From positions 912,748 to 976,747 of the forward strand of contig NZ_FNWL01000002.1 in NCBI RefSeq assembly GCF_900108095.1: a DNA stretch of 64,000 nt, given 5' to 3'. The notes beneath the pieces were generated by a model. That model did not search any database. It was given only the letters and a program-made list of their open reading frames with translations, and had not been told where the DNA came from. Position numbers and translations under genes: made by a program. Below, piece by piece: positions 1-64,000 of this stretch. The DNA is from Natronorubrum sediminis. Lineage in GTDB: Archaea > Halobacteriota > Halobacteria > Halobacteriales > Natrialbaceae. Positions within the stretch are counted from its first letter, which is position 1. Every line of letters begins with the position of its first letter.

Positions 1-332
1 GTCCGGCCGAGGCCAGCGTTGCAGTGAATCGCGACGTTCTCACCTGCAGCCGTTTGCCGGCCGAGGATATCGACGGCGCGCTCGAGGCGCTCGAGATCGG
101 GGAGATGACGGTCTCGAATCGGAACGTGGGCGGTTTCGAATGCATCGTCGTACGCCGCCGGACACCCCCACCGACCCGCCTCGCGCTCGGAGAGCAAACA
201 GACGACGCCGGAGACGTCCCGAGTCCGGAGAATCTCGCGCCACTGCTCGAGGTCGCCCCCGAGGTGGCCGGGTCGACAGGCTCCAAAGAGCGGTTCGCCC
301 TCGACGATCCGACCGAAGTTCGCGCTCGTCAT
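1..332 (-). CDS. Protein-tyrosine / dual-specificity phosphatase-like protein (3' end outside window)
   Basis: The N-terminal 110 codons of a cysteine phosphatase start with ATG at 332 and run off the left edge. The signature loop HCNAGLGRT is visible at residues 103-111, giving a candidate nucleophile Cys104 and Arg110 of the CX5R motif. Upstream, a Gly/Cys-rich N-terminus (FGACRPGHLGG) and a segment ending SEREAGRWGCPAAYDDAF resemble small archaeal dual-specificity phosphatases. The family removes phosphate from Tyr/Ser/Thr or from small substrates; the substrate here is unknown. The rest of the phosphatase fold lies outside the window. The gene is transcribed toward the left edge and is separated from leuB by about 160 bp. 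Confidence 0.75.
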   Translation of the reverse strand, partial: MTSANFGRIVEGEPLFGACRPGHLGGDLEQWREILRTRDVSGVVCLLSEREAGRWGCPAAYDDAFETAHVPIRDRHLPDLERLERAVDILGRQTAAGENVAIHCNAGLGR

Positions 333-495
333 TGGTTGAAGTATCACCATAGAGACGACGCAGTGACTTCACTGTTGATACCTCCGAAACACCCTGCCCC
401 ACCCTCCCTACCCTGCTTGCTTTGCTATCCGTCGTGAGCGAGCGACGAGTCAGGAAAGAGAACCAATCCAACAGATCGAAACGCGAACCAACCGA

Positions 496-1479
496 CTACA
501 GTCGCTCGATGATCGCGCCCGTCACGTCGTCGGTCGACGCGTCGCCGCCGAGATCTGGCGTCCGCGGCCCCTCCTCGAGCGTCGCTTCGACGGCTTCGTG
601 AACCGCGTCGGCGTCCTCGTCGTAGCCCAGGAACTCGAGCATCATCGCGGCCGAGATGATCGTCGCGGCCGGGTTCGCGACGCCCTCGCCGGCGATGTCG
701 GGTGCAGTGCCGTGGACTGGTTCGAACAGGCCGCGCTCGGAGCCGACGTTCGCCGAGGGGAGCAAGCCGAGGCCACCGACGAGGCCGGCGGCGAGGTCCG
801 AGAGCACGTCGCCCGCGAGGTTCGGACAGGCGATCACGTCGAACTGTGCTGGGTCGAGACAGACGCGCGTCGCGAAGGCGTCCATCAGCACTTCGTCGGT
901 CTCGACGCTGTTCTCGTCGGCGACGGATTTGATGGTATCCCGGAACACGCCGTCCGTCTCTCGCATGACGTTCGCCTTGTGAACGATGGTGAAGCCGTCG
1001 TGGTCGTCGGACTCCGACACGTACTCGCAAGCGAACTCGCCGAGTTCCGCAGAGGCTGACTCGGTGACGACGCGCGTCAGCGTCGCGACGTCCTCGGTGA
1101 GTCGGTCTTCGTGACCCGCGTAGACGCCCTCAGTGTTCTCACGCAGGAAGACGAGATCCGTTTCGGGGCGGACGGCGTCGATCCCCGGATACGCCTTCGC
1201 CGGGCGAATGTTGACGAACGAGTCCACGGCATCCCGAAGCGGGAGGATGACGTCCGCAGCCGTTTCGCCAGCCGCACCAAATAGTGTCGCATCAGCCGAC
1301 GCCGCGAGGTCGTAGGTCTCCTGTGGCAGCGCTTCGCCGGTCTCTTCTTTCAACGCGTCGCCCGCGTCGGCCTCGACGAACTCGAAGTCGATCTCGAGTG
1401 CCTCGAGTACTTCGACGGCGGCTGGCGTGACTTCCTGCCCGATTCCGTCGCCCGGAATGACGGCGATTTCGTGAGTCAT
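496..1479 (-). CDS. leuB: 3-isopropylmalate dehydrogenase
   Basis: 327-residue isocitrate/isopropylmalate dehydrogenase family enzyme that oxidatively decarboxylates 3-isopropylmalate in leucine synthesis, using NAD in the cytoplasm. It opens with [14 protein letters not shown] and carries the family's [12 protein letters not shown] and [11 protein letters not shown] segments, then [15 protein letters not shown] near residue 230 with the metal-binding Asp residues, and [17 protein letters not shown] at 1479 is preferred over an in-frame TTG two codons upstream. It is the last gene of the leu/ilv block, separated from leuD by an EamA transporter gene, an unusual arrangement. Its length is normal for archaeal LeuB. 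A sister enzyme such as homoisocitrate dehydrogenase is unlikely given the context. Confidence 0.95.
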
Positions 1480-1620
1480 GTGCAACCATCTCGCGGGGGT
1501 CGAAAAGAGGGTATCGATACCGCGATCCGAACTCGAGTGAAGAACCGCTCGACGTTCGGACGAGAAGAGACAAGCGCGCTATCGTGAGCGCTACCGAGGT
1601 GACTATCGACGACACGACGC

Positions 1621-2535
1621 TCAAGCGTATCCGTGGCCGCTCGCGAGTCCCATCGCCGCTGCGATCGCACGCCGCTTGAGCAGGACGAAGCCGACGGCGA
1701 CCAGCGCGAAGCCGCCGATCGTCAGCGCGCTGATCTCCTCGCCGAGCAAGACAACGCCGGCGACCGTCGCCACGATAGGCACCAGATAGCCGATCAGCGC
1801 CGCCTCGAACGCGCCGTAGGTCTCGAGGATCGAGAAATAGATCACGAATGCGACGGCGGTCGCGAAGACGCCTAGGTAGAGTAGTGCGCCGAGCGACGCC
1901 GCATCGAGCACGTCAGTGCTGGGGAACTCGCCTGCGCCCAAACTCACGACGTGGAGGACGACGGCACCGACGAGCATCGACCAGCCGACCAGCGGGAGCT
2001 GTGGCAGCGTCGGGCCGGCGCGCTGGATCAGGACGCCGCCGAGTGCGACGCTACAGACCTGTCCGACGACGAGCAGCCGCGCGGCCGTATCGCCCGCCAG
2101 CAGATTGCCGGGATCGGGCTGGACGATCAATCCGACGCCCAGAAAGCCGACTGCAGCGCCGGCGGCGCCGACTCCCGAGAGGCGTTCACCGAGCAACGGG
2201 ATCGCCCACAGCGCGGTGACGATCGGTACGAGCCCCTGTAGGATCGCGGCGACGCCGCTCGGAACGGTCTGCTGGCCGAGAAAGAGGAGTCCGTTGCCCG
2301 CGACGAGGAAGATTCCGCCGCCGACGATTGCCGCCAGATCGTTTCGCGCAGACGGCCACCAGTCCTCGACGCGAAAGACGGCCACGGTGAGCAACAACAC
2401 CGCTGCGATATCGTAGCGCACGGCGGCGAAGAGCAGCGGCGGGAGCGACTCGAGACCGACCGAAATCGCCGGGAAGGAGAGTCCCCAGAGAACGGCCAAC
2501 GACAGGAACAACGTGATATCAGCGTTCCGAGACAC
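1621..2535 (-). CDS. EamA/DMT-family membrane transporter
   Basis: 304-residue hydrophobic protein with about ten predicted membrane segments and the two-repeat layout of the EamA (drug/metabolite transporter) family. The first repeat begins TLFLSLAVLWGLSFPAISVG near residue 6; the second begins near residue 150 and ends with LGEEISALTIGGFALVAVG, the usual C-terminal repeat signature. A GTG at 2535 places the start just before the first membrane helix; the open frame continues further upstream but codes for a basic, non-membrane stretch and is not credible. It lies between leuD and leuB on the same strand, so it may be read with them. Members export amino acids or other metabolites, so export of a branched-chain amino acid is an attractive but untested idea. 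Confidence 0.85.
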   Translation of the reverse strand: MSRNADITLFLSLAVLWGLSFPAISVGLESLPPLLFAAVRYDIAAVLLLTVAVFRVEDWWPSARNDLAAIVGGGIFLVAGNGLLFLGQQTVPSGVAAILQGLVPIVTALWAIPLLGERLSGVGAAGAAVGFLGVGLIVQPDPGNLLAGDTAARLLVVGQVCSVALGGVLIQRAGPTLPQLPLVGWSMLVGAVVLHVVSLGAGEFPSTDVLDAASLGALLYLGVFATAVAFVIYFSILETYGAFEAALIGYLVPIVATVAGVVLLGEEISALTIGGFALVAVGFVLLKRRAIAAAMGLASGHGYA

Positions 2536-2761
2536 ACGCGCTATTTCGTCGGTCGGCCGAAATCGATGTCGGTGGGTGTCTCGTTCTGCCGGTTCCGGCG
2601 TGTTACCACAGATCGTGACGCTCGAGACGCTCTCGCTCGAGTGAACTGGAGACAGTCTCGAGCAGGTGCACACCACCTCGAGGCGTCTCGAGCGGACGAC
2701 AACAGCGGTGAAAAGGAAAGTATGAACGAACTCGAGCGCGTATCGAGTCCGTCGCTCGAAT

Positions 2762-3403
2762 CTATTCGGCTTCCGGGATCGCGTCGTCGGTGACGTACGG
2801 CAACTCCCGTGCCTTCTCGCGGACCGCACCGGCGTTGGACTTCATCAGCGCCGTTGTATCCCAGACGCCCTCGACGAGGGCCTTGCGCTGGGCGTCGTCG
2901 ACGGTGACGTCGATCGTCTCTTCGCCATAGGTGACCTCCTCGGCCTCCACGTCGATATCGATCTCACCGTCGGGATTCGCATCGACCCACGCCTGAAGTT
3001 CCTCGATCGTTTCGCTGTCTGCGGTTACGGTCGGAATGCCGAGTGCCAGACAGTTGCCCGCGAAAATCTCGGCGAAGCTCTCGCCGATGATTGCGTCGAT
3101 TCCCCAGCGCATCAGGGCCTGGGGAGCGTGCTCTCTCGAGGAGCCACAGCCGAAGTTCGAGTTCACGACCATCACCGAGGAGTCCTGATACCGCTCTTCG
3201 TTGAATGGGTGGTCTTTCTGGTTGTCGTCGTCGTCGAACCGGACGTCGAAGAACGCGAACTCGCCGAGTCCGTCGAACGTGACGACCTTCATGAACCGCG
3301 CGGGGATGATCTGGTCGGTGTCGATGTCGTTGCCCCGAATCGGGACGCCCGGGCCGGAGACGGCCTCGACTTCCGGAATGTCGACCTCGTCAGTTCCAGT
3401 CAT
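2762..3403 (-). CDS. leuD: 3-isopropylmalate dehydratase small subunit
   Basis: 213 residues, the swivel-domain partner of LeuC. Together they isomerise 2-isopropylmalate to 3-isopropylmalate. Recognisable segments are [16 protein letters not shown] near residues 25-40, the substrate-loop motif [12 protein letters not shown] near residues 88-99, and the [12 protein letters not shown] strand near residue 118. The ATG at 3403 overlaps the leuC stop by four bases, so the two subunits are very likely translationally coupled. The C-terminus is somewhat extended and acidic, as in other halophiles. Confusion with homoaconitase small subunits is possible in principle, but the adjacent leuC and ilv genes favour leucine synthesis. 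Confidence 0.95.
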
Positions 3404-4821
3404 GCCGTCTGCACCCCCTTCAAGTCGCGCACGTCAGAGACTTCCCCGTTGATCGCCGCCGCGGCGACCATTCGCGGGTTCATCAAGACGGTGCGTCCGT
3501 CCTTGCTGCCCTGCCGGCCGACGAAGTTGCGATTCGAGGAGGAGGCACAGGCCTCGTCGCCCTCGAGTTGGTCTTCGTTCATACCCAGACACATCGAACA
3601 GCCGGCGTTTCGCCACTCGAAGCCGGCCTCCTCGAAGGTGTCCTTCAGCCCCTCCTTCTCGGCGGTCTCCTGGACGCGCTGGCTGCCGGGGACGACCAGC
3701 GCGCGGACGTCGTCGTCGACCTGGCGACCCTCGACGATTTCGGCTGCGCGGCGCAGGTCGGGCAGGCGAGCGTTCGTACAGGAACCGAGGAAGGCGACGT
3801 CGATGTCGTAGCCCGCCATCGTTTCGCCGGGTTCGACGCGCATGTGTTCCTGTGCGCGTTCGGCCGTGGCCTCCTTGTCCGCGGGCAAGTCCTCGGGCGC
3901 TGGAATCGGGTCCGTGATACCGATTCCCTGGCCGGGTGTCGTCCCCCAGGTGACGACCGGCTCGAGTTCGTCCGCGTCGATGTGGACGACGTCGTCGTAG
4001 TCGGCGTCCTCGTCGCTCGCGATCGACTCCCAGTAGGGTTTGAGTTCCTCGAACTCCTCGGGGTTCTCCTGGAAATAGTCGGTCTCTTCGAGCCACTCGT
4101 AGGTGGTCTCGTCGGGGTTGACGTAGCCCGCGCGTGCACCGCCTTCGATCGACATGTTACAGATCGACATCCGTCCCTCCATCCCGAGGTTCTCGATCGC
4201 CTCGCCGGCGTACTCGTAGACGTAGCCGACGCCGCCTTCGGTGCCCAGTCGGCTGATGATCTCGAGGATGACGTCCTTCGCCTCGACGCCGTCGCCGAGT
4301 TCGCCGTCGATCTGGATCTTGCGGACCTTCTGCTTCTCGAAGGCGAGGGTGCCCGTCGCGAGCACGTCCCGAATCTGGCTGGTCCCGATCCCGAACGCGA
4401 GCGCGCCGAACGCGCCGTGCGTCGAGGTGTGGCTGTCGCCACAGACGATCGTTTTGCCGGGTTGGGTTAGGCCCTGCTCCGGACCGACAACGTGGACGAT
4501 CCCCTGATCGCCGCTGTTCGGGTCCGAGAACTCGATGCCGGCCTCGCGGACGTTCTCCTCGAGTTCGCTCATCATCTCTTCGGCCGCGTCCTCTTCGTAG
4601 GGACGAGACTGATCGGCTGTCGGAATAATGTGGTCGACCGTCGCGTGGGTGAGTTCCGGGTAGGCGACCTCGAGGTCGCGCTCGCGGAGCATCCCGAACG
4701 CCTGCGGACTCGTAACCTCGTGGATGAGGTGCAAGCCGACGAACAGCTGGTCCTGTCCGGTCGGCAGCGTCGTTACCTTGTGGTGATCCCAGACCTTGTC
4801 GTACAGTGTTCCGTCGCTCAT
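3400..4821 (-). CDS. leuC: 3-isopropylmalate dehydratase large subunit
   Basis: 473-residue aconitase-family subunit that carries the [4Fe-4S] cluster. The cluster ligands are visible in FLGSCTNAR near residue 345 and in [12 protein letters not shown] near residue 408. The N-terminus begins [14 protein letters not shown], typical of Leu[22 protein letters not shown] near residue 130 and the C-terminal [18 protein letters not shown] loop match the family. It overlaps leuD by four bases downstream and overlaps the preceding small acidic ORF by four bases upstream, so three consecutive genes are coupled. The cytoplasmic enzyme works in leucine synthesis. Confidence 0.96.
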
Positions 4822-5096
4822 TCCTCGTCCTCTACGGTTGGGTTGCGCCCACGCTCGAAGACGCGATTCGCGTCGTCGGCGTGTTGGGGCGGCGTATGTG
4901 TTACGTCTTTCATCGTCTGTTCGTGCTCGTCCGCTGTCTCTTCTTCGTCGGTCGAATCCGACGGCGTCGCAGCCGGTTCGCCACCATCTGCAGCGACGAT
5001 CGGTCCTCGGCTGAACAGTTGGCCGGCCGTCTTCCCCGTATAGGGATTCGTGTGGCTGACGTCGGCCATCGCATCCGTGTGCTCGTTCTGGCTCAT
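4818..5096 (-). CDS. Small acidic protein of the ilvC-leuC junction, function unknown
   Basis: 92 residues, strongly acidic and low in complexity in the middle (a run rich in Asp, Glu and Ser around residues 45-60). It has no membrane segment and no motif I can assign. The ends look more constrained: an N-terminal [18 protein letters not shown] block and a C-terminal [16 protein letters not shown] block, the latter resembling short conserved tags. Its stop overlaps the leuC start by four bases and its start follows ilvC by about 40 bases, so it belongs to the operon. A similar small ORF sits in this place in other haloarchaeal ilv-leu operons as far as I recall. Its job is unknown; it may be structural or regulatory for the dehydratase. 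Confidence 0.75.
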
Positions 5097-5138
5097 GTTA
5101 TTGTCGTCTCCTGATCTTGTAACGCAGTTCTCGAGTCC

Positions 5139-6194
5139 CTAGTCGTCCGCCTGCACGCGAACGGACTCGTCTTCGTCGTCCGTTTCAGTGTCTTCATCGG
5201 CCCACGCGAACAGATCGCGCAGTCGCTCGCCGACTTCTTCGATCTCGTGGTCCTTCTCGGCCTGGTTGAGTTGCGTGTAGACCGGTCGGTTCGCCTGGTT
5301 CTCGGCAATCCACTCGGTAGCGAACTCACCGTTTTGGACCTGCTCGAGGACTTCTTCCATGTTCTCTCGAGCGTGATCGTCGATGACGGCATCGCCGCGG
5401 GTGAGCCCACCGTACTCCGCGGTGTCGGAGACCGAATCCCACATCGCGCCGAGGCCGCCTTCGTACATCAGGTCGACGATGAGCTTCATCTCGTTCATGC
5501 ACTCGAAGTAGGCCATCTCCTCGCTGTAGCCGGCGTCGACCAGCGTCTCGTAGCCGACCTTGATCAGTTCGGCGATGCCGCCACAGAGAACGGCCTGCTC
5601 GCCGAAGAGGTCCGTCTCAGTTTCCTCGCGGAACGTCGTTTCGACGACGCCCGCACGGGCACAGCCAATTCCTTTCGCGTAGGCCAGTGCCCGTTCCGTC
5701 GCGTTTCCGGTCGCGTCCTGATAGACCGCGAGCAGTCCCGGCGTCCCCTCGCCGTTCTCGTAGTTCCGGCGGACGAGGTGGCCCGGCGACTTCGGCGCGA
5801 TCATCGTCACGTCGATGTCTTCGTCGGGCTGAATCTGGTTGTAGTGGATGTTGAACCCGTGTGCGAACTGGAGCGTGTCGCCGGACTCGAGTTCGTCCTG
5901 AATCTGTTCGTAGACGTGAGGCTGGACCGTGTCAGGAACGAGCATCGAAACCACGCTCGCTCGCGAAGCCGCCTCGACCGGCGTCACGACCTCGAGGCCG
6001 TCCGCTTCAGCGGCCGAGCGCGAAGAGGAGTCCTCGCGCAGGCCGACGACCACGTCGATACCGCTCTCGTGAAGGTTGAGTGCGTGTGCGTGTCCCTGGC
6101 TGCCGTATCCCAGCACGGCCACGGTCTCGTCGTCGAGCGTCGATACGTCTGCGTCGTCGTCGTAGTAGATGTCGGTGGTGAATTCGTCAGTCAT
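5139..6194 (-). CDS. ilvC: Ketol-acid reductoisomerase
   Basis: 351 residues, class I enzyme. It isomerises and reduces acetolactate or acetohydroxybutyrate in valine, leucine and isoleucine synthesis, using NADPH and Mg2+. The Rossmann motif [16 protein letters not shown] is near residues 26-41. The metal-binding C-terminal knotted domain shows the conserved [14 protein letters not shown] segment near residue 195 and [19 protein letters not shown] near residue 230. The C-terminus has a long acidic tail, a common halophilic feature. It follows ilvN with an eight-base overlap, which fits co-translation with the acetolactate synthase subunits. Confidence 0.96.
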
Positions 6195-6855
6195 CAGTTT
6201 GTGGTTGTGTGTTCGGTTGTTGGTTCGCCTCGTCGGCGGTCAATACCGTCGAACTGGCCGCAGCCGTGTCGTCCGTGCCCCGTGCCAACGCCGTCATCCC
6301 CGTCCGAGAAATCTCGCGGATTCCAAATTGGGTGAACGTCTCGATCGCCGCGTCGATCTTCTGGCGCGCACCCGTCACCTCGAACGTGGCTGATTCGGGA
6401 CTCGAGTCGACCGTCTTCGCGCCGTACATATCTGCGACGGCGGCGACCTGATCCGGACGCTCGGCGTTGACCTTGATCAACGCGAGTTCCCGGCGCATCG
6501 CGTCGGGCTCGAGTTCGCGCACGGCGATCACCGGCACGAGCTTTCGCAGCTGTTTTTTGATCTGATCGATACCGGGATCGGGCTCCTCGACGACGACCGT
6601 GATTCGAGCACGGTTCTCGTCTTCATCCTCAGTGGGCCCGACGGTCAGACTCTCGATGTTGAACTGCCGCCTCGAGAACAATCCCGAGACGTCGGAAAGC
6701 ACGCCGGGCTCGTGTTCGACCAGCGCCGAGATGACGGTGCGTCGGGGCTCGCGTTTGGCCTCGACTTCGGGGTCGATACGAATGCCCTGTTTGTTCCGCC
6801 GGCCGGCCGGTGTCGGTCGTTCCTCCGGGGTCGGGCCGTCGAGACCCCGTTTCAT
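6187..6855 (-). CDS. ilvN: Acetolactate synthase small (regulatory) subunit
   Basis: 222 residues. The ACT domain starts near residue 40 with [23 protein letters not shown] and continues with [11 protein letters not shown], the classic IlvN/IlvH signature for feedback control of IlvB by valine. A second conserved region ([17 protein letters not shown] near residue 115) matches the C-terminal domain of the family. The open frame extends far upstream in a region that is ilvB in another frame, so the ATG at 6855, which overlaps the ilvB stop by four bases, is chosen. The C-terminal 35 residues are low in complexity. It sits between ilvB and ilvC in one operon. Confidence 0.94.
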
Positions 6856-8678
6856 AGTTGGTCCTCCGTCAGCGCGAACTGACCGTTGTCCCCGCCGGCC
6901 GGAACCATCGGGTAGACGTTCGCCTGCGGATCGATGTGGACGTCGATCACGGACGGACCGTCGTACGCGATGGCCTCCTCGATCGTGTCGGCGACTTCGT
7001 CGTAGTCGTCGATTCGGAAGCCGGCCGCGCCGAACGCTTCGGCGAGTTTGTCGAACTCGGGCATCCAGTTGTAGTTCGACGCGGAGTGACGGCCCTCGAA
7101 GAAGGCGTCTTGCCACTGTCGAACCATCCCGATGTACTCGTTGTTGAGCACGGCGACCGTAATGTCGAGGTTCTCGCGAACGGCCACGGAGAGCCCCTGC
7201 ATCGTCATCAGGAACGAGCCGTCGCCGTCGATACAGACGACCGTCTGCTCGTCGTCGGCTGCGAGTCGCGCGCCGATGGCGGCTGGCAGTCCGTACCCCA
7301 TCGTCCCGAGACCGTGACTCGAGACCCACGTTCGAGGCTCGGTGTAGGTCCAGTACTGGCAGGCCCACATCTGGTGTTGACCGACGCCGGTGGTGACGAT
7401 GGTGTCGTCGTCGGTGGCCTCGTCTAACGCTTCGACGACGAACTCCGGTTGAACCGGTTCGTCCTCGGGTGCGTCGTAGGCCATCGAGTAGTCGGATTTC
7501 CACTGCTGACACTGTGCGCGCCACTTTTTGGCCTGTGGTGAGGCCTGGACGGCGTCGGCCAGTTGCTCGACGACGGTTTCTGCGTCCCCGATCAGCGGAT
7601 AATCCGCGTGGATGTTCTTCGAAATCTCCGCGGGATCGATGTCGACGTGGATGATCTCCGCGTCGGGCGCGAACGTGTCGATGCCGCCGGTCAAGCGGTC
7701 GTCGAATCGGGTTCCGATCGCCAGCATGGTGTCACAGTGCGTAATCGCCATGTTGGCGTAGCCGGTGCCGTGCATGCCGGCCATCTCCATCGAGAGTTCG
7801 TGATCCTCGGGGAACGCCCCGATTCCGGGCATCGTCGTGACGACTGGAATCTCGTGTTCGATCGCGAACTCGCGACAGACCTCGCTGGCCTCGCCCTTGA
7901 TGACGCCGCCGCCCAGAAGCATCACGGGTCGGTTCGCGGACTCGAGGCGGTCTGCTGCGGCCTCGACGATGGCCGAATCCGCGTTCGTCTGGACCTCGTA
8001 GGTGTCGGGCGTCTTCGGCGCATCGGGTTCGCGGTCAGTCTCGGCTTTCGTGACGTCCTTGGGCAGGTCGACCAGCGTCGGCCCGGGTCGTCCTTCGCGG
8101 GCGAGCGCGAACGCCTCGCTCACGTCGCTCCCGACGAGATCCGGATCCGACGAGAACGTGTTGTCCTTCGTGACCGGCGTCGTGACGCCCGTCGTGTCGG
8201 TCTCCTGGAACGCGTCGTTACCGACGAACTCCGTCGGAACCTGTCCCGTCAGCGCGAGCATCGGATCCGAGTCCATATCGGCGTCCGCGATGCCCGTCAC
8301 GAGGTTCGTCGCGCCGGGCCCAGAGGTGGCCAGACAGACGCCCGGCTCGCCCGAGACGATACCGTAAGCGTCGGCCGCGTGCGAGGCTCCCTGTTCGTGG
8401 GCCATCGTCACGTGGTAGATGTCCGAATCGTACAGGGCGTCGTAGACGGGCATGATCGCACCACCTTGCACGCCGAAAGCGTACTCGACGCCCGCGTTCT
8501 CGAGGGCGCGAACGACCGCCTGCGCCCCGGTCGTCACGGGTTCGGGCGTCGTCTCCGCAGCCGCTTCGGCGTCGGAGTCGGCCTCCTCGGGTGGTTCCGT
8601 CTGTGTCCCTTCAGTGGGGTGATCGTCGGACTGTGCTTCCGTCTCTGCTGGGGGTATTTTGGTTGCTCGTTCGCTCAT
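6852..8678 (-). CDS. ilvB: Acetolactate synthase large (catalytic) subunit
   Basis: 608-residue thiamine-diphosphate enzyme. It joins two pyruvates, or pyruvate and 2-oxobutyrate, in the first common step of branched-chain amino-acid synthesis. The first 50 residues are an acidic low-complexity extension. The catalytic core starts at GAQAVVRALENAGVEYAFG; AHEQGASHAADAYG holds the activating Glu near residue 94; SGPGATNLVTGIADA follows. The ThDP/Mg motif runs from GDGSFLMTMQ to the NNEY near residue 515. A strong Shine-Dalgarno GGAGGT precedes the ATG at 8678. The gene is preceded by a structured leader of about 360 bp that separates it from leuA. Confidence 0.96.
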   Translation of the reverse strand: MSERATKIPPAETEAQSDDHPTEGTQTEPPEEADSDAEAAAETTPEPVTTGAQAVVRALENAGVEYAFGVQGGAIMPVYDALYDSDIYHVTMAHEQGASHAADAYGIVSGEPGVCLATSGPGATNLVTGIADADMDSDPMLALTGQVPTEFVGNDAFQETDTTGVTTPVTKDNTFSSDPDLVGSDVSEAFALAREGRPGPTLVDLPKDVTKAETDREPDAPKTPDTYEVQTNADSAIVEAAADRLESANRPVMLLGGGVIKGEASEVCREFAIEHEIPVVTTMPGIGAFPEDHELSMEMAGMHGTGYANMAITHCDTMLAIGTRFDDRLTGGIDTFAPDAEIIHVDIDPAEISKNIHADYPLIGDAETVVEQLADAVQASPQAKKWRAQCQQWKSDYSMAYDAPEDEPVQPEFVVEALDEATDDDTIVTTGVGQHQMWACQYWTYTEPRTWVSSHGLGTMGYGLPAAIGARLAADDEQTVVCIDGDGSFLMTMQGLSVAVRENLDITVAVLNNEYIGMVRQWQDAFFEGRHSASNYNWMPEFDKLAEAFGAAGFRIDDYDEVADTIEEAIAYDGPSVIDVHIDPQANVYPMVPAGGDNGQFALTEDQL

Positions 8679-9040
8679 CGATTACCTCCCGCCGCGGTGG
8701 AGGGGCCCACCGATCGTGCGTTCGGTGTCTGCTCTGCTGTCATCTGTTGTGTTGCGTGTCGCTGTGAATCCGATGCGACCAATTCCGAACCGAATCGACG
8801 AGGTACTAGAATAGGGGCAGAGTCGCCCCTACAATACGAATCGGGGCGTGCACACTCTCCGCGTCTGCGTGCGGATGAACCGAATCGAGTGTGCCAACCG
8901 TCATTATTGATACTGTAGCTCGCTCGAGGAACATAATGCTTGCGAGTCGAGCGACGCCGCCCGTAGTTGTGACTCGCTTCGCGTCCGCTTGAGCGCCACA
9001 GCAGAGGCTCGCGGCCGGTAGCAAACGTAGTGGACATGCC
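8679..9040 (-). promoter_or_regulatory. leuA-ilvB intergenic leader with hairpin
   Basis: This 362-base gap separates leuA from ilvB. Read on the minus strand, an AT-rich element AGTATCAATAATG at 8903-8915 could be a promoter. Further down is a perfect hairpin at 8812-8831 with arms TAGGGGC and GCCCCTA and a six-base loop. A 22-codon mini-ORF (8743-8675, starting MTAEQTPNAR) ends by overlapping the ilvB ATG by four bases; its last codons carry the GGAGGT ribosome-binding site for ilvB. The mini-ORF has only one branched-chain residue (a single Val), so classical attenuation by a leucine- or valine-rich leader is not supported. A role as an internal promoter or RNA processing site is inference. 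Confidence 0.45.
8812..8831 (-). terminator. Perfect 7-bp hairpin upstream of ilvB (attenuator/terminator-like)
   Basis: Arms TAGGGGC and GCCCCTA flank loop GACTCT (minus-strand sense). Only a short pyrimidine-rich stretch (TTCTAG) follows, so it is a weak match to an archaeal oligo-U terminator. Its position about 135 bases before ilvB and after leuA suggests it may separate the two transcripts. Confidence 0.4.
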
Positions 9041-10277
9041 TCAGATGCGCACCTCCTCTTCCTCCTCGCTCTGGCGGTCGACGCCAGCTTCTTCGGCGAA
9101 TCGCTCTAAGTCGTCCACCGTTACCCGGCGCTTTTCAGCGCCGTAATCTTTGACTCGGCGAGTGACCGCCGTGACTTGCTCGTCGGACGGGGCGAACCCG
9201 CGCTCGCGAAGTCGTTCGCGAACCGAGTGGGTGCCGGTGTGTTTGCCCATGACGAGCTTGCGTTCGGCACCGACCATCTCCGGCGTCATGACGCCGGGTT
9301 CGAACGTGTCCGAGTTTTCGATCACGCCCGCGGCGTGAATCCCGCTCTCGTGGGAGAACGCGTTGTCGCCGACGATGGGCTTGTTGCCCGGCGTTCCCAT
9401 TGCACTCTTCTCTTCGACGATGTCGGAGAGTTCGGTGATGCGCGTCGTGTCGATTCCAGTATCGGTCTGGTAGAGCGACTCGACGGCCATCACGTACTCC
9501 TCGTAGGCGGCGTTTCCGGCCCGCTCGCCGATCGAGTTGACCGACACCTGCGCCTGGTCCGCGCCGGCTTCGATGCCGGCCAGCGCGTTTGCGGTGGCCA
9601 GTCCGAAGTCGTCGTGAGTGTGGACGTCGATCCGCGCGTCGGTGTGGGCAGAGACCTTCTCGATCATGGCCCGGAACCGACCGGGGGTGGCGACGCCACA
9701 GGTGTCCGGAATGTTGATCCAGTCGACGCCTGCCTCAGTGACCGCTTCGATCACTTCGAGCAGGAACTCTTCGTCCGTCCGCGTCGCATCCATCGGCGAG
9801 AACATGCAGGTCGTTCCCGACTCGACGATGCGTTCGACGGAGTCGACTGCGCGCTGTGCTACTTCCTCCCGTGTCGCGTGCATCGAATCCTCGATCTGAA
9901 CGTCGCTGGTGCTCACGAACGTGTGAACCATTTCGACGCCGGAATCGAGTGCGGCTTCGATGTCCCCGTCGACGACACGGGCTAACCCGCAGGTCGTCGT
10001 CTGGGTCGATGACGCGATATCACGAACGGCCTCGAACTCGGCGTCCGAGTTGACCGGGAACCCTGCCTCGATGACGTGGGTGCCCATATCGTCCAGAATG
10101 GACGCGATCTGCCGTTTGTCGTCGTAGGAGAACGAAGTACCGGGTGACTGTTCGCCGTCCCGGAGGGTCGTATCGAAAACACGTGCTGACTCTATTTCGT
10201 CAGTGGAATCTAACGTGCCCTGGAAGAACTCGACCCCCCTGACTGGTGTCAGAGGACGGGTTGTCTTGTGAAGACAT
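9041..10277 (-). CDS. leuA: 2-isopropylmalate synthase (start region shows a one-base frame conflict)
   Basis: DRE-TIM metallolyase of about 410 residues that condenses acetyl-CoA with 2-oxoisovalerate, the committed step of leucine synthesis. FDTTLRDGEQSPGTSFS lies near the N-terminus, HVIEAGFPVNSDAEF follows, then HTHDDFGLATANALAGIEAGA with the metal-binding His pair. It lacks the long C-terminal allosteric domain of bacterial LeuA, so it could also be a citramalate synthase-type paralogue. No ATG, GTG or TTG lies in frame between the TATA box (10305-10311) and the catalytic motif. The ATG at 10277, four bases past the expected transcription start, is in another frame and joins LeuA only if one G of the six at 10234-10239 is skipped. 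The in-frame alternative is a GTG at 10348, upstream of the TATA box. Confidence 0.85.
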
Positions 10278-10311
10278 TGTATCTGAAACCGACGTGCGAC
10301 GAGGTATATAA
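10275..10311 (-). promoter_or_regulatory. leuA promoter (TATA box) and leaderless ATG
   Basis: On the minus strand TTATATA spans 10311-10305. Haloarchaeal TATA boxes are centred about 27 bases before the transcription start, which predicts a start near 10280. The ATG at 10277-10275 would then open an almost leaderless message, as is common in haloarchaea. Confidence 0.6.
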
Positions 10312-10690
10312 CTCTGGTGCTGTCACCGTGGTTCGACAGATCGCTCACACGATCGCTCGAGTCGCTGTGAACGAAAACCGCAAGACATCGATGTCCTAAT
10401 ATTCTATTGAAAGCACCCAACGAATATTATCATCCCTTCGAGAACGGGGTGAATCCAGGCTCGAGTCGGCGAACTCGTCGTTGATTTCCGCGAGCGAGCG
10501 CTGGCGCGCGCACTGGTGTGGACAGTTGATCAGATCGCGTAGAAGAATACGTCCGAAGTAGTTCAGATCCGAGATTGGGGACAGATAATTCACCGATCGT
10601 CAACTTCGACGACGCACTTCGGACGAGTCGACACCGATCGGTCGCGGATAGACGACGACACCACACTAGTCGAGAACCCCTGGCCACCGT
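10278..10690. other. Intergenic region between leuA and the Lrp-TRASH gene
   Basis: Apart from the leuA TATA box at its left end I see no convincing gene here. The short open frames on the minus strand are Arg/Ser-rich and have no recognisable domain. The stretch around 10395-10437 is AT-rich (AATATTCTATTG, GAATATTATCAT), which may be the distal promoter or operator region of leuA. Confidence 0.5.
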
Positions 10691-11290
10691 CTACCCCTGC
10701 TCGAGAGCCTCGCGATGGGATTCGTACTCCTCGAGGTAGCGCGCTTCACAGGAGGGACAACAGAACGTCTTCACGTCGCCGTCGACCGTCGTCGTCACGC
10801 CGTCGCCACTGACCTGCTTACCACAGACGACGCACTCGAGTGAGAATCCCGACGCCGAGAGCCCAGTGAAACGACCCGAGCGAGCGAGGAGCGTCACGTC
10901 GTACCCCGAGAGTAACGCGAAGTCGAGTTCGGACTCGAGCCACGGGCGAACCCTCGAGTCAGGGACCGTCGCGTGAACGATGATGCGCCCGTCCATTCCC
11001 TCGAAGACGGTGTCGACGCCCGGCAACTCGCTCGCGGCCGCGTAGACATCGTCGACCGCGTCCGGGGTGGCCTCGAGTTCGACCAACACGGGCACGTCGT
11101 CCCGAAGTTTCTCTCGATCGACATCGATCGTGAACCCGCGGATAACGCCCTGTTCCTCGAGTCGCGAAATACGATCCGAGACGGCCGGCGGCGTGAGATC
11201 GACCCGATCTGCGATCTCGTTGTAGGGTCGTCTCGCGTCCGCGAATAGTAACTCGAGAATCTCGAGGTCAGTGTCGTCGAGGTCGCGCAT
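10691..11290 (-). CDS. Lrp/AsnC-family transcriptional regulator with C-terminal TRASH metal-binding domain
   Basis: 199 residues. An Lrp-type winged helix-turn-helix covers residues 1-50 (DLDDTDLEILELLFADARRP, then LTPPAVSDRISRLEEQGVI). A RAM-like effector domain spans about 60-130. A TRASH-type zinc or copper finger lies at the C-terminus with Cys153, Cys156, Cys177/178 and Cys181 (ECVVCGKQ, FCCPSCEARY). TRASH domains sense or bind metal, so this is likely a metal-responsive repressor or activator rather than an amino-acid sensor. The ATG at 11290 begins the helix-turn-helix directly; an upstream in-frame extension reads into the promoter. It is divergent from a ferritin-like gene, with repeated GTTCG/CGAAC half-sites between them. 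Haloarchaeal relatives often sit next to copper ATPases; none is present here. Confidence 0.9.
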   Translation of the reverse strand: MRDLDDTDLEILELLFADARRPYNEIADRVDLTPPAVSDRISRLEEQGVIRGFTIDVDREKLRDDVPVLVELEATPDAVDDVYAAASELPGVDTVFEGMDGRIIVHATVPDSRVRPWLESELDFALLSGYDVTLLARSGRFTGLSASGFSLECVVCGKQVSGDGVTTTVDGDVKTFCCPSCEARYLEEYESHREALEQG

Positions 11291-11363
11291 GCGTGTTCGG
11301 TAGAGTGGGGAGAGACAAGAGTGTATGGAGCGAACGTATTGCTCGCCGTTCGATCGAACACGC
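11291..11363. promoter_or_regulatory. Candidate operator cluster between Lrp-TRASH and ferritin-like genes
   Basis: The divergent intergenic region holds a perfect 12-bp palindrome GTTCGATCGAAC at 11348-11359, a further GTTCG at 11295-11299 and a CGAAC at 11331-11335. A 9-bp inverted repeat GCGTGTTCG (11291-11299) / CGAACACGC (11355-11363) encloses most of the region. Several half-sites in both orientations suit a dimeric or octameric Lrp-family protein. Binding is inferred, not shown. Confidence 0.4.
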
Positions 11364-11411
11364 ACGCGCGGGTGTCCCGACTTTGGTGCTCCTCGTGGTA
11401 GCCTCGCCGGT

Positions 11412-11867
11412 ATGACGACCGACGAGATCACCGACCTCCTGACGGAGGCGTACGTCGACGAACTCGAGACCGTGATGAACTACCTGACGAACGCCATCGT
11501 CCTCGACGGCGTCCACGCCGAGGAGGTCAAAGAGAGCCTCGAGGAGGACGTTCAGGAGGAACTCGAGCACGCGCGGATGCTCGGCGAGCGGTTGAAACAA
11601 CTCGAGCACTCGCCGCCCGGTTCGGACGCGTTCGAGGCGAGTCAGTCGGGTCTGCAGCCACCCGAAGACACCACCGACGTGCAGTCGGTCATTGAAGGGG
11701 TACTCGAGGCCGAAGACGACGCGATCGAGACCTATCGAGCGCTCCACGAGGCCGCGTCGGACGCGAACGACCCCGTTACCGAAGACGTCGCCGTCTCGAT
11801 CCTCTCGGACGAGGAAGCCCACCGTACCGAATTCCGGGGTTTCCACAAGGAGTTTCCCCAGAATTAG
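11412..11867 (+). CDS. Ferritin-like (bacterioferritin/Dps-type) domain protein
   Basis: 151 residues, almost all helical, with the spacing of carboxylates expected for a four-helix diiron bundle: DELETVMNYL in helix A, EELEHARMLGERLKQL in helix B (ExxH type), EAEDDAIETYRALHEAA in helix C and SDEEAHRTEFRGFHKEF in helix D (ExxH again). This matches ferritin-like proteins that store or oxidise iron. ATG at 11412 is chosen because the frame upstream is non-homologous and runs through the operator cluster. It is divergent from the Lrp-TRASH regulator, so metal-dependent control by that neighbour is a reasonable hypothesis. Which member of the ferritin superfamily it is cannot be settled by eye. 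Confidence 0.85.
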   Translation: MTTDEITDLLTEAYVDELETVMNYLTNAIVLDGVHAEEVKESLEEDVQEELEHARMLGERLKQLEHSPPGSDAFEASQSGLQPPEDTTDVQSVIEGVLEAEDDAIETYRALHEAASDANDPVTEDVAVSILSDEEAHRTEFRGFHKEFPQN

Positions 11868-12076
11868 CCGTTCAGTACCCGGCGGTATCTGCGGGACCCA
11901 CTCACAATCTTCGCGAGTGAACCAAGAGCGCTTGCGCTCAGAACGGAGAGCGGAGACTTTTGATCACCCGTTTCCCGAGAGACACCGTGCTGTGTACCAC
12001 GACCATCAGTATGGCAGACCGTAGCGCAAACGGGTGGAGGCGAACGTTTTTCTCGTCCCGGTTCGACCCACCCGGT

Positions 12077-12367
12077 ATGAGCGATTTCGACCTCGACCTT
12101 CGAACGGTCGAGGAACACATCGACGAAGAACTCGACCTCGAGGGGAGTATCATCCTCGGGGTGCTCGATGGGACGACGGACCCCGACGAGTGGATCGAAG
12201 CGATATCCAAAGGAAACGTCCTCGTCCTCAACGTCGACGGGAACGTCAACGATCTGGCCGCCGGCTTCGCTCGCGACGTGAAAGAATCCGGTGGGAACCT
12301 CGTGCACTTTCGTGGCTTCTTGCTCGTAACGCCGCCAGGTGTCGACGTCAGTACGGACCGTCTCTAA
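12077..12367 (+). CDS. DUF5779-like haloarchaeal protein
   Basis: 96 residues, acidic, probably cytosolic. The sequence begins DFDLDLRTVEEHIDEELDLE and has a central hydrophobic core (SIILGVLDG, NVLVLNVDG, then AAGFARDVKESGG). I recognise it as the haloarchaeal DUF5779 type, with no known function. The predicted alternation of strands and helices suggests a small alpha/beta fold; the loop GVLDGTTDPDEW resembles a nucleotide- or phosphate-binding turn only loosely. ATG at 12077 is chosen over an upstream frame because family members begin there. The gene converges on the YciE-like gene. Confidence 0.8.
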   Translation: MSDFDLDLRTVEEHIDEELDLEGSIILGVLDGTTDPDEWIEAISKGNVLVLNVDGNVNDLAAGFARDVKESGGNLVHFRGFLLVTPPGVDVSTDRL

Positions 12368-12413
12368 TCCGACCACTGCCGAAAAAGCAAATGCTGGTAC
12401 GCCGCTGTGGGCG

Positions 12414-12911
12414 CTATCCCGCAGCCTCGAGTTCCTCGTAGTCGAATTGTTCGCCTATCTCCGAGAGCGTCTCAAGTTCGTCCTGTTCTTCGCGAAGCGT
12501 CTGCTCTAAGGTTTCGGCTGCGTCGTCCATCCCGATCTGGTCGGCCATCGGGATGAGGTTGCCGTAGACGGCGATCTCGTAGTGCTCTGACTTTTGGCCC
12601 GCGGCGATGTTGAACCGGTCGATGGCTTGCTCGCTCGGATCTTGGTCCATGAACTCCTCGTGGGCCTCGATCATGCCTTCGACAACGGGGTCTTCTTTCG
12701 CCTCGGCGTCCGCGTCGAGTTGCTCGAAGACGTCCTCGATGCGGTCGATGTGGATCTGGGTTTCCTCGCGGTGCTCGGCGAAGCCGCTCTGCAGTTCCTC
12801 GTTCGAGGAGGAAGTCTCGAGTTCCTCGAGCGCGTCGAGGAGTCGTTGTTCGGTGTAGTACGCGTGTTGCAGGCCGGACACGAAGAGGGATTGGGTTGAA
12901 TCGATGCTCAT
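12414..12911 (-). CDS. YciE/YciF-family ferritin-like protein (DUF892)
   Basis: 165 residues. The YciE/YciF domain fills the protein: LFVSGLQHAYYTEQRLLDALEEL near the N-terminus, ELQSGFAEHREETQIHIDRIEDVFEQL in the second helix (E and ExxxH metal ligands), QKSEHYEIAVYGNLIPMADQIG in the third, and LREEQDELETLSEIGEQFDYEEL at the end. The family is a diiron four-helix bundle linked to stress responses. It is the second ferritin-like gene within 1.5 kb of the Lrp-TRASH regulator. ATG at 12911 gives a standard-length protein. Confidence 0.92.
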   Translation of the reverse strand: MSIDSTQSLFVSGLQHAYYTEQRLLDALEELETSSSNEELQSGFAEHREETQIHIDRIEDVFEQLDADAEAKEDPVVEGMIEAHEEFMDQDPSEQAIDRFNIAAGQKSEHYEIAVYGNLIPMADQIGMDDAAETLEQTLREEQDELETLSEIGEQFDYEELEAAG

Positions 12912-13018
12912 GACTCCGTGTGAGCCGACAGCGCTGCAGTCGATAAACGGCTGGCTTGCACTCGGCGGGATATGACGATAATCCCGTTTACGGCCGTTAG
13001 AGGGCCCCTATTCCGCCC

Positions 13019-13705
13019 TCAGGAGTCCGTGAGCGTCAGTACGTGACCATCCGGATCTCGAACGATAGCGGTCGTTTCGGACGCTCGCTCGAGCGAGCAA
13101 ACGCGATCCTCGACGACCTCGCATAGCGCGTCTAGATCGTCGGTTTCGAAGCCGAGGTCCACGTGAACGCCGCCTCTCGCGTCCGCGATACCGAGGTGTG
13201 GCTCCCACAACTCGAGGGCCATCGGCCCGTCCATCCGAATGCGTTTTCGATCGTCACCCACGTCGACGGTCTCGAAGCCTAATTCGCCGTACAGGTCGGC
13301 CGATCGCTCGAGGTCGTCGACTTCGAGGACGACTTCGAAGATGCCGTCGATCCCCGGCCCGTCCACGGACTGTTGGCCCAACTCGACGCAGTTGCCATCC
13401 GGATCGTACAGGTACAACGACCGACTCGGCCCGAACTGGGCTTCCTCGAGGTCGTGATTCTCGCTCAGTTGCTCCCACCAGTCGTCGTACTCCTCGCTCG
13501 GAATCGAGAAGGCGTAGTGGGTGTGCAATCCGCCCCGAGGAACGCTATCCGGTCGTCTGAGAACGAGATCGGTTGGCCCCGATCGAAATCGCAACTCCGA
13601 GTCGGTTTCCCCCTCGAGTGTCAATCCCAGCGTCTCCTCGTAGAACGGCCGCGCTCGCTCGAGGTACTTGACCTCGAGGGCGAGCCAGGACAGGCCAGTG
13701 AGCAT
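13019..13705 (-). CDS. Two-domain VOC (glyoxalase/dioxygenase-fold) protein
   Basis: 228 residues with two vicinal-oxygen-chelate modules. The first runs from LSWLALEVKYLERARPFYEETLGL to GNCVELGQQ at about 120; the second from GIFEVVLEVDDLERSADLYGELGF to the C-terminal RDPDGHVLTLTDS. Each repeats the beta-alpha-beta-beta-beta pattern of glyoxalase I and extradiol dioxygenases. Candidate metal ligands are His near residue 83 and Glu near the end of each module, but the usual His-Glu set is not complete, so the reaction cannot be named. The neighbours are an MBL-like gene on the opposite strand and the YciE gene. Confidence 0.85.
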   Translation of the reverse strand: MLTGLSWLALEVKYLERARPFYEETLGLTLEGETDSELRFRSGPTDLVLRRPDSVPRGGLHTHYAFSIPSEEYDDWWEQLSENHDLEEAQFGPSRSLYLYDPDGNCVELGQQSVDGPGIDGIFEVVLEVDDLERSADLYGELGFETVDVGDDRKRIRMDGPMALELWEPHLGIADARGGVHVDLGFETDDLDALCEVVEDRVCSLERASETTAIVRDPDGHVLTLTDS

Positions 13706-13788
13706 GTAGGCAGGAGTACATCAGACAGTGTCATAGAAGCGTCGCCGAGGGCACGTACGTTTATGGCCAAAACGACCGTATCGACGGT

Positions 13789-14478
13789 ATGACCTTCCGC
13801 GTCGACGAGCACGCGAGCGAGATTCAGGAGATCGACCGCTTCGACGGTGGTATCGGCTGGATTGCCCACCCCGAAGAGCAGATGAAACGGGCGAGTCACG
13901 CCCTCGAGAAAGATGGCGACGTCTGGGTTATCGACCCCGTCGACGCGCCGGGAGTCGATAATCTGCTCGCAGAACTCGGCGACGTCACCGGTGTGGTCGT
14001 CTTGCTCGATCGACACACGCGAGACGCCGAGGCGATCGCGAATCGGCACAACGTTCCCGTCTACCTTCCCCGGTTCTTCGACGGTGTCACCGAAGACCTC
14101 GACGCACCGGTCGCTCGCTTCTCCGACGAACTTTCGGATACCGGTATCGAGGCGTACAAACTCGTCGACAGCCGATTCTGGCAGGAAGCCGCGTTGTACG
14201 ACCGCGAGGAAGGCACGCTCGTCGTCCCCGAATCCGTCGGCGCGTCGTCGTACTTCCTCGCCGGTTCCGAGCGTCTGGGCGTTCATCCGATGCGTCGACT
14301 CGTTCCGCCGAGAGACCCACTCGAGCGATTCTCACCGGAACGGATCCTCGTGGGTCACGGAGCTGGCATTACGACGGACGCAGCGGGTGCGCTCGAGGCG
14401 GCACTTTCGACCTCGCGTCGGCGCACCCCGCGACTCGCCGTGGAGGTACTCTGGCGACTCGGCCCGTTTTCAGGGTGA
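13789..14478 (+). CDS. Degenerate metallo-beta-lactamase-fold-like protein
   Basis: 229 residues. The overall order resembles haloarchaeal metallo-beta-lactamase-like proteins: an N-terminal strand pair, VWVIDPVDAPGVDNLLAELGDVTGVVVLLDRHTRDAEAIA near residues 40-80, then VPVYLPRFFDG, and a C-terminal RILVGHGAGI motif near residue 183. The position normally occupied by HxHxDH reads DRHTRDA, so most metal ligands are lost. It is therefore probably a non-hydrolytic relative. ATG at 13789 is preceded by TACGTTTATGG, a possible TATA element. The gene precedes a conserved haloarchaeal ORF on the same strand. Confidence 0.7.
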   Translation: MTFRVDEHASEIQEIDRFDGGIGWIAHPEEQMKRASHALEKDGDVWVIDPVDAPGVDNLLAELGDVTGVVVLLDRHTRDAEAIANRHNVPVYLPRFFDGVTEDLDAPVARFSDELSDTGIEAYKLVDSRFWQEAALYDREEGTLVVPESVGASSYFLAGSERLGVHPMRRLVPPRDPLERFSPERILVGHGAGITTDAAGALEAALSTSRRRTPRLAVEVLWRLGPFSG

Positions 14479-14516
14479 GGGAACACAGCTAACTACGACC
14501 GGCGTGTACGTTCGAT

Positions 14517-14939
14517 GTGGTTTACATCACGCGGGCACTGGTCGACGTACTGCTCGATCTGGCGAGCGACGCCGATCCGGATCGCGTGACGACGGGTGTC
14601 TCCATCACTCCGGCAGGCGAACTCGAGGGTGCCGACGGACTCCCACCCGAGACGCCCGTATTCACGGACTTCATGCTCCCCAATCTGGGAAACGCGGTCA
14701 ACGCCGTTTTCGGCGTCGATCTCTCGACACCGGCGAGACAGTTTCAGGGCCGGTTCGTCTCGCACCCAGTTCGCGAACTCGAGGTAACCAAACGAGACGA
14801 CCTCGCCGAAGTCGTCTTCGTCGCCGTTCCGCCCTGGGAGTACGGCGAACGGACGTTCGCCGCCTTCGACCGGCGTGGCGATCGACAGCCACTCGAGGTC
14901 CTCGACGCACATCCGCCGGAGCAGTCGCTGGGCGGGTGA
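14517..14939 (+). CDS. Conserved haloarchaeal protein of unknown function
   Basis: 140 residues, soluble, moderately acidic. It begins VYITRALVDVLLDLASDADPD and contains a PVFTDFMLPNLGNAVNAVFG block around residues 46-65 and a VVFVAVPPWEYGERTFAAFDRRG block near residue 100. The mix of strands and helices and a start resembling JAB/MPN-like proteins suggest a JAMM-type fold, but I see no JAMM zinc motif (no HxH...D). It follows the MBL-like gene by 38 bases, probably in the same transcript. No function can be assigned. Confidence 0.65.
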   Translation: MVYITRALVDVLLDLASDADPDRVTTGVSITPAGELEGADGLPPETPVFTDFMLPNLGNAVNAVFGVDLSTPARQFQGRFVSHPVRELEVTKRDDLAEVVFVAVPPWEYGERTFAAFDRRGDRQPLEVLDAHPPEQSLGG

Positions 14940-15006
14940 GTGGGCAGAAAATAGGAGAGTCGAGTCTCGACGCACATCTTCGGCCAACGCGGACGACCGT
15001 GTCTGC

Positions 15007-15126
15007 TCACCCACTCGGCGTCGACGGCCCGTCACCGATTAGCTGGTCGATGATGCTTCCACGGTTCGATTCCTCTCGTTCGTCGTCCTCGTTCGATCGA
15101 GTAGGGAAATCAGGAATGTGTGGCAT
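15007..15126 (-). CDS. Small 39-residue ORF with strong ribosome-binding site
   Basis: Forty codons from ATG at 15126 to TGA at 15009-15007. The peptide begins MPHIPDFPTRSNEDDERE and ends RGSIIDQLIGDGPSTPSG. It is acidic in the middle with a short amphipathic C-terminal segment. A Shine-Dalgarno-like GGAGGT lies about ten bases upstream of the ATG, and a possible TATA element (TTTATC) lies further up. The gene fills the only sizeable gap between the two flanking genes. No family is recognised. It could also be spurious. Confidence 0.45.
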   Translation of the reverse strand: MPHIPDFPTRSNEDDEREESNRGSIIDQLIGDGPSTPSG

Positions 15127-15218
15127 GCGGGTTCGACCTCCAGGCGACCCTAGTCCCCTCGCTTCGGATAAACGGGTGGCTTACATGCAAAACGGACTCG
15201 CCCGAACGCGATTCTCGC

Positions 15219-15428
15219 TCACTCGAGGTAGCCTAATCCGCGCAGTTGTTCGGTGATCTCTTCGAACTCGGCTTCCGTGAGTTCGCCCTGTTTCTGGTGT
15301 TGGATGACGATGCTGCGAAGCAAGAATCGCGTGAGGTCGCTCGTGCTCTGAAAGCTGGTTCCTTCGATCGTGTCTTCGACGCGATCAGCGAGGTCCTTCG
15401 GGATCGACACCGTCGTGTAGTCGGTCAT
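15219..15428 (-). CDS. Ribbon-helix-helix (CopG-like) DNA-binding protein
   Basis: 69 residues. The N-terminal strand YTTVSIPKDLADRVEDTI and helices STSDLTRFLLRSIVIQHQKQG make the ribbon-helix-helix pattern of CopG/Arc-type regulators or antitoxins, followed by a short acidic tail TEAEFEEITEQLRGLGYLE. ATG at 15428 starts exactly at the beta-strand; an in-frame TTG-like extension upstream adds a nonconserved segment. No toxin gene is adjacent, so a stand-alone regulator is more likely than a toxin-antitoxin pair. It is divergent from the DUF5789-like gene. Confidence 0.8.
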   Translation of the reverse strand: MTDYTTVSIPKDLADRVEDTIEGTSFQSTSDLTRFLLRSIVIQHQKQGELTEAEFEEITEQLRGLGYLE

Positions 15429-15563
15429 AGTCGGATACTCCGTGGCCGTCGCCAAAGGCGTGTCGACACTCGAGGCTGAACCTCGACGCGAGAGCGTACT
15501 GGAGCAGTGACAGTCGCGTCAGTCTTCGTAGCGGTTTTGCTTGCGGACTCGCTACCCCTACGT

Positions 15564-15893
15564 ATGGGAGTCCGGCCACCGTCGAACGGAGACGACGACG
15601 AACCCGAGAGCGTCGAGTTCGGTATCGCTGCTGTAGACGCACAACTCAGATACGCTGACCTCTCGTTTCCGGCGACGAAAGACGACGTCGCTGCGGAACT
15701 CGGTCACGAACAAATCGCCTACGACGTCCACGGCAACACCGTCGCCCTCGGCGAAATGCTCGACCGAGTAGAGACCGGAGAGTTCCGCTCGCGCCAGGAA
15801 CTACTCAACGAACTCCACGGCCCCTTCGAGGAGTACCGAGAGAACAACTCCGGTGGCATGTTTCAACAGATGCGCTCGATGCTTCCGTTCTGA
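15564..15893 (+). CDS. DUF5789-like haloarchaeal protein
   Basis: 109 residues. The core DLSFPATKDDVAAELGHEQIAYDVHGNTVALGEMLDRV followed by EFRSRQELLNELH matches the haloarchaeal DUF5789 pattern: a degenerate, possibly phosphate-binding or nucleic-acid-binding small domain with no assigned function. The last 20 residues (YRENNSGGMFQQMRSMLPF) form an amphipathic tail. ATG at 15564 is chosen because upstream codons in frame are not family-like. It is divergent from the ribbon-helix-helix gene, with about 135 bases between the starts. Confidence 0.7.
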   Translation: MGVRPPSNGDDDEPESVEFGIAAVDAQLRYADLSFPATKDDVAAELGHEQIAYDVHGNTVALGEMLDRVETGEFRSRQELLNELHGPFEEYRENNSGGMFQQMRSMLPF

Positions 15894-16081
15894 GGGCTCT
15901 CGAGGACGTTCCGAGGATACTCGAGGTCGTTCTGTGAAATACTTTCAGAGGCTGCGTTCGAACGGGTAGCCGATTCGTCTGTGACCTCGTTCTTCGCCAC
16001 CCTTTTGCCCACGTTCAGCACCGAGACCTTCAGACGCGATACGCGTTCGTTGGATACGGTCCGTCGGACACTGTCAGGATA

Positions 16082-17035
16082 TTAGTCGTCCTCGTGCTGT
16101 CTGCTCCGGCGAGTGATCTGCTCGAGGCGACGGCGTTGTTCGCGATGGAGCGTGACGAGCATGTCCGAGAGGACGCCGAACATGAGCAGTTGCACGCCTA
16201 ACAACACCGCGGCCGCCGAGACCATCGCGAGGATTTCGTGACCGATGCCGTATTGGACCCATCGCCAGAGGACGTACGTCGCGATGATGCCACCGGAGGC
16301 GATTCCGCCGATACCGAGGCTTCCGAAGTAGAATAGCGGGTTGTTCGTCTTGGCGAGCGAGTAGAGCGCGACGATGATCGTCCCGCCGTCTTTGACCGGG
16401 TGAAGGTTCGTCTCCGATTCGTCGGGCCTGGCGCCGTAACTGACCGGGACGACCGTCGTCTCGACGCCGTGTTTGACGCACTCGACGGCGAGTTCGGTCT
16501 CGATCGTAAACCCGTCCGAGTCGAGCGAGAGTCGTTCGAACGAGTCGACGGTGAACGCGCGGTACCCCGAGAGGATATCGTCGTAATCGGCCCCGTGGAC
16601 GAACCGAAACGACTTGTTGATCACCCGGTTGCCGAAGCCGTTCAGGGCCTTCATCGCGTCGTCGTCCATGTCCGCAAAACGGTTGCCGATCACGTGATCG
16701 TAGCCCCGTGAGAGTGGCTCGAGCATGCGATCCGCGTCGGCGGGGTCGTACGTGCCGTCGCCGTCGAGCATCAATACGTAGGGGACGTTGATGTACTCGA
16801 GCGCCTCGCGGACGGCCTGTCCCTTTCCGTTGCCGGACTGGACGAGGACGTGTGCGCCGCGGTCGCGAGCGATCTCACACGTTTCGTCGTTCGAGTCGCC
16901 GTCGACGACGAAGACGTTCGTGTATCCCTCGTCGTGAAAACCGTCGATGACGTCACCGATCGTGGCCGCCTCGTCGAGCGTCGGGATGAGGATACAGACC
17001 TCATCGGTGCTGATGTCGCGCGTTTCCTGAGTCAT
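16082..17035 (-). CDS. aglJ: Dolichol-phosphate glycosyltransferase of S-layer glycoprotein N-glycosylation (AglJ type)
   Basis: 317 residues. A GT2-family domain (ILIPTLDEAATIGDVIDGF, then VVDGDSNDETCEIARDRG and the DXD-type MLDGDGTYDPADAD) is followed by DILSGYRAFTVDSFERL and two membrane helices near residues 240-300, ending in a basic tail. This matches AglJ, which adds the first sugar to dolichol phosphate at the cytoplasmic face of the membrane. The next gene downstream is an aglM-type UDP-glucose dehydrogenase, consistent with a sugar supply for the same pathway. ATG at 17035 is preferred; an in-frame ATG at 17098 would add 21 residues. Confidence 0.9.
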   Translation of the reverse strand: MTQETRDISTDEVCILIPTLDEAATIGDVIDGFHDEGYTNVFVVDGDSNDETCEIARDRGAHVLVQSGNGKGQAVREALEYINVPYVLMLDGDGTYDPADADRMLEPLSRGYDHVIGNRFADMDDDAMKALNGFGNRVINKSFRFVHGADYDDILSGYRAFTVDSFERLSLDSDGFTIETELAVECVKHGVETTVVPVSYGARPDESETNLHPVKDGGTIIVALYSLAKTNNPLFYFGSLGIGGIASGGIIATYVLWRWVQYGIGHEILAMVSAAAVLLGVQLLMFGVLSDMLVTLHREQRRRLEQITRRSRQHEDD

Positions 17036-17188
17036 GGCGATAACCTCGCCGTCGCCCACGGAGATATTCGGACCCGCGCGAACCGCATCATCATCCATCG
17101 GCAGGTATTCTGCCCCGTGACTGCAAAAGTATACTGATCGAGTTCTCGAGTGGAAAGTCGCGAAAGATGATCTATCTCGATCGCTAGA

Positions 17189-18496
17189 TTACCAGGTCAG
17201 GCCTTCGTACGCCTCGAGCGTCGACTCGTCGATATCGATTCGCCGCCCATCGACGACGATTCGCTGGGCCATTTCCTCGAACGATAGCTCGTCGAACTCC
17301 GGCCAATCTGTCGCCACGACAGCCCCGTCTGCGCCCTCGAGTGCGTCACTCCCAGACCCGGCGAACTCGACGGAAGGGTACTCTGGACGGACGTTCTCGA
17401 CTGCAACCGGGTCGTACGCGACGACGGTGGCGTCACGCTCGTGTAGCGTCTCGATGACGTCTAACGCGCGCGACTTCCGAACGTCGTCGGTTCCCGGCTT
17501 GAACGAGAGTCCCAATACGGCGATTCGGGACCCCTCGAGCGAACCGTCGGCTTCACCCGAGACGTGCTGCTCGAGGAGGTCGACGAGCCGTCTCGGCTGG
17601 GCGTCGTTGACCGCGACGACGGCATCGAGTAGTTCCGGTTCGTACTCCTGTTCGCGTGCCCCCGCGCGCAAGGCGGCGACGTCTTTCGGGAAACACGAGC
17701 CACCCCAGCCGAGCCCCGAGCGCATGAACTGGGCCGAAATCCGGTCGTCGAGTCCGACCGCCTCGAGCACCTCGTAGGCGTCCGCGCCGTAGGCCTTGGC
17801 GATGTTTCCGAGTTCGTTCACGAGCGAGACTTTCGACGCGAGGAAGGCGTTGTTCGCGTACTTGATGAGTTCGGCTTCGCTGATGTCGGTCTCGACGAGG
17901 TCGGTATCCTCGCGCTCGAGAATCGGGGCGTACAGTTCGCGAAGCGTCGCTCGGGCTGGCTCGTTCGTCGCTCCGACGACCACCTTGTCGGGCTCGAGGA
18001 AGTCCTCGACTGCCGTTCCCATCCGGAGAAACTCGGGATTCATGGCGAGTTCGATGCCCTCGCCGACTGCCGTTTCGGCGTGATCTTCGAGAACCGGGCC
18101 GACGAGGTCCTCGGTCGTACCGGGCAAAACGGTGCTCTTGACCACGACGAGGTGGTCGTCGTCCTTCGCGGCGAGTGCACGGCCGAGCGATTCGGCCCCG
18201 GCTTGCATGATCGCCAGGTCGAGGCTCCCGTCGTCGGCCTGTGGCGTCGGGAGACAGAGGAAGGTGACGTCAGTCTCACAGACCGCGTCGTAGTCGGTCG
18301 TCGCCCGCAGGTTCTCGCCCGCGTGTTTGGCGATTCGCTCCTCGAGTCCGGACTCGTGGATCGGGGCCTCGCCGGCGTTGATCGTCTCGACGATCTCCTC
18401 GTCGATTTCGACGTTAACGACCTCGTGACCGAGGTCCGCGAGGCAGGCGGCGACGGTCGTTCCGACGTAGCCGCTGCCGACGATAGAAACGTGCAT
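17189..18496 (-). CDS. aglM: UDP-glucose 6-dehydrogenase (AglM type)
   Basis: 435 residues. The NAD-binding motif is GSGYVGTTVAACLADLGHEV at residues 7-26, the middle domain contains TDISEAELIKYANNAFLASKVS, and the catalytic cysteine sits in GWGGSCFPKD near residue 268. The C-terminal UDP-binding domain shows LGLSFKPGTDDVRKSRALDVI. The enzyme oxidises UDP-glucose to UDP-glucuronate, used for hexuronic acids in the N-linked glycan. The gene shares strand and direction with aglJ, 150 bases downstream, so co-expression is plausible. Confidence 0.93.
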   Translation of the reverse strand: MHVSIVGSGYVGTTVAACLADLGHEVVNVEIDEEIVETINAGEAPIHESGLEERIAKHAGENLRATTDYDAVCETDVTFLCLPTPQADDGSLDLAIMQAGAESLGRALAAKDDDHLVVVKSTVLPGTTEDLVGPVLEDHAETAVGEGIELAMNPEFLRMGTAVEDFLEPDKVVVGATNEPARATLRELYAPILEREDTDLVETDISEAELIKYANNAFLASKVSLVNELGNIAKAYGADAYEVLEAVGLDDRISAQFMRSGLGWGGSCFPKDVAALRAGAREQEYEPELLDAVVAVNDAQPRRLVDLLEQHVSGEADGSLEGSRIAVLGLSFKPGTDDVRKSRALDVIETLHERDATVVAYDPVAVENVRPEYPSVEFAGSGSDALEGADGAVVATDWPEFDELSFEEMAQRIVVDGRRIDIDESTLEAYEGLTW

Positions 18497-18606
18497 GTGC
18501 GTGTCGAGGAACGGCCGTCGTTAGACGTTTTTGGCTTCGCTCGGGGGATGGGCAGCCCGATAGGTCGGCCACTCCTTTTTGCGTTCGCTCCGCGTGATAG
18601 ACTCAC

Positions 18607-19008
18607 ATGGATCCCCGAATCAGCATGCTCACGTTGGGCGTGACGGACCTCGAAGCGTCGACGCAGTTTTACAGGGACGGTCTCGGGTTACCGGAGTACG
18701 AGTCGGACGGAGACGTGACGTTCTTCAAAACCGCCGGTGCGTGGCTCGCGTTGTATCCGCGAACTGCACTCGCCGAGGACGCCTCCGTTTGCGCCGACGG
18801 GGACGGGTTTCGAGGAATGAGCATCGCACACAACGTCGAGTCGAAACGGGACGTCGATACCGTCCTCGAGGACGCGAGCGACGCAGGGGCGACGATCCGT
18901 AAACCCGCCCGCGAGACCGATTGGGGCGGGTACTCGGGATACTTCGCAGATCCCGACGACTTCCTCTGGGAAGTCGCGTGGAATCCCGATATGGACCTCA
19001 CGGGGTAG
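18607..19008 (+). CDS. Single-domain VOC-family protein
   Basis: 133 residues. It starts ISMLTLGVTDLEASTQFYRDGLGLPEYE and contains GFRGMSIAHNVESKRDVDTVLEDASDAGATI, ending with GYSGYFADPDDFLWEVAWNPDMDL. This is a complete glyoxalase/bleomycin-resistance fold. The final Glu in WEVAWNP and the first-strand region provide two likely metal ligands, but the substrate is unknown. Similar proteins are annotated as glyoxalase or lactoylglutathione lyase-like without biochemical support. It is divergent from aglM. Confidence 0.85.
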   Translation: MDPRISMLTLGVTDLEASTQFYRDGLGLPEYESDGDVTFFKTAGAWLALYPRTALAEDASVCADGDGFRGMSIAHNVESKRDVDTVLEDASDAGATIRKPARETDWGGYSGYFADPDDFLWEVAWNPDMDLTG

Positions 19009-19092
19009 ATGGATCGGACCGTGCGTCGGTAGCCAGCGTAGATCGTGTTCTGAGCGCCAGTCCAGATCGCACGTTCGGAGACGACCGGTCGA

Positions 19093-20076
19093 TTACTCGA
19101 GCTTTCTGCGAAGGTCACCGACGGCGTCGTCGTACGCCGCGTGGGCCTGATCGAGGTTGACGGGATCCGAAATCATGCCGAAGAAGCCGTGGATCATGTC
19201 GTCGTAGTTGCGATAGGTGACAGGGACGCCCGCCTCCTCGAGTCGGTCGGCGTAGGCCGCACCGTCGTCGCGCAGCGGATCGAAGCCGGCCGTGACGACC
19301 GTCGCCGGCGGCAGTCCGGAGAGATCGTTCGCGAGGCGTGGCATCGCGTAGACGTTCCCTTGGTCGATTTCGTGCTCGAAGTAGTGTTCGCGAAACCAGG
19401 TCATGTCGTCGGTGGTAAGGAAGTAGTCCTCGCCGTTCTCGGTGTAGGCCGCCGTCTTGGTGACGTCGCCCGTTCCGGGGTAAACCAGCAGTTGATAGGC
19501 GACGTCGGGGCCGCCGCGGTCCCGCGAGAGAAGTGCCGTCGCCGCCGCCAGATTCCCGCCCGCGCTGTCGCCAGCCAGTACGAGTCGCTCCGGATCGGCA
19601 CCGAGAGCCGGCGCTGCGTCCACCGCCCACTCGAGCGCCGCGTAACAGTCCGTGAGACCCGCCGGGAACGGGTGTTCGGGTGCGAGTCGGTAGTCGACGC
19701 TGACGACCGGATACCCCGTCTCCGTCGCGAGTTTTCGGCAGGTGTCATCGTGCGTGTCGATACTGCCGATGACCCAGCCGCCGCCGTGGAAGTACATGAT
19801 CAGTGGCCGGTCGCCGTCTTCAGGCCCATTGCGTCCGCCTTCACTCGGTCCGGGTTCGTAAATCCGAACGTCGATCGCTCCATCGGGTCCGTCGATCGTT
19901 CGGTCGTCGACCGACTCGAGCGTGCAGACGGGGTCGCCGCCGACGCGGAGTTTCTCGAACATCTCTCGAGCCTCCTGTGGTGAAACCTCGGTGAACTCCG
20001 GCGTGTCGAGGGAGTTGTACATTTCGAGGAACGCCTTGATGTTCGGGTGTGGTTCCGGTGCGCGAGATGGTGTCAT
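19093..20076 (-). CDS. Alpha/beta hydrolase of the hormone-sensitive-lipase-like group
   Basis: 327 residues. The oxyanion motif YFHGGGWVIGS lies near residue 94, the catalytic serine in GDSAGGNLAAATAL near residue 165, Asp in VTAGFDPLRDDG near 263 and His in YDDMIHGFFGM near 293. This is a full HSL-like (bacterial lipase/esterase family IV) carboxylesterase set. The start at 20076 gives a typical N-terminal cap region. It likely hydrolyses short acyl esters; the physiological substrate is not predictable. It converges on the upstream VOC gene and is divergent from pyrE. Confidence 0.92.
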   Translation of the reverse strand: MTPSRAPEPHPNIKAFLEMYNSLDTPEFTEVSPQEAREMFEKLRVGGDPVCTLESVDDRTIDGPDGAIDVRIYEPGPSEGGRNGPEDGDRPLIMYFHGGGWVIGSIDTHDDTCRKLATETGYPVVSVDYRLAPEHPFPAGLTDCYAALEWAVDAAPALGADPERLVLAGDSAGGNLAAATALLSRDRGGPDVAYQLLVYPGTGDVTKTAAYTENGEDYFLTTDDMTWFREHYFEHEIDQGNVYAMPRLANDLSGLPPATVVTAGFDPLRDDGAAYADRLEEAGVPVTYRNYDDMIHGFFGMISDPVNLDQAHAAYDDAVGDLRRKLE

Positions 20077-20228
20077 AACCCACTATTTTCATCGACGACG
20101 ACAAAAAGATATCCTCGCGAGACGACCCGCGTCACGCTCGAGCGAGTAGAAACGCACCGCATACTCCGGACTCAGGGTGACGGCGAGTTCCACACCGTTT
20201 ATTTCGGTGCGGAACGGCCCTTCGAGCA

Positions 20229-20756
20229 ATGACGAACCAGGCACTCATCGACGCCTTACGCGAGGCAGACGCCGTCCAGTTCGGCGAGTTCGACCTCGCC
20301 CACGGAGACACGAGCGAGTACTACGTCGACAAGTACCTCTTCGAGACCGACCCGGACTGCCTCGAGACCGTCGCCGAAGCCTTCGCCGAGCGCGTCGACG
20401 ACGACGACAAACTCGCCGGCGTCGCACTCGGTGCCGTTCCGCTCGCCGCAGCGACGAGCGTCGCAGCGGGAGTTCCCTACGTCATCGCGCGCAAGCAGCG
20501 CAAAGAGTACGGCACCGGCAACCTCGTCGAGGGACGACTCGAGGACGGCGAAGAGGTCGTCGTACTCGAGGACATCGTGACGACGGGGACGAGCCTCGTC
20601 GACGCCATCGACGCGCTCCGAGAAGCGGGTGCGACCGTCGAGCGTGCACTGGTCGTCGTCGACCGCGAAGAAGGCGGTCGCGAGAACGTCGAAGCCGCCG
20701 ATGTCGAGATGGAGTCGCTGGTGACGGCGAGCGAGTTGTTGGCGGATCGAGACTGA
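20229..20756 (+). CDS. pyrE: Orotate phosphoribosyltransferase
   Basis: 175 residues. The enzyme makes orotidine 5'-phosphate from orotate and PRPP in UMP synthesis. The PRPP-binding motif [18 protein letters not shown] is at about residues 115-132, the [11 protein letters not shown] segment near residue 33 corresponds to the N-terminal orotate-binding hood, and [18 protein letters not shown] carries the catalytic-loop Lys residues. This size and sequence match the haloarchaeal PyrE2-type enzyme. The stop codon lies at the start of an 8-bp tandem repeat. Confidence 0.94.
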
Positions 20757-20786
20757 GTAAGTGAGTAAGCGAGTAGGTGAGTAAGC
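20755..20786 (+). repeat. 8-bp tandem repeat at the 3' end of pyrE
   Basis: Four near-identical copies of GAGTAAGY follow in direct tandem (GAGTAAGT, GAGTAAGC, GAGTAGGT, GAGTAAGC). The pyrE stop codon TGA (20754-20756) overlaps the first copy. The repeat supplies TAA and TAG stops in different frames just past the gene. Slippage at this spot would alter only the 3' untranslated region. Confidence 0.8.
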
Positions 20787-20829
20787 GGCTGAATCCTCGC
20801 CACCGAATTGTCGTCTTTGCCGTCGTCCG

Positions 20830-21471
20830 TTACTGCCCGTACGATTCGAACTGCTCGAGGACCGTCTCGAGTTGCTCGTCGGTCAAAGTTCGGGGCTCGA
20901 GGCTCGCCGATCTGATCTCGAGGTACAGTCGTGCCAGACTCTCGACGTGGTGGGTGTTCTCGAGGGCGGTCTCGAGATCCGGCGCGGTGACGACCAACCC
21001 ATGGTTTTCGATGAACGCGGCGGTCGAGTCGGCCGCCGACATGGCTTCGACGATATTTTCGGCCAGTTGGTCGGTTCCGTAGGGGGCGTACTCGGCGACG
21101 GGAACCCGTTTCCCGACCGCGACGATCATGTAGTGAATCGGCGGTAGCGGCTGGTGAGCGGTCGCCAGCGCCGTCGACCACGGCGAGTGGGTGTGAACGA
21201 TCGCACCCACGTCCTCCCGTCGGTAGATCGCGCTGTGCATCGGGACCTCGCTGCTGGGGGCCATCTCGCCGTCGCGTTGCTCACCGTCGACGCCGACGAC
21301 CGGCGTCTCCGTGGCGTCAAAACTGTCGTAGGGAACCCCAGTCGGCGTGATTGCGAAGGCGTCGCCGTCAGTACCCTCACGCACGCTCAGATTCCCGGTT
21401 CGTGCGGGGGTCAGTTCGGCCAGTTCAGCGGCGTGTTCGACGACCTGTCGGCGCTCGGACTCGAGAATCAC
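20830..21471 (-). CDS. Class II aldolase/adducin-family protein (fuculose-phosphate aldolase-like)
   Basis: 213 residues. The zinc-binding His set appears as IVHTHSPWS near residue 94-96 and [10 protein letters not shown] near residue 156, with GNLSVRE near residue 27 holding the phosphate-binding loop. This is the class II aldolase fold used by L-fuculose-, L-rhamnulose- and ribulose-phosphate aldolases or epimerases. The frame starts with GTG at 21471, overlapping the stop of the HAD phosphatase gene by four bases. The pairing of a sugar-phosphate aldolase with a HAD phosphatase suggests one small sugar-phosphate pathway, but the substrate is not known. Confidence 0.85.
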
Positions 21472-22169
21472 AGTACTACCTCCGTTAGCTCTTCGAACGC
21501 ATCTATCCTGTGGTCGGGCGCTCGTCGTCCCTCGAGCGATTCGTCCGGGTCGGCGTTCCACAGTACCGTCTCGAGGCCGACCGCGTTCGCGCCGACGATG
21601 TCCGCTCGGACGTCGTCGCCGACCATCACTGCCTCCGAGGCGCGACGGTCGAGTCGGGCCAGCGGCAAGGTGAACATGACCGATCCCGGCTTCTCCCGGC
21701 CCGTCTCCTCGGACGTGAGCAGGAGGTCGATGTACGGCTCGAGTCCCAGTTTCTCGACCTTCGCGAGCTGAATTCGAGTCGTCAGGTTGGTCGTGATAGC
21801 GACGTCGATTCCCGCCGACTGCAGCGTCTCGAGGGTCTCCTCGACGCCGGGGAAGAGCGCCATCTCCTCGAGGTAGGACTCCCAGAACGCGTCACCGAGC
21901 GCCAGGGCGTCACTAGGTCTCGATTCGTCGGTACGTTCCTCGAGCGCGCGCTTGAAGTAGATGAACCGCTCGTGGGTGGCCGCCGTTCCCGAGAGTTCGC
22001 GTTTGACCTCGAGGCGTCCGGTCTGGTAGAACTCGTCGAACGACTCGCGGTCGAAGTCGTAGCCTAACTTGCGGGCGGTTTTGCGGGCCGCCTCGAGGCC
22101 CGCATCCCGGCAGGGCGAGTATGGATACAACGTGTCGTCGAGATCGAAGAGCACGGCGTTTACCATCAT
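21468..22169 (-). CDS. HAD-family hydrolase
   Basis: 233 residues. Motif [18 protein letters not shown] is at the N-terminus with the nucleophile Asp, motif [11 protein letters not shown] near residue 120, the Lys in GREKPG near 155 and motif [20 protein letters not shown] near 180. A C1-type helical cap lies between motifs I and II. This is a phosphatase of the YjjG/REG-2 group. Start at 22169 (MMVNAV) or 22166 (MVNAV) cannot be separated by eye. The downstream aldolase-like gene overlaps by four bases. Confidence 0.9.
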
Positions 22170-22240
22170 ACACCCCAGTGAGTCACGAGGCGAAAAACGA
22201 GTATCGGTCCGAAACGTCGACTCGTAGACCATCACAACGC

Positions 22241-22422
22241 TTTTATCCCGCTCGAGACAACTCGTAGCTACGATGGTAGGTGTCCGCTTTACAGGGGCTC
22301 TCGCCCGCTTCTAACTCCCACCTGCTGCTCGCTGTGTCACGCCGGATTCACAGTCGAGCGGTACCCGCGGACGCTCGACCGAACTTCTCTGTGAAGTTCA
22401 CCACCCAGCGATAGCCATACCA
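22241..22422 (+). promoter_or_regulatory. Structured thrS leader with mini-ORF
   Basis: A TATA-like TTTTAT at 22241-22246 predicts a transcript starting near 22270, giving a leader of about 150 bases before thrS. It opens with a 13-codon mini-ORF at 22273-22314 (MVGVRFTGALARF, stop TAA) whose only Thr codon is the rare ACA. GTAGGTG near 22276 can pair with CACCTGC near 22320 (one G-U pair) around a short GGGC/GCCC hairpin. A long hairpin follows at 22347-22395. Bacterial thrS genes are autoregulated through tRNA-like leader hairpins; an analogous function here is inference. Confidence 0.4.
22347..22395 (+). ncRNA. Two-step hairpin in the thrS 5' leader
   Basis: The outer stem TTCACAG (22347-22353) pairs with CTGTGAA (22389-22395). 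The inner stem TCGAGCG (22354-22360) pairs with CGCTCGA (22372-22378). An 11-base apical loop and a 10-base asymmetric bulge separate them. Fourteen perfect pairs in 49 bases is unlikely to be chance. I do not recognise the RNA family, so this is listed as a structured leader element. Confidence 0.45.
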
Positions 22423-24378
22423 ATGTCAGAATCAGATTCCCACTCCCAAGAACAGATTACGGTCGTACTGCCAGACGGCTCGGAACTCGCCGTCGCATCC
22501 GACGCCACGGTCGAGGACTGCGCCTACGAGATCGGTCCCGGTCTCGGCCGCGACACGGTCGCCGGGAAACTCGACGGCGACCTCGTCGCCAAGGAAGCAC
22601 CCGTCTACGACGGCGTCGAACTCGAGATCGTCACCGAGGGAAGCGAGGAGGCCCTCGAGGTCATGCGTCACTCGGCGTCGCACTGCCTCGCACAGGCAGT
22701 CGAACGCCTGTACGACGAAGACGAGGTCAAACTGGCCATCGGCCCGCCGACTGACGAGGGCTTTTACTACGACTTCGACAACCTCGAGATCGACGAAGAA
22801 GACCTCGCAGACCTCGAGCGAGAGATCGAGGAGATCATCGCGAAAGACTACGAGATCGAACGCGAGGACGTCTCGATCGAGGAGGCCGAGGAACGACTCG
22901 CCGACGAACCGTACAAACTCGAACTCCTCTCTGAGTTCGCCGACGAGAACGACACCGTCTCGTTCTACAAACAGGGCGAGTGGGAGGACCTCTGTGCCGG
23001 CCCGCACGTCGACTCGACCGGCGAAATCGGCGTCGTAAAACTGCTCGAGATCGCCGGCGCGTACTGGCGCGGCGACGAGGAGAACACGATGCAGACGCGA
23101 ATCTACGGGACGGCCTTCGAGGACGAAAGCGACCTCGAGGAGTTCGTCGAGCGCAAGGAAGAAGCCGAAAAGCGAGATCACCGCCGCATCGGTAACGAGA
23201 TGAACCTCTTCTCGATTCAGGACGTGACCGGCCCCGGCCTTCCGCTCTATCACCCGCCGGGAAAGACGGTCCTGAAGGAACTCGAGGACTTCGTCGAGGA
23301 ACTCAACCAGGACGCGGGCTACGATTACGTCGAGACGCCCCACGTTTTCAAGACGGATCTCTGGCACCGCTCTGGTCACTACGAGAACTACGCCGACGAC
23401 ATGTTCATCTTCGACGTCGGCGACGACGAATTCGGCCTGAAGCCGATGAACTGCCCCGGTCACGCCGCGATCTTCCAGGACCAATCCTGGTCGTACCGTG
23501 ATCTACCGATTCGCTACGCCGAGAACGGCAAAGTGTATCGAAAAGAACAGCGCGGAGAGCTGTCGGGCCTCTCGCGCGTCTGGGCCTTTACGATCGACGA
23601 CGGCCACCTGTTCATCCGTCCCAACCAGATCCGCAGCGAAGTCGAACAGATCATGGACATGATCACGGACGTCTTAGAGACGTTCGACCTCGACTACGAG
23701 ATGGCGCTCGCGACGCGCCCCGAGAAATCCGTCGGCAGCGACGAAATCTGGGAGCGCGCGGAGGAACAACTCGAGAACGTCCTCGAGGCGCGCAATCAGG
23801 AGTACGAGATCGAAGAGGGTGACGGCGCGTTCTACGGCCCGAAGATCGACTTCGCGTTCGAGGACGCGATCGGTCGTTCGTGGGACGGCCCGACGGTCCA
23901 ACTCGACTTCAACATGCCCGAGCGCTTCGACCTCGACTACGTCGGCGAGGACAACGAGGAACACCAACCCGTCATGATCCACCGCGCGCTCTACGGCAGC
24001 TACGAGCGCTTCTTCATGATGCTCATCGAGCACTACGAGGGACGGTTCCCGCTGTGGCTCGCACCCGAGCAGGTTCGCGTGCTCCCGATTTCGGACAATA
24101 ACCTCGGCTACGCCCACCGAGTCGCGAACGAGTTCGACGACTTCCGCGTCGAAGTCGACGGCCGCGATAGCACGCTCGAGCGCAAGATCCGTGCGGCCCA
24201 CGACGACCGCGTCCCCTATCAGATCATCGTCGGCGACAACGAGGAAGAAGACGGCAACATCTCGGTCCGGGATCGCTTCGAGGATCAGGAGTACGACGTC
24301 GAAATCGAGGAATTCAGAGCCCATCTCGAGAGCGAGCGCGACGAGCAGCGGACGGAACCGGACTTTCTGCAGGAGTAA
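22423..24378 (+). CDS. thrS: Threonyl-tRNA synthetase
   Basis: 651 residues, the bacterial-type full-length enzyme. Domains in order: TGS (about 10-75), second additional/editing domain with [17 protein letters not shown] near residue 85, class II catalytic core from about 250 with [34 protein letters not shown] and the [23 protein letters not shown] loop, then the anticodon-binding domain after [14 protein letters not shown] near residue 545. The HxxxH and Cys zinc ligands of the core are visible. It charges tRNA-Thr and edits mischarged Ser-tRNA. It is preceded by a structured leader. Confidence 0.97.
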
Positions 24379-24589
24379 GACGTCCGCCAACACGATGTGA
24401 CCGTTCGCTACTGCGGTGAAACGCTCACCGGCCGTACGGATGCCCTGACGCGACTCACGCTCTCAGTAAGAAGCGATACCGATTCTACCGGACAACGAAC
24501 CGTCCACGAGTGAACACACCACATACGTGAGGATCTGAGCGGACGATTCGATCGAAATACCCATAGTTGCAGCATCGTGCATACCTAGT

Positions 24590-25303
24590 ATGAACCGAGC
24601 TGAGAAGGCCGCCCTCCAGTTGCGGGCTGTCGATGTCTTGCGAATGTTGAAAGAGACGCGAACCTACGACGAACTCGCCGAGACGACGGGGCTTCCGGCG
24701 GGAGATCTCAACCGCTACGTCAACGGCCACGTCCTTCCGGGAACCGAACGCGCACGAGACGTCGTCGAAGAACTCGGCCACGAAGCCCTGAGTGGGGAAC
24801 TCGAGGCGCGTATTCGCGTCGACGACGAAGGCTACGTGGATAACTCCGCCGCAGTCTTCGATCAACCGTTTCTCGACCTCGTCGCCCCCGTCGTCGCCAA
24901 CGGGTTCGACTTCGAGCGACCCGACGTGGTTCTCACGGCCGCAACGGACGGAATTACGCTCGCTGCGTCGCTCGCGAGCTACTACGGAACTCGGTGTGTC
25001 TACGCGAAAAAGCGAAAGGAGACCGCCGTCGAGGAGTTCATCGAGGCTCGAGAGCGCCTACAATCCGGAATCGAACTCACCTACTATCTCCCCGAATCCG
25101 CGATCGACGACGGTGACGCGGTGCTCGTCGTCGACGACCTCATCCGCTCGGGTGAGACACAAGAGCTGTTGCTCGATATCGTCGAGACTGCCGACGCCGA
25201 CGCCGCCGGCGTGTTCGCACTCATCGCAGCGGGTGAAGAAGGAATGCAACGCGCACGCGAGCAAACTGATGCGCCAGTCGGTGCCCTGACCACCGTCTAC
25301 TGA
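24590..25303 (+). CDS. Helix-turn-helix / phosphoribosyltransferase-domain protein (probable regulator)
   Basis: 237 residues. The N-terminal 60 residues form a helix-turn-helix (LRAVDVLRMLKETRTYDELAETTGLPAGDLNRYVNG). The remainder is a phosphoribosyltransferase fold with the PRPP motif AVLVVDDLIRSGETQELL near residues 178-195 and a flexible-loop segment CVYAKKRKETAVEEF. This architecture is that of archaeal PRPP- or purine-responsive regulators, related to but distinct in sequence from the sugar regulator GfcR. It could equally be an adenine/hypoxanthine phosphoribosyltransferase with an added DNA-binding head. It stands alone between thrS and the mutase S gene, with a possible promoter around 24575. 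Confidence 0.8.
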   Translation: MNRAEKAALQLRAVDVLRMLKETRTYDELAETTGLPAGDLNRYVNGHVLPGTERARDVVEELGHEALSGELEARIRVDDEGYVDNSAAVFDQPFLDLVAPVVANGFDFERPDVVLTAATDGITLAASLASYYGTRCVYAKKRKETAVEEFIEARERLQSGIELTYYLPESAIDDGDAVLVVDDLIRSGETQELLLDIVETADADAAGVFALIAAGEEGMQRAREQTDAPVGALTTVY

Positions 25304-25432
25304 CCGACGCCGTCGCGTATCGTTACCCCGAATCGACCGGCGGCCGCCAATTCAGGGCCATGAGTCTCGGTCGCCGTCGAATTACCGTTGGTTCTCGTTT
25401 CGACCGTGAACGGGAAGTGTGCGAACGGCTAG

Positions 25433-25460
25433 CACATTATTAATCATTAGGTTTATGGTG
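25433..25460 (+). promoter_or_regulatory. AT-rich promoter upstream of the mutase S gene
   Basis: The segment contains TTATTAAT at 25436-25443 and TTTATGG at 25452-25458, standing out in GC-rich DNA. The second element lies about 30 bases before the ATG, compatible with a short-leader transcript. Confidence 0.5.
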
Positions 25461-25487
25461 GTCCCCGTCTTCGGTAGGAGTACGACC

Positions 25488-25937
25488 ATGACGAAGACAG
25501 TCATCCTCGGCGTGATCGGGTCCGACGCCCACGTCGTCGGAATTACCATCTTAGAACGAGCGTTTGAGGCGGCCGGATTCGACGTCGTCAACCTCGGCGT
25601 GCAAACGTCCCAAGAGGATTTCGTCGATGCCGCGACCAAGCACGACGCAGAGGCTGTACTCGTCTCCTCACTCTACGGTCACGCGAAACAGGACTGTGAG
25701 GGCTTTCACCAGCAGATCGTCGACGCCGGACTCGAAGACGTCACGACCTACATCGGAGGCAACCTCGCTGTCGGTCAGGACGACTTCGAGAACACTCGAA
25801 AACACTTCCGAGAGATGGGCTTCGACCGGGTCTTCAACTCCGAAACCGATCCCGAAGACGCGATCGAAGCACTGCGTGCCGATCTGGACATGCGCTCTTC
25901 GGAATCCGAACGAGAAAGCCAAACGATTTCCGCATAA
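25488..25937 (+). CDS. mamA: Methylaspartate mutase (glutamate mutase) S subunit, cobalamin-binding
   Basis: 149 residues. The B12-binding signature is visible: VILGVIGSDAHVVGITILERAFEAAG near the N-terminus (DxHxxG), VLVSSLYGHAKQD near residue 60 and YIGGNLAVGQDDF near 90 (GGNL motif). The S subunit presents adenosylcobalamin to the E subunit, converting glutamate to 3-methylaspartate. In haloarchaea this is part of the methylaspartate cycle for acetyl-CoA assimilation. A Shine-Dalgarno-like AGGAG lies at 25476-25480. The usual neighbours (E subunit, methylaspartate ammonia-lyase) are not in the window; the next gene is an unrelated stress protein on the other strand. Confidence 0.93.
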   Translation: MTKTVILGVIGSDAHVVGITILERAFEAAGFDVVNLGVQTSQEDFVDAATKHDAEAVLVSSLYGHAKQDCEGFHQQIVDAGLEDVTTYIGGNLAVGQDDFENTRKHFREMGFDRVFNSETDPEDAIEALRADLDMRSSESERESQTISA

Positions 25938-26002
25938 CGAGGCGTACGACCTCGCCTCGAGTCCGTTAGGAGAGAGGACGCGAACGGTAGGTGGATTCGG
26001 TG

Positions 26003-26437
26003 TTATCGGACGATCGTGACTGGAACCGGTGAGCGACGAGCAACCTTTTCTGCGACGCTTCCGAGGAGAATTCGACTCGCACCCGTTCGTCCGTGGCTTC
26101 CGACGGCGACGTGGTCGACGTCGTGTTCGTCGGCGTACTCGACGATCGATCGGGAAATGCCGCCGATAACCTGATCCGTCTCGATATCGACGCCGTACTC
26201 TCTCGCCTGCGTTTGGGCTTGCTCTAAGAGGTTCTCTGCTTGCGTTTCGTGATGTTGTTGGATCTCGTCGTAGTTTGCCATCGCACCGCCTTCGATCCCC
26301 GTCGCGGCGTAGAAATCACCCGGGTCGAGGACGTGCAACGCCGTGATCGTGGCGTCAGGATACTCCCGACAGGCAAACTCGAGTGCCTGCATCGAGCGAT
26401 TCGAGTCGTCTACGGGAACGAGGACATGTTGTGCCAT
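26003..26437 (-). CDS. Universal stress protein (UspA family)
   Basis: 144 residues. It opens HVLVPVDDSNRSMQALEFACREYPDATITALHVLD and ends with the ATP-binding signature VAVGSHGRTGASRILLGSVAEKVARRSPVPVTIVR. The Gly-x2-Gly-x9-Gly/Ser motif is intact, so nucleotide binding is likely. ATG at 26437 matches the family; the open frame continues upstream through the spacer. Its partner or trigger is unknown. It sits between the mutase S gene and L15e, read toward the mutase gene. Confidence 0.93.
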   Translation of the reverse strand: MAQHVLVPVDDSNRSMQALEFACREYPDATITALHVLDPGDFYAATGIEGGAMANYDEIQQHHETQAENLLEQAQTQAREYGVDIETDQVIGGISRSIVEYADEHDVDHVAVGSHGRTGASRILLGSVAEKVARRSPVPVTIVR

Positions 26438-26600
26438 GTGTCCAGAAATAGACCGTCCATCAAGATAAGCCTCGGGTTCATTTCGACACTCGACACTTTC
26501 GGTCGAATACGTTCGTTTCGCTACGGGTGGATCTCGCCGAAGCTGATTCGTTCTCGAGTCCGAAAAACGAAATCTGCAGTAGTCTGGAATCTCGACGGCG

Positions 26601-27191
26601 TTACTTGCCGCGACCCTTGCCGCCGTTGTTCGACGGACGGACCTTCTCGGCACCCGTGCCACGGTTGTTGAGTCCGCGGTTTGCCTTGCCCGCGTTGGTC
26701 AGGCCACGGAAGGCACGGTTCTGGTGGCTGTTGCCACAGATCCAGTTGAGGTCGTCGTCGTTTTCGATCGCCGGGTGGTTCGGATCGACGAGGATCGCTT
26801 CGAACCACTTCTGGGAGCCGTCTTCGCCAACCCAGTAGCTGTTGAGCACGCGCAGGTTGGGGTACTTTCGCGAGACGCGTTCCTCACCGATACGCTGGAT
26901 GTTCTTGCGCCGTCCGATACGGTTGACACCCTGGCGTTTCGTTCGGCGGCCGGCGGTGAAACGCTCTTTGCGAGCCGTCCCTTTCCGAACCGAGACGCGA
27001 ACCACGATGATGCCCTGTTTGGCCTTGTAACCGAGCTCTCGAGCCTTGTCGAGGCGCGTCGGTCGATCGATGCGCTCGATTGCGCCCTGATCGCGCCACT
27101 CCTGTTTTCGCTGCCACTGCAGTTCGCCGAGTTTGCCGTCGTCGGGGTCTTTCCACGCGTCCTTGATGTGGGAATAGAAGCTTTTTGCCAT
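26601..27191 (-). CDS. rpl15e: Large-subunit ribosomal protein L15e
   Basis: 196 residues, the archaeal/eukaryotic L15e. It begins KSFYSHIKDAWKDPDDGKLGELQWQRKQEWR, then has the long basic central region with GIIVVRVSVRKGTARKERF and RRTKRQGVNRIGRRKNIQRI, and the conserved YPNLRVLNSYWVGEDGSQKWFEAILVDP. The C-terminal tail is Gly/Arg/Lys-rich (RGLNNRGTGAEKVRPSNNGG). Unlike most haloarchaeal proteins it is strongly basic because it binds 23S rRNA. It is separately transcribed here. Confidence 0.97.
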   Translation of the reverse strand: MAKSFYSHIKDAWKDPDDGKLGELQWQRKQEWRDQGAIERIDRPTRLDKARELGYKAKQGIIVVRVSVRKGTARKERFTAGRRTKRQGVNRIGRRKNIQRIGEERVSRKYPNLRVLNSYWVGEDGSQKWFEAILVDPNHPAIENDDDLNWICGNSHQNRAFRGLTNAGKANRGLNNRGTGAEKVRPSNNGGKGRGK

Positions 27192-27408
27192 TGGTATTCA
27201 CCGCGGGCGTTTCCTGGTTCAATCCCGACCGGGGCCGATTCCCCGCGGATCACATCCCGACCTGTGGTGGCGTCGACCGCCGAACAGGTGCCCACTGATG
27301 CCCGCGACTCAGCGAGACTACGTGTTGGTAGCCAACTCTCGAGTATAAGGGCTTCGAACTCCGCGAACGGATTCACCGAGACTCACACCGCACGTGTCGA
27401 TAAACCGT

Positions 27409-27942
27409 TCAACGTACCAGTGGGACTCGCTTGTGCAGTCCAACTGGTGCGACGCCGTTGATCGTCGCAAACACAGCGCCCAGTACCAACCCGTAAACGA
27501 GGTGACCGAGTGCAAACACGAGCGCACTAAGCAACTCTCCAGCGACGCCCGGAACTGGCAGGAACGGAAGGGGAAACGCCGCGATACCGGCACCCTGCAT
27601 TGCGACTGGAAACAAGAGCCCCCCGGCAAAGAGACCGAGGACTGCCCCGAAGAGTAAGCCCCCGATCACGTAGTCGGTGAACGTGGTCACCTGTTCTTGC
27701 ACCATCGGCCTCGAGGCGACAGCGGCGAACAGCAGTCCAAAGACGACGCTGAGCGTCAGGTGAACGGTCCAGCCGACCGCGACTGCCACACCCGTTCCTG
27801 GAATAAGCCCACCCAGTAATTCGACCAAGTTCGCGCCGAAGTGGAGTACAAGTCCCATCGCGATTCCGGCAACCAGGCCACCAATGAACCCACCACCCCA
27901 GGTACCGATACCGTCGGTTGTGTGCATGTTATTGACACCCAT
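27409..27942 (-). CDS. Haloarchaeal polytopic membrane protein, function unknown
   Basis: 177 residues with about five hydrophobic helices, many Gly-rich (WGGGFIGGLVAGIAMGLVLHFG; YVIGGLLFGAVLGLFAGGLLF; LLSALVFALGHLVYGLVLG). I do not recognise a family with certainty; it resembles haloarchaeal Gly-rich membrane proteins of unknown function. Start: ATG at 27942 lies about 25 bases after a TTTAAT element and would give a leaderless mRNA; a second in-frame ATG at 27927 is the alternative. A 12-bp palindrome lies 62 bases upstream. Confidence 0.65.
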   Translation of the reverse strand: MGVNNMHTTDGIGTWGGGFIGGLVAGIAMGLVLHFGANLVELLGGLIPGTGVAVAVGWTVHLTLSVVFGLLFAAVASRPMVQEQVTTFTDYVIGGLLFGAVLGLFAGGLLFPVAMQGAGIAAFPLPFLPVPGVAGELLSALVFALGHLVYGLVLGAVFATINGVAPVGLHKRVPLVR

Positions 27943-27963
27943 GTTATGACGTACGCCCCCACG

Positions 27964-28260
27964 GTGGATTAAACTGATCACTCGTCGATAGTGGTTACTT
28001 ATCGGTACGCGTACCAAAGGAGTGATCTAGCGAGTACGCTCGCCGGAGACAGTGGTTGATTACTGTCGACAGTCAGAACGCGAATTCCGAAAACGGTAGT
28101 GCTCACATCGATACTGGCGGAACAGCCACCGACCACGAGTAGAACGAGTTCGAAACCGATGACGAAAACTGAACGTTCTCGGTTCCGATTTGTACAGTCT
28201 GAAACTAGTTACTGAGACAATAGTTACCAAGTCACAACAAGGGAGGCGATACGGGATACG
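27964..28260. promoter_or_regulatory. Divergent promoter region with two 12-bp palindromes
   Basis: Between the membrane-protein gene (minus) and the subtilase gene (plus). It holds perfect palindromes GGTACGCGTACC at 28004-28015 and ACTGTCGACAGT at 28062-28073, and a minus-strand TTTAAT near 27970 that fits a leaderless start at 27942. Upstream of the protease ATG a GGGAGG at about 28243 may act as a ribosome-binding site. No gene is seen in this stretch. The palindromes look like operator sites, but the proteins that would bind them are unknown. Confidence 0.4.
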
Positions 28261-29793
28261 ATGCAACCCGACGACTCAACCAATCGACGAACTCGACGTA
28301 CAGTACTCACAGGAATCGGTACCGGAGTTACCGGTAGCGTTGCACTCTCCGCCACGGGAACAGCCCTCAATCTCGGCGATGCACTGGAGGGACTCACCGC
28401 CGTCGGTGACACGCTCGTCGACGACGACCTCGATCTCGGTAGCGAGATACTCCAGGAGGTACTCGTCGTCTTCGAGTCAAACGAGAACGTTACCCGTCTC
28501 GAGGCCCTCGATGTGGAACTCTCGATCGGCTTCGACGTCCTCCCGATCGCGTACGCTGAACTACCGGGATCACTCATCGAACTCGTCGCCGAGTGGGACG
28601 AGGTCCGATACATCTCCTCGAATTACGAACTCGAGTACCACAATGACGATGCCCGGAGCGACACTGACACGGACGCGGTACAGGCGGGTGACGGACTCGA
28701 GACGGGCTATACCGGCGAGAACGTTCACGTCGCGATCATCGATTCGGGTATCGATGGTGCGCATTCGGACCTCGAGGCCAATCTCGAAGCGAACTACCGA
28801 TACATCGGAATCCCCGAGGTACAGGACGAACCGCTCTGGTGGGAAGAACTCGGGAGCCTCGATACCGATCGCAGTGGTCACGGGACGCACTGTGCCGGCA
28901 GTGTCGGCGCGACCGGTGGCAAGAGCGACGGCGAGTACGCGGGGATGGCACCGGACGCCGATCTGACGGTGTATTCGACCGGGCTGGCTGGCCTCCTGAT
29001 GGTATTCGTCGTGGCAGCGTACGACGACCTTCTCAGCCGGCAGCGCGATGGGGAACACGATATCCAGGTCATTTCGAACTCCTACGGGACGGTCGAAGAC
29101 GATCGACCATTCGTTCCCGACGATCCGACGAACGTTGCAACGTGGCACGCTCACGACGCGGGGATCCTTCCGGTGTTCTCCGCGGGCAACGACGGCCCCG
29201 ACCACGGGGCGTTGAGCCAGTTCGCGAAGGCACCACACGTCCTTGGCGTTGGGGCAACCGACGACGAGGAAGCCGTCGCGGACTTTTCTTCGCGCGGACG
29301 ACCACAAGACGGCTCGTTCGACGAAGACAACCACGACCGTGAGCTCGCATACGAAAACCTCACGCAACGCTTCGACGACGTTCCCGAAGACGAGATCGAC
29401 GGTCCGCTAGGTCTCTACCGCACCGGCGTCACCGCGAAGGGTGAGGACGTGGTGAGCACGCTCAACCCGGTGGATCCGCTAAACATCGTCGAGCCAGACG
29501 AAGACCTCTACTACGGCCCAATGTCCGGAACTAGCATGTCCTGTCCCGTCACCGCTGGCTGTGCCGCGTTAGTCTACGACGCGGCAATCGAACACGGCGA
29601 CGAGCCACCCGATCCGATGGACGTTCTCGTGACGCTCGAGGCGACCGCGGACGAACAACGACACGAGTCCTACACAGCCGAATCCGTCGGTGCAGGATAC
29701 GTCGATGCGCTCGCGGCGATAGAACACACCGAATCTGGAACGTTCGCGACATTCGACGACATCGATATCGCACCGAGTAGCGACGCCGAGTAA
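28261..29793 (+). CDS. Subtilisin-family serine protease with Tat signal
   Basis: 510 residues. The N-terminus has a twin-arginine signal (RRTRRTVLTGIGTGVTG) followed by a hydrophobic stretch and a propeptide-like region to about residue 140. The S8 catalytic triad is complete: Asp161 in AIIDSGIDG, His207 in HGTHCAGSVG, Ser425 in GTSMSCPVTAG, with the oxyanion Asn310 in FSAGNDGP. A C-terminal acidic tail replaces the longer extension of classical halolysins. It is probably exported folded through the Tat pathway and acts outside the cell. The Ser region shows no disruption, so the enzyme should be active. Confidence 0.93.
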   Translation: MQPDDSTNRRTRRTVLTGIGTGVTGSVALSATGTALNLGDALEGLTAVGDTLVDDDLDLGSEILQEVLVVFESNENVTRLEALDVELSIGFDVLPIAYAELPGSLIELVAEWDEVRYISSNYELEYHNDDARSDTDTDAVQAGDGLETGYTGENVHVAIIDSGIDGAHSDLEANLEANYRYIGIPEVQDEPLWWEELGSLDTDRSGHGTHCAGSVGATGGKSDGEYAGMAPDADLTVYSTGLAGLLMVFVVAAYDDLLSRQRDGEHDIQVISNSYGTVEDDRPFVPDDPTNVATWHAHDAGILPVFSAGNDGPDHGALSQFAKAPHVLGVGATDDEEAVADFSSRGRPQDGSFDEDNHDRELAYENLTQRFDDVPEDEIDGPLGLYRTGVTAKGEDVVSTLNPVDPLNIVEPDEDLYYGPMSGTSMSCPVTAGCAALVYDAAIEHGDEPPDPMDVLVTLEATADEQRHESYTAESVGAGYVDALAAIEHTESGTFATFDDIDIAPSSDAE

Positions 29794-30372
29794 CCGTTCT
29801 CGGCGCATCCCGATACGTTCGGAGGGGAGAATCTGGACAACCAGTTAGCTGACAATATTGCTTGTAGTGGTCGACCTCAACCCGCAGCCAGGAGGAAACT
29901 CACTGAATCCGTAGATCACTGATGGAAGTTGATAAGAAAGCAAGGAATGGCCGGTAAGAACGAAATACGCGTCGCTAACGAGAGTCAGGAAAACACGGAA
30001 ATCAAGCGGTTCGAGCCCACTATCACAGAATAGCAGCACCAACGCTGACGTCAGGAAGTCAAGCATCGTCACCAACGGGTCTAATCGGTCAGCGAAACTG
30101 AATCGACCGTAATTATCGAACGCTTCGGACGCAGGCCGTTTCAACGCATGAACTGCCACCCGGCACAGACCACATTACAAGTTTCCAATATTTATCCGGC
30201 ACAGGCACCAGGAATGATAATTTGTCGCTTTTCCCTTCTAATTATTTAATTTGTAATAAATGTCGAGGGGACAACTAAGGGAGGCACATAAGTGTACTAC
30301 TGGTATACTCTCGAGGAACTGGAATGACACCTCGACAATACATTTATGGAATGGTCCTCCAATCTCACACTC
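29794..30372. other. AT-richer gap at the left flank of the island
   Basis: Composition shifts from CTCGAG-rich, GC-rich DNA to AT-richer DNA here. A 104-codon open frame on the minus strand (30159-29845) includes a hydrophobic stretch but has no recognisable domain and may be a gene remnant. At 30238-30260 a very AT-rich block (TTCTAATTATTTAATTTG) looks like a promoter. A second element, ACATTTATGG near 30340, lies about 30 bases before the small antitoxin-like gene. Confidence 0.45.
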
Positions 30373-30495
30373 ATGCCAACGATTAAAGTCCAAGAGTGGA
30401 CGAAAAAACGTCTGGAAGAAATCAAAGACGAAGAAGACCACACGTCACTTGATTCAGTCATCAAGTCACTTCTAAAAGAGCAAGAGAACCGATGA
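30373..30495 (+). CDS. Small antitoxin-like (DUF7557/VapB-type) protein
   Basis: 40 residues (41 codons). The sequence begins MPTIKVQEWTKKRLEEIKDE and ends SVIKSLLKEQENR: a short beta-strand followed by two helices, as in small archaeal ribbon-helix-helix or DUF7557/VapB-type antitoxins. Its TGA overlaps the next gene's ATG by four bases, so it was co-translated with the PLD-domain gene. A TTTATG element about 25 bases upstream of the ATG suggests a leaderless promoter for the whole island operon. It is too short for firm classification. A regulatory role for the island is inferred. Confidence 0.6.
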   Translation: MPTIKVQEWTKKRLEEIKDEEDHTSLDSVIKSLLKEQENR

Positions 30496-30935
30496 GGGAT
30501 ATTGGAAACCGGGTTATCGATAACAATGCTGGCTTGTTAACGGATGAGAAGGAGGGCAGTGTCCAAGATGTCTTTGAACACTACCTGAAGAAGGCAATTG
30601 AGGAAGACCGTTCGAACAGTTTCCGAATGGATATTGGAACGGGATTTCTCTTTTTCTCCGGATTTGAAACGATCGCAGACTCCTTTCAAGAATTGATTGA
30701 GACGGACGCCATCAGTCAAATCGAATATCCAGACTGGGGGACTGAGGCACCCATCAGGGTTGTAATGGGGCCAGAAACCTCCAACCCAACGAAATCAATC
30801 TTGCTCTCTCTTGTCACCGATCAGGTCATTGAGTACGATGACGAAGCAATCAAAGTTCTTCGACAGTTCATCAAACGGGACTTGGTTGATTTCCGGGTTA
30901 TCACCGAACGTAAGTTCCACCCAAAACGGGTCTGA
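30492..30935 (+). pseudogene. Truncated phospholipase-D-like N-terminal domain, probably of a helicase
   Basis: 147 codons remain. The start (GNRVIDNNAGLLTDEKEGSVQDVFEHYLKKA) and the FRMDIGTGFLFFSGFETIADSFQELI block resemble the PLD-like head found on SNF2-type helicases next to Eco57I-type methyltransferases. The frame ends RKFHPKRV-stop: FHPK is the expected HxK half of the HKD motif, and the protein is cut four codons after the His. The remainder, normally the rest of the PLD domain plus a large helicase, is missing. The ATG overlaps the preceding small gene by four bases. Identity as a helicase fragment is inference from domain style and neighbour. Confidence 0.6.
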
Positions 30936-30992
30936 TTTCTGACGAAGAAATGATAGAGACACTAAGTGCTGTCCGGGGACGATTGGAAGTAG

Positions 30993-31199
30993 ACACGTAC
31001 ACAGTCCCCCCAACGAAATAGCCTGGTGGACAACCTAACGTCGATTCAAGAAGAGGATTACAGTTGGACGGCGAACCCGAACAACGAAATTCGCAACTCA
31101 CCAGAATGGCAAACAATTATTCAAATGTCCGAGAAAGGGGCGGGCAAGTCCGGAGAAAGCGAAGTGAAGGCTGTCATCGAATACCAGAACAATGACTAG
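30993..31199 (+). pseudogene. C-terminal remnant of the deleted partner gene
   Basis: A reading frame without a start codon encodes NLTSIQEEDYSWTANPNN, then EIRNSPEWQTIIQMSEKGAG and SGESEVKAVIEYQNND before TAG at 31197-31199. It overlaps the methyltransferase ATG (31192) by eight bases, exactly as expected for an upstream operon gene. Just before it, a short separate frame (ETLSAVRGRLEVDTYTVPPTK-stop at 31019) is broken by a frameshift. The simplest reading is that one gene lost its middle by deletion and left both ends. Confidence 0.5.
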
Positions 31200-34100
31200 C
31201 GAAATGAGCTATTCGAATACGCTGGACGCGACACCTACGGAAAACGTCGGCGGTGATTATGGGTATGAATACTTGGTGAGTGCGGGGTACTTCGAGGAAC
31301 CTACATCGGATACCGTCGCGTACGACTCTGATCACGATGTCAAGTACCGATTCAGTATTGAGGGCTCTGTACGGATCGCGTACTTCGAGTTCCCGATGGC
31401 AGATGTCCCCCAGGATACGCCGAAGAAAATCGCGCAGGAACTGAAGCGGAGAACCCGTCTGCAGTACTTCTGGTTCTTTGACCCGAAAACCAACCGTGTT
31501 CAAGTATTCCGTGCGTCCCGGGGGAACTTCCAGTTCATCTACAACCCCAACATCCACACCGGTACATCGGCAGGAAATAAACTCGATAAACTGGAACAGG
31601 TCTCTGGAGACATCAACGTCCTTTTCGACTACAAGGACGTTGTTGACCGCTTCTACCGAGAACTCTGGGACCACCGCTCCAACCTTGCAAGTTCTCTCAC
31701 CACTAAGAGCGGATACACGCTCAGTAAGCAAGAGGAGCTCCTTTCCGCTCAACGAATCATCGACCGCTTGATTTTCCTCTACTTCCTCGTTGAACGCGGC
31801 GTCGTTATCCCCGTGAACGATTCCAAGGAGATGGTTCCAAGGAAAACGGACCGCGTGTTCAATACGCTCGTGGACGAGCACGATGACTTCTGGACGCTCC
31901 TCCAAACCATCTTCTTCGACCGACTGAACTCCCGAAACACCAACGACGTCAAATTCACCGGTTCCTACTGGCTCTACGTCCCGTACCTAAACGGCGGGAT
32001 CTTCCAGCCGCAGGACCTCACCACTACGGACGGAACCATCGTCTTCGAGGATGAAGAACTCGTCGTAGAAGACTTTGACTGGGACGCACTAATCAGCGAA
32101 CTCAACGAGTACAACTGGCTTCTGGACGGACTAGAGGGGACAGACGAAGATGAAGCAGACACCGTCGGAAACCTCACCCCGGCCGTCTTGGGGTACATCT
32201 ACGAGAAGTTCGTCATTTCGGTGAGTAAAGTAGGCGATGACGTCCGGCTTAGTGATTTAGACGCTTCCGAGCGAAACGACCTGCTCTCCGAGGGTAACAG
32301 TGAGGTCGGTGCGTACTACACCGGTGAGGACATAACCGACTTCAAAGCCCGCCGTGCGCTGTGGGAAGGCCTACTGGAGAAGATTGACGAAGACCTCGAC
32401 GAAGGAAAAGCACCGACAGCCCTCAATCCTGACGACCTGTACCGGGCTGGTGAGAACCAAACCGAGACAGTTGAATCTAACCAGAAGGACGGCTTCGACG
32501 TCCTTTACGAGGCTTACGAAGCCTCCCCGGAAGTCTTGGAGTACCTAGATTTGAAGCTACAAGAGTTGAAAGTGTGTGATCCCGCGGTCGGGAGCGGCTC
32601 ATTTGCTCTCGCAGTAGCGAACACGCTGTTCGGGTGGCGGTCGATGTGCCGACCTAACACCGATGAGTACGTACTCCGGCGACAGATCATCGCTCAGAAC
32701 ATCTTCGGTGTAGACATCCTAGAGGGGGCAACGGAAATCTGTAAGCTACGGCTGTGGCTGTGGCTGATAAGCGCGACTCCAGTAGCAACAACCGAAGGGG
32801 CACCCGTAGACGAACGTGACGAGATCCCACCCTTGCCGGACATCACGTTCAACATCCGAACCGGAAACAGCCTGCTCGGGTTCACTGAAACCGCTACAGC
32901 AACCGGGAAACAGCACACTTTGGGTTCTTCTACGATGGAGAACCAACTACGGCAATATGGGGAAGATGTTCGTGACTATAGAGAAGCTACTGACCCCGAG
33001 AAAGAGACGAAGCGTAAGCTCGAACGTCGCCACGACGACCTGAAAGAAGATCTCGATACGTGGTACGCAGGAGCTCAGAGCGATTCGAACAACAATCGTC
33101 TCTCGATTTCTGATCACGTTGATGACGTGAGTGCAGCATGGGACAGTCTGAATGCGGCCCCACAATCCTCCACGACACTCAGCATCAAAATCCCGGACGG
33201 GATACCCGAATCCGTTGACGAATATTTGGAAAGTCAGGAGTTCACCACGTACAAATACAAGGCACGGTTGGACAGCCCGACACTCAATAAGCAGGATGTC
33301 GAGAACATCTTCGACCAACTCCGGGAGCACTTCTCAGACCCAGACGATTGGAGTGTTCTCATCGAACGGGAGTACGCCGGACAAGACTTCCGAGAAGACA
33401 AACTGGATGCGTGCCACTGGCCGCTCGAATTCCCGCTCGTGTTCATGAAAGACGGCGGGTTCGACGTCATCATCAGCAATCCACCCTACGGGGCGTCCGT
33501 GAGCCCGGAAGAGGAACCCTTGTTGAAGAACGAGGCTAACTACGAATGCCAAGGGACGAACGACTCCTGTGAGTGGTTCTACGAACGAGCACTGGACCTC
33601 GTGCATGAACAGGGAGTCATCTCTTACATCGTCAACAAGAGCATAGCCTTCTACAGTTCGTGGTCCGACATTCGGGAACGACTGCTGGAAGAAACCGAAT
33701 TCAAGCATGTCTTCGATGTCGGACTCGGGTTCGTCGGAGTGAATCTCGAAACCATTGCCATAGTCAATACTCTCGGCAGCAATGGCCGGACAAGTGTCCC
33801 AACTGTACACCGGAGTAGAGACCTTCGAAGTACGACTGCGAACCAGCCAGTCCACCTTGGGTGGGTGGACCAGGAATTTATGATGGACTCGAAAACCATC
33901 ATTTTCCGACCGATAACCGACGATCAGAACGACGTTCTGGAACGGCTGCGCTCTCACGACCGTCGTCTTGGCGACGTAATGTCTACCGAAGACACGACGA
34001 GGCAGTTGTACATCCCGGATAGCAAGAAAAAGAAGTTGGCCGATGGCGACGACCACTACATCAACAAAAACCCGTGGGTTCAGGAGTTCTACTTGGAGGA

Positions 34101-34809
34101 TATCTGGCACAAGGACCTCAGTGACTACCAGGACTCCGTTACCGAGTACGCCGTTCCTCGCGTCATGTTGAAGGTACTCCGTGGCACCCGACTCCGGGCG
34201 TGGATCGACGCAAATGGAGAGGTAGTGGGTACGGAGAAGCTCGTAAATGTGCCCCTCGCAGACAGCAGTCCGGAGGAGGTCGCATTCGTATACGCAGCAC
34301 TCAACCACCCGTGTGCCTCCTACTACCTACAGAAAGCAATTTTCTCAGAAACAACGGAGAGTGCACGGGTGATGGACGGGCAGTACTCTAAACCGATCCC
34401 GATCCCAGCGGTTCCCTCTAACATCGAAACCCCAGTAGCACATCTCGCGTGGGCACTTACGCTAGCCAAACAACTGAACCACGACTCCAACCGGGATCTT
34501 TCAGAACAAATAACAACCCTACAGACCAGTCTGAACGCAATTCTCAGCTCTCTGTACTTAGACATCCACTCAGAAACGATCAACCGTTGGTGTACTACTG
34601 TCGGAGGCGAAGGGGCAGAGACTAAACGGCTTCAGGAATTGTTTAACCAGTTCTATACTGAACAGTTCGCCAACCGGAACGGCAGTCCAGAACAGTACTG
34701 GGACGAAATCGAAACCGTAGTGGACTCAACAGCCAACGCTGTCTCGCAATGGGATACTGAACAAATATCGAATTCACACGAGAGAGAGATCATCGAGGAA
34801 GTCCTCTAA
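31192..34809 (+). CDS. Large Eco57I-type DNA adenine methyltransferase (type IIG / DISARM-like methylase)
   Basis: 1205 residues, uninterrupted. After an N-terminal alpha/beta region, residues about 180-350 have the AQRIIDRLIFLYFLVERGVV and YVPYLNGGIFQP patterns typical of large Eco57I-family proteins. SAM motif I is CDPAVGSGSFALAVA near residue 463 and catalytic motif IV is NPPY at 763-766. The segment to about 950 completes the methylase; the last 250 residues look like a target-recognition domain. The N-terminal domain shows no clear PD-ExK set, so nuclease activity is doubtful. Its length and genomic style suit a type IIG R-M enzyme or the methylase of DISARM- or BREX-like defence. It likely adds N6-methyladenine. 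Codon use is markedly less GC-biased than in the flanks. Confidence 0.9.
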   Translation: MTSEMSYSNTLDATPTENVGGDYGYEYLVSAGYFEEPTSDTVAYDSDHDVKYRFSIEGSVRIAYFEFPMADVPQDTPKKIAQELKRRTRLQYFWFFDPKTNRVQVFRASRGNFQFIYNPNIHTGTSAGNKLDKLEQVSGDINVLFDYKDVVDRFYRELWDHRSNLASSLTTKSGYTLSKQEELLSAQRIIDRLIFLYFLVERGVVIPVNDSKEMVPRKTDRVFNTLVDEHDDFWTLLQTIFFDRLNSRNTNDVKFTGSYWLYVPYLNGGIFQPQDLTTTDGTIVFEDEELVVEDFDWDALISELNEYNWLLDGLEGTDEDEADTVGNLTPAVLGYIYEKFVISVSKVGDDVRLSDLDASERNDLLSEGNSEVGAYYTGEDITDFKARRALWEGLLEKIDEDLDEGKAPTALNPDDLYRAGENQTETVESNQKDGFDVLYEAYEASPEVLEYLDLKLQELKVCDPAVGSGSFALAVANTLFGWRSMCRPNTDEYVLRRQIIAQNIFGVDILEGATEICKLRLWLWLISATPVATTEGAPVDERDEIPPLPDITFNIRTGNSLLGFTETATATGKQHTLGSSTMENQLRQYGEDVRDYREATDPEKETKRKLERRHDDLKEDLDTWYAGAQSDSNNNRLSISDHVDDVSAAWDSLNAAPQSSTTLSIKIPDGIPESVDEYLESQEFTTYKYKARLDSPTLNKQDVENIFDQLREHFSDPDDWSVLIEREYAGQDFREDKLDACHWPLEFPLVFMKDGGFDVIISNPPYGASVSPEEEPLLKNEANYECQGTNDSCEWFYERALDLVHEQGVISYIVNKSIAFYSSWSDIRERLLEETEFKHVFDVGLGFVGVNLETIAIVNTLGSNGRTSVPTVHRSRDLRSTTANQPVHLGWVDQEFMMDSKTIIFRPITDDQNDVLERLRSHDRRLGDVMSTEDTTRQLYIPDSKKKKLADGDDHYINKNPWVQEFYLEDIWHKDLSDYQDSVTEYAVPRVMLKVLRGTRLRAWIDANGEVVGTEKLVNVPLADSSPEEVAFVYAALNHPCASYYLQKAIFSETTESARVMDGQYSKPIPIPAVPSNIETPVAHLAWALTLAKQLNHDSNRDLSEQITTLQTSLNAILSSLYLDIHSETINRWCTTVGGEGAETKRLQELFNQFYTEQFANRNGSPEQYWDEIETVVDSTANAVSQWDTEQISNSHEREIIEEVL

Positions 34810-34814
34810 AGTCC

Positions 34815-35435
34815 TCAGCGGAGATTAATGACGTCTCGAGGGTCACTACTACTTTCGCGGTTGATCTTCCGGAACCACGTGCTAAACTCATCCCAATCCA
34901 TCCCGTTCTCTGATTCTGGAATTGGCTGTGTATCGATGGGTTCAGCATGGTAATCATCGAAATCAGCGCTGAGGTCAATGTCGTTGACTTGTATGACGTG
35001 AGCTCCCTTATCTTTCGCAATGTAGTAGTAAACTTTCTCCTCCTCGTCGGTTCCTGGGGGAATTCGGATATAGGGCTGGGGGATACAATCGTCCGGTACA
35101 CCGTCTTCTGATTCAGCCTCTCTTACCGAGTAGTTCACGAGAAAGAGCACGCCGTCAAGTGCTTTTGTCAGCTGCCACAGCGACACGAACTTTCGTCCGT
35201 TTTTGTGCCAATAATTGTTCGGGTGGCTTGCATGAATGTCGAGTCGGTCCCTCCATTTGTATGGTGGATCAGAAAACGGTCCGCCGAGTTTCAGAAATTC
35301 AAATAGTACCCAGCCCATTTCTGGATGGTGCAGCAGGCGTTCCACGTTAACACCGAAGGTAGGATCATTGCCTAATGCCTCTTTCACGAAGAGGACTTCC
35401 GTCGCATCTTCCTTAGCCAGTTTCTTACTAGACAT
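34815..35435 (-). CDS. Unknown protein convergent with the DNA methyltransferase
   Basis: 206 residues, soluble. I do not recognise the family. Visible blocks are FGVNVERLLHHPEMGWVLFEFLK near residue 27, HPNNYWHKNGRKFVSLWQLTKALDGVLFLVNYS near residue 70-103, and KVYYYIAKDKGAHVIQVNDIDLSADFDDYHAEPI near residue 135-170. The alternating core strands and helices, with acidic and Lys residues near LVNYS and YYIAKDKG, leave a nuclease-like fold possible but not demonstrated. It ends five bases from the methyltransferase gene and shares its AT-richer composition, so it probably came in with the island. Confidence 0.7.
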   Translation of the reverse strand: MSSKKLAKEDATEVLFVKEALGNDPTFGVNVERLLHHPEMGWVLFEFLKLGGPFSDPPYKWRDRLDIHASHPNNYWHKNGRKFVSLWQLTKALDGVLFLVNYSVREAESEDGVPDDCIPQPYIRIPPGTDEEEKVYYYIAKDKGAHVIQVNDIDLSADFDDYHAEPIDTQPIPESENGMDWDEFSTWFRKINRESSSDPRDVINLR

Positions 35436-35553
35436 TTAATGATCGATTCAAATGAAACAATATAATACCAAAGGTTGGAGAGGTAAATTGAATACCCCCT
35501 GTCATAGAACGAGTCGCATAACTCCGTTCACCTTTGGACACCAGCCGTAAGAT

Positions 35554-35709
35554 TCACGTGACTCGCATCTGTTTCCCGTAGAAATTGATGACGGCACAGA
35601 TGAACCTACGGTGGAGAGACTTCCGCCCAGCCTCAGACCGATAATGCTTGCATCTACCCACGTAACGGATTCTGTGGGGTTTGTAGCCCTGGTGGGGGTC
35701 CGACGACAG
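35554..35709 (-). pseudogene. Protein-like fragment, 51 codons, no start codon
   Basis: Between two stops the frame reads SDPHQGYKPHRIRYVGRCKH and then RSEAGRKSLHRRFICAVINF, ending GKQMRVT. It has balanced composition and looks coding, but has no start and no family I can name. It may be what is left of an inserted gene. Confidence 0.3.
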
Positions 35710-36328
35710 TCACCACGCGTGCTCTTCATTTCGCGTCTGATACGGTTGACATCACAGGGAATATGAGCAGACTCCTTACTGTAAAGAAACTAAATTCCTC
35801 GCAAAACCGGCTGTAGGGGTACGACTGAACGATATCTGTCGAGAAGATGTGCGACAGGTGAGGTGAGAGACAGAGGTTCCGCATTCGACCCGGTAGTACG
35901 TTCAACATGTGATTGTTGGGGGAGTGGTGTCATAGTTTGAGCCGTAGCTAACAGCGCTAGTGTAAATCACGTATCGTTTTGTACACTCGTCCCTCCGAAC
36001 GTGTAGTGTCCCTCGATTCCATATTGCATTATATGATTTATGTTGGCTGACCAGCCGATATTCTATCGCTACAAACCTCGCCGTGCAGCCCCTCTCATGG
36101 GTGAAATCATCTATAGTCTAAATTGGCGGACCAACAAGACACAGATTGGCTCAGGCACGTCACCAACAGCACAACAATGCAGGGTCGCCTTCGAGAAAAC
36201 TGTCGTAGACTCACGATCGGAACGGCGAGAAGAATACCTGAACCCATGTACGCCTGATCGTCGACGTGTCCAGCGACCTGGTGTACACTGACGTGCAGTG
36301 GCTACTCTAGCCGTTGATAGGGCACTCG

Positions 36329-36439
36329 TCACCACTTCCCCTTTGTCTCCTCGTCGATATCCCCGTCACGAGAAGACACTGTGATGACCGTCCCGTCGCG
36401 GTCGAAGACACCGCTCGAGTACTCGTTTCGAAACCAAAT
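36329..36439 (-). pseudogene. Degraded C-terminal gene fragment
   Basis: A short open frame ends RDGTVITVSSRDGDIDEETK followed by GKW and TGA at 36331-36329. It has typical haloarchaeal codon use but no start codon, and an upstream stop at about 36440 interrupts it. It resembles the tail of a chromosomal gene cut at the island's right edge. Confidence 0.3.
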
Positions 36440-36517
36440 TCAGCCACCGAGAGCCGTCGAATGTCAACGTCGGGGTGCGTGGCTCGATCAGGGCAGTGAT
36501 GGCTCGTTTTTCTTCGT

Positions 36518-37429
36518 TTACGCGCCGAGATTGGTCACCGTCACGAACGATTCGTCGGCGACCGACTCAGCCAGTTCGTCGGTAGCGATATCGTCTGGAA
36601 CGTGCTGAGGGTACTTCCGTCGGAAGTATCCGACAATATTACGCAAGTCGCGTCGGAGAAACTCGGCTGCATTTTCGTGGTCGGTCGGAACGGCCTGTGG
36701 CCAGTCGAAGATTTTCACGCCCTCTTCGCTGACGAAGACGTTGTACTCGCTCATGTCCGCGTGGACGTACCCGTTCGCGTACGCGTTGGCAACTTCGGAG
36801 AGGAGTAAGTCGAGGACGCCGAGTACCTGATCAGTCTCGAGTTTCGTCTGGGAAAGCTCGACGCCGTCCATCTTCTCCATCACGATTGCGTGACGGTTCT
36901 GATCGATGGGACGTGGAACCGAGACGTCAGGATAGAGTTCCTCGAGGATACCGTACTCTCGCTCGGCGGCCTTGCGCGCGGTGTACATCCAGGAGACGTG
37001 GTCGTTGTCCGACGTGTAATCGCGTTCTTTGTGCACCTCGCGGAAGTTCGTGTAGCCCTCGCGGTGATACTTCAGCGCGTGTGGTTTGTAGGATTTGACC
37101 TCGTAGACGTCACTTTCCTTGCCGACGCCCAGTGGCGCACCGAACTCGCTGATCGTATCGCGTTCGACGAGTGCACGTAAGGCGAGGGTATCGTAGCCCT
37201 CGAACTGGAGCGTGTACCCCTCGTACTGGATCGTCTTCTTCTCGACTAACCCCCGTTTGAGACAGCGCTCGAGTCGATAGTCGACTTCCTCTTCGGTTAG
37301 ATTCGCGAACTTCGGTAGCTTCCCCCGTTGGACCCACTCGGAAAAGCGCATTCCCTGTTCGACCCCAGAGAGGAGATAGTAGTCTTCGGCCTCGAGTTCC
37401 GGTAGAAGACCGGCAACGTTCCGGACCAT
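36518..37429 (-). CDS. rio2: Rio2-type serine/threonine protein kinase
   Basis: 303 residues. An N-terminal winged helix (about 1-85, ELEAEDYYLLSGVEQGMRF...WVQRGKLPKFANLTEEEV) precedes the atypical kinase domain: LGVGKESDVYEVKS near residue 100 (ATP loop), the catalytic YVHADMSEYNVFVS near residue 230 and the metal-binding IFDWPQAV near residue 247. RIO2 acts in late maturation of the small ribosomal subunit. ATG at 37429 begins the winged helix; the open frame continues upstream but without homology. It marks the right boundary of the island. Confidence 0.95.
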   Translation of the reverse strand: MVRNVAGLLPELEAEDYYLLSGVEQGMRFSEWVQRGKLPKFANLTEEEVDYRLERCLKRGLVEKKTIQYEGYTLQFEGYDTLALRALVERDTISEFGAPLGVGKESDVYEVKSYKPHALKYHREGYTNFREVHKERDYTSDNDHVSWMYTARKAAEREYGILEELYPDVSVPRPIDQNRHAIVMEKMDGVELSQTKLETDQVLGVLDLLLSEVANAYANGYVHADMSEYNVFVSEEGVKIFDWPQAVPTDHENAAEFLRRDLRNIVGYFRRKYPQHVPDDIATDELAESVADESFVTVTNLGA

Positions 37430-37708
37430 ATCCGCCTGATAGCCGGCGAGTACGTAAAAGCGTCGTGACGTGGCCCTCGAGTGCGAGCCCGAGCGCGTTC
37501 GATTTTTCTGCCGGTCGTGTGCATTCGACCATCTCTCGCCCTTTAAGGGCGGCTTCGAGTCGAATAGTCTGCCGACGGACCACACCGATAAACCAAATAT
37601 GAAGATATTAAATGCGACTCGGCCTCCGACTATCAGTGCGTTACGAACGCCGGCCGGACAGCACCGCTCGTCGCAATTCCTAACTCGCTCGCTCGCGAGT
37701 ACCGTAGT
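37430..37708. other. Divergent intergenic region between rio2 and the lipoate ligase gene
   Basis: No gene is apparent. An AT-rich block around 37592-37612 (AAATATGAAGATATTAAATG) may be a promoter for one or both neighbours. The final 40 bases before the lipoate ligase ATG are GC-rich. Confidence 0.4.
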
Positions 37709-38545
37709 ATGAGCGACCTCGCCGAGGAAAATTGGCGGCTAATCCGGGATGATCCGCGTGAGGGACCACTCCAGATGGCCGTCGAAGAGGTGGCCGCACG
37801 AACTGCCCTCGAGGACGACCTCCGAACCGTTCGCGTCTACTCGTGGGAGCCAAGTACGCTCTCGCTTGGCTATCGACAGGACCCGGAGACGGTAGACTGG
37901 GAGTACTGCGAGCGAAATGGGATCGACGTCACTCGACGACAGACGGGTGGCGGCGGGATCTACCACGATCGCGACGCAGATATTTCCTACACGATCGTCG
38001 CGCCCGCAGCGGAGGTCCCCGGCGATCTGATGGCGTGTTACGAACTGTTTTGCGAACCGATTCTCGAGGGACTCAGACGGATGGGTGTCGACGCGGACTT
38101 CGCGAGCGCCGAACAGCCGTCGATCTACCAGCCCTCCTGTTACCTCCGGGACATCAACCCGGCTCACGACGTCGTTGCGCCGGCGAGTACCGGTGCAGAC
38201 GCGAAGAAAATCAGCGGCAATGCCCAGTATCGCCAGCGAGATGTCGTCATCCAGCACGGATCGATCAGTTACGACCTCGAGAGCGACCACCACGTCGGAG
38301 TGTTCGACACGGACCTCGAGACGGGCGCGTTCGACGAGCGAGTTACGAGCATTCGGGACGAGGTCGGTATCGATCGCGACGCGGCTGTCGACGCGCTCGC
38401 GACGGCACTGGCCGAGTGGTGTGGGGCCGAAGAAGGGACGTGGCGATCTAGCGAAATCGAGGCAGCGCGCGACTTAGCGGATCGGAAGTTCGGTTCGGAC
38501 GCGTGGATTCGCGACCGAGAGGTTCTCGAGGCTGAAGAACACTAA
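37709..38545 (+). CDS. lplA: Lipoate-protein ligase A family protein
   Basis: 278 residues. The fold signatures LSLGYRQDPETVDWEYC, RRQTGGGGIYHDRDADISYT near residue 72 (lipoate/adenylate loop) and the active-site Lys segment GADAKKISGNAQYRQRDVVIQHGS near residue 165 are complete. Such enzymes attach lipoate or octanoate to E2 subunits of oxo-acid dehydrogenases or to the glycine-cleavage H protein. Some archaeal members need a separate LplB; the C-terminal part here (about 200-278) may fill that role. The exact substrate (free lipoate or octanoyl-ACP) cannot be read from the sequence. Confidence 0.88.
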   Translation: MSDLAEENWRLIRDDPREGPLQMAVEEVAARTALEDDLRTVRVYSWEPSTLSLGYRQDPETVDWEYCERNGIDVTRRQTGGGGIYHDRDADISYTIVAPAAEVPGDLMACYELFCEPILEGLRRMGVDADFASAEQPSIYQPSCYLRDINPAHDVVAPASTGADAKKISGNAQYRQRDVVIQHGSISYDLESDHHVGVFDTDLETGAFDERVTSIRDEVGIDRDAAVDALATALAEWCGAEEGTWRSSEIEAARDLADRKFGSDAWIRDREVLEAEEH

Positions 38546-38575
38546 CGCTGAAAAAAGGGCTGAGAGAGGCTGTGC

Positions 38576-38854
38576 TTAGCTGATGATCGCCTTCCAGCTC
38601 CAGCCACCGACGATGAGCACGATCAGTGCGAGGACGAAGAAGACGCCCCACTGTTGGCCTTCGGTGTCGGCGATCGGTGCGAACACGTCGACGACGCCGG
38701 TAAACTGCATCGCCGCGATGACGATCAACAGTAACGTGAAGATCGAGACGACGGCGATCCCGATCCCGTATCGGGCCATCCAGTGCCCTTCCGCCTCGGC
38801 TTCCTCCTGTGAGGTGGTGGGCTTTTCCGTTGGTTCTCGGTCCGGTTCGGACAT
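38576..38854 (-). CDS. Small two-helix membrane protein, function unknown
   Basis: 92 residues. An acidic, hydrophilic head (about 1-25) is followed by two hydrophobic segments, YGIGIAVVSIFTLLLIVIAA and GVFFVLALIVLIVGGWSWKA, separated by a short loop. It is likely an inner-membrane protein with the N-terminus inside. I do not recognise the family, though similar small proteins are common in haloarchaea. It converges with lplA and runs toward it. Confidence 0.65.
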   Translation of the reverse strand: MSEPDREPTEKPTTSQEEAEAEGHWMARYGIGIAVVSIFTLLLIVIAAMQFTGVVDVFAPIADTEGQQWGVFFVLALIVLIVGGWSWKAIIS

Positions 38855-38953
38855 ATATTACGCTTGAAGGGACTGGCGGGAAACGGTTGCACCTGCAGGT
38901 TCCGGGTGGTGAACGACGGGTGGGGGAGTCACTCGAGACAGTCACCGAGAACC

Positions 38954-39628
38954 CTACTCAAGCGTACTCCCTCGTTTTCGACGAAGCGTTCCGCGAATGA
39001 ACGGGGCGACCGGGAAGAAACCGAGGTCGAGTCGCTCGATTTCCTCGACGGTAACCGCTTCGTGGGAGACGAACCGAGGGATCGTTTCGCGCGTGAGCTG
39101 ACAGCCGCCCGCGGTGTGTGCCCAGAGTGGGTTGAGCAGTTCCTGGCCGGACCCTCGCCAGCCGTCGGCGTGGACGTGCTCGAGAAAGCGAAACTCGCCG
39201 CCAGGTTCGAGCACTCGCAGGGCTTCCTCGAGTGCAGCGTCTGGATCCTGAATCGTACAGAAGACGAGGCTGGCGATCACGACGTCGAAGTAGTCGTCGG
39301 GATAGGGGAGTGACTCGGCACGAGCGCCGCGAAGGTCGACCGCGAGACCAGTTTCACCCGCCCGTTTGCGGGCACGTTTACGCATATGTGGGTCGGGTTC
39401 GATCGCGTGATACTCGAGGGAGGCAGTCGCGTGTTCGACGATGGACGGAAACATGTCGCCCGTCCCGCAGCCGAGTTCGAGGACGCGACCCGAGAGGTCG
39501 CGAGCGAGGTACTCGCGGTGGGGTTCGAACAGAATCGACTGGGGAAGGACGTCGTAGAGTTTCGCGAAGAGTGGGTGTGAGATTTCGTCGTCCGCGTGTT
39601 CGGCCGGCCGTGTACTCGAGTCGGACAT
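38954..39628 (-). CDS. Class I SAM-dependent methyltransferase
   Basis: 224 residues. Motif I GRVLELGCGTGDMFPSI is near residue 48; YHAIEPDPHMRKRARKRA holds the acidic residue that binds the ribose; YFDVVIASLVFCTIQDPDAALEEALRVLEPGGEFRFLEHVH matches motifs II-III of the Methyltransferase_11 group. The C-terminal region around GGCQLTRETIPRF resembles UbiE-like enzymes that act on small hydrophobic substrates. The actual acceptor is unknown. Neighbours give no strong hint. Confidence 0.88.
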   Translation of the reverse strand: MSDSSTRPAEHADDEISHPLFAKLYDVLPQSILFEPHREYLARDLSGRVLELGCGTGDMFPSIVEHATASLEYHAIEPDPHMRKRARKRAGETGLAVDLRGARAESLPYPDDYFDVVIASLVFCTIQDPDAALEEALRVLEPGGEFRFLEHVHADGWRGSGQELLNPLWAHTAGGCQLTRETIPRFVSHEAVTVEEIERLDLGFFPVAPFIRGTLRRKRGSTLE

Positions 39629-39748
39629 CTCGTTCGAAGTAACGGCCGAGTGCCTGATACTCGTTTCCCCGATTCGAGGACGGTGAACGCGACAGATGCG
39701 GGCCGTGACACAACAGATCCTCGCTCGAATAGGCTCGCCGCTCTCGAA

Positions 39749-40525
39749 TTACCGAATCGTGTCCGGAATGCGGTCGATGACGTCGGTCGCGAGCACGCCC
39801 GGGCCGTACTCGGCGGTGGCTAACTCGCCGCTCTTGCCGAGGACCCACGCGCCCAATTCCGCGGCGTCGCTGCGATCAGCCCCCTGTCCGAGCAGCGACG
39901 CGGTGATTCCGGCCAGCGTATCCCCGGTTCCGGCGACCGTCAGCGCCGACGTCCCCGTCTCGTTGCGGATGCGGTCCCCGTTTGCAACGATTTCGTCGGT
40001 GTCGCCGGTCAACGTCAACACGGCACCCGTTTCCGTCGAAAACGCCTCGAGCGAGCCGTACTCCTCCCGAATCGGGTCGTCTTCCGACCCGCTCGGCGTG
40101 AGAATCGAATTCGAGAGGTCCACCTCGAGTGCGGGTTCGATGGCGAGGGCGTCGACGACAATCGGGATGTCGACGGTGTCGATCACCTCCCGAACGGCGA
40201 CCGGTTCGGCGTCGACGAGTCCGGGCCCGACGACGAGGGCGTCGGCCCACTCACACATCTCGCGAGTGCGTTCGACGGCGGTCTGTTCGAACTGTTCGCC
40301 CGCGTATCGGTCGACGAGCAGGTTCGGGTCGTGACTCGCGACGATTTCGTATATCGGATCGGGCACGAACGCTCGGACGTGATCGGACCCGCTTCGGAGC
40401 GCTGCGCGCCCGACCAGCGCGGGCTGATTCGGATACTCGGTCGCCCCCGCAACGATGCCCACGCGCCCGTTGTCGGTGCCGGTCTCTTCTGAAATATTCG
40501 ACAGCGTTCGCTGGAGTCTGCTCAT
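39749..40525 (-). CDS. nnrD: ADP-dependent NAD(P)H-hydrate dehydratase (YjeF/carbohydrate-kinase fold)
   Basis: 258 residues. The C-terminal YjeF/ribokinase-like domain stands alone: GRVGIVAGATEYPNQPALVGRAALRSGSDHV at the start, ADALVVGPGLVD near residue 93, and the ATP-site ALTVAGTGDTLAGITASLLGQG near residue 200. The catalytic Asp in AGTGDTLAG is present. It repairs the damaged cofactor NADHX. In bacteria the epimerase domain is often fused; here it is not in the window. ATG at 40525 is chosen over an upstream frame. Divergent from the phosphoribosyltransferase gene, with about 160 bases between the two starts. Confidence 0.9.
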   Translation of the reverse strand: MSRLQRTLSNISEETGTDNGRVGIVAGATEYPNQPALVGRAALRSGSDHVRAFVPDPIYEIVASHDPNLLVDRYAGEQFEQTAVERTREMCEWADALVVGPGLVDAEPVAVREVIDTVDIPIVVDALAIEPALEVDLSNSILTPSGSEDDPIREEYGSLEAFSTETGAVLTLTGDTDEIVANGDRIRNETGTSALTVAGTGDTLAGITASLLGQGADRSDAAELGAWVLGKSGELATAEYGPGVLATDVIDRIPDTIR

Positions 40526-40685
40526 ACGACACGTCGAAAGCCCCGCGAGGTAGCCCTTCGGCAGGCGAGTTCTGGTTTGGACGGGTATACCCACAAATTC
40601 TCGAGTCGCCACCGCGGATCCGTTATACCACCGTCCCGTCGTATGCTACACCAAAACATAGGTGATCGGCCGCGTAACTAGAGCC

Positions 40686-41306
40686 ATGTTCGCCGACAGA
40701 ACCGACGCGGGCGAGCGACTCGCTGCCGAACTCGAGTCCCGCGGGCTCGAGGCCGATATCGTCCTCGGAATTCCCCGCGGTGCACTCCCCGTCGCCAGAC
40801 CGGTCGCGGACGCACTGGATGCCGACCTCGACGTGGTCGTCGCCCGGAAGATGGGTGCGCCGAGCAATCCGGAGTTGGCGATCGGTGCCGTCGCGAGCGA
40901 CGGCAGCGTCTGGTACAACGACGACCTCCTCGGGCGACTTTCGGTCGGTAACGAGTACCTCGAGACCGTTCGGGAACGGGAGGCGGCGAACGCGAGCGAG
41001 AAAGCGGATCGATATCGAGAGATCGAGGGATTGCCGGATCTCGAGGGAAAGCGAGTGATCGTCGTCGACGACGGCGTTGCAACGGGTGCGACTGCAACGG
41101 CTTGCCTTCGACAGGTGCAAGCGAGCGACGCAGCGTCCGTCGTACTCGCAGTGCCGGTCGGCTCACCCCGTGGCGTCGACGACCTCCGAGACGAAGCGGA
41201 CGAGGTGATCGCCCTCGAGACGCCACAGTCGTTTCGTGCCGTCGGACAGTACTATCGCGTGTTCGATCAGGTGAGCGACGAGGAGGCGATCGGGTACCTC
41301 GAATAA
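40686..41306 (+). CDS. Phosphoribosyltransferase-domain protein
   Basis: 206 residues. A PRTase core begins DIVLGIPRGALPVARPVADAL and has the PRPP motif RVIVVDDGVATGATATACL near residues 121-139, where catalytic acidic residues DD are present. A long basic/acidic helical insert (about 80-115) resembles the family found beside alpha/beta-hydrolase or erythromycin esterase domains. The substrate base is not predictable, but the DLDVVVARKMGAPSNPELAIGAV block fits the 'predicted phosphoribosyltransferase' group. Convergent with gdhB. Confidence 0.8.
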   Translation: MFADRTDAGERLAAELESRGLEADIVLGIPRGALPVARPVADALDADLDVVVARKMGAPSNPELAIGAVASDGSVWYNDDLLGRLSVGNEYLETVREREAANASEKADRYREIEGLPDLEGKRVIVVDDGVATGATATACLRQVQASDAASVVLAVPVGSPRGVDDLRDEADEVIALETPQSFRAVGQYYRVFDQVSDEEAIGYLE

Positions 41307-41346
41307 AACACGGACTCGTCGACGTGAAAATCGTAAACGCGCTCGA

Positions 41347-42669
41347 TCAGGGCCACAACCCGCGTGCGTCGTGGGCCGCTGCGACGCGAGAGAGCGCGAC
41401 GATGTACGCCGCGTCACGCCAACTGACGTCGCGTTCGTCCACCGTCTCTCGCAAACCGGTCCAGGCGTCGACCATCTCCGTCTCGAGTTCTTCGTGCACG
41501 CGCTCGAGTGACCACGTTCGGCGGTTGATGTCCTGGAGCCACTCGAAGTAGCTGACGGTGACGCCGCCGGCGTTAGCGAGGATATCGGGAATCACGGGGA
41601 TACCGCGTTCCTCGAGGATGGCGTCTGCGCCGAACGTCGTCGGGCCGTTCGCGCCTTCGATGACGATGTCCGCGTCGATCGCTGCCGCGTTCTCGTCGGT
41701 GATGACGTTCCCGACGGCAGCCGGAATCAACACGTCGACGTCGAGCTCGAGCAGGTCCGCGTTCGACAGTCGGGTCAGCGAGCCCGTGCCAGCGGCGGAT
41801 TCGGCGTATCGGGTGACGGCCTCTGGCTCCTCATCGTGTGACGGGATGGTCTCGACGTCGATTCCATCGGGGTCGTGGACGCCACCGTTGACGTCGCTGA
41901 CGGCGACGACGGTCGCTCCCCACTCGTCGAGCAATCGGGCGGCGTTCGCACCGACGCTGCCAAAGCCCTGGACGGCGACCGTCACGTCCGCTAACGGGCG
42001 ATCGTAGTACTGACAGGTTTCGCGGGTGACGATAGCGACGCTCCGTCCAGGAGCCTCCTCGCGACCCGCCGAGCCACCGATAACGGGTGGTTTTCCGGTG
42101 ACGACGCCCGGGATGGTCTCGCCTTCCTGCATGCTGTAGGCGTCCATCAACCAGGCCATCGTCGCGGGATCCGTTCCCATGTCCGGTGCCGGAATGTCCG
42201 TCGTCGGCCCCACAACCGGCCGAATTTCTTGCATGAATCGGCGAGTCAGGCGTTCGGTTTCGTCCGTCGAGAGCGACTTCGGATCGACGACGACCCCACC
42301 TTTCGCGCCACCGAAGGGGAGGTCCATGACGGCGCACTTCCAGGTCATCCACATCGACAGGCCGACGCACTCGTCTCGAGTGACGCCGGGGTGATAACGA
42401 AGGCCGCCCTTGTACGGGCCGCGGACGCTGTCGTGTTGGGCCCGGTAGCCGGTGTAAACGTCGACCGACCCGTCGTCACGCTCGAGTGGAATGGTGACCT
42501 CGTGGACTTTTGCCGGGTGTTTGAGACGCTCGATGACGGAGTCGCCGATATCGAGGTGTGTCGCGGCACGCTCGAGTTGAAGACGCGCGGTCTCGAGTGC
42601 GGTTTCGGGTTCGTCGTCGGTCACCTGTCGGTTCGTCGAAGATTCATCTGGTGTGAGTTCTGGGGCCAT
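41347..42669 (-). CDS. gdhB: Glu/Leu/Phe/Val dehydrogenase (NAD(P)-dependent glutamate dehydrogenase)
   Basis: 440 residues. The substrate-binding [20 protein letters not shown] and the catalytic-Lys segment [17 protein letters not shown] are near residues 75-130; the Rossmann motif [21 protein letters not shown] is near residue 230. The full-length fold and spacing match glutamate dehydrogenase, which links 2-oxoglutarate and ammonia. Haloarchaea carry several paralogues, and which one this is cannot be judged from the window alone. A 46-codon zinc-ribbon gene lies just upstream and is likely co-transcribed with it. Confidence 0.92.
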
Positions 42670-42683
42670 ACAAGAAGCGGTGA

Positions 42684-42824
42684 TTACTCGATTGGCGTCC
42701 GTCGATTACGCATGTCCGTCCCGCAGTCGGGACACTGGGCGGGCGCTGTCGTCCGAACGAGCGTCCCACAGTTGAAACACTCGTAGGTCGATTCGTCCTC
42801 AGGGTTGAAACGAATGTCTTTCAT
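42684..42824 (-). CDS. 46-residue zinc-ribbon (rubrerythrin-like) protein
   Basis: The peptide begins [16 protein letters not shown] and has two CxxC knuckles: ECFNCG at residues 15-20 and QCPDCG at 30-35. This is a complete rubredoxin-like zinc or iron ribbon, found as small free-standing proteins in haloarchaea. The gene ends 14 bases before gdhB, so both probably share one message. The role is unknown; metal binding is the only safe statement. Confidence 0.8.
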
Positions 42825-42915
42825 GTGACGAAGGTTTCTCCATTTAGGAATAATAGGGATATTAGGATAGTGGTATCCATCAGATAACTAGCGTCGGGGA
42901 TCGGACAGACGTTCA

Positions 42916-45900
42916 CTATTCAACGGGCGCCGTCGTTTTTGCCGGAAGGCCGATTTCGTCGAACAGAATGGTGAACAGTTTCCGCTGAATCGTCCGAATG
43001 TGGCGGTAGAACGCAGCCGGCGAAATCTCGAGCGTCGTGGCGATTTCCTCGCCCGAACGCTCTCGCGGCGACTCGAAGTAGCCGCCGTAATACGCTAGTT
43101 GGACGACCTCGAGTTGGCGGTCCGTCAGTCGCTCGAGGAGTTGAGCGCGAAGGGTGCGTGCAGTCGTCCGGTCGACGGTTCGCTTGGCGACGAGTGAAAC
43201 GTCCGAGAACGCGTTCGAGACGATGTCGATGCTCTCGCTGGCGTCGACGGTTCGGGGGACGTCGACGACGACGTGTGTGTCAGTCGGCGTCGCCTCGACG
43301 CTTCGTAAGACGACGCCGTGGTCTGCAAGCTGGAGGGCCAAAAACGGTGGTGCGAGGTTGATGAGGACAGTCTCGCCCGACGCGGGGTCGTCGACATCCT
43401 CACCGTCACCGAGGTGCTGGATATCTTCGACGGCGACGAGATCCGCGGCCGCGTCGACGACGTCGGTGGCGGGCGCTCCCTCGACGGTGGCGAACACGGC
43501 TGCGCCGTCTTCGTGAAGCTGAATGCCGCCGTCGAAGGAGAGCGTACACTCCGCACGCGTCGCGAGTCTGGTAAAGATGAAGCTGTCGTCGATCACCTCG
43601 AACTCGAGGCGAGTCCGAGAGTCGGTCAGCAGGGCCTGTTTGCGTTCGACGGCGGCGATTGCGGACGCGATCGTTTCGCCCAGTTCGATCAGCACGGAGC
43701 GGATGACGCCCTCGAACGCGTCCGGTTCGTCTGCGTAGACGGTCAACACGCCGTAGGTGAACTCGTCGTAGGCCAGCGGGACGCCCGCGACGGATTGGTA
43801 CTCTCGAGAGAGCGCTTCGGAGCGCCACGGTTCATCGCGTAGACGCTCCGCAACGTTCGAAACGACCGTGACGTCGTTCGTCGCGGCGGTTCGAGCAGCA
43901 GGCTCACTCGTCTCCGAAAGGGTGTGTGGGATACTGTCCAGGTAGTCACGCCCGCGGCCCGTCCCGCCGTGCGTGTTCGTCTCGAGGCGCTCTCCCGTGA
44001 CGTCCGTCGTCCCAATCCAGGCGAAGGAGAACCGATCGGCGGACGTGAGTCGCTCGCAGACGGCGGCTTCGATTTCCTCGCGCGTCTCCGCTCGGACGAG
44101 CGCCGTGTCAATCTCGCGGATGATCTCGTTGACCTGATTGAGTCGGGAGAGTTTCCGGTTTTGCTGTTTGAGTTCGCGGTCACGCTCTCGGAGCGTCTGT
44201 TCTCGGCGCACTCGATCGAGTGCGGCCTCGGCCGTCGTCGCGAGCAGATCGGTCAGTTCTCGAGTCACGTCGTCGAACGCGTCGGCGTCGGGTGAGCCGA
44301 CGACGAAAACGCCGTGGTCACCGAGCGGGACGAGACCGACGCTTGTGAGATCAGTCGCCGGGTTCGAGACGGCCGATGCGTCGTGGACGTCGGGGAAAAA
44401 CGTCGCGTCGCCGTCGACGAACACCTGTCCCGCGAGGCTGCCGTCCGCCGCTCGCCGCTCCGGCAGAGGACCGTGATTTCGCTTCATCGCTGGCGATGCG
44501 GCCGCCGGACTGAGCACGTTTTCGTCGGTATCGAACAGGTACGCCCCGGTGTTCTCGAGGTCGAGTACGTCCGTCGCGTCGTCGACGACGATTTCGGCAA
44601 TCTCGCGTTCGCTCTCGGCGTACAACAGTTGTCGCGTCGTTCGGTGAAGCGCCGTCAGGGCCTCCTCGCGGCGCTTTCGCTTCGTCACGTCACGACAGCT
44701 ATAGAGGGTCGTTCCGCCCTGAATCGAGACGGTACGAACGTTGACTAACAGCGTGTGCTCCCGGCCCGCGCGGTCGGTCGCCGTACACTCGATGTTGGTC
44801 AACACGCCCTCCGACTCGAGTTCCTCGCGGTCGAAGAGCTCCGGCCCGAGGAGGTCGTCGATCGAGCCCATTTCGTGGATTTCGTCGTCCGAGTAGCCGA
44901 AGATGAAGTGGACGTTCGGACAGACGTAGGTGAACTCGCCGGAGTCGTCCGTGATCAAGACGGTGTCGGTCATGTTGTTGAGCGTCACCCGGTGGAGTTC
45001 CTCCGATTCGCGGACCTCCTGCTCGAGTCGCGCCCGATCAGTGACGTCGGTCACCTGTGCGAGGACGGAGACGACGGTCCCCGATTCGTCTCGAACCGGT
45101 CTGACCGTCACCTCGAGCGTCCGTGGAACGGTGCGCTCCGCGGCGCTTTCGGTGTCGGCCTCGAGTGGAGGCCCCTGCGCCAGCGTGAGTTCGCGGTGTG
45201 CGACCGTGCCGGCCGCCGCCGTGTCGATCGCCGTTCGGATCGACTCGCCTCCCGAGTCGGCGGCGTCCCACCACGGAAGCGCCGCGAACTGCCCTCCGCA
45301 GGTGGCATCGTCGCCCCCGTGAACGGTCTCGAGCGCGCGGTCGTTCGCTTGGCAGATGTTACCATCGCGATCGACGACCCACGCGTACGTCTCCGGATCG
45401 TTGAACACGGCTCGAAACTGTCGAGCCTGCACGCGAGCGTGTCTGCAGTCGTCTCCCTGTTCGAGCGCTCGCTCGAGCGTCTCGGTAAGGGGCTTACTCG
45501 AGTCCGCAGCCGGGACGTACTCCGTGACGCCTGCAGTGATCGCTTCGCTCGCGAGTACCTCGTCGCCGTCGCGGGGCGCGAGTACGAACGGGAGTGCGAC
45601 GTCACGCTCGCGAACGCGTTCGACGAGTTCGGTTCCGGTCCCGTCGGTGAGCGACTGCGCGCTCACCACGCAGTCGATCGAATCCGTCTCGAGGGTCTCG
45701 AGCGCCGTCTCTACGCTCGAGGCCGTCGTGAGGGCTCCCGCGAGTTGCGCTGCGCTCGGTTCCGAGGAGTCGGCGTCGGTCGCGCCCTCGCCCCCGACTG
45801 AGAGTCGATCCGAGAGGGTGGGCGAGCGCCCCTCGGCCCGGTCGTCTGCCGACTCGACGACGAGGAGATGGGCGTCGTCGAGTGTCCGTGCAGTTGCCAT
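42916..45900 (-). CDS. Bat-like PAS/GAF sensor protein with HTH-10 DNA-binding domain
   Basis: 994 residues. Domains in order: a receiver-like region (about 1-145, CVVSAQSLTDGTGTELVERV), a PAS module from AVFNDPETYAWVVDRDGN (about 160-295), a second PAS from TLNNMTDTVLITDDSGEFTY (about 315-425), a GAF module starting near 440, a second GAF-like module at about 600-750, the bacterio-opsin-activator GAF/HTH linker, and a C-terminal HTH-10 (LTDRQLEVVQLAYYGGYFESPRER) at about 915-994. Family members sense oxygen or light and activate genes such as bop. ATG at 45900 avoids an upstream non-homologous stretch. A kinase domain is absent, so it acts directly as a transcription factor. Confidence 0.92.
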   Translation of the reverse strand: MATARTLDDAHLLVVESADDRAEGRSPTLSDRLSVGGEGATDADSSEPSAAQLAGALTTASSVETALETLETDSIDCVVSAQSLTDGTGTELVERVRERDVALPFVLAPRDGDEVLASEAITAGVTEYVPAADSSKPLTETLERALEQGDDCRHARVQARQFRAVFNDPETYAWVVDRDGNICQANDRALETVHGGDDATCGGQFAALPWWDAADSGGESIRTAIDTAAAGTVAHRELTLAQGPPLEADTESAAERTVPRTLEVTVRPVRDESGTVVSVLAQVTDVTDRARLEQEVRESEELHRVTLNNMTDTVLITDDSGEFTYVCPNVHFIFGYSDDEIHEMGSIDDLLGPELFDREELESEGVLTNIECTATDRAGREHTLLVNVRTVSIQGGTTLYSCRDVTKRKRREEALTALHRTTRQLLYAESEREIAEIVVDDATDVLDLENTGAYLFDTDENVLSPAAASPAMKRNHGPLPERRAADGSLAGQVFVDGDATFFPDVHDASAVSNPATDLTSVGLVPLGDHGVFVVGSPDADAFDDVTRELTDLLATTAEAALDRVRREQTLRERDRELKQQNRKLSRLNQVNEIIREIDTALVRAETREEIEAAVCERLTSADRFSFAWIGTTDVTGERLETNTHGGTGRGRDYLDSIPHTLSETSEPAARTAATNDVTVVSNVAERLRDEPWRSEALSREYQSVAGVPLAYDEFTYGVLTVYADEPDAFEGVIRSVLIELGETIASAIAAVERKQALLTDSRTRLEFEVIDDSFIFTRLATRAECTLSFDGGIQLHEDGAAVFATVEGAPATDVVDAAADLVAVEDIQHLGDGEDVDDPASGETVLINLAPPFLALQLADHGVVLRSVEATPTDTHVVVDVPRTVDASESIDIVSNAFSDVSLVAKRTVDRTTARTLRAQLLERLTDRQLEVVQLAYYGGYFESPRERSGEEIATTLEISPAAFYRHIRTIQRKLFTILFDEIGLPAKTTAPVE

Positions 45901-46032
45901 TCGATACCCGTAGGGCCCCGTGATGATAGAAGCCATCGGATTGTTTCAGCGTGAGAAGTGTGTAACGTCGTTCGAGGAGTCGGGGGGCGGGTCACTCGAG
46001 CCAGCAGAAAACCGCGGTGCAACGCGTCCGAT

Positions 46033-46890
46033 TTAGGGATTCGACTCCGTCCAGACGGCCTGCATCGGGATCCAGCCCTCGTCGGGATCGACGTGGCCGG
46101 AGAGGACGGCGTTCAAAACGGCACCCAACAGGAGACAGAAGCCACCGAGGTACACCCAGGTGAGGACGAGCAAGATTGCGCCGGCGATTCCAAAGAGCGC
46201 GATGCTCTCGGAGGTGGCGACGTATATCCTGAAGCTGACGGCCAACGCGGTCCACGAGAGGGCGGCGAACGCAACCCCCGGCAGCACCTCGACGACGGCG
46301 ACGTCCGGTTGTGGAAAGAGGTAGTACATCGGCGTGAAGACGGCCACGAGGAGAATCGCGAGGAGGACGGCGCTGGCTGCCGTCGCTACGACCCCGCCGA
46401 GTAGAACCGAGAGACTGATTCCGACGACGCTGACCAACGCGACGGCCAGCGCGACCGTCGCCGTCACGAGCGCCGCGTTGAGCACCGTGACGAGCGTTAC
46501 CGTCGTCGCCGTGTTCACGTACGATTCGTCCTTCCGAGAGCCGTAGACGTCCGTAAACGCGCTGTTGACTGCCTGAAACAAGCGAGCAGCGCTCCACAGC
46601 AAAATGAGGAGTGCGAGAATCGCAGCCCGTATCCTGTCGCCGCTGTTGCCGGCCGCCTCCTCGAGTCCGCCGTCGGTCACGATACCGTCGAGGCCGGCCG
46701 CTGACTCGAACGTCGAGACCAGCGGCTCGAGCGAATCCGTGAGCGTGGCACCGACGAGCGCGAGGATGACCAGCGGAACGAGGGTGTTGAACGCGTGGTA
46801 AGCCAGCCCGGCGGACTTGACGCTGATCTGGCGTTCGCGGGAGACGGCAGCGACGTCGCCGGCGAGCGAGAGGAGACTCGAGTCGGCCAT
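46033..46890 (-). CDS. YihY/BrkB-family membrane protein
   Basis: 285 residues with six hydrophobic segments. The N-terminal motif VKSAGLAYHAFNTLVPLVILALVG (near residue 22-45) and LLWSAARLFQAVNSAFTDVYGSRKDES near 95 are characteristic of YihY, formerly annotated ribonuclease BN, now considered an uncharacterised membrane protein. The last helix WVYLGGFCLLLGAVLNAVL is followed by a short cytosolic tail. The ATG at 46890 gives the family length. No partner gene is evident. Confidence 0.9.
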   Translation of the reverse strand: MADSSLLSLAGDVAAVSRERQISVKSAGLAYHAFNTLVPLVILALVGATLTDSLEPLVSTFESAAGLDGIVTDGGLEEAAGNSGDRIRAAILALLILLWSAARLFQAVNSAFTDVYGSRKDESYVNTATTVTLVTVLNAALVTATVALAVALVSVVGISLSVLLGGVVATAASAVLLAILLVAVFTPMYYLFPQPDVAVVEVLPGVAFAALSWTALAVSFRIYVATSESIALFGIAGAILLVLTWVYLGGFCLLLGAVLNAVLSGHVDPDEGWIPMQAVWTESNP

Positions 46891-46985
46891 GTCTCGATAT
46901 CGGCGGCGTCGCGGATAGTGGTTTGGCCGGCATCGGGGCCTGGTGTATATGACTGCGGAGAGAACACACGAATTGGGGGAAGGGG

Positions 46986-47041
46986 TGCTTGATGGAGCCG
47001 ATACGTAATCGGGCGCTTGACGGAGCCGATACGTAATCGAT
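46986..47041. repeat. 28-bp direct tandem repeat (two copies)
   Basis: Two units with 24 or more identical positions lie head to tail: a GYGCTTGAYGGAGCC part followed by GATACGTAATCG. The pair sits between the YihY and YwbE genes, where no gene is present. It could be a slippage duplication or a tandem binding site. Confidence 0.8.
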
Positions 47042-47060
47042 GCGAGAACGGTACCGCGTA

Positions 47061-47267
47061 CTATTCGTCGTGGACGACCGACTGGACGTGCCCGACGACG
47101 CCGTTTTTCAGTTCGACCTGTAATCCCTTCGGGTCGTCTTCGTAGACGGTCGCCACTTCCCCGATGAGGGACTCTCGATCTTCGGATTCGACGTCCTGAT
47201 CGCCCTGCACGATTTCGACGGTGATCCCCTGCCGGAGGTCGGACGCAGCTGATCGTTCGTTAGACAT
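47061..47267 (-). CDS. YwbE-family protein (DUF2196)
   Basis: 68 residues. The sequence DLRQGITVEIVQGDQDVESEDRE, then LIGEVATVYEDDPKGLQVELKNGVVGHVQSVV matches the small YwbE family (DUF2196), an SH3-like beta fold of unknown function found in bacteria and archaea. ATG at 47267 is chosen; the longer upstream open frame is msrB in another reading phase. It follows msrB by about 95 bases on the same strand. Confidence 0.88.
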   Translation of the reverse strand: MSNERSAASDLRQGITVEIVQGDQDVESEDRESLIGEVATVYEDDPKGLQVELKNGVVGHVQSVVHDE

Positions 47268-47361
47268 GGACGAACGTGTGCCAGTGAATAGAAGAACGAT
47301 GGTGCCTGTACATTCGTCCTCGTCGTCCGAGCATTCACAGCGGCGGATTCGGACGGCCGTC

Positions 47362-47781
47362 TTACTCGTCGAAGTCGAGGGCGGCGGAGTTGATACAGTA
47401 GCGCTTGCCGGTCGGTTCGGGGCCGTCCTCGAAGACGTGGCCGAGGTGGCCGCCGCATTCGGCACACAGCACTTCGGTGCGGCGCATCCCGTGGCTGGTG
47501 TCGAGTCGAGTTTCGACGCGGTCGGTGTCCGTATCGTAGAAACTCGGCCAGCCACAGCCGGAGTCGAACTTCGTCTCGGAGTCGAACAGTTCGGCCCCAC
47601 AGCCGGCACAGACGTAGCTTCCGTCGTCTTTGTGGTCGACGTACTCGCCGCTGAACGCGGGCTCGGTTCCGGCTTCTCGCAGGATTCGATACTCCTCGTC
47701 GTCGAGTTCCTCGCGCCACTCCTCGTCGCTCGTGGGGAGGTCGGTGCCCTCTCGAGGGGTTTCGTCTGTCTCGTGTTCCAT
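47362..47781 (-). CDS. msrB: Peptide-methionine (R)-S-oxide reductase
   Basis: 139 residues. The MsrB domain is complete: [36 protein letters not shown] with zinc Cxx[49 protein letters not shown] with the second CxxC, and the catalytic Cys in [13 protein letters not shown]. It reduces the R-epimer of methionine sulfoxide in proteins, protecting against oxidative damage. The thioredoxin partner is not in the window. The acidic N-terminus (about 1-20) is a halophilic addition. Confidence 0.94.
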
Positions 47782-47882
47782 AGGAGGGGACTACGGACGA
47801 GTCACCCAAGAGTCTGTTGTGCGTTCGCCGGGTGCGAGTCGTCGGTCCCCACTCGACGGTCCTCACTCGAGTTCGGTTCGTG

Positions 47883-48044
47883 CTACCGACTCGTGATGAC
47901 GTCCGTGCTCTCACAGTCGGGACACTGAGTCATTCGGCCCAGTTTCGGTACGTCGATTCGTCGCCAAGCCTCGTCGCCACCAGGTGCTTCGAACCCGCAT
48001 CGTCGACAGCGAGACTGCCCGGCAGTAATTGATCCACTCGTCAT
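47883..48044 (-). CDS. Small zinc-ribbon protein
   Basis: 53 residues. Two CxxC knuckles appear in SRCRRCGFEAPGG and TQCPDCESTDVI, spaced like rubredoxin-type ribbons. The intervening segment DEAWRRIDVPKLGRM is amphipathic. Such tiny ribbon proteins are common in haloarchaea and mostly unassigned. ATG at 48044 is preferred; an in-frame GTG-like extension upstream adds nine residues. Separated from msrB by about 100 bases. Confidence 0.7.
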   Translation of the reverse strand: MTSGSITAGQSRCRRCGFEAPGGDEAWRRIDVPKLGRMTQCPDCESTDVITSR

Positions 48045-48228
48045 ACGCTCGAGTATGGGATACACTCGCATAGGCGTTGTTCCGAACGGTCGTGACTGTT
48101 CGCTCGAGAACGAGTTGCCAGCCGTTGAGCGACGAGTAGGGAATTAGATCTGTCTCGGGTTCAGAACCTCCGAGAGACCCGGTCGATAACGCACACATTC
48201 ACGGTCCCCGGTCGCCAACGCCATAGCA

Positions 48229-49509
48229 ATGACAGTTGCGCGAACCGTCGAACTCGAGGGGCACATCATCGACTCGGGGACGATGGGCATGTGTTTCGGG
48301 GTCGTGATGGATATGGGCGGTGAGTTCGAGGTCGAAGACTTCGAAGTTGGCCGTCACAAACACGCCGAGACGTACTGCCGGATGCGAGTCATGGCCGAGT
48401 CCGAAGAGGACTTGCGAGCGATTCTCCACGAACTCAATCAACAAGGAGCGACCGTCGCCGATCCGCGGGATGCGACGCTCGAGAACGCTCCCGAAGACGG
48501 CGTCGTCCCGGTCGATTTCTACTCGACGACGAACCACCCGACGTACGTGCGCGTCGACGGCGAGTGGGTCGAAATCGAGGATCCGGAGATGGACTGCGCG
48601 CTCGTTGTAGAAAGAGCGGATCCAGCGGATCCGCAGGGAGTCGGTAACACCGACGATAGGAGAAACGGTGACGGCAAAACCCGCGTGCTCACGAAAGTGC
48701 TCAACGCCGTGGAGGAAGGCGACCTCGTCGTCACCGGCGAGACGGGCATTCGCGTCGAACCGCCCGAGCGACCCCGGAACGGCGGCGGTTCCTTTGGCTT
48801 CATGCAGGGCGGCGTCTCGAGCGAACGACCCTCTGCGTCGCTGATCGAGGAAATCGCGGACGAGATGCGCGAGGTGCGCGAGAACGACGGGAACGTCCTC
48901 GTCGTCTGTGGGCCGGCGATCGTCCACTCCGGCGGCCGAGACGCCCTTGCGGACCTCGTCCGTGCGGGCTTCATCGACAACCTGAGTGCCGGCAACGGCT
49001 TTGCCGTACACGACTTAGAGCGGGACCTCTATGGCACCTCGCTGGGCGTCGACACGGAGAGCCTCGAGCACCCTCGGAAAGGACACAAACACCACATCTA
49101 CACGATCAGCGAGATCGCTCGCCTCGGCAGCATCGAGGCCGCCGTCGACGAGGGAATCGTCGACGAGGGCGTGATGTACGAGTGTATCGACAACGACGTC
49201 CCGTTCGTCCTCGCCGGCTCGATCCGTGACGACGGTCCGCTTCCGGATACGATCACCGACGCAATCGAGGCCCAGGACGCGATTCGCGAGCAGGCTCACG
49301 ACGCCGATATCGTGCTCATGCTCTCGACGCTGTTACACTCCGTCGCCGTCGGTAACTGTCTTCCCTCGACCACGAAGACCGTCTGCGTGGACATCAACCC
49401 GGCCACCGTTACACAGTTACTCGACCGCGGCAGCGCACAGGCTATCGGCATGGTCACCGACATCGGGACGTTCATCCCGATGCTTCGCGACGAGTTGCTC
49501 GAGGAGTAA
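48229..49509 (+). CDS. Archaeal-type ornithine cyclodeaminase / TIGR00300-family protein
   Basis: 426 residues. The N-terminal half holds the LOR/SDH-like bifunctional domain: GHIIDSGTMGMCFGVVMDMGGEFEVEDFEVGRHK, then RDATLENAPEDGVVPVDFYSTTNHPTYVRV, GDLVVTGETGIRVEPPERPR. The C-terminal half resembles a Rossmann unit: VLVVCGPAIVHSGGRDALADLVRAGFIDNLSAGNGFAVHDLERDLYGTSLG and KTVCVDINPATVTQLLDRG. An archaeal relative was shown to convert ornithine to proline. The GN/GH glycine-rich loops near residue 255 likely bind NAD. The assignment to the TIGR00300 family is confident; the substrate is taken from that relative. Confidence 0.88.
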   Translation: MTVARTVELEGHIIDSGTMGMCFGVVMDMGGEFEVEDFEVGRHKHAETYCRMRVMAESEEDLRAILHELNQQGATVADPRDATLENAPEDGVVPVDFYSTTNHPTYVRVDGEWVEIEDPEMDCALVVERADPADPQGVGNTDDRRNGDGKTRVLTKVLNAVEEGDLVVTGETGIRVEPPERPRNGGGSFGFMQGGVSSERPSASLIEEIADEMREVRENDGNVLVVCGPAIVHSGGRDALADLVRAGFIDNLSAGNGFAVHDLERDLYGTSLGVDTESLEHPRKGHKHHIYTISEIARLGSIEAAVDEGIVDEGVMYECIDNDVPFVLAGSIRDDGPLPDTITDAIEAQDAIREQAHDADIVLMLSTLLHSVAVGNCLPSTTKTVCVDINPATVTQLLDRGSAQAIGMVTDIGTFIPMLRDELLEE

Positions 49510-49572
49510 TTATATTCGAGTGAACTGTCACGTTGTCAGAATACATTTAGTGGTCCAGTCGTAATTCGTTCT

Positions 49573-50577
49573 ATGCATCGAAGACGGGTGCTTGTCAGTG
49601 GGGTATCGGTTGCGACGCTGTCGCTTGCAGGTTGTTTGAGTGATAGTAGCGGCGACGATTCGGGTGGAAGTGCTGATGACGACGATTCGGCAGCGAGCAC
49701 GGACGAAGAACCAGCCGATCTAATCGAATCCGCCGACGAAACGCTCGACGAGGCGGCCGCAGAATTCGAAGCAGTACTCGACGACGCCGACGATCCACTC
49801 GATGACAGTTCGTGGACCATCGAAACCGCCGGAATCGAAGCACGAATCGACGACGCCGAAGACGACCTCTCCACAGCCCGCGAAGCGGCGGACGGAGACG
49901 AAACCGACGTAATCGACGCCCTCGAGGGCGTCGCCGACTTTCTACGCGAATTCGTCGACCTGTTCGTCGATCTCGGCGAGGCGATGAACGAACTCGACGC
50001 GTGGGAGCAGTACCTCGACCAGGAGCGGTGGGACGATGCGGAGACCGCTGCTGGACGAGCGGCTGCGCACAACGACGATGCGAGAGACCACGCGACGGTT
50101 GCACGATCCACCTTCGAGGAGATCGACACGTCTGTACTCGAGGAAGTCGACGAAGTCGACGCGGCGGAAATGGAGGCCGAACTCGAAGAGATCGAGGACG
50201 TCCTCGAGCTACTCGACGTGTACTTTAGCGCAAGCGAACTGATGGCCGAAGCGATGCAGCCGTTCGAAAACGGCGTCGAATCGCTCGAGGTCGAGGAGTT
50301 CCAGTCTGCGTCGTCGTCCTTCGAGTCAGCGGCTGAAACGTTCGACGATGCCTACTCGGTCGTGACGGATGCCGAGGACGACGCACCGGCGGAGTTCAGA
50401 AGTGATCTGATCGATCTCGCGTGCGAAGTAAACGCACTCGCTGAGAGTGCGGAATACTACGCTCTCGGCTCCGAGGAGTACGCAGACGGAGACTGGGTTG
50501 CGGGCGACTCGTACTTCGAGGACGGTGAGCGGGCCCTCGAGCAGTGTGAGAACAACGAGGTTGTGCCGTCGTTGTAG
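49573..50577 (+). CDS. Secreted acidic lipoprotein, function unknown
   Basis: 334 residues. The N-terminus has a Tat-like RRRVLVSGVSVATLSLAGC with the lipobox LAGC, so the protein is probably exported and lipid-anchored at Cys22. A Ser/Gly/Asp-rich linker follows. The remainder is almost entirely helical with repeated heptad-like patterns rich in Asp, Glu, Ala and Leu (for example EEVDEVDAAEMEAELEEIEDVLELLDVYF and LEVEEFQSASSSFESAAETFDDAYSV), suggesting a coiled-coil or helical-repeat surface protein. No enzymatic motif is visible. It precedes crtB by about 170 bases. Confidence 0.75.
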   Translation: MHRRRVLVSGVSVATLSLAGCLSDSSGDDSGGSADDDDSAASTDEEPADLIESADETLDEAAAEFEAVLDDADDPLDDSSWTIETAGIEARIDDAEDDLSTAREAADGDETDVIDALEGVADFLREFVDLFVDLGEAMNELDAWEQYLDQERWDDAETAAGRAAAHNDDARDHATVARSTFEEIDTSVLEEVDEVDAAEMEAELEEIEDVLELLDVYFSASELMAEAMQPFENGVESLEVEEFQSASSSFESAAETFDDAYSVVTDAEDDAPAEFRSDLIDLACEVNALAESAEYYALGSEEYADGDWVAGDSYFEDGERALEQCENNEVVPSL

Positions 50578-50745
50578 GTGAGATGCCTCGGATTGTCGCC
50601 GTCCCGACGCTACGTCGGCGTACGTGATGGCGGCAATCGGCTCTCGATCGGATAACGGCTACCGCTTTGCAAGCGGGGAAGCTATTGGGTGTGCAATTGT
50701 TGTTCGAGTTACATCCAACGGGTTGCTGTTGGGGGCGAAGAGAGC

Positions 50746-51696
50746 ATGCAACGAGAACACGTTGACGCGAGCAAGGCGATTCAACGACGAACCGGGAAAA
50801 CGTTCTATCTCGCGACGACGTTCCTCCCGAAACGAGTTCGTCACGCGACGCACGTTCTCTACGCGTTTTTCCGAATCGCGGACGAGGTGGTCGACGACGC
50901 AAACGGCGTTCCCCCGGCCGAGCAGCATGCCGAACTCGAGGCCTTACGCGCACAGGCGCTCGGCGAGTCGCCCCCCGACGGTCCCGTACTCGAAGCCGTC
51001 GACGAACTTCGACGGGAGCACGACATTCCCGACGAGGAGATACGGACGTTCGTCGACGCGATGCAGTCGGACATCTCCACCAGCCGCTACGAGACGTACG
51101 ACGAACTGGAGTCGTACATGCGCGGGTCGGCTGCTGCGGTCGGGGTGATGATGACCGCGATCATGGAGCCCGACGACTGGGAGACGGCGATTCCACACGC
51201 TATTGCTCTCGGGGAGGCGTTCCAGTTGACGAACTTCTTGCGAGACGTTCGCGAGGACGTCCTGGAGCGAGGACGGATCTACCTCCCGCAAGAAACGTTA
51301 GGGCGCTACGGCGTCTCGAGCGATCAGATCGAACGCCTCGAGTATTCTGCGGCGTTCGCGGCGGCGATGGCGACGGAACTCGACCGAACCGAGCGACTGT
51401 ATCGGGATGGCGTCGCCGGCATCCGCTACTTACCGGACGACTGTCAGTTTCCCGTTCTGCTCGCAGCTGTTCTCTATGCCGAACACCACGCGCTCATTCG
51501 GGCGCAAGGGTACGACGTGCTCAGCCGTGAACCGTCGCTTTCGACCGCACGGAAGCTGTGGTGTGTGATACGAACGCGCTGGCACTGGCAGTGGAACCCC
51601 GACCCCGAAGCCGTGTTCGACCAGGTATCGGCTATCTCCACACCAGAGAGGGGACGGCCGGAGCCAGAACGCGCCAGTCGGATGCCGACGCAGTAG
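50746..51696 (+). CDS. crtB: Phytoene synthase
   Basis: 316 residues, trans-isoprenyl diphosphate synthase fold. The first Asp-rich motif is in YAFFRIADEVVDDA near residue 40 and the second in LTNFLRDVREDVLERGRIYLP near residue 170, both intact. ATG at 50746 begins with the family's KTFYLATTFLP-type start shortly after. The enzyme condenses two geranylgeranyl diphosphates into phytoene, the first carotenoid step. With cruF, lyeJ and crtD nearby it supplies the bacterioruberin pathway. Squalene synthase is a possible alternative by fold, but the neighbours favour phytoene. Confidence 0.92.
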   Translation: MQREHVDASKAIQRRTGKTFYLATTFLPKRVRHATHVLYAFFRIADEVVDDANGVPPAEQHAELEALRAQALGESPPDGPVLEAVDELRREHDIPDEEIRTFVDAMQSDISTSRYETYDELESYMRGSAAAVGVMMTAIMEPDDWETAIPHAIALGEAFQLTNFLRDVREDVLERGRIYLPQETLGRYGVSSDQIERLEYSAAFAAAMATELDRTERLYRDGVAGIRYLPDDCQFPVLLAAVLYAEHHALIRAQGYDVLSREPSLSTARKLWCVIRTRWHWQWNPDPEAVFDQVSAISTPERGRPEPERASRMPTQ

Positions 51697-51713
51697 TCCT
51701 CACCGCGGACAAG

Positions 51714-51747
51714 AGACAGAAACAGCGACAGCGACAGAAACAGTGAC
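51714..51747 (+). repeat. CAG/GACAG-type short repeat after crtB
   Basis: The strand reads GAGACAGAAACAG then CGACAGCGACAGAAACAGTG, a run of imperfect CAG-containing hexamers between crtB and the small membrane gene. No pairing arms are visible, so it is probably a simple-sequence expansion rather than a terminator. Confidence 0.6.
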
Positions 51748-51867
51748 AAACGACTCGAGAACGGTCGGTACGCCGTCACGAGACCGAATCGATTCATCGA
51801 GCGCTCTTCAATGGCCTCGATATCGTGGCTGACGAACTGTCGTCTCTGCACGTCGAATACGACGTGT

Positions 51868-52020
51868 ATGTCGACAAGCGACCCGCACAAGCCACTCGAG
51901 ATCGATCGTCGCAACGCACGGACGACTGCTCTCGGACTCGGAATCTGGCTGGCACTGACTGTGGCTGTCGTGGTCCTCTTGCTTCTGTTCGGCACCGTAC
52001 TGACCGGTATCTTCGTCTGA
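51868..52020 (+). CDS. 50-residue single-pass membrane protein
   Basis: The peptide begins MSTSDPHKPLEIDRRNART followed by one strongly hydrophobic segment GLGIWLALTVAVVVLLLLFG and ends TVLTGIFV. ATG at 51868 is preferred over an upstream in-frame start because the preceding codons are not membrane-like. The gene lies in the carotenoid cluster, convergent with cruF. A small accessory role is conceivable but unproven. Confidence 0.55.
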   Translation: MSTSDPHKPLEIDRRNARTTALGLGIWLALTVAVVVLLLLFGTVLTGIFV

Positions 52021-52037
52021 TCGAAACGAAACGAGCG

Positions 52038-52904
52038 TCAGCCACTCGAGAAAAGAGACTGTCGGAGGAGGTCTCGGTCGTAGCGCTCCGTCCGAAAGAG
52101 GCCGACACAGAACAGCCCCGCGACACCGGCTGCCAGCCAGTTTCCGTAGATGACGTTAATCGTCCCCCACAACAGGACGAAGCTCACCAGATCGTCTAAC
52201 ACGAACTCACAGCGCTCGACACGCTCGAGTAGCGAGGACCGATCAAACGCGAAATCGACGAGGAGAACGGCGACGGTTCCCGAGAGCACCCAGCCCAGAT
52301 AGTTCGAGAGCGGGACGCCGTAGAAGCCCCCTGCTGGGACGAACTCCCAGAAACCGATCGCTACGGCAGCGGGGTCGAGCACGAGGTCGATCGCCACGAC
52401 GGAAACGATCGCGACAGGAATCCGAACGAGCGGCCGTCGACTCCACTCGCCGAGAACGAGCAGCGTCAGTAAGTAGGCGTTCAACACGAGCGGAATGAAA
52501 AACAACGGCAGCGCGAGCGGGACGGTATCGACGAGCATCGGCCCGAGTTGAATCGTGTACTCGAACGTGCCGTAGGGCCAGCCCGTCCAGACGCCGACGA
52601 GTTCGATCGCGTAGGTGTACGCCGTCAACACGCCCAGACAGGCGAGCGCTCGCCACCCGATTCGGGGTAAGATGCCGACGACAAGCGGCGAGCGCATGAC
52701 TGCCGTCCCAAAGAGGATCAACAGCGGGTTGTACGCGAGCGGATCCGGCAACAGCCCCTCGGCGCTAGCGATCAGCGTCAGCGCACCGACGACGGGAAAG
52801 ATGAACGCGATGGTCACTCGGTTCTCGCGAACGATCGTCTCGAGTCGTCGCTGGACGGTTGTCCTGAAATCCGCTCCCCGGCTGTTGTGGTCCGTCGTAT
52901 CCAT
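52038..52904 (-). CDS. cruF: Bisanhydrobacterioruberin hydratase (carotenoid C-1'',2''-hydratase)
   Basis: 288 residues with about seven membrane segments. It matches the CruF family (YTYAIELVGVWTGWPYGTFEYT near residue 95 and FWEFVPAGGFYGVPLSNYLGWVLSGTV near residue 190 are the family's hydrophilic loops with conserved Glu/Trp/Tyr). In haloarchaea CruF finishes bacterioruberin by adding water to the C50 end groups. It is the last gene of the crtD-lyeJ-cruF block, separated from lyeJ by two bases. Confidence 0.9.
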   Translation of the reverse strand: MDTTDHNSRGADFRTTVQRRLETIVRENRVTIAFIFPVVGALTLIASAEGLLPDPLAYNPLLILFGTAVMRSPLVVGILPRIGWRALACLGVLTAYTYAIELVGVWTGWPYGTFEYTIQLGPMLVDTVPLALPLFFIPLVLNAYLLTLLVLGEWSRRPLVRIPVAIVSVVAIDLVLDPAAVAIGFWEFVPAGGFYGVPLSNYLGWVLSGTVAVLLVDFAFDRSSLLERVERCEFVLDDLVSFVLLWGTINVIYGNWLAAGVAGLFCVGLFRTERYDRDLLRQSLFSSG

Positions 52905-52906
52905 CC

Positions 52907-53767
52907 TTACAGGAGTCTCCAGAGACCCCCCATCGTCAAAAGCGCCCCGACAACGGTGTTAACGGCCGGGAACCACCAGTAGGCCCGATCGATGGCGACG
53001 TTCGACCGCCAGACGCCGACGAGAAAGGCAGGATAGACGGCCATGAGCGCACCGATGCGGAGGTCTAACGTAGCGAACGCGAGCGCGCTCGCGAGCCAGC
53101 AGCCGATACAGTAGGCGTAGGTTCTGCCTTCGCCGAGGAGGGTCGCGGTCGTCTCGATTCCCGTTTGGCGGTCAGGATCGATGTCGGGAATAGCCGAGAC
53201 GGTGTGCATGCCCATGGCCCACAACCACCCGCCAAGGACGGCGAGGACGGGCGGGTGAACACCCGCGACGGCGGCATACGCCGCTGCGCCGGGGGCGATG
53301 TAGAGCCCGTTCGAAACCGAATCGAGGAGCGGCGTCGTCTTGAGACGGATCGGTGGCGCGCTATAGGCCGCTCCGAGAACGACGAAGACGGCCAGCCAGA
53401 GCCACGCAACACGCGGAACGAACGGGACGAGTCCCAACGCTAACAGCCCACTGACGGCGACGGCGACGGGAACGATTCGTTGCCCTCGGTAGCGGGCTTC
53501 TTTCCGCTCTTTCTTCGGATTCACGGCGTCGATCTCGCGATCGAAAACGTCGTTGATTCCGTAGAGGAAGATGTTCGCCGGCACGAGGAAATAGGCGAAC
53601 AACGCAACCGTGACGGGCGTGACCAGTTCGTCGACCGACGGCGCTGCGTACGCGACCCCGACGAGGACGGGGCCGGCGAGATAGAGCCAGAATCGCGGAC
53701 GTGAGAGTGTCAGCAGGTACGACAGCCGCGATCTGGGGCGTCTCTCGCCTGTAGTCGTTGATTCCAT
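52907..53767 (-). CDS. lyeJ: Lycopene elongase / 1,2-hydratase (UbiA-type prenyltransferase)
   Basis: 286 residues with eight to nine hydrophobic segments. The two Asp-rich motifs of UbiA prenyltransferases are present: LYGINDVFDREIDAVNPKK near residue 70 and SAIPDIDPDRQTGI near residue 190. In haloarchaea this family member adds two C5 units to lycopene and hydrates the ends, giving C50 carotenoids. The gene lies between crtD and cruF, 21 bases after crtD, which secures the assignment over menaquinone or archaeol prenyltransferases. Confidence 0.9.
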   Translation of the reverse strand: MESTTTGERRPRSRLSYLLTLSRPRFWLYLAGPVLVGVAYAAPSVDELVTPVTVALFAYFLVPANIFLYGINDVFDREIDAVNPKKERKEARYRGQRIVPVAVAVSGLLALGLVPFVPRVAWLWLAVFVVLGAAYSAPPIRLKTTPLLDSVSNGLYIAPGAAAYAAVAGVHPPVLAVLGGWLWAMGMHTVSAIPDIDPDRQTGIETTATLLGEGRTYAYCIGCWLASALAFATLDLRIGALMAVYPAFLVGVWRSNVAIDRAYWWFPAVNTVVGALLTMGGLWRLL

Positions 53768-53788
53768 AGCGCAGCAGTCCTCGATCGG

Positions 53789-55285
53789 TTACGGCGAGTG
53801 CGATTGGGCGTGGTCCTCGAGTATCGCCTCGGCGGTCAGTCGGCCGCTGATGAGACACATCGGGACGCCGATACCGGGCGTAGTGTCGCCCCCGACGAAG
53901 TAGAGCCCGTCGACGCCCTTCGCCCGATGCGGTGGCCTGAAGAGCGAGGTCTGACGAAGGGTGTGTGCCAGCCCGAGCGCCGTTCCCTCGTAGCTGTTGT
54001 AGCGATCGGCGAAGTCCTCGATGCAAAAGCGCTCCTCGAAGACGATGCGGTTGCGAACGTCGACACCCGTCGTGTCGGCGACGTGCTCGAGCATTTTGTC
54101 TCGATACGCCTCGCGAATCTCGGGCGTGTCCTCGAGTCCGGGTGCGACGGGGACGAGGACAAACATTGCGCTGTGGCCGTCGGGGGCGACCGTCTCGTCG
54201 GTTTTGGAGGGGGTACAGAGGTAGTAAGCCGGCTCGTCGGGCCACTGCGGGTCGTCGAAAATCTGTTCGAAGTGACCGTGCCAGTCGGTGGGGAGAACTA
54301 ACGTGTGGTGGGCCAACTCCGGAACGTCGCCCTCGATGCCAAGGTACAGGAGAAACGCCGATGGTGCGTAGGTTCGTGACTCCCAGTAGTCGGCGTCGTA
54401 CCCACGACGTTCGGGGGGTAACAGTTCCTGTTCGGTGTGAGGATAGCTCGCGTTAGAGACGACGAGATCCGACTGGAGTGGCCCCTGTCGCGTTTCGACG
54501 AGAAAGCCACCCTCGCGACCCTTGATCGCCGTCGCCGGTCGATTCGTGTCGTAGGTCACGCCAAGTTCACGGCCGAGATCGACGAACGCGTCGATGACTC
54601 GACCGATCCCGCCCTCGGGGTACCAGACGCCGAGATTGAAATCGACGTGGCTCATCAGGTTGTAAAGCGCCGGCGTGTTGGTGGGCGAACCACCCAGAAA
54701 CACGAGCGTGTACTGCATGACCTGCTGCAGTTTCGGGTGATCGAAGTAGCCCTCGACGTGGTCTTGCATCGATCCGAGCAAGGAGAGACCGCGAGCCTGT
54801 CGGGCCACGTCGCGGTCGACGTACTCCCGGAGTCGGGTTCGATCCTCGTAGACGAAGTGTTCCATCCCGACCTCGTAGTTCGCCCGCGATTTCTCGAGGT
54901 AGCGCTCGAGCGCCTCACCGGCACCGGTCTCGTAGGACTCGAAGACGGCTTTCGTTCGCTCGAGGTCGGGCGTCACGTCGATCCGATCGCCGTCGGTGAA
55001 GAAGAGTCGGTAGTGTGGGTCGAGGTGCGTGAGTTCGTAGTAGTCCGAGGGAGTACGATCGAATTCGGCGAAAAAGCGCTCGAAGACATCGGGCATGAGA
55101 TACCACGAGGGGCCCATATCGAATCGGAATCCCTCGGCCTCGAGTCGACTCGCCCGCCCGCCGAGTTGCTCGTTTTTCTCGATGACGCGAACGTCGGCAC
55201 CGGCATCGGCGAGGTGGCAGGCCGTCGACAGGCCGCCGACGCCGGCCCCGATTATCACGACGGACTCGCCAGCGAGCGAATGCAT
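53789..55285 (-). CDS. crtD: Carotenoid 3,4-desaturase (phytoene-desaturase family)
   Basis: 498 residues. The FAD-binding motif VVIIGAGVGGLSTACHLADAGADVRVIEKNEQLGGRAS spans residues 9-46; the second conserved region FDMGPSWYLMPDVFERFF is near residue 55 and the C-terminal FAD motif GLYFVGGDTTPGIGVPMCLISGRL near 463. These define the CrtI/CrtD desaturase family. Order crtD-lyeJ-cruF matches the bacterioruberin genes of Haloarcula japonica, where the first gene is the 3,4-desaturase CrtD. A phytoene desaturase (CrtI) role cannot be excluded by sequence alone. Confidence 0.9.
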   Translation of the reverse strand: MHSLAGESVVIIGAGVGGLSTACHLADAGADVRVIEKNEQLGGRASRLEAEGFRFDMGPSWYLMPDVFERFFAEFDRTPSDYYELTHLDPHYRLFFTDGDRIDVTPDLERTKAVFESYETGAGEALERYLEKSRANYEVGMEHFVYEDRTRLREYVDRDVARQARGLSLLGSMQDHVEGYFDHPKLQQVMQYTLVFLGGSPTNTPALYNLMSHVDFNLGVWYPEGGIGRVIDAFVDLGRELGVTYDTNRPATAIKGREGGFLVETRQGPLQSDLVVSNASYPHTEQELLPPERRGYDADYWESRTYAPSAFLLYLGIEGDVPELAHHTLVLPTDWHGHFEQIFDDPQWPDEPAYYLCTPSKTDETVAPDGHSAMFVLVPVAPGLEDTPEIREAYRDKMLEHVADTTGVDVRNRIVFEERFCIEDFADRYNSYEGTALGLAHTLRQTSLFRPPHRAKGVDGLYFVGGDTTPGIGVPMCLISGRLTAEAILEDHAQSHSP

Positions 55286-55439
55286 CTACTCAGTGGTCGA
55301 GACAGCGAGTGATGAGCGATACGCTTGCAGGTGTCGTTCCCGTTTACGCGATGGAAGTCTGGCTCCTCGAGGCGGAGCGTTCGCTCGAGCAGACTGGAGA
55401 GTGCGCGGAGAAGTATCGTTCAGTGACCGGGTCCGAAGA

Positions 55440-55724
55440 TCAATCGATGTGGCCTTCGCGACGCAGTTGATCTGCGTCCTGGCCAGTGTAGCGCCATTCG
55501 ATCGTCGCCTTCTCATCCTGCCAGTCCCAGGGTTCGGCGACGACGATGTCGTCTTGCTCGATCCACGTCCGATATTTCATTCGTCCGGGAATGCGGCCGA
55601 GGCGTTCCTTGCCGTCCTCACACCGGAGTTGGACGTGATTTCCGCCCAGATGTTCGGTTACGACGGCGAATACTTCATCGCTGTTGGGCATGCGGAGATT
55701 CCGACGCCCGGAGTCTTCTGTCAC
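55440..55724 (-). CDS. eif1a: Translation initiation factor aIF1A (eIF-1A)
   Basis: 94 residues, the S1-like OB-fold factor. It begins with a basic, flexible head ([12 protein letters not shown]) followed by the RNA-binding barrel [63 protein letters not shown]. It helps position initiator tRNA and mRNA on the 30S subunit. The C-terminal tail ([15 protein letters not shown]) is short. Haloarchaea often have two copies; this may be one of them. Confidence 0.95.
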
Positions 55725-55929
55725 AGGTAACCTACGAACGCGAGACGGTTAAACCATTGGAGAGGCGTGATACCACATCACGAAGGTATGTCGCCCGGTC
55801 TGGCAGTTGCAACTCCACCCCAACGCCAGAACGCAGCAGTATCTGTTTGACTACCGACACTATTCATTTCTCTGACTCGCAGTTCCTTTTCTGTAATACT
55901 CTCCTTTTCGGCGATCCAAATCAAGAATA

Positions 55930-56496
55930 CTACAGTTCTCTGTTCGAATCGGGATCGTCGAGGTCCCACAGAATTTCAGGCAAAAACGCCTCGAGATTGT
56001 CGATAACGCTGCGGTCGCTGACGTCGAGTCCCTCGCAGTGCTCGTGGGCCGACTCACGAATGTCGACGTGGAGGTCGCCATCCTCGAGCCAGACGGAAAG
56101 CGGAAAGACCGAACACCGTGTCGGTTTCCAGTCTTCCTCGAGGTGAAGGGTACAGAGGCCGTCCTCGCGGAGGAACGCACACGCACACCCGTCCTCGGCG
56201 ACGTGGTCGTCTCGGCTCTTTTCTTCTCGAGTGACGAACTTCTCGCCGCGGAAGTCGGTCGTCGTCTCGGCGAGGTTCGCTCGCTTGGCGAGGCCGATCA
56301 AGTCGTCGTCGTAGAGGAGGACCCCGTGGTGACAACACCACGTACACTCCTCGACGCACTCGAAGGTGAGGCCGGGATCGAACTCGACGACGACCTCGCG
56401 GTCGGGGTAGACTTCGACGCGTCGCGTAGCGTTCGCGCTCACGAGTTTATGGAGGGACAGCGAACTCAAGTGCCTTTCTCCCTGCGTGCTCGACAC
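55930..56496 (-). CDS. YkgJ-family cysteine-cluster protein
   Basis: 188 residues. Conserved Cys residues are CVEECTWCCHHG near residue 45-56, CACAFLREDGLC near 110 and TRCSVFPLSVWLEDG near 130, plus EHCEGLDV near 158. This is the YkgJ/Fe-S cluster-binding protein family, thought to bind zinc or an iron-sulfur cluster. No catalytic function is known. The protein likely works in the cytoplasm. The start at 56496 is chosen among upstream options because the sequence becomes family-like at HLSSLSLHKLV. Confidence 0.88.
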   Translation of the reverse strand: MSSTQGERHLSSLSLHKLVSANATRRVEVYPDREVVVEFDPGLTFECVEECTWCCHHGVLLYDDDLIGLAKRANLAETTTDFRGEKFVTREEKSRDDHVAEDGCACAFLREDGLCTLHLEEDWKPTRCSVFPLSVWLEDGDLHVDIRESAHEHCEGLDVSDRSVIDNLEAFLPEILWDLDDPDSNREL

Positions 56497-56547
56497 CCGG
56501 CGGCGAGGCTCGAGGAAGAAACCCGAAGATTCGCCGACGAGGGGTCG

Positions 56548-57270
56548 TTAGTCACTCGAGTCTGCGACCGTATTCTGCAGCGTGCCGACGCCCTCGTAGG
56601 TGATTTCGACGGTGTCGCCGGGCTCGAGTAGCCCCGGATTCGCCGGGCTACCGAAGGCGATGACGTCGCCGGGTTGGAAGGTGAACCGCCGCGAGAGGTA
56701 CGAGACGATTTCCTCGGGGCCGAACAACATCAGTTCGGTGTTCGCCTCCTGGCGTCGTTCGCCGGCGACGTCGGTCCACATGTCGATGGTCGACGGCTCG
56801 AGGGCCGTCTCGATCCAGGGCCCGAGCGGCCCGGAGCCGTCGAAGGCCTTTCGCGCCGTTCGGCCCTGCTGGTCGAGTGCGTCCACGTCGTTCATGATGG
56901 TGTAGCCGCGCACGACGTCCGAAACCTCGTCTCTCGAGACGTCGTGGCAGGGTTCGTCGATGACGGCCGCGAGTTCGCCAGCGTACGTCAGTTCGTTCGT
57001 GAACTCGGGATAGGGAATCGGGTCTCGGTGGCCGAGCACCGACGCAGGGGGTTTGATGAAGAAGTCGGGTTCGTCGGGTCGTTCGTACTCCATCTGGTCG
57101 AGCGTCGCCGCGTAGTTTCGGCCGACGCAGTACAGCGCCGAGGGCTCACAGGGAGCCAACAGTTCCCCCTCAGAGCCGACTTCGTACACGCCGTCGTCGC
57201 CGTGGACGACGCCGTCTTCGTACCGTCCGGTGATCGTCCCATCCTCAGTCGCGATTCGTGCGAGTTTCAT
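56548..57270 (-). CDS. Fumarylacetoacetate-hydrolase family protein
   Basis: 240 residues. The family core is clear: LYCVGRNYAATLDQMEYERPDEPDFFIKPPASVLGHRDPIPYP near residue 45-85, then AGELAAVIDEPCHDVSRDEV, GYTIMNDVDALDQQGRTARKAFDGSGPLGPW and FGSPANPGLLEPGDTVEITYEGVGTLQN at the C-terminus. The metal-binding Glu/Asp set of FAH enzymes is visible around residues 100-130. Such enzymes cleave acylpyruvates or isomerise related diketoacids. The exact substrate is unknown. Confidence 0.9.
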   Translation of the reverse strand: MKLARIATEDGTITGRYEDGVVHGDDGVYEVGSEGELLAPCEPSALYCVGRNYAATLDQMEYERPDEPDFFIKPPASVLGHRDPIPYPEFTNELTYAGELAAVIDEPCHDVSRDEVSDVVRGYTIMNDVDALDQQGRTARKAFDGSGPLGPWIETALEPSTIDMWTDVAGERRQEANTELMLFGPEEIVSYLSRRFTFQPGDVIAFGSPANPGLLEPGDTVEITYEGVGTLQNTVADSSD

Positions 57271-57396
57271 TGTCGGGCATCTCGCAGCCGGCCGATTAGT
57301 GATATCGGTTTTCGGGCACCGGGCCTTCGTCTACTCGAGTCTAACCGGCAACTGAAAGGCCGTCGTATTCCACTCTCGAGAAGGTACCGTCAACTG

Positions 57397-57645
57397 ATGT
57401 GTGCTAATTTGACGGTCGACGACGAGGGGAAACGAGTCCTCGATACGAACCGACAGGAAATCGGCGTCGTTCGAGACGTCGAGGCAGAAATTGCGTACGT
57501 CGAACCCGGTCCGGAGATGTCCGATGCGATCAAATCTCGCCTCGAGCGCGACCGCGAGATCACAGACGGGATGGAACAGTACCACCTCGACGAAGCGCAC
57601 GTCGACGAGATTACGGACGACGAAATCAGACTCCAGCGACTCTAA
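57397..57645 (+). CDS. Small PRC-barrel-like protein
   Basis: 82 residues. It begins CANLTVDDEGKRVLDTNRQEIGVVRDVEAEIAYVEPGP, which has the strand pattern of a PRC-barrel, and ends with AHVDEITDDEIRLQRL, another PRC-type strand. The middle (about 40-60) is charged and helical. ATG at 57397 starts a normal-size small protein. Divergent from the FAH gene. PRC-barrel proteins bind RNA or partner proteins; the role here is unknown. Confidence 0.75.
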   Translation: MCANLTVDDEGKRVLDTNRQEIGVVRDVEAEIAYVEPGPEMSDAIKSRLERDREITDGMEQYHLDEAHVDEITDDEIRLQRL

Positions 57646-57845
57646 CCGTCGAAACGTCCCGGATTTCGAACTACCGCTTCACCACCCAACCAATCCCCCG
57701 TTTTCCGGCCCCCTCATCCGACCCCCGTCGGATTCAGCCGTTTCGTGTCTCACGCCTACGTTCTGACTCCACGTCCACTCAGCCAGGCCCGCCCTTCCCT
57801 CGAGTGCCTACTGGCTGTGCGAACCGTTTTGATCGAATCCCCAGT

Positions 57846-58052
57846 TCACTCCTCGAGCACGAGGAACGTTCGAGCGCCGCGGTGCTCGAGCGAGACGGCG
57901 TCGGTGTCGACGTTCGATGCGACGTACTCCTCGATACCTGCAGCGTGCAGGTCGGTGACGTCGATTCGGCGTCGTTCCGTCGGTTCACGGCCCGGGTCGG
58001 CGTCGTAACGATCGTGTTGGTCGTGTCGGTCGGTCGCTGCGATCAGTGCCAT
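57846..58052 (-). CDS. Small hypothetical acidic protein
   Basis: 68 residues. The first half is Asp/Arg-rich and polar (MALIAATDRHDQHDRYDADP) and the second half forms a possible helix-strand unit (IDVTDLHAAGIEEYVASNVDTDAVSLEHRGARTFLVLEE). No family is recognised. A TTAAGG element about 28 bases before the ATG would suit a leaderless promoter, and the frame has typical haloarchaeal codon use. It could still be spurious. Confidence 0.5.
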   Translation of the reverse strand: MALIAATDRHDQHDRYDADPGREPTERRRIDVTDLHAAGIEEYVASNVDTDAVSLEHRGARTFLVLEE

Positions 58053-58266
58053 ACAGGGAGATTCGACGGTAGGTACCTTAATGCGATCCAGCCGGAGTGA
58101 AAGTGAAAGTGTACGACAGAAGAGGTGTCTCGAACTAATTCATCACATCGGAGCGACTCGCTCGGGGCTGATTTGTGGACTTCGAGAGATAGCGTCCAGA
58201 CTGGTACCAGAAGTGGTGACAGTCTCGAGAATGGATACCGGCCCGGCGCGGTTTTCGACAGTGATG

Positions 58267-58689
58267 CTACCCGACTAGTTTGAGGTCGACCGTTTGCGTC
58301 CCCTCGTCGGTCTCGAGTGTCACCGTCTCACGAATTGACTCGCGAGCGCGTTCTTGCCACGCCTCGACGGCCGCCGCGTGTTCTTTTCGGACGGCATCCG
58401 TCTCGTCGGCGTCGGCCCCCTCGAGCGTCGACTCGAGGTCGGGATAGTCGGCGACGACGCGCTCCTCGAGAACCGATTCGGGCGAGAGGTGTATCGCACC
58501 CGTTACCTCGGTGTCCTCGGTTCGGAACACGTGGATTCGGGCGCGCATCCGCCCGTGAAACGGGGGCGTGACGCGAAGCACTGCAGCGCCGGGATTCTCT
58601 TGCGTGTACGCGAACGCGTCGACGACGTCCGCCGGCGCGAGTGCGATCGAACGGATCGCCGACAGGTCGACGGTATCGTCCTCGCTCAT
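58267..58689 (-). CDS. Conserved haloarchaeal protein of unknown function
   Basis: 140 residues, acidic, soluble. The body IRSIALAPADVVDAFAYTQENPGAAVLRVTPPFHGRMRARIHVFRTED looks like an alpha/beta fold; a helical segment (AVRKEHAAAVEAWQERARESI) follows and a short C-terminal strand ends in TVDLKLVG. I do not recognise the family, though similar ORFs are found beside cobalamin genes in other haloarchaea as far as I recall. It starts about 50 bases from the cbiZ stop on the same strand, so it may be the tail of the cobalamin operon. Confidence 0.65.
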   Translation of the reverse strand: MSEDDTVDLSAIRSIALAPADVVDAFAYTQENPGAAVLRVTPPFHGRMRARIHVFRTEDTEVTGAIHLSPESVLEERVVADYPDLESTLEGADADETDAVRKEHAAAVEAWQERARESIRETVTLETDEGTQTVDLKLVG

Positions 58690-58737
58690 CGGAGAGTCAT
58701 TTGTGCCGAAGCGGGTTAACGTTTCGAGGCGCTCGAC

Positions 58738-59517
58738 TCAGGACCCCTCAGTCGGATCGAAGACGGTCGCTCGCATGTCGGTCGAGACGCCGTAGGGAGC
58801 CTCCGCGACCGATTCGGGAAGGGTGTGGTCACCGTCGTCGTAGTGTGCCTCGAGCGCGGCGCGTACGGCGTCTCTGACGCAGGCGCGCGTCGCCGCGCCG
58901 ACGTCAGTACCGCTTCCGGAGAACGCGACGCGTTCGCCCGTCGGATCGTGCCCGACGACGATGGCGTCCGTCGTCGTCCCCGGAAAGCCGGTTTCCGCGA
59001 GCAGCGTCGTCGCCTTCGCTTCCGCGCCAACGGCGATCAGGTTCGCCAGCGCGCCGGGTTCGAGTGCCCGGGTCGTCCCGATAATGACGTTGACCGTGCC
59101 GCGACCGGGTGGAACACTCGAGGTGACATCGTCTGGGCCGTGATCGACAGTCGACGCGTCGTCGTCGGCCATCGGCAACGCGGCGGGATTCGAGATGCCA
59201 GCCGTCGCGTAGGCCGTGACGGAGCCACATCGTGCGCCGCGGGCGTCGTTTTGATCGACGCCGGTGAGTAAAACCGGGGCCTCGGGCGGAGTGTCGAACC
59301 CGGCGCGCTCGAGGCGCTCGCCCACGTAGGCCTCGAGATCCGTACGATTCCATCCCTCCGGGACCGACACGTTGTACGCAGCCGACGCGACCCGACGGCC
59401 GCCGTTCCAGCCAGTCGAGAGCCATTCGGTGTCGGGTCGGTGAACCCGAAGCACGCCGTCGCTGCGAGTCGCGTCGTACGCATTAGCCTCACCTGTCTCA
59501 CCCGTCTCACCCGTCAT
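58738..59517 (-). CDS. cbiZ: Adenosylcobinamide amidohydrolase
   Basis: 259 residues. The CbiZ domain is recognisable by LSTGWNGGRRVASAAYNVSVPEGW near residue 34, VLLTGVDQNDARGARCGSVTAYATAGISNP near residue 85, TVNVIIGTTRALEPGALANLIAVGAEAKATTLL near residue 140 and AFSGSGTDVGAATRACVRDAVRAALEAHY near 207. It trims incomplete corrinoids to cobyric acid so they can be rebuilt with the correct side chain. The N-terminus begins with three 9-base repeats (MTGETGETGE). The ATG at 59517 overlaps the cobD stop by four bases. Confidence 0.93.
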   Translation of the reverse strand: MTGETGETGEANAYDATRSDGVLRVHRPDTEWLSTGWNGGRRVASAAYNVSVPEGWNRTDLEAYVGERLERAGFDTPPEAPVLLTGVDQNDARGARCGSVTAYATAGISNPAALPMADDDASTVDHGPDDVTSSVPPGRGTVNVIIGTTRALEPGALANLIAVGAEAKATTLLAETGFPGTTTDAIVVGHDPTGERVAFSGSGTDVGAATRACVRDAVRAALEAHYDDGDHTLPESVAEAPYGVSTDMRATVFDPTEGS

Positions 59518-60662
59518 TCGTGGGCCTCTCCATCGGCCGAAGAGCCGTCGCCGCCGATTTCGCCGCGTGTGTCGGTCGATTCCGTTCCCCTTCCTCGAGT
59601 GCAGCCGAGTGCCTCGAGCAATCGATCGTTCGACTCGCGGTCCTTGATCGCGACGCGAATGTGCGAATCGAGCCCGCGAAACGTCGTCGCGTCGCGGATC
59701 GCCACGCCCGCTGCTCGAGCGGATTCGACGAGTGTCTCGACGGCGTCATCCGCGTCCGACGCGGCTCCCATCTCAGCGCCACCGACGCGGTCGTCGACAG
59801 CGCAGAGCAAGTAGGGCGCATCCGAGGGAGAGACGGCGAATCGCCGCTCGAGGTGCTCACGAATGCGCTCGCGCTCGCGCTCGATGCGTTCGCGCGTGTC
59901 GCGAACGAACTCGTCCTGGCGCAGGCAAAACGTTCCGACGCGTGCGGCTGGCGTTCCGAGCGACCAGGCGCGACGGGCCGTCTCGAGGTCGTCTCGGTTC
60001 TGCCCTGAAGCGACCGCGAACCCGGCGCGCAGCCCCGGCAGCCCGAACAATTTGGTCAGCGAGCGGGCGACGATCACGTGCTCGGCCTCGAGTGTCGCCG
60101 CCGAGGGCAGGTCGGTGAAACCGAGAAACGCCTCGTCGACGAGCAGCGTCGTCTCGCTCTCGCCACAGCGGGCTGCAAACGCTGCCAGCGCGTCCGGGTC
60201 GGCCGCTTCGCCGGTCGGGTTGTTCGGCGTACACACGACCGCGAGCGAGTGCTTCCTGAGTCGCTCTTCGGGAACCGCCAGCAGTTCGTCGTGGGCGACG
60301 AACTCGGGCGTCGCCCCCTGGAGGTGCACCTCGCGAGCGTACTCGCCGAAGCTCGGAGCGGGGAGCACGGCCGTCTCTCCGGGCTCGAGCGCGCACTCCA
60401 TCGCGAGGCGAATTGCAGCCAGTCCGCCGGACGTCGGAATCACTCGGTCGGGCTCGCAGCCGACGAACTCGGCCGCAGCGGCCCGGAACGCCGAGTACTC
60501 GTCGTCGGGATACCGTCGGGACTCCTCGAGTGCGTCCTCGTACACGCTCGAGACGCCGGCGGGCGTGTTCGGGTTGGTGTTCGCCGAGAAGTCGCGGATC
60601 CGCTGGTCGGGTTCGCCGCCGTGTGGGACGCGCTCGCCCGTGTGAATGGACTCAGGGTCCAC
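59514..60662 (-). CDS. cobD: Threonine-phosphate decarboxylase (PLP aminotransferase fold)
   Basis: 382 residues. The PLP-binding Lys lies in VIVARSLTKLFGLPGLRAGF near residue 205, the substrate and cofactor motifs are FSANTNPNTPAGV, VVCTPNNPTGEA near residue 145 and LLVDEAFLGFTDL near residue 175. The family includes histidinol-phosphate aminotransferases, but context favours L-threonine-O-3-phosphate decarboxylase, which makes the aminopropanol linker of cobalamin. The ATG at 60662 overlaps the cobT stop by 11 bases. Confidence 0.85.
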   Translation of the reverse strand: MDPESIHTGERVPHGGEPDQRIRDFSANTNPNTPAGVSSVYEDALEESRRYPDDEYSAFRAAAAEFVGCEPDRVIPTSGGLAAIRLAMECALEPGETAVLPAPSFGEYAREVHLQGATPEFVAHDELLAVPEERLRKHSLAVVCTPNNPTGEAADPDALAAFAARCGESETTLLVDEAFLGFTDLPSAATLEAEHVIVARSLTKLFGLPGLRAGFAVASGQNRDDLETARRAWSLGTPAARVGTFCLRQDEFVRDTRERIERERERIREHLERRFAVSPSDAPYLLCAVDDRVGGAEMGAASDADDAVETLVESARAAGVAIRDATTFRGLDSHIRVAIKDRESNDRLLEALGCTRGRGTESTDTRGEIGGDGSSADGEAHE

Positions 60663-61677
60663 GGTCGCCCTCCGTCGGCGACTGTGCGTGCTCGTCGTCG
60701 ATCCCGAGTCGGTCGCAGACGACCTCGAATCGATCCAGTACCATGGGCAGTCGGTCTTCGGGGACGAGCGAGAGCGCGCCGCCCATCGCGACGCCCTCCT
60801 TCGCCTCGCCGGCGCAGTAGCGCTCCATCGAGACGTGCTCGCGTCCGTCGAAGCCGGGATCGGTCACCGTCAGCTCGCAGTTCAGCCGATAGCAGGCCTC
60901 GCCGAGTCGATCCCCCTGTTCGTCGGCGACGAACGAGGTGGTCGCGATCGAGAGCGGCCCTTCGAGCCCAGCGTGTCGAAGGAGGGCGGCGACGGCGATC
61001 ATCTGCGTGCCGCCGGCGAGCGTCACGTCGATATCGGCCTCGAGCGCACCCGTCACGAGCCCCATGGCGGTCGCTTGAACCGGATCGCCCATTTGTTCGA
61101 TGGCCTGGAGTGGCTGGCCGTCGAGCCCACCGGAACTGAGATCGCTCGCCTCGAGTGCGTCGTCGACGACGCGGCGTTTGCATTCGATCGGGTTGGCCGG
61201 AAGCGAGGAGGAGACGGCGGCGGGTTCGCCGAGTGCGGTGAGCACCCCGAGGGCGGTCGTCGTCCCGCCGGGGACCGTCTCGCCGATGACGAGGTCGTCG
61301 TCCGGGAGACTCGTGGCGTAGGTCGCCGCGCGATCGAAGATCGCCGCCGCCTCAGGGACGGGAGCGGATTCTCGGATGTCCGCGCCGGGATCGACGCCGA
61401 GGTCGACGGTCGGGGCCGCCGTCGGCTCCGCGAGCCCCGCGTCGACGATCGAGACGTCGAACTCGAGGATTTCACGGACGGCCCGCGTCACGGCCGCCGG
61501 CGTCGGACAGCCGTTCGGACTCACTGGCGTGACGGGTGCCGTGACGGGCCGGCCGTAGGCGAGGATCTCGGCGTCCGCCGAGGGCGTGTGCTTCATCAAC
61601 TCGGGCGTCGCACCGGCCGCGCTGATCCCGTCGACGAGTGCCGTCTCGGTGGTTCCGGCAGGAAGCAAGAGGCGCAC
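60652..61677 (-). CDS. cobT: Archaeal nicotinate-nucleotide:dimethylbenzimidazole phosphoribosyltransferase (CobT type)
   Basis: 341 residues of the archaeal TIGR00303 CobT family. MRLLLPAGTTETALVDGISAAG at the start, DLVIGETVPGGTTTALGVLTALGEPAA near residue 125, and GEACYRLNCELTVTDPGFDGREHVSMERYCAGEAKEGVAMGGAL near the C-terminus are the family landmarks. It activates the lower base of cobalamin. Here it lies between cobY and cobD with short gaps and overlaps. The sequence is unlike bacterial CobT, which is expected for archaea. Confidence 0.88.
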   Translation of the reverse strand: MRLLLPAGTTETALVDGISAAGATPELMKHTPSADAEILAYGRPVTAPVTPVSPNGCPTPAAVTRAVREILEFDVSIVDAGLAEPTAAPTVDLGVDPGADIRESAPVPEAAAIFDRAATYATSLPDDDLVIGETVPGGTTTALGVLTALGEPAAVSSSLPANPIECKRRVVDDALEASDLSSGGLDGQPLQAIEQMGDPVQATAMGLVTGALEADIDVTLAGGTQMIAVAALLRHAGLEGPLSIATTSFVADEQGDRLGEACYRLNCELTVTDPGFDGREHVSMERYCAGEAKEGVAMGGALSLVPEDRLPMVLDRFEVVCDRLGIDDEHAQSPTEGDRGP

Positions 61678-61679
61678 GG

Positions 61680-62315
61680 TTAGTGACCCTCCGAGGCCCC
61701 TGCAGTATCTGGGGTATCTGGATTCGGTTCGTCAGTGGACAGGAAGCAGGTGGCAACCTGCACGTCTTCACGTCGGTTCACGTTGATTGCGAGGCGTGGA
61801 TCGTAGTGGATGTCAGTCATGGTCTGATCGGTCGCTGTATCGCCGACGACGTTGACCCCCGTCGGCGCGAGGTGATCGCATGAGTCGAGTCTCGAGTCGA
61901 CGCTCACACCGAGTCGTCGTTTGAGGGAAACGGGGACGCAAACGGTTCGGGAGGCGTCGCGTCCGGCGTGTCGCTCGAGAGTTCGGTCGATCGAAGCGGC
62001 CTCGAGCGTGGGCAGATCGGCCGCGACGGTCAGAACTGGCGTCGAAATCTCAGGGCGCTCGAGGAGTGTCAGTAAGTCGGATACGTAGCCGTCTCCCGGC
62101 GTTTCGATAGTCGTAAGCGAGGCATCGTTCTCGAGGTGTGCTCGCGTCTCGGGTGCGTTCTGTGAGGCGGCGGCGTAGATCGTCTCGATTCGACTCTGCT
62201 CGAGGGCCTGGCAAACGCGATCGACCATCTCGACGCCGTCGATCGGGTAGAGAGGCTTTTCGTATTGGCTGTCGAGGCGTGTGCCTCGCCCCCCGCACAT
62301 CACAAGAGCGTCCAC
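61680..62315 (-). CDS. cobY: Adenosylcobinamide-phosphate guanylyltransferase (CobY type)
   Basis: 211 residues. The nucleotidyltransferase motif VDALVMCGGRGTRLDSQYEKPLYPIDG is at the N-terminus; the acidic metal site appears in LTVAADLPTLEAASIDRTLE near residue 88. CobY is the archaeal non-orthologous substitute for CobU and puts GDP onto adenosylcobinamide phosphate. GTG at 62315 is the start; it overlaps the cobS stop by 16 bases. A short C-terminal tail is low in complexity. Confidence 0.9.
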   Translation of the reverse strand: MDALVMCGGRGTRLDSQYEKPLYPIDGVEMVDRVCQALEQSRIETIYAAASQNAPETRAHLENDASLTTIETPGDGYVSDLLTLLERPEISTPVLTVAADLPTLEAASIDRTLERHAGRDASRTVCVPVSLKRRLGVSVDSRLDSCDHLAPTGVNVVGDTATDQTMTDIHYDPRLAINVNRREDVQVATCFLSTDEPNPDTPDTAGASEGH

Positions 62316-63061
62316 GCGATCACCCCCGCGTGAAGCCCGGCGAGGCGGCCGATTTCGTTCGCCGCGCCGAAAACGTCGCCGGTAACCCCCTCGAGGTGTC
62401 GTCTCGCCCACAGCCAGGGGAGACACGCCCCGGCGGTGGCCCCCAGCAGCGTCGCGGCGGCGACCGGCTCCGGCCACGAGAGGAAGGCCACGGGAACGGC
62501 TGCGACGGCGGGTGCGACGACGGAAGCGGGGGCGGCTTCGGCCGTGAATTGGCTGCCCATCCCGTCGTGGCTCGCTCGAGCGCCACAGGCCATCGCGGAC
62601 ATCCCGAGTTTCGCGCCGACTTCGGCGGCGACGACGACTGCGAGCGCAGCGGCGAGGGGGAGGGCGGCGACGCCGAGGGCACCGAGTGCGAGGCCGGCGA
62701 CGGCGAGCGAGACGGCGAGCAGGGCCCCGACACCGGTCGTGGTATCTTTCAGCACCTCGCGTCTTCGGGCCGAGTCGCCGTGGACGACGAATGCGTCACC
62801 GAGGTCGGCGACACCGTCGAGGTGGTGGATCCCCGTGACGGCGTAGACTGCGAGCAGGTAGCCGAACGCGATGGTTGGAGCGGGGAGCGCGTTTGCTGCC
62901 AGGAGTGGAATCGCTGCGATCGCGCCTGCGATTGCGCCAACGATCGGAAAGACGACCGGCCGTGCGCGAAACGCGTCCCAGTCGCCCTCGCACGTAGTGA
63001 CGGGCAGTCGGGTTAAAAACGCGAGTGCCCCTCTGAGGGCTGCACTCGATGCTGGGCTCAC
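62300..63061 (-). CDS. cobS: Adenosylcobinamide-GDP ribazoletransferase (cobalamin synthase)
   Basis: 253 residues with six to seven membrane segments. The family loop GIHHLDGVADLGDAFVVHGDSARRREVLKDTTTGVGALLAV near residue 70 holds the catalytic Asp residues (DGxADxxD). GTG at 63061 is chosen, four bases inside the cbiB stop. It joins the activated corrinoid and the lower-ligand ribazole in the membrane, the last step of cobalamin assembly. Confidence 0.94.
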   Translation of the reverse strand: MSPASSAALRGALAFLTRLPVTTCEGDWDAFRARPVVFPIVGAIAGAIAAIPLLAANALPAPTIAFGYLLAVYAVTGIHHLDGVADLGDAFVVHGDSARRREVLKDTTTGVGALLAVSLAVAGLALGALGVAALPLAAALAVVVAAEVGAKLGMSAMACGARASHDGMGSQFTAEAAPASVVAPAVAAVPVAFLSWPEPVAAATLLGATAGACLPWLWARRHLEGVTGDVFGAANEIGRLAGLHAGVIAWTLL

Positions 63062-64000
63062 CGGATCACCTCGAGAGCCGGTTCGAGGGCGAACGAGTCG
63101 AGTGCGAGCAAGAGGGGAGACGAGCCGAATAGTTCGTATTCGAGGGACTCGAGTGCCCTCGTCACGGCGAGTGCGAGGACGATTGCGGCGACGATCGTGA
63201 CGACGCCGGCCGTGGCGACGACCCGAACCGCGCGCTGGCCGTCCTCGACGGTCGGCAAGTCGGCACTCGGGTTCAGGTCGTACGCGCCCGGCTTCGTGAG
63301 TCGGACCGAGAGGACGGTGGCGAGCGTCGCCATCGGCCACCCGGAGTTCGGCGACGGCGGGGCGCGTGCCCAGCGTCGAGCGTCGCCGAGGGCGAACGCG
63401 TCACTGCCGGCGATCGCAATCGTGAGCGCCGCGAATCGAGCCGGGAGCCACATGACGAGATCGTCGAGGAGTGCGCTCGCGGTGCCGTGGGGTTTCGACG
63501 GGTAGCCGAGCATCGAGTCCAGGGTGTTGACGCCCTTGACCCACGCGGCGGCTGCTGCCGCTGCCGGCAGCGAAATCGGTGCCAGGAGTGCAAACGGCAA
63601 GAGCGGGGCGATCAGCCCGTCTGCGAGGTTCTCGCTGACGCTCTCGACGGCCGCGCTCCGGAGTTCGGCGGCCGAGAGATCGGTGGTGTCTCGGCCGACG
63701 AGACCACGGATCTGCTCGCGCGCCGGCTCGAGGGCGTCGGATTCGCCGTCGGGCGTCGGCTCCGTCGCGTCGACGACCGTCCGCGTCAACTCGAGCAATG
63801 AGCGGAGGCTCGTCGAGGCGAAGAGCACGACGGCCGCGGCGACGGTTCCGAGGAACGGCGAGTACACGAGTAGGGCGAACACGCCCACACCGGCGAGTAG
63901 CGCCGGCAGCAATGGCGCGAAAAGTGCAATCGCGACGCCGGCCAGTCGCTGGCCGCGGTCGCTCTCTGCGTAGGGTCGATCGAGTCGCGCGACGAGACGG
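63058..64000 (-). CDS. cbiB: Adenosylcobinamide-phosphate synthase CbiB (N-terminus outside window)
   Basis: At least 313 codons to the right edge with no stop. The visible protein has several membrane segments and the family motifs VESVSENLADGLIAPLLPFALL near the middle, NTLDSMLGYPS and RFAALTIAIAG. The segment upstream of the first possible start (RLVARLDRPYAESDRGQRLAG) is also family-like, so the real start lies beyond 64000. CbiB attaches the aminopropanol arm to cobyric acid. It is the first gene of the operon visible here and overlaps cobS by four bases. Confidence 0.93.
   Translation of the reverse strand, partial: RLVARLDRPYAESDRGQRLAGVAIALFAPLLPALLAGVGVFALLVYSPFLGTVAAAVVLFASTSLRSLLELTRTVVDATEPTPDGESDALEPAREQIRGLVGRDTTDLSAAELRSAAVESVSENLADGLIAPLLPFALLAPISLPAAAAAAAWVKGVNTLDSMLGYPSKPHGTASALLDDLVMWLPARFAALTIAIAGSDAFALGDARRWARAPPSPNSGWPMATLATVLSVRLTKPGAYDLNPSADLPTVEDGQRAVRVVATAGVVTIVAAIVLALAVTRALESLEYELFGSSPLLLALDSFALEPALEVIR

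Follow-up and report, generated by a model that had tools for sequence, protein, structure and literature searches.

The threonyl-tRNA synthetase gene (thrS) in the window, i.e., the 64,000-nt stretch of Natronorubrum sediminis DNA analysed here, is preceded by a leader that probably acts as a leader-peptide (ribosome-mediated) attenuator. Conservation in this leader is centred on an ORF with an invariant threonine codon and on two competing pairings, and therefore points to leader-peptide control. Specifically, the leader combines three features by which we assessed membership of the attenuator class: a short in-frame ORF (all start-to-codon offsets in frame, with wobble-biased changes in its last two codons), a cognate codon at a fixed place (Thr ACA nearly everywhere, as one codon and not as a run) and mutually exclusive predicted structures that overlap the ORF (P1 and A:B2; see Table 1). 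As far as can be told from sequence, it works like the bacterial attenuators, among which its membership is putative.

Layout and distribution of the leader

An earlier note on this DNA had described a leader of about 150 bases with a 13-codon mini-ORF ahead of a synthetase gene, and both descriptions are accurate: the ORF has exactly this length and its ATG lies 150 nt from the start of thrS. The same ATG is 33 nt downstream of a TATA-like box, and in 109 of 113 distinct upstreams the TATA-like hexamer begins 31–34 nt 5' of the leader ATG; the leader ORF is therefore probably leaderless. Given that the box sits upstream of the predicted stems, the scenario that the earlier note had named as fatal, in which transcription starts downstream of them, finds no support in the sequence. 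By eye, the box is more distant from the leader ORF in family f17, and a short 5' extension ahead of the ORF is therefore likely in that family. In Natrialbaceae, conservation extends beyond the box itself (CCATCACAAyGCTTTTAtcc; about 22231–22248 in the window and the same place in relatives), and the flanking DNA may be a BRE or be bound by a regulator. Elsewhere in the window, Rfam places an eL15-Euryarchaeota ribosomal-protein leader at 27211–27288 on the minus strand (40 bits vs a cut-off of 33.7).

Table 1 Features of the thrS leader and its gene, in window coordinates
Feature	Position	Strand	Basis
TATA-like box CTTTTATCC, putative leader promoter	22240..22248	+	Sequence; hexamer spacing in relatives
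Leader ORF MVGVRFTGALARF, 13 codons, stop TAA, probably leaderless	22273..22314	+	Frame kept in 115/115, frame-blind
Segment A, ORF start, partner of B1 or B2	22274..22287	+	Pairing and covariation tests
Candidate sensor codon, Thr ACA, codon 7, after Phe TTT	22291..22293	+	TTT-ACA in 111/113
Hairpin P1a within the ORF (GGGC/GCCC)	22295..22306	+	Fold, alignment
Segment B1, directly past the ORF stop, pairs with 22274–22282 (P1)	22319..22327	+	Shuffle test
Hairpin P2 (14-base stem of the earlier note)	22323..22363	+	Fold, relatives
Segment B2, pairs with 22279–22287 (A:B2)	22367..22375	+	Window p 0.015; covariation
Hairpin P3 (7-bp stem of the earlier note)	22381..22399	+	Fold; two-sided changes
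thrS, bacterial-type threonyl-tRNA synthetase, 651 aa	22423..24378	+	TIGR00418, 664.6 bits; TGS and tRNA_SAD domains

A search with the leader DNA, run on 31 genomes drawn as relatives, was positive in 18 (counting the window's own genome); one of the 18 matches (G029, L076) is not located at thrS. The ORF-start motif had matches in 67 of 293 Halobacteriales genomes, from which four matches belonging to other genes (L079, L082–L084) were set aside. A covariance model, built on 27 of 41 alignment rows and leaving out diverged leaders in which MAFFT had misplaced B1 (alignment A1), matched 137 of 392 Halobacteriales genomes with one match per genome. Genomic context covers 87 of these 137 matches (the other 50 all have E < 1e-18), and 82 of the 87 lie upstream of thrS and carry an in-frame ATG-to-TTTACA ORF, a distribution that argues for attenuation. 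We judged five weak matches (L191–L195; E from 1.9e-5 to 0.006), which lie at other genes and not at thrS, to be chance. Within the window's own family the leader was matched in 94 of 96 genomes (counted by eye among the misses listed, which are sorted by kinship), and the two remaining genomes had no bacterial-type thrS match. In a draw of 392 genomes across the phylum we found nothing convincing outside Halobacteriales: all 25 matches fell within that order (including a chance match, G055) except for a partial one in G574 (E 0.008). No plasmid copies of the leader were found.

Across 188 distinct thrS upstreams, the leader ORF was present in 121 and absent from 67. A TATA-like box 20–37 nt ahead of thrS itself was found in 59 of the 67 upstreams without the ORF vs 3 of the 121 with it, and thrS genes that lack the leader therefore seem to be leaderless themselves. 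That many haloarchaea do without the leader counts against attenuation. Two genomes carry two bacterial-type thrS copies each (L117/L134 in G048; L143/L164 in G161); in both, the leader ORF is on the more diverged copy (55–58% identity) and absent from the 67–69% copy. At archaeal-type thrS loci, the leader was found in one of 16 examined, with no such ORF at the 15 others: in G290, the start of the ORF MLVGECFTRRA is 179 nt upstream of the gene for an archaeal-type ThrRS, which carries the PF08915 editing domain. The leader, by this comparison, follows function rather than gene family, as the same leader type stands before two unrelated ThrRS types, and its presence before the unrelated type in this one genome supports attenuation.

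Coding constraint and the threonine codon

We compared 113 distinct TATA-linked ORFs with TTY-ACN or GTG-ACA and found TTT-ACA in 111, GTG-ACA in one (L158) and one further case (L123) that looks like a chance ORF. By comparison, within 117 thrS genes ACA makes up 44 of 2,486 threonine codons (1.8%) and TTT makes up 195 of 2,981 phenylalanine codons. The invariance of TTT-ACA, set against the rarity of ACA, speaks for attenuation. We note that TTT (22288–22290 in the window) is as invariant as ACA in nearly all relatives, though TTC also encodes phenylalanine. Two aspects of this pattern count against attenuation: ACA is single in the leader ORF, without a threonine run, and the invariant TTT has no explanation under it.

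An in-frame ATG was a search condition for both the 113-ORF and the 121-leader sets, and the frame was recounted blind. In this frame-blind count all 115 TATA-linked ATG-to-TTTACA offsets were multiples of three (15 nt in 103 cases, 18 nt in nine, 51 nt in one and 66 nt in two). In the leaders with the 66-nt offset (L040/L197 and L196) the ORF is 51 nt longer and still ends in RFTRAFARF or RFTRAVARF before its stop; frame conservation throughout, including these two leaders with a 51-nt insertion, is a further argument for attenuation. So is the concentration of changes in codons 12–13 at third positions: among 37 distinct 13-codon ORFs (a set limited to those that begin MVG and whose codon 12 encodes Arg or His), third positions held 22 minor letters and the first two positions together held 2. 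By these patterns, the leader ORF is under coding-type constraint.

The conserved peptide and a TTT as invariant as ACA could also be explained if the ORF acted through its peptide (nascent M-x-G-x-x-F-T arrest) or through constant damping by translation, with no sensing of Thr-tRNA. This is unlikely, in our view, given that the residues past F-T differ widely among families, that the downstream gene can be either of two ThrRS types, and that the ORFs of pheS and trpS are rich in their own amino acids (see below).

Competing pairings in the predicted fold

The window leader (22241–22422) has a predicted minimum free energy of −65.2 kcal/mol (z −3.63); its 200 dinucleotide shuffles gave −51.1 ± 3.9 kcal/mol, and all of them were less stable. 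Its fold contains an outer 9-bp stem, A:B2, formed by GGUGUCCGC (22279–22287) and GCGGACGCU (22367–22375), and extended by GGT (22275–22277) with ACC (22378–22380). Inside it lies the nested hairpin that the earlier note had described as 14 perfect pairs; the stem is present, with a 14-nt 5' arm (22323–22336), but its 3' arm (22349–22353 and 22355–22363) contains one bulge. The additional 7-bp stem, P3, is as described (GAACUUC, 22381–22387, with GAAGUUC, 22393–22399), and in L198 and L199 both of its sides have changed (GAACTTC/GAAGTTC to GAACGTC/GACGTTC). The earlier note had missed the pairing P1, between TGGTAGGTG (22274–22282) and CACCTGCTG (22319–22327), with which the outer stem is incompatible. 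Because P1 and A:B2 use some of the same bases, they cannot coexist; in the predicted folds, they are mutually exclusive.

Of these pairings, P1 is conserved more widely. Tested against shuffled partners, it reached p ≤ 0.05 in 104 of 121 distinct leaders; the 17 others include the window, whose P1 contains G-U pairs and has a p of only 0.075. As judged from its arms, P1 survives sequence change: many Natrialbaceae have TGGTAGGTGT/ACACCTACCG, whereas L111 has GGCAGGTGTC/GACACCTGTC, L155 GTCGGTGATCG/TGATCACCGAC, L158 TGGCAGAA/TTCTGCCA and L134 GGTGACTG/TAGTCACC (P1 of L196 was assigned by eye, the script having picked a different stem). In L175 an extra hairpin lies between the ORF stop and B1, and P1 is still possible farther downstream (AGGTGTCC/GGACACCT). 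Against attenuation counts the finding that P1 is weak or lost in L050, L055, L094, L198 and L199, and likewise that A:B2 reached p ≤ 0.05 in 61 of 121 leaders only, mainly in Natrialbaceae; L198 and L199 have kept A:B2 while losing P1.

The end of segment A varies together with its downstream partner (in counts that, like those for P1 and A:B2 above, ignore kinship). Where A ends in CCGC (n = 57), the downstream sequence was GCGGA[CT] 51 times, ACGGA[CT] 8 times and GCAGA[CT] twice; with CCGT (n = 14), it was ACGGA[CT] 6 times and GCGGA[CT] once; and with CTGC (n = 11), it was GCAGA[CT] 6 times and GCGGA[CT] twice. When A ends in CTAC or CCAC, the expected B2 partner was found in one of 11 leaders only, and this counts against attenuation. 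In alignment A2, 92.6% of cells pair vs at most 52% when slid, and the covariation score lies above all 500 shuffles; in the same alignment taken alone, the number of pairs changed on both sides is 2, a value reached by 162 of 500 shuffles, which again counts against attenuation. Taken across the leaders, these patterns indicate that P1 and A:B2 both covary, and their covariation argues for attenuation. The covariation analysis that the earlier note had proposed thus yields a conserved, covarying leader, and its worry that relatives might lack the stems is not borne out.

Two further readings start from this structure. In Escherichia coli, ThrRS binds hairpins of the thrS operator that imitate the anticodon arm of the tRNA, and the earlier note had drawn an analogy to such bacterial hairpins. 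The haloarchaeal leader is likewise a structured, covarying leader on thrS, as one would expect if ThrRS bound it and repressed its own mRNA like the E. coli enzyme. Unlike in the operator, however, the loops of the haloarchaeal leader vary while the ORF is conserved: by eye, the P1a and P2 loops differ among relatives and no loop mimicking the tRNA-Thr anticodon is kept, ARAGORN found no tRNA in the window, and Rfam gave no match to the leader at its gathering threshold. The tRNA-mimic analogy is thus not upheld, and with conservation tracking the ORF frame and one leader type standing before two unrelated ThrRS types, putative binding by ThrRS is quite improbable.

T-box riboswitches (RF00230) exert codon-specific control of synthetase genes, as is proposed here for the haloarchaeal leader. 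The invariant UUUACA sits in the internal loop that separates helices P1 and P1a, where uncharged tRNA-Thr(UGU) could pair with it in an archaeal T-box-like element. We give this very little credence: no T-box covariance model matched at the Rfam threshold or, within 22200–22450, up to E 10 (a search that returned nothing except one chance snoRNA match), and the ATG, frame and stop are kept though direct tRNA binding would not need them. T-boxes have a specifier loop and an antiterminator, whereas the haloarchaeal leader keeps an in-frame ORF.

How a waiting ribosome might affect these pairings was approached by folding. When 16 leaders were folded freely, A:B2 formed in 7 (the window, L010, L029, L014, L075, L113 and L198), P1 in 7 (L085, L109, L111, L112, L080, L158 and L134) and neither in L002 and L155. 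In the “stalled” fold about 32 nt around ACA were blocked, which covers A, so P1 and A:B2 are lost by construction, and the telling quantity is the amount of structure left. Under this assumed footprint, predicted energies (which ignore high salt) went from −57.3 to −35.4 kcal/mol in the window, from −30.7 to −4.0 in L075 and from −27.7 to −3.1 in L113. With the stop-codon position blocked, A:B2 remained in the window, L010, L014, L002, L075, L085, L113 and L198 and was absent in L029. The stalled fold of L109, a short leader, had B1 paired near the Shine-Dalgarno sequence, opposite to the expected direction, and thus counts against attenuation, as does the finding of no bacterial-type terminator in the window's leader. 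The 12 nt that follow P1 have a T fraction of 0.34–0.37, vs 0.19 for the whole upstream, a weak sign of termination, and no state in the window folds clearly hid the thrS start.

Parallel ORFs and a model of ribosome-mediated control

We also examined the upstreams of other synthetase genes. TATA-linked ORFs with Phe-Phe or at least 3 Phe were found at 25 of 30 haloarchaeal pheS loci, including that of the window's own genome (MALESPARVKRDARRLRDRRGFGFFFAR; L232, G000:C4). These ORFs (L232 and 24 others among L233–L261) have 24–41 codons and contain a Phe run, which often reads GFGFFF close to the ORF end. Phe-Phe is specific, with no TATA-linked ORF containing it in 188 thrS upstreams, while the criterion of at least 3 Phe is unspecific, 42 of the 188 satisfying it. 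Of the 21 pheS ORFs tested, 19 have an early segment that can pair with the beginning of their Phe run (p of 0.06 or better), and this internal stem shows two-sided changes (e.g., CCGAATCCC/GGGATTCGG and CCGACCCCG/CGGGGTCGG); the pheS ORFs with their covarying stem are likely a second attenuator family. The parallel at trpS is thin: Trp-rich ORFs with WRW or WRWW (e.g., MNAAPWRWWSPASGADSPAVVVAAA in L262) were found at 7 of 28 loci (L262, L265–L269, L271), 5 of the 28 passing the TATA filter and L265 and L267 having WRW without it. Arms flanking the Trp codons (e.g., CCGCTCCC/GGGAGCGG) could form a hairpin with these codons in its loop. Shuffled upstreams gave ORFs with at least 3 Phe in no case and with at least 2 Trp in less than 1%. 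The occurrence of Phe-rich TATA-linked ORFs at pheS, and of Trp-rich ones at some trpS genes, lends support to attenuation at thrS.

The same parallels, together with the kept frame and the invariant ACA, speak against an element that is structural or tied to the promoter and does not sense amino acids, e.g., an mRNA-stabilising 5'-terminal stem. Such an element would fit two observations: P1 lies where the transcript probably begins, and DNA around the TATA box is conserved as well; even so, we hold it to be very unlikely. In the available text of a dRNA-Seq study of Haloferax volcanii, uORFs in long 5' UTRs include one of 26 aa before pheS and another, 23 aa long, ahead of a tryptophan--tRNA ligase. 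Both agree with our Phe- and Trp-rich ORFs; that text gives neither the peptide sequences nor an attenuation reading, and the name thrS is absent from its main text as available (PMC4983044).

Under ribosome-mediated attenuation, the transcript would start at or beside the leader ATG, as the TATA distance suggests, and a ribosome would load at the very 5' end of the leader. With ample Thr-tRNA, the ribosome translating the leader ORF would pass the single rare ACA and depart, so that A could pair with B1 (or, in many Natrialbaceae, B2), and the leader would close. With scarce Thr-tRNA, it would wait while ACA occupies its A site, segment A would be covered, neither pairing would form, and the leader would open. 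By analogy with bacteria, the open form would raise thrS expression; the output may be transcription termination, translation or mRNA stability.

The best-known amino-acid leader-peptide attenuators are bacterial, e.g., trpL, pheM (before pheST) and thrL of E. coli. Like these, the haloarchaeal leader has a short ORF with a cognate codon ahead of the gene for that amino acid, and mutually exclusive RNA pairings that overlap the ORF. Unlike these, it is archaeal, its ORF is probably leaderless and has one rare threonine codon instead of a run, the ORF's own start is the shared arm, and no clear terminator was seen. Our searches of an open-access library turned up neither a thrS leader nor a leader-peptide attenuator from archaea.

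More broadly, we incline slightly to the view that several haloarchaeal synthetase genes (thrS, pheS and some trpS) use ribosome-mediated attenuation via leaderless leader peptides. If true, a class of control so far known from bacteria would here be adapted to leaderless translation and, in the case of thrS, to a single rare codon. The conserved thrS leader across several Halobacteriales families and its Phe- and Trp-rich parallels would imply that in archaea the ribosome serves to sense the supply of amino acids, which is directly testable in tractable haloarchaea. Our comparisons suggest that archaea may sense amino-acid shortage via a stalled ribosome, as bacteria do.

Follow-up and report, generated by a model that had tools for sequence, protein, structure and literature searches.

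The window, by which we mean the whole 64,000-nucleotide stretch of Natronorubrum sediminis DNA that was analysed, contains a complete methylase gene preceded by the two ends of a helicase gene. A small ribbon-helix-helix-like gene on the forward strand (30373-30495) comes first; it has a weak, VapB-antitoxin-like Pfam match (VAPB_antitox, below cut-off), and its start codon is uncertain, with an upstream ATG at 30346. This gene overlaps the helicase start by 4 bases, is kept 5' of the intact helicase at five related loci (L035, L036, L037, L056 and L065) and is presumed to be the first of the operon. On the same strand follow the 5' remnant of the helicase gene (30492-30935), a deletion junction between 30927 and 30928, the 3' remnant (30928-31199) and the gene for a 1205-residue N6-adenine DNA methyltransferase of the Eco57I/PglX/type IIG-like kind (31192-34809; Pfam Eco57I, E 7e-26), which carries DPAVGSG at residue 463 and NPPY at residue 763 and is free of stops and frameshifts. 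A convergent gene on the reverse strand (34815-35435) encodes a 206-residue protein that belongs to the cassette in some of the relatives (77-97% identity in L035, L036, L037 and L058).

In another genome of the same genus (G103, locus L035), the cassette likewise sits between subtilase and RIO-kinase-like genes, while in G105 these two genes lie about 1 kb apart and the cassette is absent. The edges of the cassette are variable, as its flanks at 29820-30268 and 35549-35899 of the window are replaced in G103 by 37 bp and 9 bp, respectively. Beyond it, at 36238-36312, lies a short element of ~75 bp that is dispersed in many copies across the genomes of the genus; it matches no tRNA or Rfam family, and searches of the region for either found none. 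Beside the cassette, two relatives carry a gene for a conserved uncharacterized protein and, after it, an additional gene for a TATA-binding protein (L036 16098-17143 and L059 9965-10881).

Comparison with L035 defines the damage to the helicase gene precisely. By blastn, positions 30269-30927 of the window correspond to L035 7880-8538 (95.3% identity) and positions 30928-35548 to L035 11093-15714 (96.1%), and both blastn and base-by-base alignment show that the 2554 bp in between (L035 8539-11092) have no counterpart in the window. The junction, CCCAAAAC joined to GGGTCTGATTTC, is clean and without useful microhomology. The 147-codon open reading frame on its 5' side represents residues 1-145 of the helicase, is cut just past the HxK of the PLD motif and terminates in FHPK followed by a chance RV-stop; its 94% identity over 145 residues to the N-terminus of the 1086-residue G103 protein excludes a chance match. 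The sequence on the 3' side encodes residues ~995-1086 (96% DNA identity to L035; tblastn pieces 995-1026 and 1023-1086) and holds a second lesion, a run at 31006-31011 with six C in the window versus five in L035, which shifts the frame. The two lesions make a net change of -2553 bp that nominally restores the frame, but the frame after the deletion runs into TGA at 30933, a second TGA stands at 30951, and the extra C comes only past both, so that this restoration is blocked. The last open frame (31026-31199) shares 8 bases with the start of the methylase at its ATG (31192), exactly as the intact helicase of L035 does.

The fragments themselves are silent in profile databases (147 residues: no match in Pfam, PADLOC or NCBIfam; 57 residues: none in Pfam or PADLOC), and thus they can be identified by their relatives only. 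When the 147-residue protein was compared with 125 genomes of the window's family, three other genomes matched, and in each the match forms the beginning of a longer open frame (1088-1104 codons). It is, moreover, the N-terminus of a 1086-residue protein at all five intact loci, which excludes that it is a complete and conserved small protein. The sequence-only reading had taken the upstream frame ending in FHPKRV-stop and the frame-shifted pieces at 30936-31199 for what an internal deletion had left of a large PLD-helicase, with the methyltransferase still open; this is borne out in each part, and the two fragments do prove to be opposite ends of a single SNF2/PLD helicase that is encoded next to homologs of the methylase. 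The locus is a decayed form of a two-gene cassette, in which the PLD-SNF2 helicase was destroyed by the 2554-bp deletion and the methylase is whole.

It might be objected that the strain has an intact helicase and that the break arose in assembly, as the locus is judged on assembled sequence and one of the lesions is a one-base homopolymer difference, which could be a sequencing error. However, a 2554-bp gap whose junction lies in non-repeated sequence is hard to explain by misassembly, the missing 2554 bp are found nowhere in a genome that is 99% complete, and this gene has also been lost in relatives, with breaks at different points. When the intact protein was searched against the window's whole genome, residues 1-154, 995-1026 and 1023-1086 matched at the locus and matches elsewhere reached just 26-39% identity, so that the middle of the helicase is gone rather than moved. 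We regard an assembly artefact as exceedingly improbable.

What was lost can be read from the intact partner. The helicase of G103 (1086 residues; L035 8103-11363) ends 8 bases inside the gene of a 1205-residue methylase to which that of the window is 97% identical. Weak matches of the NgoFVII-type and PLDc_2 kinds (residues 111-199) mark its N-terminal PLD domain, and its SF2/SNF2 motor is complete (Helicase_C, E 3e-23; ResIII, E 4e-13). The motifs FHPK...GSANFS (PLD), SVGTGKT (Walker A), DEAH and QRTGRALR (motif VI) are present in five out of five intact helicases, and the remnant in the window retains only FHPK. The five loci belong to G103, Haloarchaeobius sp. FL176 (G005), Natronococcus occultus SP4 (G089, plasmid 2), Haloferax marinum (G308) and Halorientalis persicus (L065); intact pairs are rare, occurring in 4 genomes out of a class-wide sample of 391. 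More distant pairs were found in Haladaptatus halobius, where the two genes adjoin each other next to an integrase gene (helicase 43% and methylase 33% identity), and on plasmid pMETOK01 of Methanothermococcus okinawensis (L077), where one small gene separates them; this small plasmid also carries genes for RelE and MazF-type toxins. A search of viral contigs for either protein found none that encodes it.

The division of labor within the pair is hinted at by Halorientalis persicus, whose methylase (L065 7983-11615) matches that of L036 closely up to residue ~840 and then at only ~25% identity, although the helicases of the two loci are 98.2% identical. This is likely an exchange of target specificity. 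A swapped methylase C-terminus beside an unchanged helicase suggests that the methylase picks the site for both; it probably supplies the target specificity of both cassette proteins. In type III systems, too, it is Mod that chooses the target site for both partners. From this swap, together with the rate pattern described below, we place a putative target-recognition region at residues ~881-1100 (33832-34491 of the window, forward strand).

The pair resembles several known systems. A literature search found no publication that describes it as a system, although this does not prove that none exists. Among published architectures, the closest is that of the Type-2 BREX-related (BR) systems, in which an HKD (PLD) nuclease is fused N-terminally to a Swi2/Snf2 helicase and occurs with an N6 methylase (Rakesh and Krishnan 2026, PMC12839542), a combination common to the intact relatives. 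BR systems center on a DUF499 ATPase with DUF3780 (PMC12839542), and we rejected membership because the DUF499 ATPase is missing from the locus: it is absent from G000, G103, G089, G308 and G248, and the matches in G005, G472 and G376 lie on contigs other than that of the cassette. DISARM class 1 (DrmD and DrmMI) and ARMADA (PMC12458937) also share an SNF2-like helicase beside a PglX-like methylase, and the DrmD and DrmMI profiles match the cassette; DISARM class 1 was rejected, as DrmD scores 117 bits against a curated cut-off of 610. YprA-like DrmA, DrmB and a separate DrmC were found neither among the annotated neighbors in Haladaptatus and Natronococcus nor among the open reading frames around L035 and L036. 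BREX (PglX) was rejected likewise (BREX_1_MTaseX, 59 bits versus a cut-off of 500), and the annotated neighbors of the methylase in Haladaptatus and Natronococcus include neither PglZ nor BrxC. In Haloterrigena, the BREX-like PglX family HG5 with the motif CTGGAG (PMC10609329) is another PglX-like methylase that persists in a haloarchaeal genus.

Orphan DNA methyltransferases are known in Halobacteria, and the decay of restriction systems has been named as one of their sources (Fullmer et al. 2019, PMC6471742). The widespread haloarchaeal orphans are CTAG and GATC methylases (PMC6471742). The window shares with them a methylase without a cognate restriction gene, but differs in that this is a 1205-residue PglX/IIG-like protein with the remnants of its lost partner still adjoining. 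With an intact methylase, no effector nearby and no other close helicase copy in the genome, it fits a restriction-derived orphan methyltransferase, and the helicase remnants next to the methylase show that it originated by decay.

The window is not alone in this. Intact methylases without an intact helicase were also found at L057, L058, L059, L060 and L064 and in a deep clade (L038-L041). The methylase is intact in MAG SW_7_65_23, where the helicase is left just from residue ~937 on; in Halovenus MAG LUM.6, where only residues 1052-1086 remain; in MAG QS_5_70_17, where 304 bp of upstream sequence hold no helicase; and in the single-contig genome G248 (L058), where the helicase has left no trace. 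In Halocatena pleomorpha (L057), the helicase is present from residue ~975, with two stops and a change of frame, and adjoins CRISPR-like repeats at the contig end, as if it had been cut by the array or by a rearrangement there; this array (L057 1-300, at the contig start; repeat GTTACAGCAGGACCCTAGACGGGTTGAAG) runs straight into the truncated gene. L057 and L064 end near contig edges. The four members of the deep clade (43-50% identity) have a damaged or absent helicase. The helicase-less genomes contain no close copy of the helicase at any other place, and no broken methylase was seen at any of the loci examined, whether intact pair or helicase-less.

In the methylase tree, which was rooted with two distant pairs, the helicase-less copies are interspersed with copies from intact pairs. 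The window, L059, L060 and L057, which are the loci with effector remnants beside the methylase, represent separate losses, and L058, L064 and L038-L041 group together and represent one further, older loss. By parsimony on this tree, in which some inner nodes are weakly supported (57-75), the helicase was lost at least five times independently in the family, four times with remnants. The differing end points of the remnants also argue for independent events. The deep clade has the same surroundings in Halopiger djelfimassiliensis and in another genus (L039 and L040 share more than 7 kb upstream), so that the methylase is inherited there as a solitary gene.

If the methylase were a self-contained type IIG restriction enzyme, restriction would survive the loss of the helicase. 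PADLOC type IIG models do match it (E 8e-35), its methylase domain is similar to that of type IIG enzymes such as BpuSI and DrdV, and a model of its N-terminus resembles restriction-endonuclease folds, including those of BpuSI, DrdV and DUF820 proteins, at a middling Z of 4.5-5.8 (VIA-align). However, the fold resemblance is weak, as a Foldseek search with the N-terminus gave no match below E 0.001, and in the alignment the strand with E66 lacks the usual active-site Asp of PD-(D/E)XK nucleases and no Lys is conserved, so that no nuclease is evident after the loss of the helicase. Furthermore, the pairing with the PLD-helicase, the evident effector here, is conserved as far as the methanogen plasmid. 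We find the type IIG explanation improbable.

Another way for restriction to persist would be re-partnering, whereby the helicase-less loci use another nuclease, for instance the convergent 206-residue protein, as a different restriction system. This protein is very conserved, occurs in some cassettes both with and without the helicase, and persists in the window as well as in L058, which lacks the helicase; it has no Pfam match and a weak PADLOC REase_II match (E 4e-4). Against this, three helicase-less loci (L057, L059 and L060) lack its gene or most of it, the gene also accompanies intact helicases, and the protein has no assignable nuclease motif or fold, its structure model being unusable (pLDDT 43) and without a convincing solved relative. 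Re-partnering thus seems very improbable.

The remaining question is whether the solitary methylases are maintained. We used a custom codon branch model that compares the six helicase-less terminal branches with all other branches, excluding L065 because of its swapped C-terminal part. Omega was 0.139 on the helicase-less branches versus 0.078 elsewhere (2dlnL 40.6, p 2e-10), and omega = 1 was rejected for them (2dlnL 872). Terminal branches with an intact helicase gave 0.080, so that the rise is not explained by terminal position. Taken singly, all six branches lie above the background (p 0.04 to 6e-9), with neutrality rejected on each. Of the six loci, three come from metagenome bins and one from an Ion Torrent assembly, and errors in these could inflate omega; the window and the single-contig genome G248 nevertheless show the same trend. 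The relaxation is also uneven along the protein: residues 1-880 relax about twofold in the helicase-less lineages, whereas residues 881-1205 do not (interaction p 0.002, with the 880/881 boundary set after the C-terminal swap was seen).

A raised omega in every helicase-less branch is what one would expect of plain decay, in which the cassette is a selfish restriction element whose methylase, once the effector is gone, is useless and just slow to decay. However, a neutral excess of replacements should have been accompanied by about 12 stop codons across the six lineages, and none was found. The rejection of omega = 1 on every branch, the unrelaxed recognition end and the deep solitary clade, with its full open reading frames, omega of 0.20 and surroundings common to two genera, also speak against plain decay, and we consider it rather unlikely. 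The helicase-less methylases as a set are under constraint, with omega far below neutrality. For the window alone the test is weak: its branch gave an omega of 0.18-0.20 with neutrality rejected (2dlnL 24-30), but just 0.3 stops are expected on it under a neutral excess, so that its methylase would probably still be open by chance, and the deletion, which cannot be dated and may be young, may have occurred after most of this branch.

Taken together, we think it likely that the family is a restriction-like pair that sheds its effector time and again, with selection preserving the methylation of the same motif. The cassette would combine a PLD-nuclease/SNF2-translocase protein with a large N6-adenine methylase to act as a restriction-like system. 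The deletion in the window took away the remainder of the PLD site together with the entire motor, leaving nothing recognizable to restrict DNA. Loss of the effector should be safe as the genome stays methylated, whereas a cell that lost the methylase first would be exposed to its own nuclease. This asymmetry is expected from restriction biology in general, and it fits five losses of the helicase versus none of the methylase. After the loss, selection would still maintain the methylation of the same motif, and the surfaces that served the helicase would relax. As the sequence-only reading had also suggested, the left-over methylase might act as an orphan epigenetic mark or in anti-restriction; the protection could be against intact copies of the system that mating partners carry, or against re-invading cassettes, a benefit that is weakened by the rarity of intact pairs. 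It is tempting to go further and to speculate that the cassette repeatedly becomes a conserved orphan methylase, of which only the methylation of its own motif, by the recognition end, is kept, perhaps as protection from the cassette itself or as a new epigenetic mark, and that this conversion is its usual fate. This idea is possible, and we hold it tentatively.

How orphan methylases originate is a matter of dispute. According to a survey of 43 pan-genomes, it is rare for a solitary methylase gene to derive from a complete system by decay (PMC4176335), and the rarity of this route has been repeated for Halobacteria (PMC6471742). The present family looks like a counterexample: in one archaeal family, at least five effector losses, four of them with visible remnants, stand against not one loss of the methylase, and sister loci with the intact pair serve as controls. 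Orphaning here has a measurable signature, an about twofold relaxation of constraint everywhere but at the recognition end. The family also makes it directly testable whether the surviving methylases are active, whether they recognize the same motif and whether they protect against the intact system. If the repeated conversion to orphans is true, these archaea would provide a documented route of decay in which passage from an effector-bearing pair to an orphan methylase is usual and not rare.
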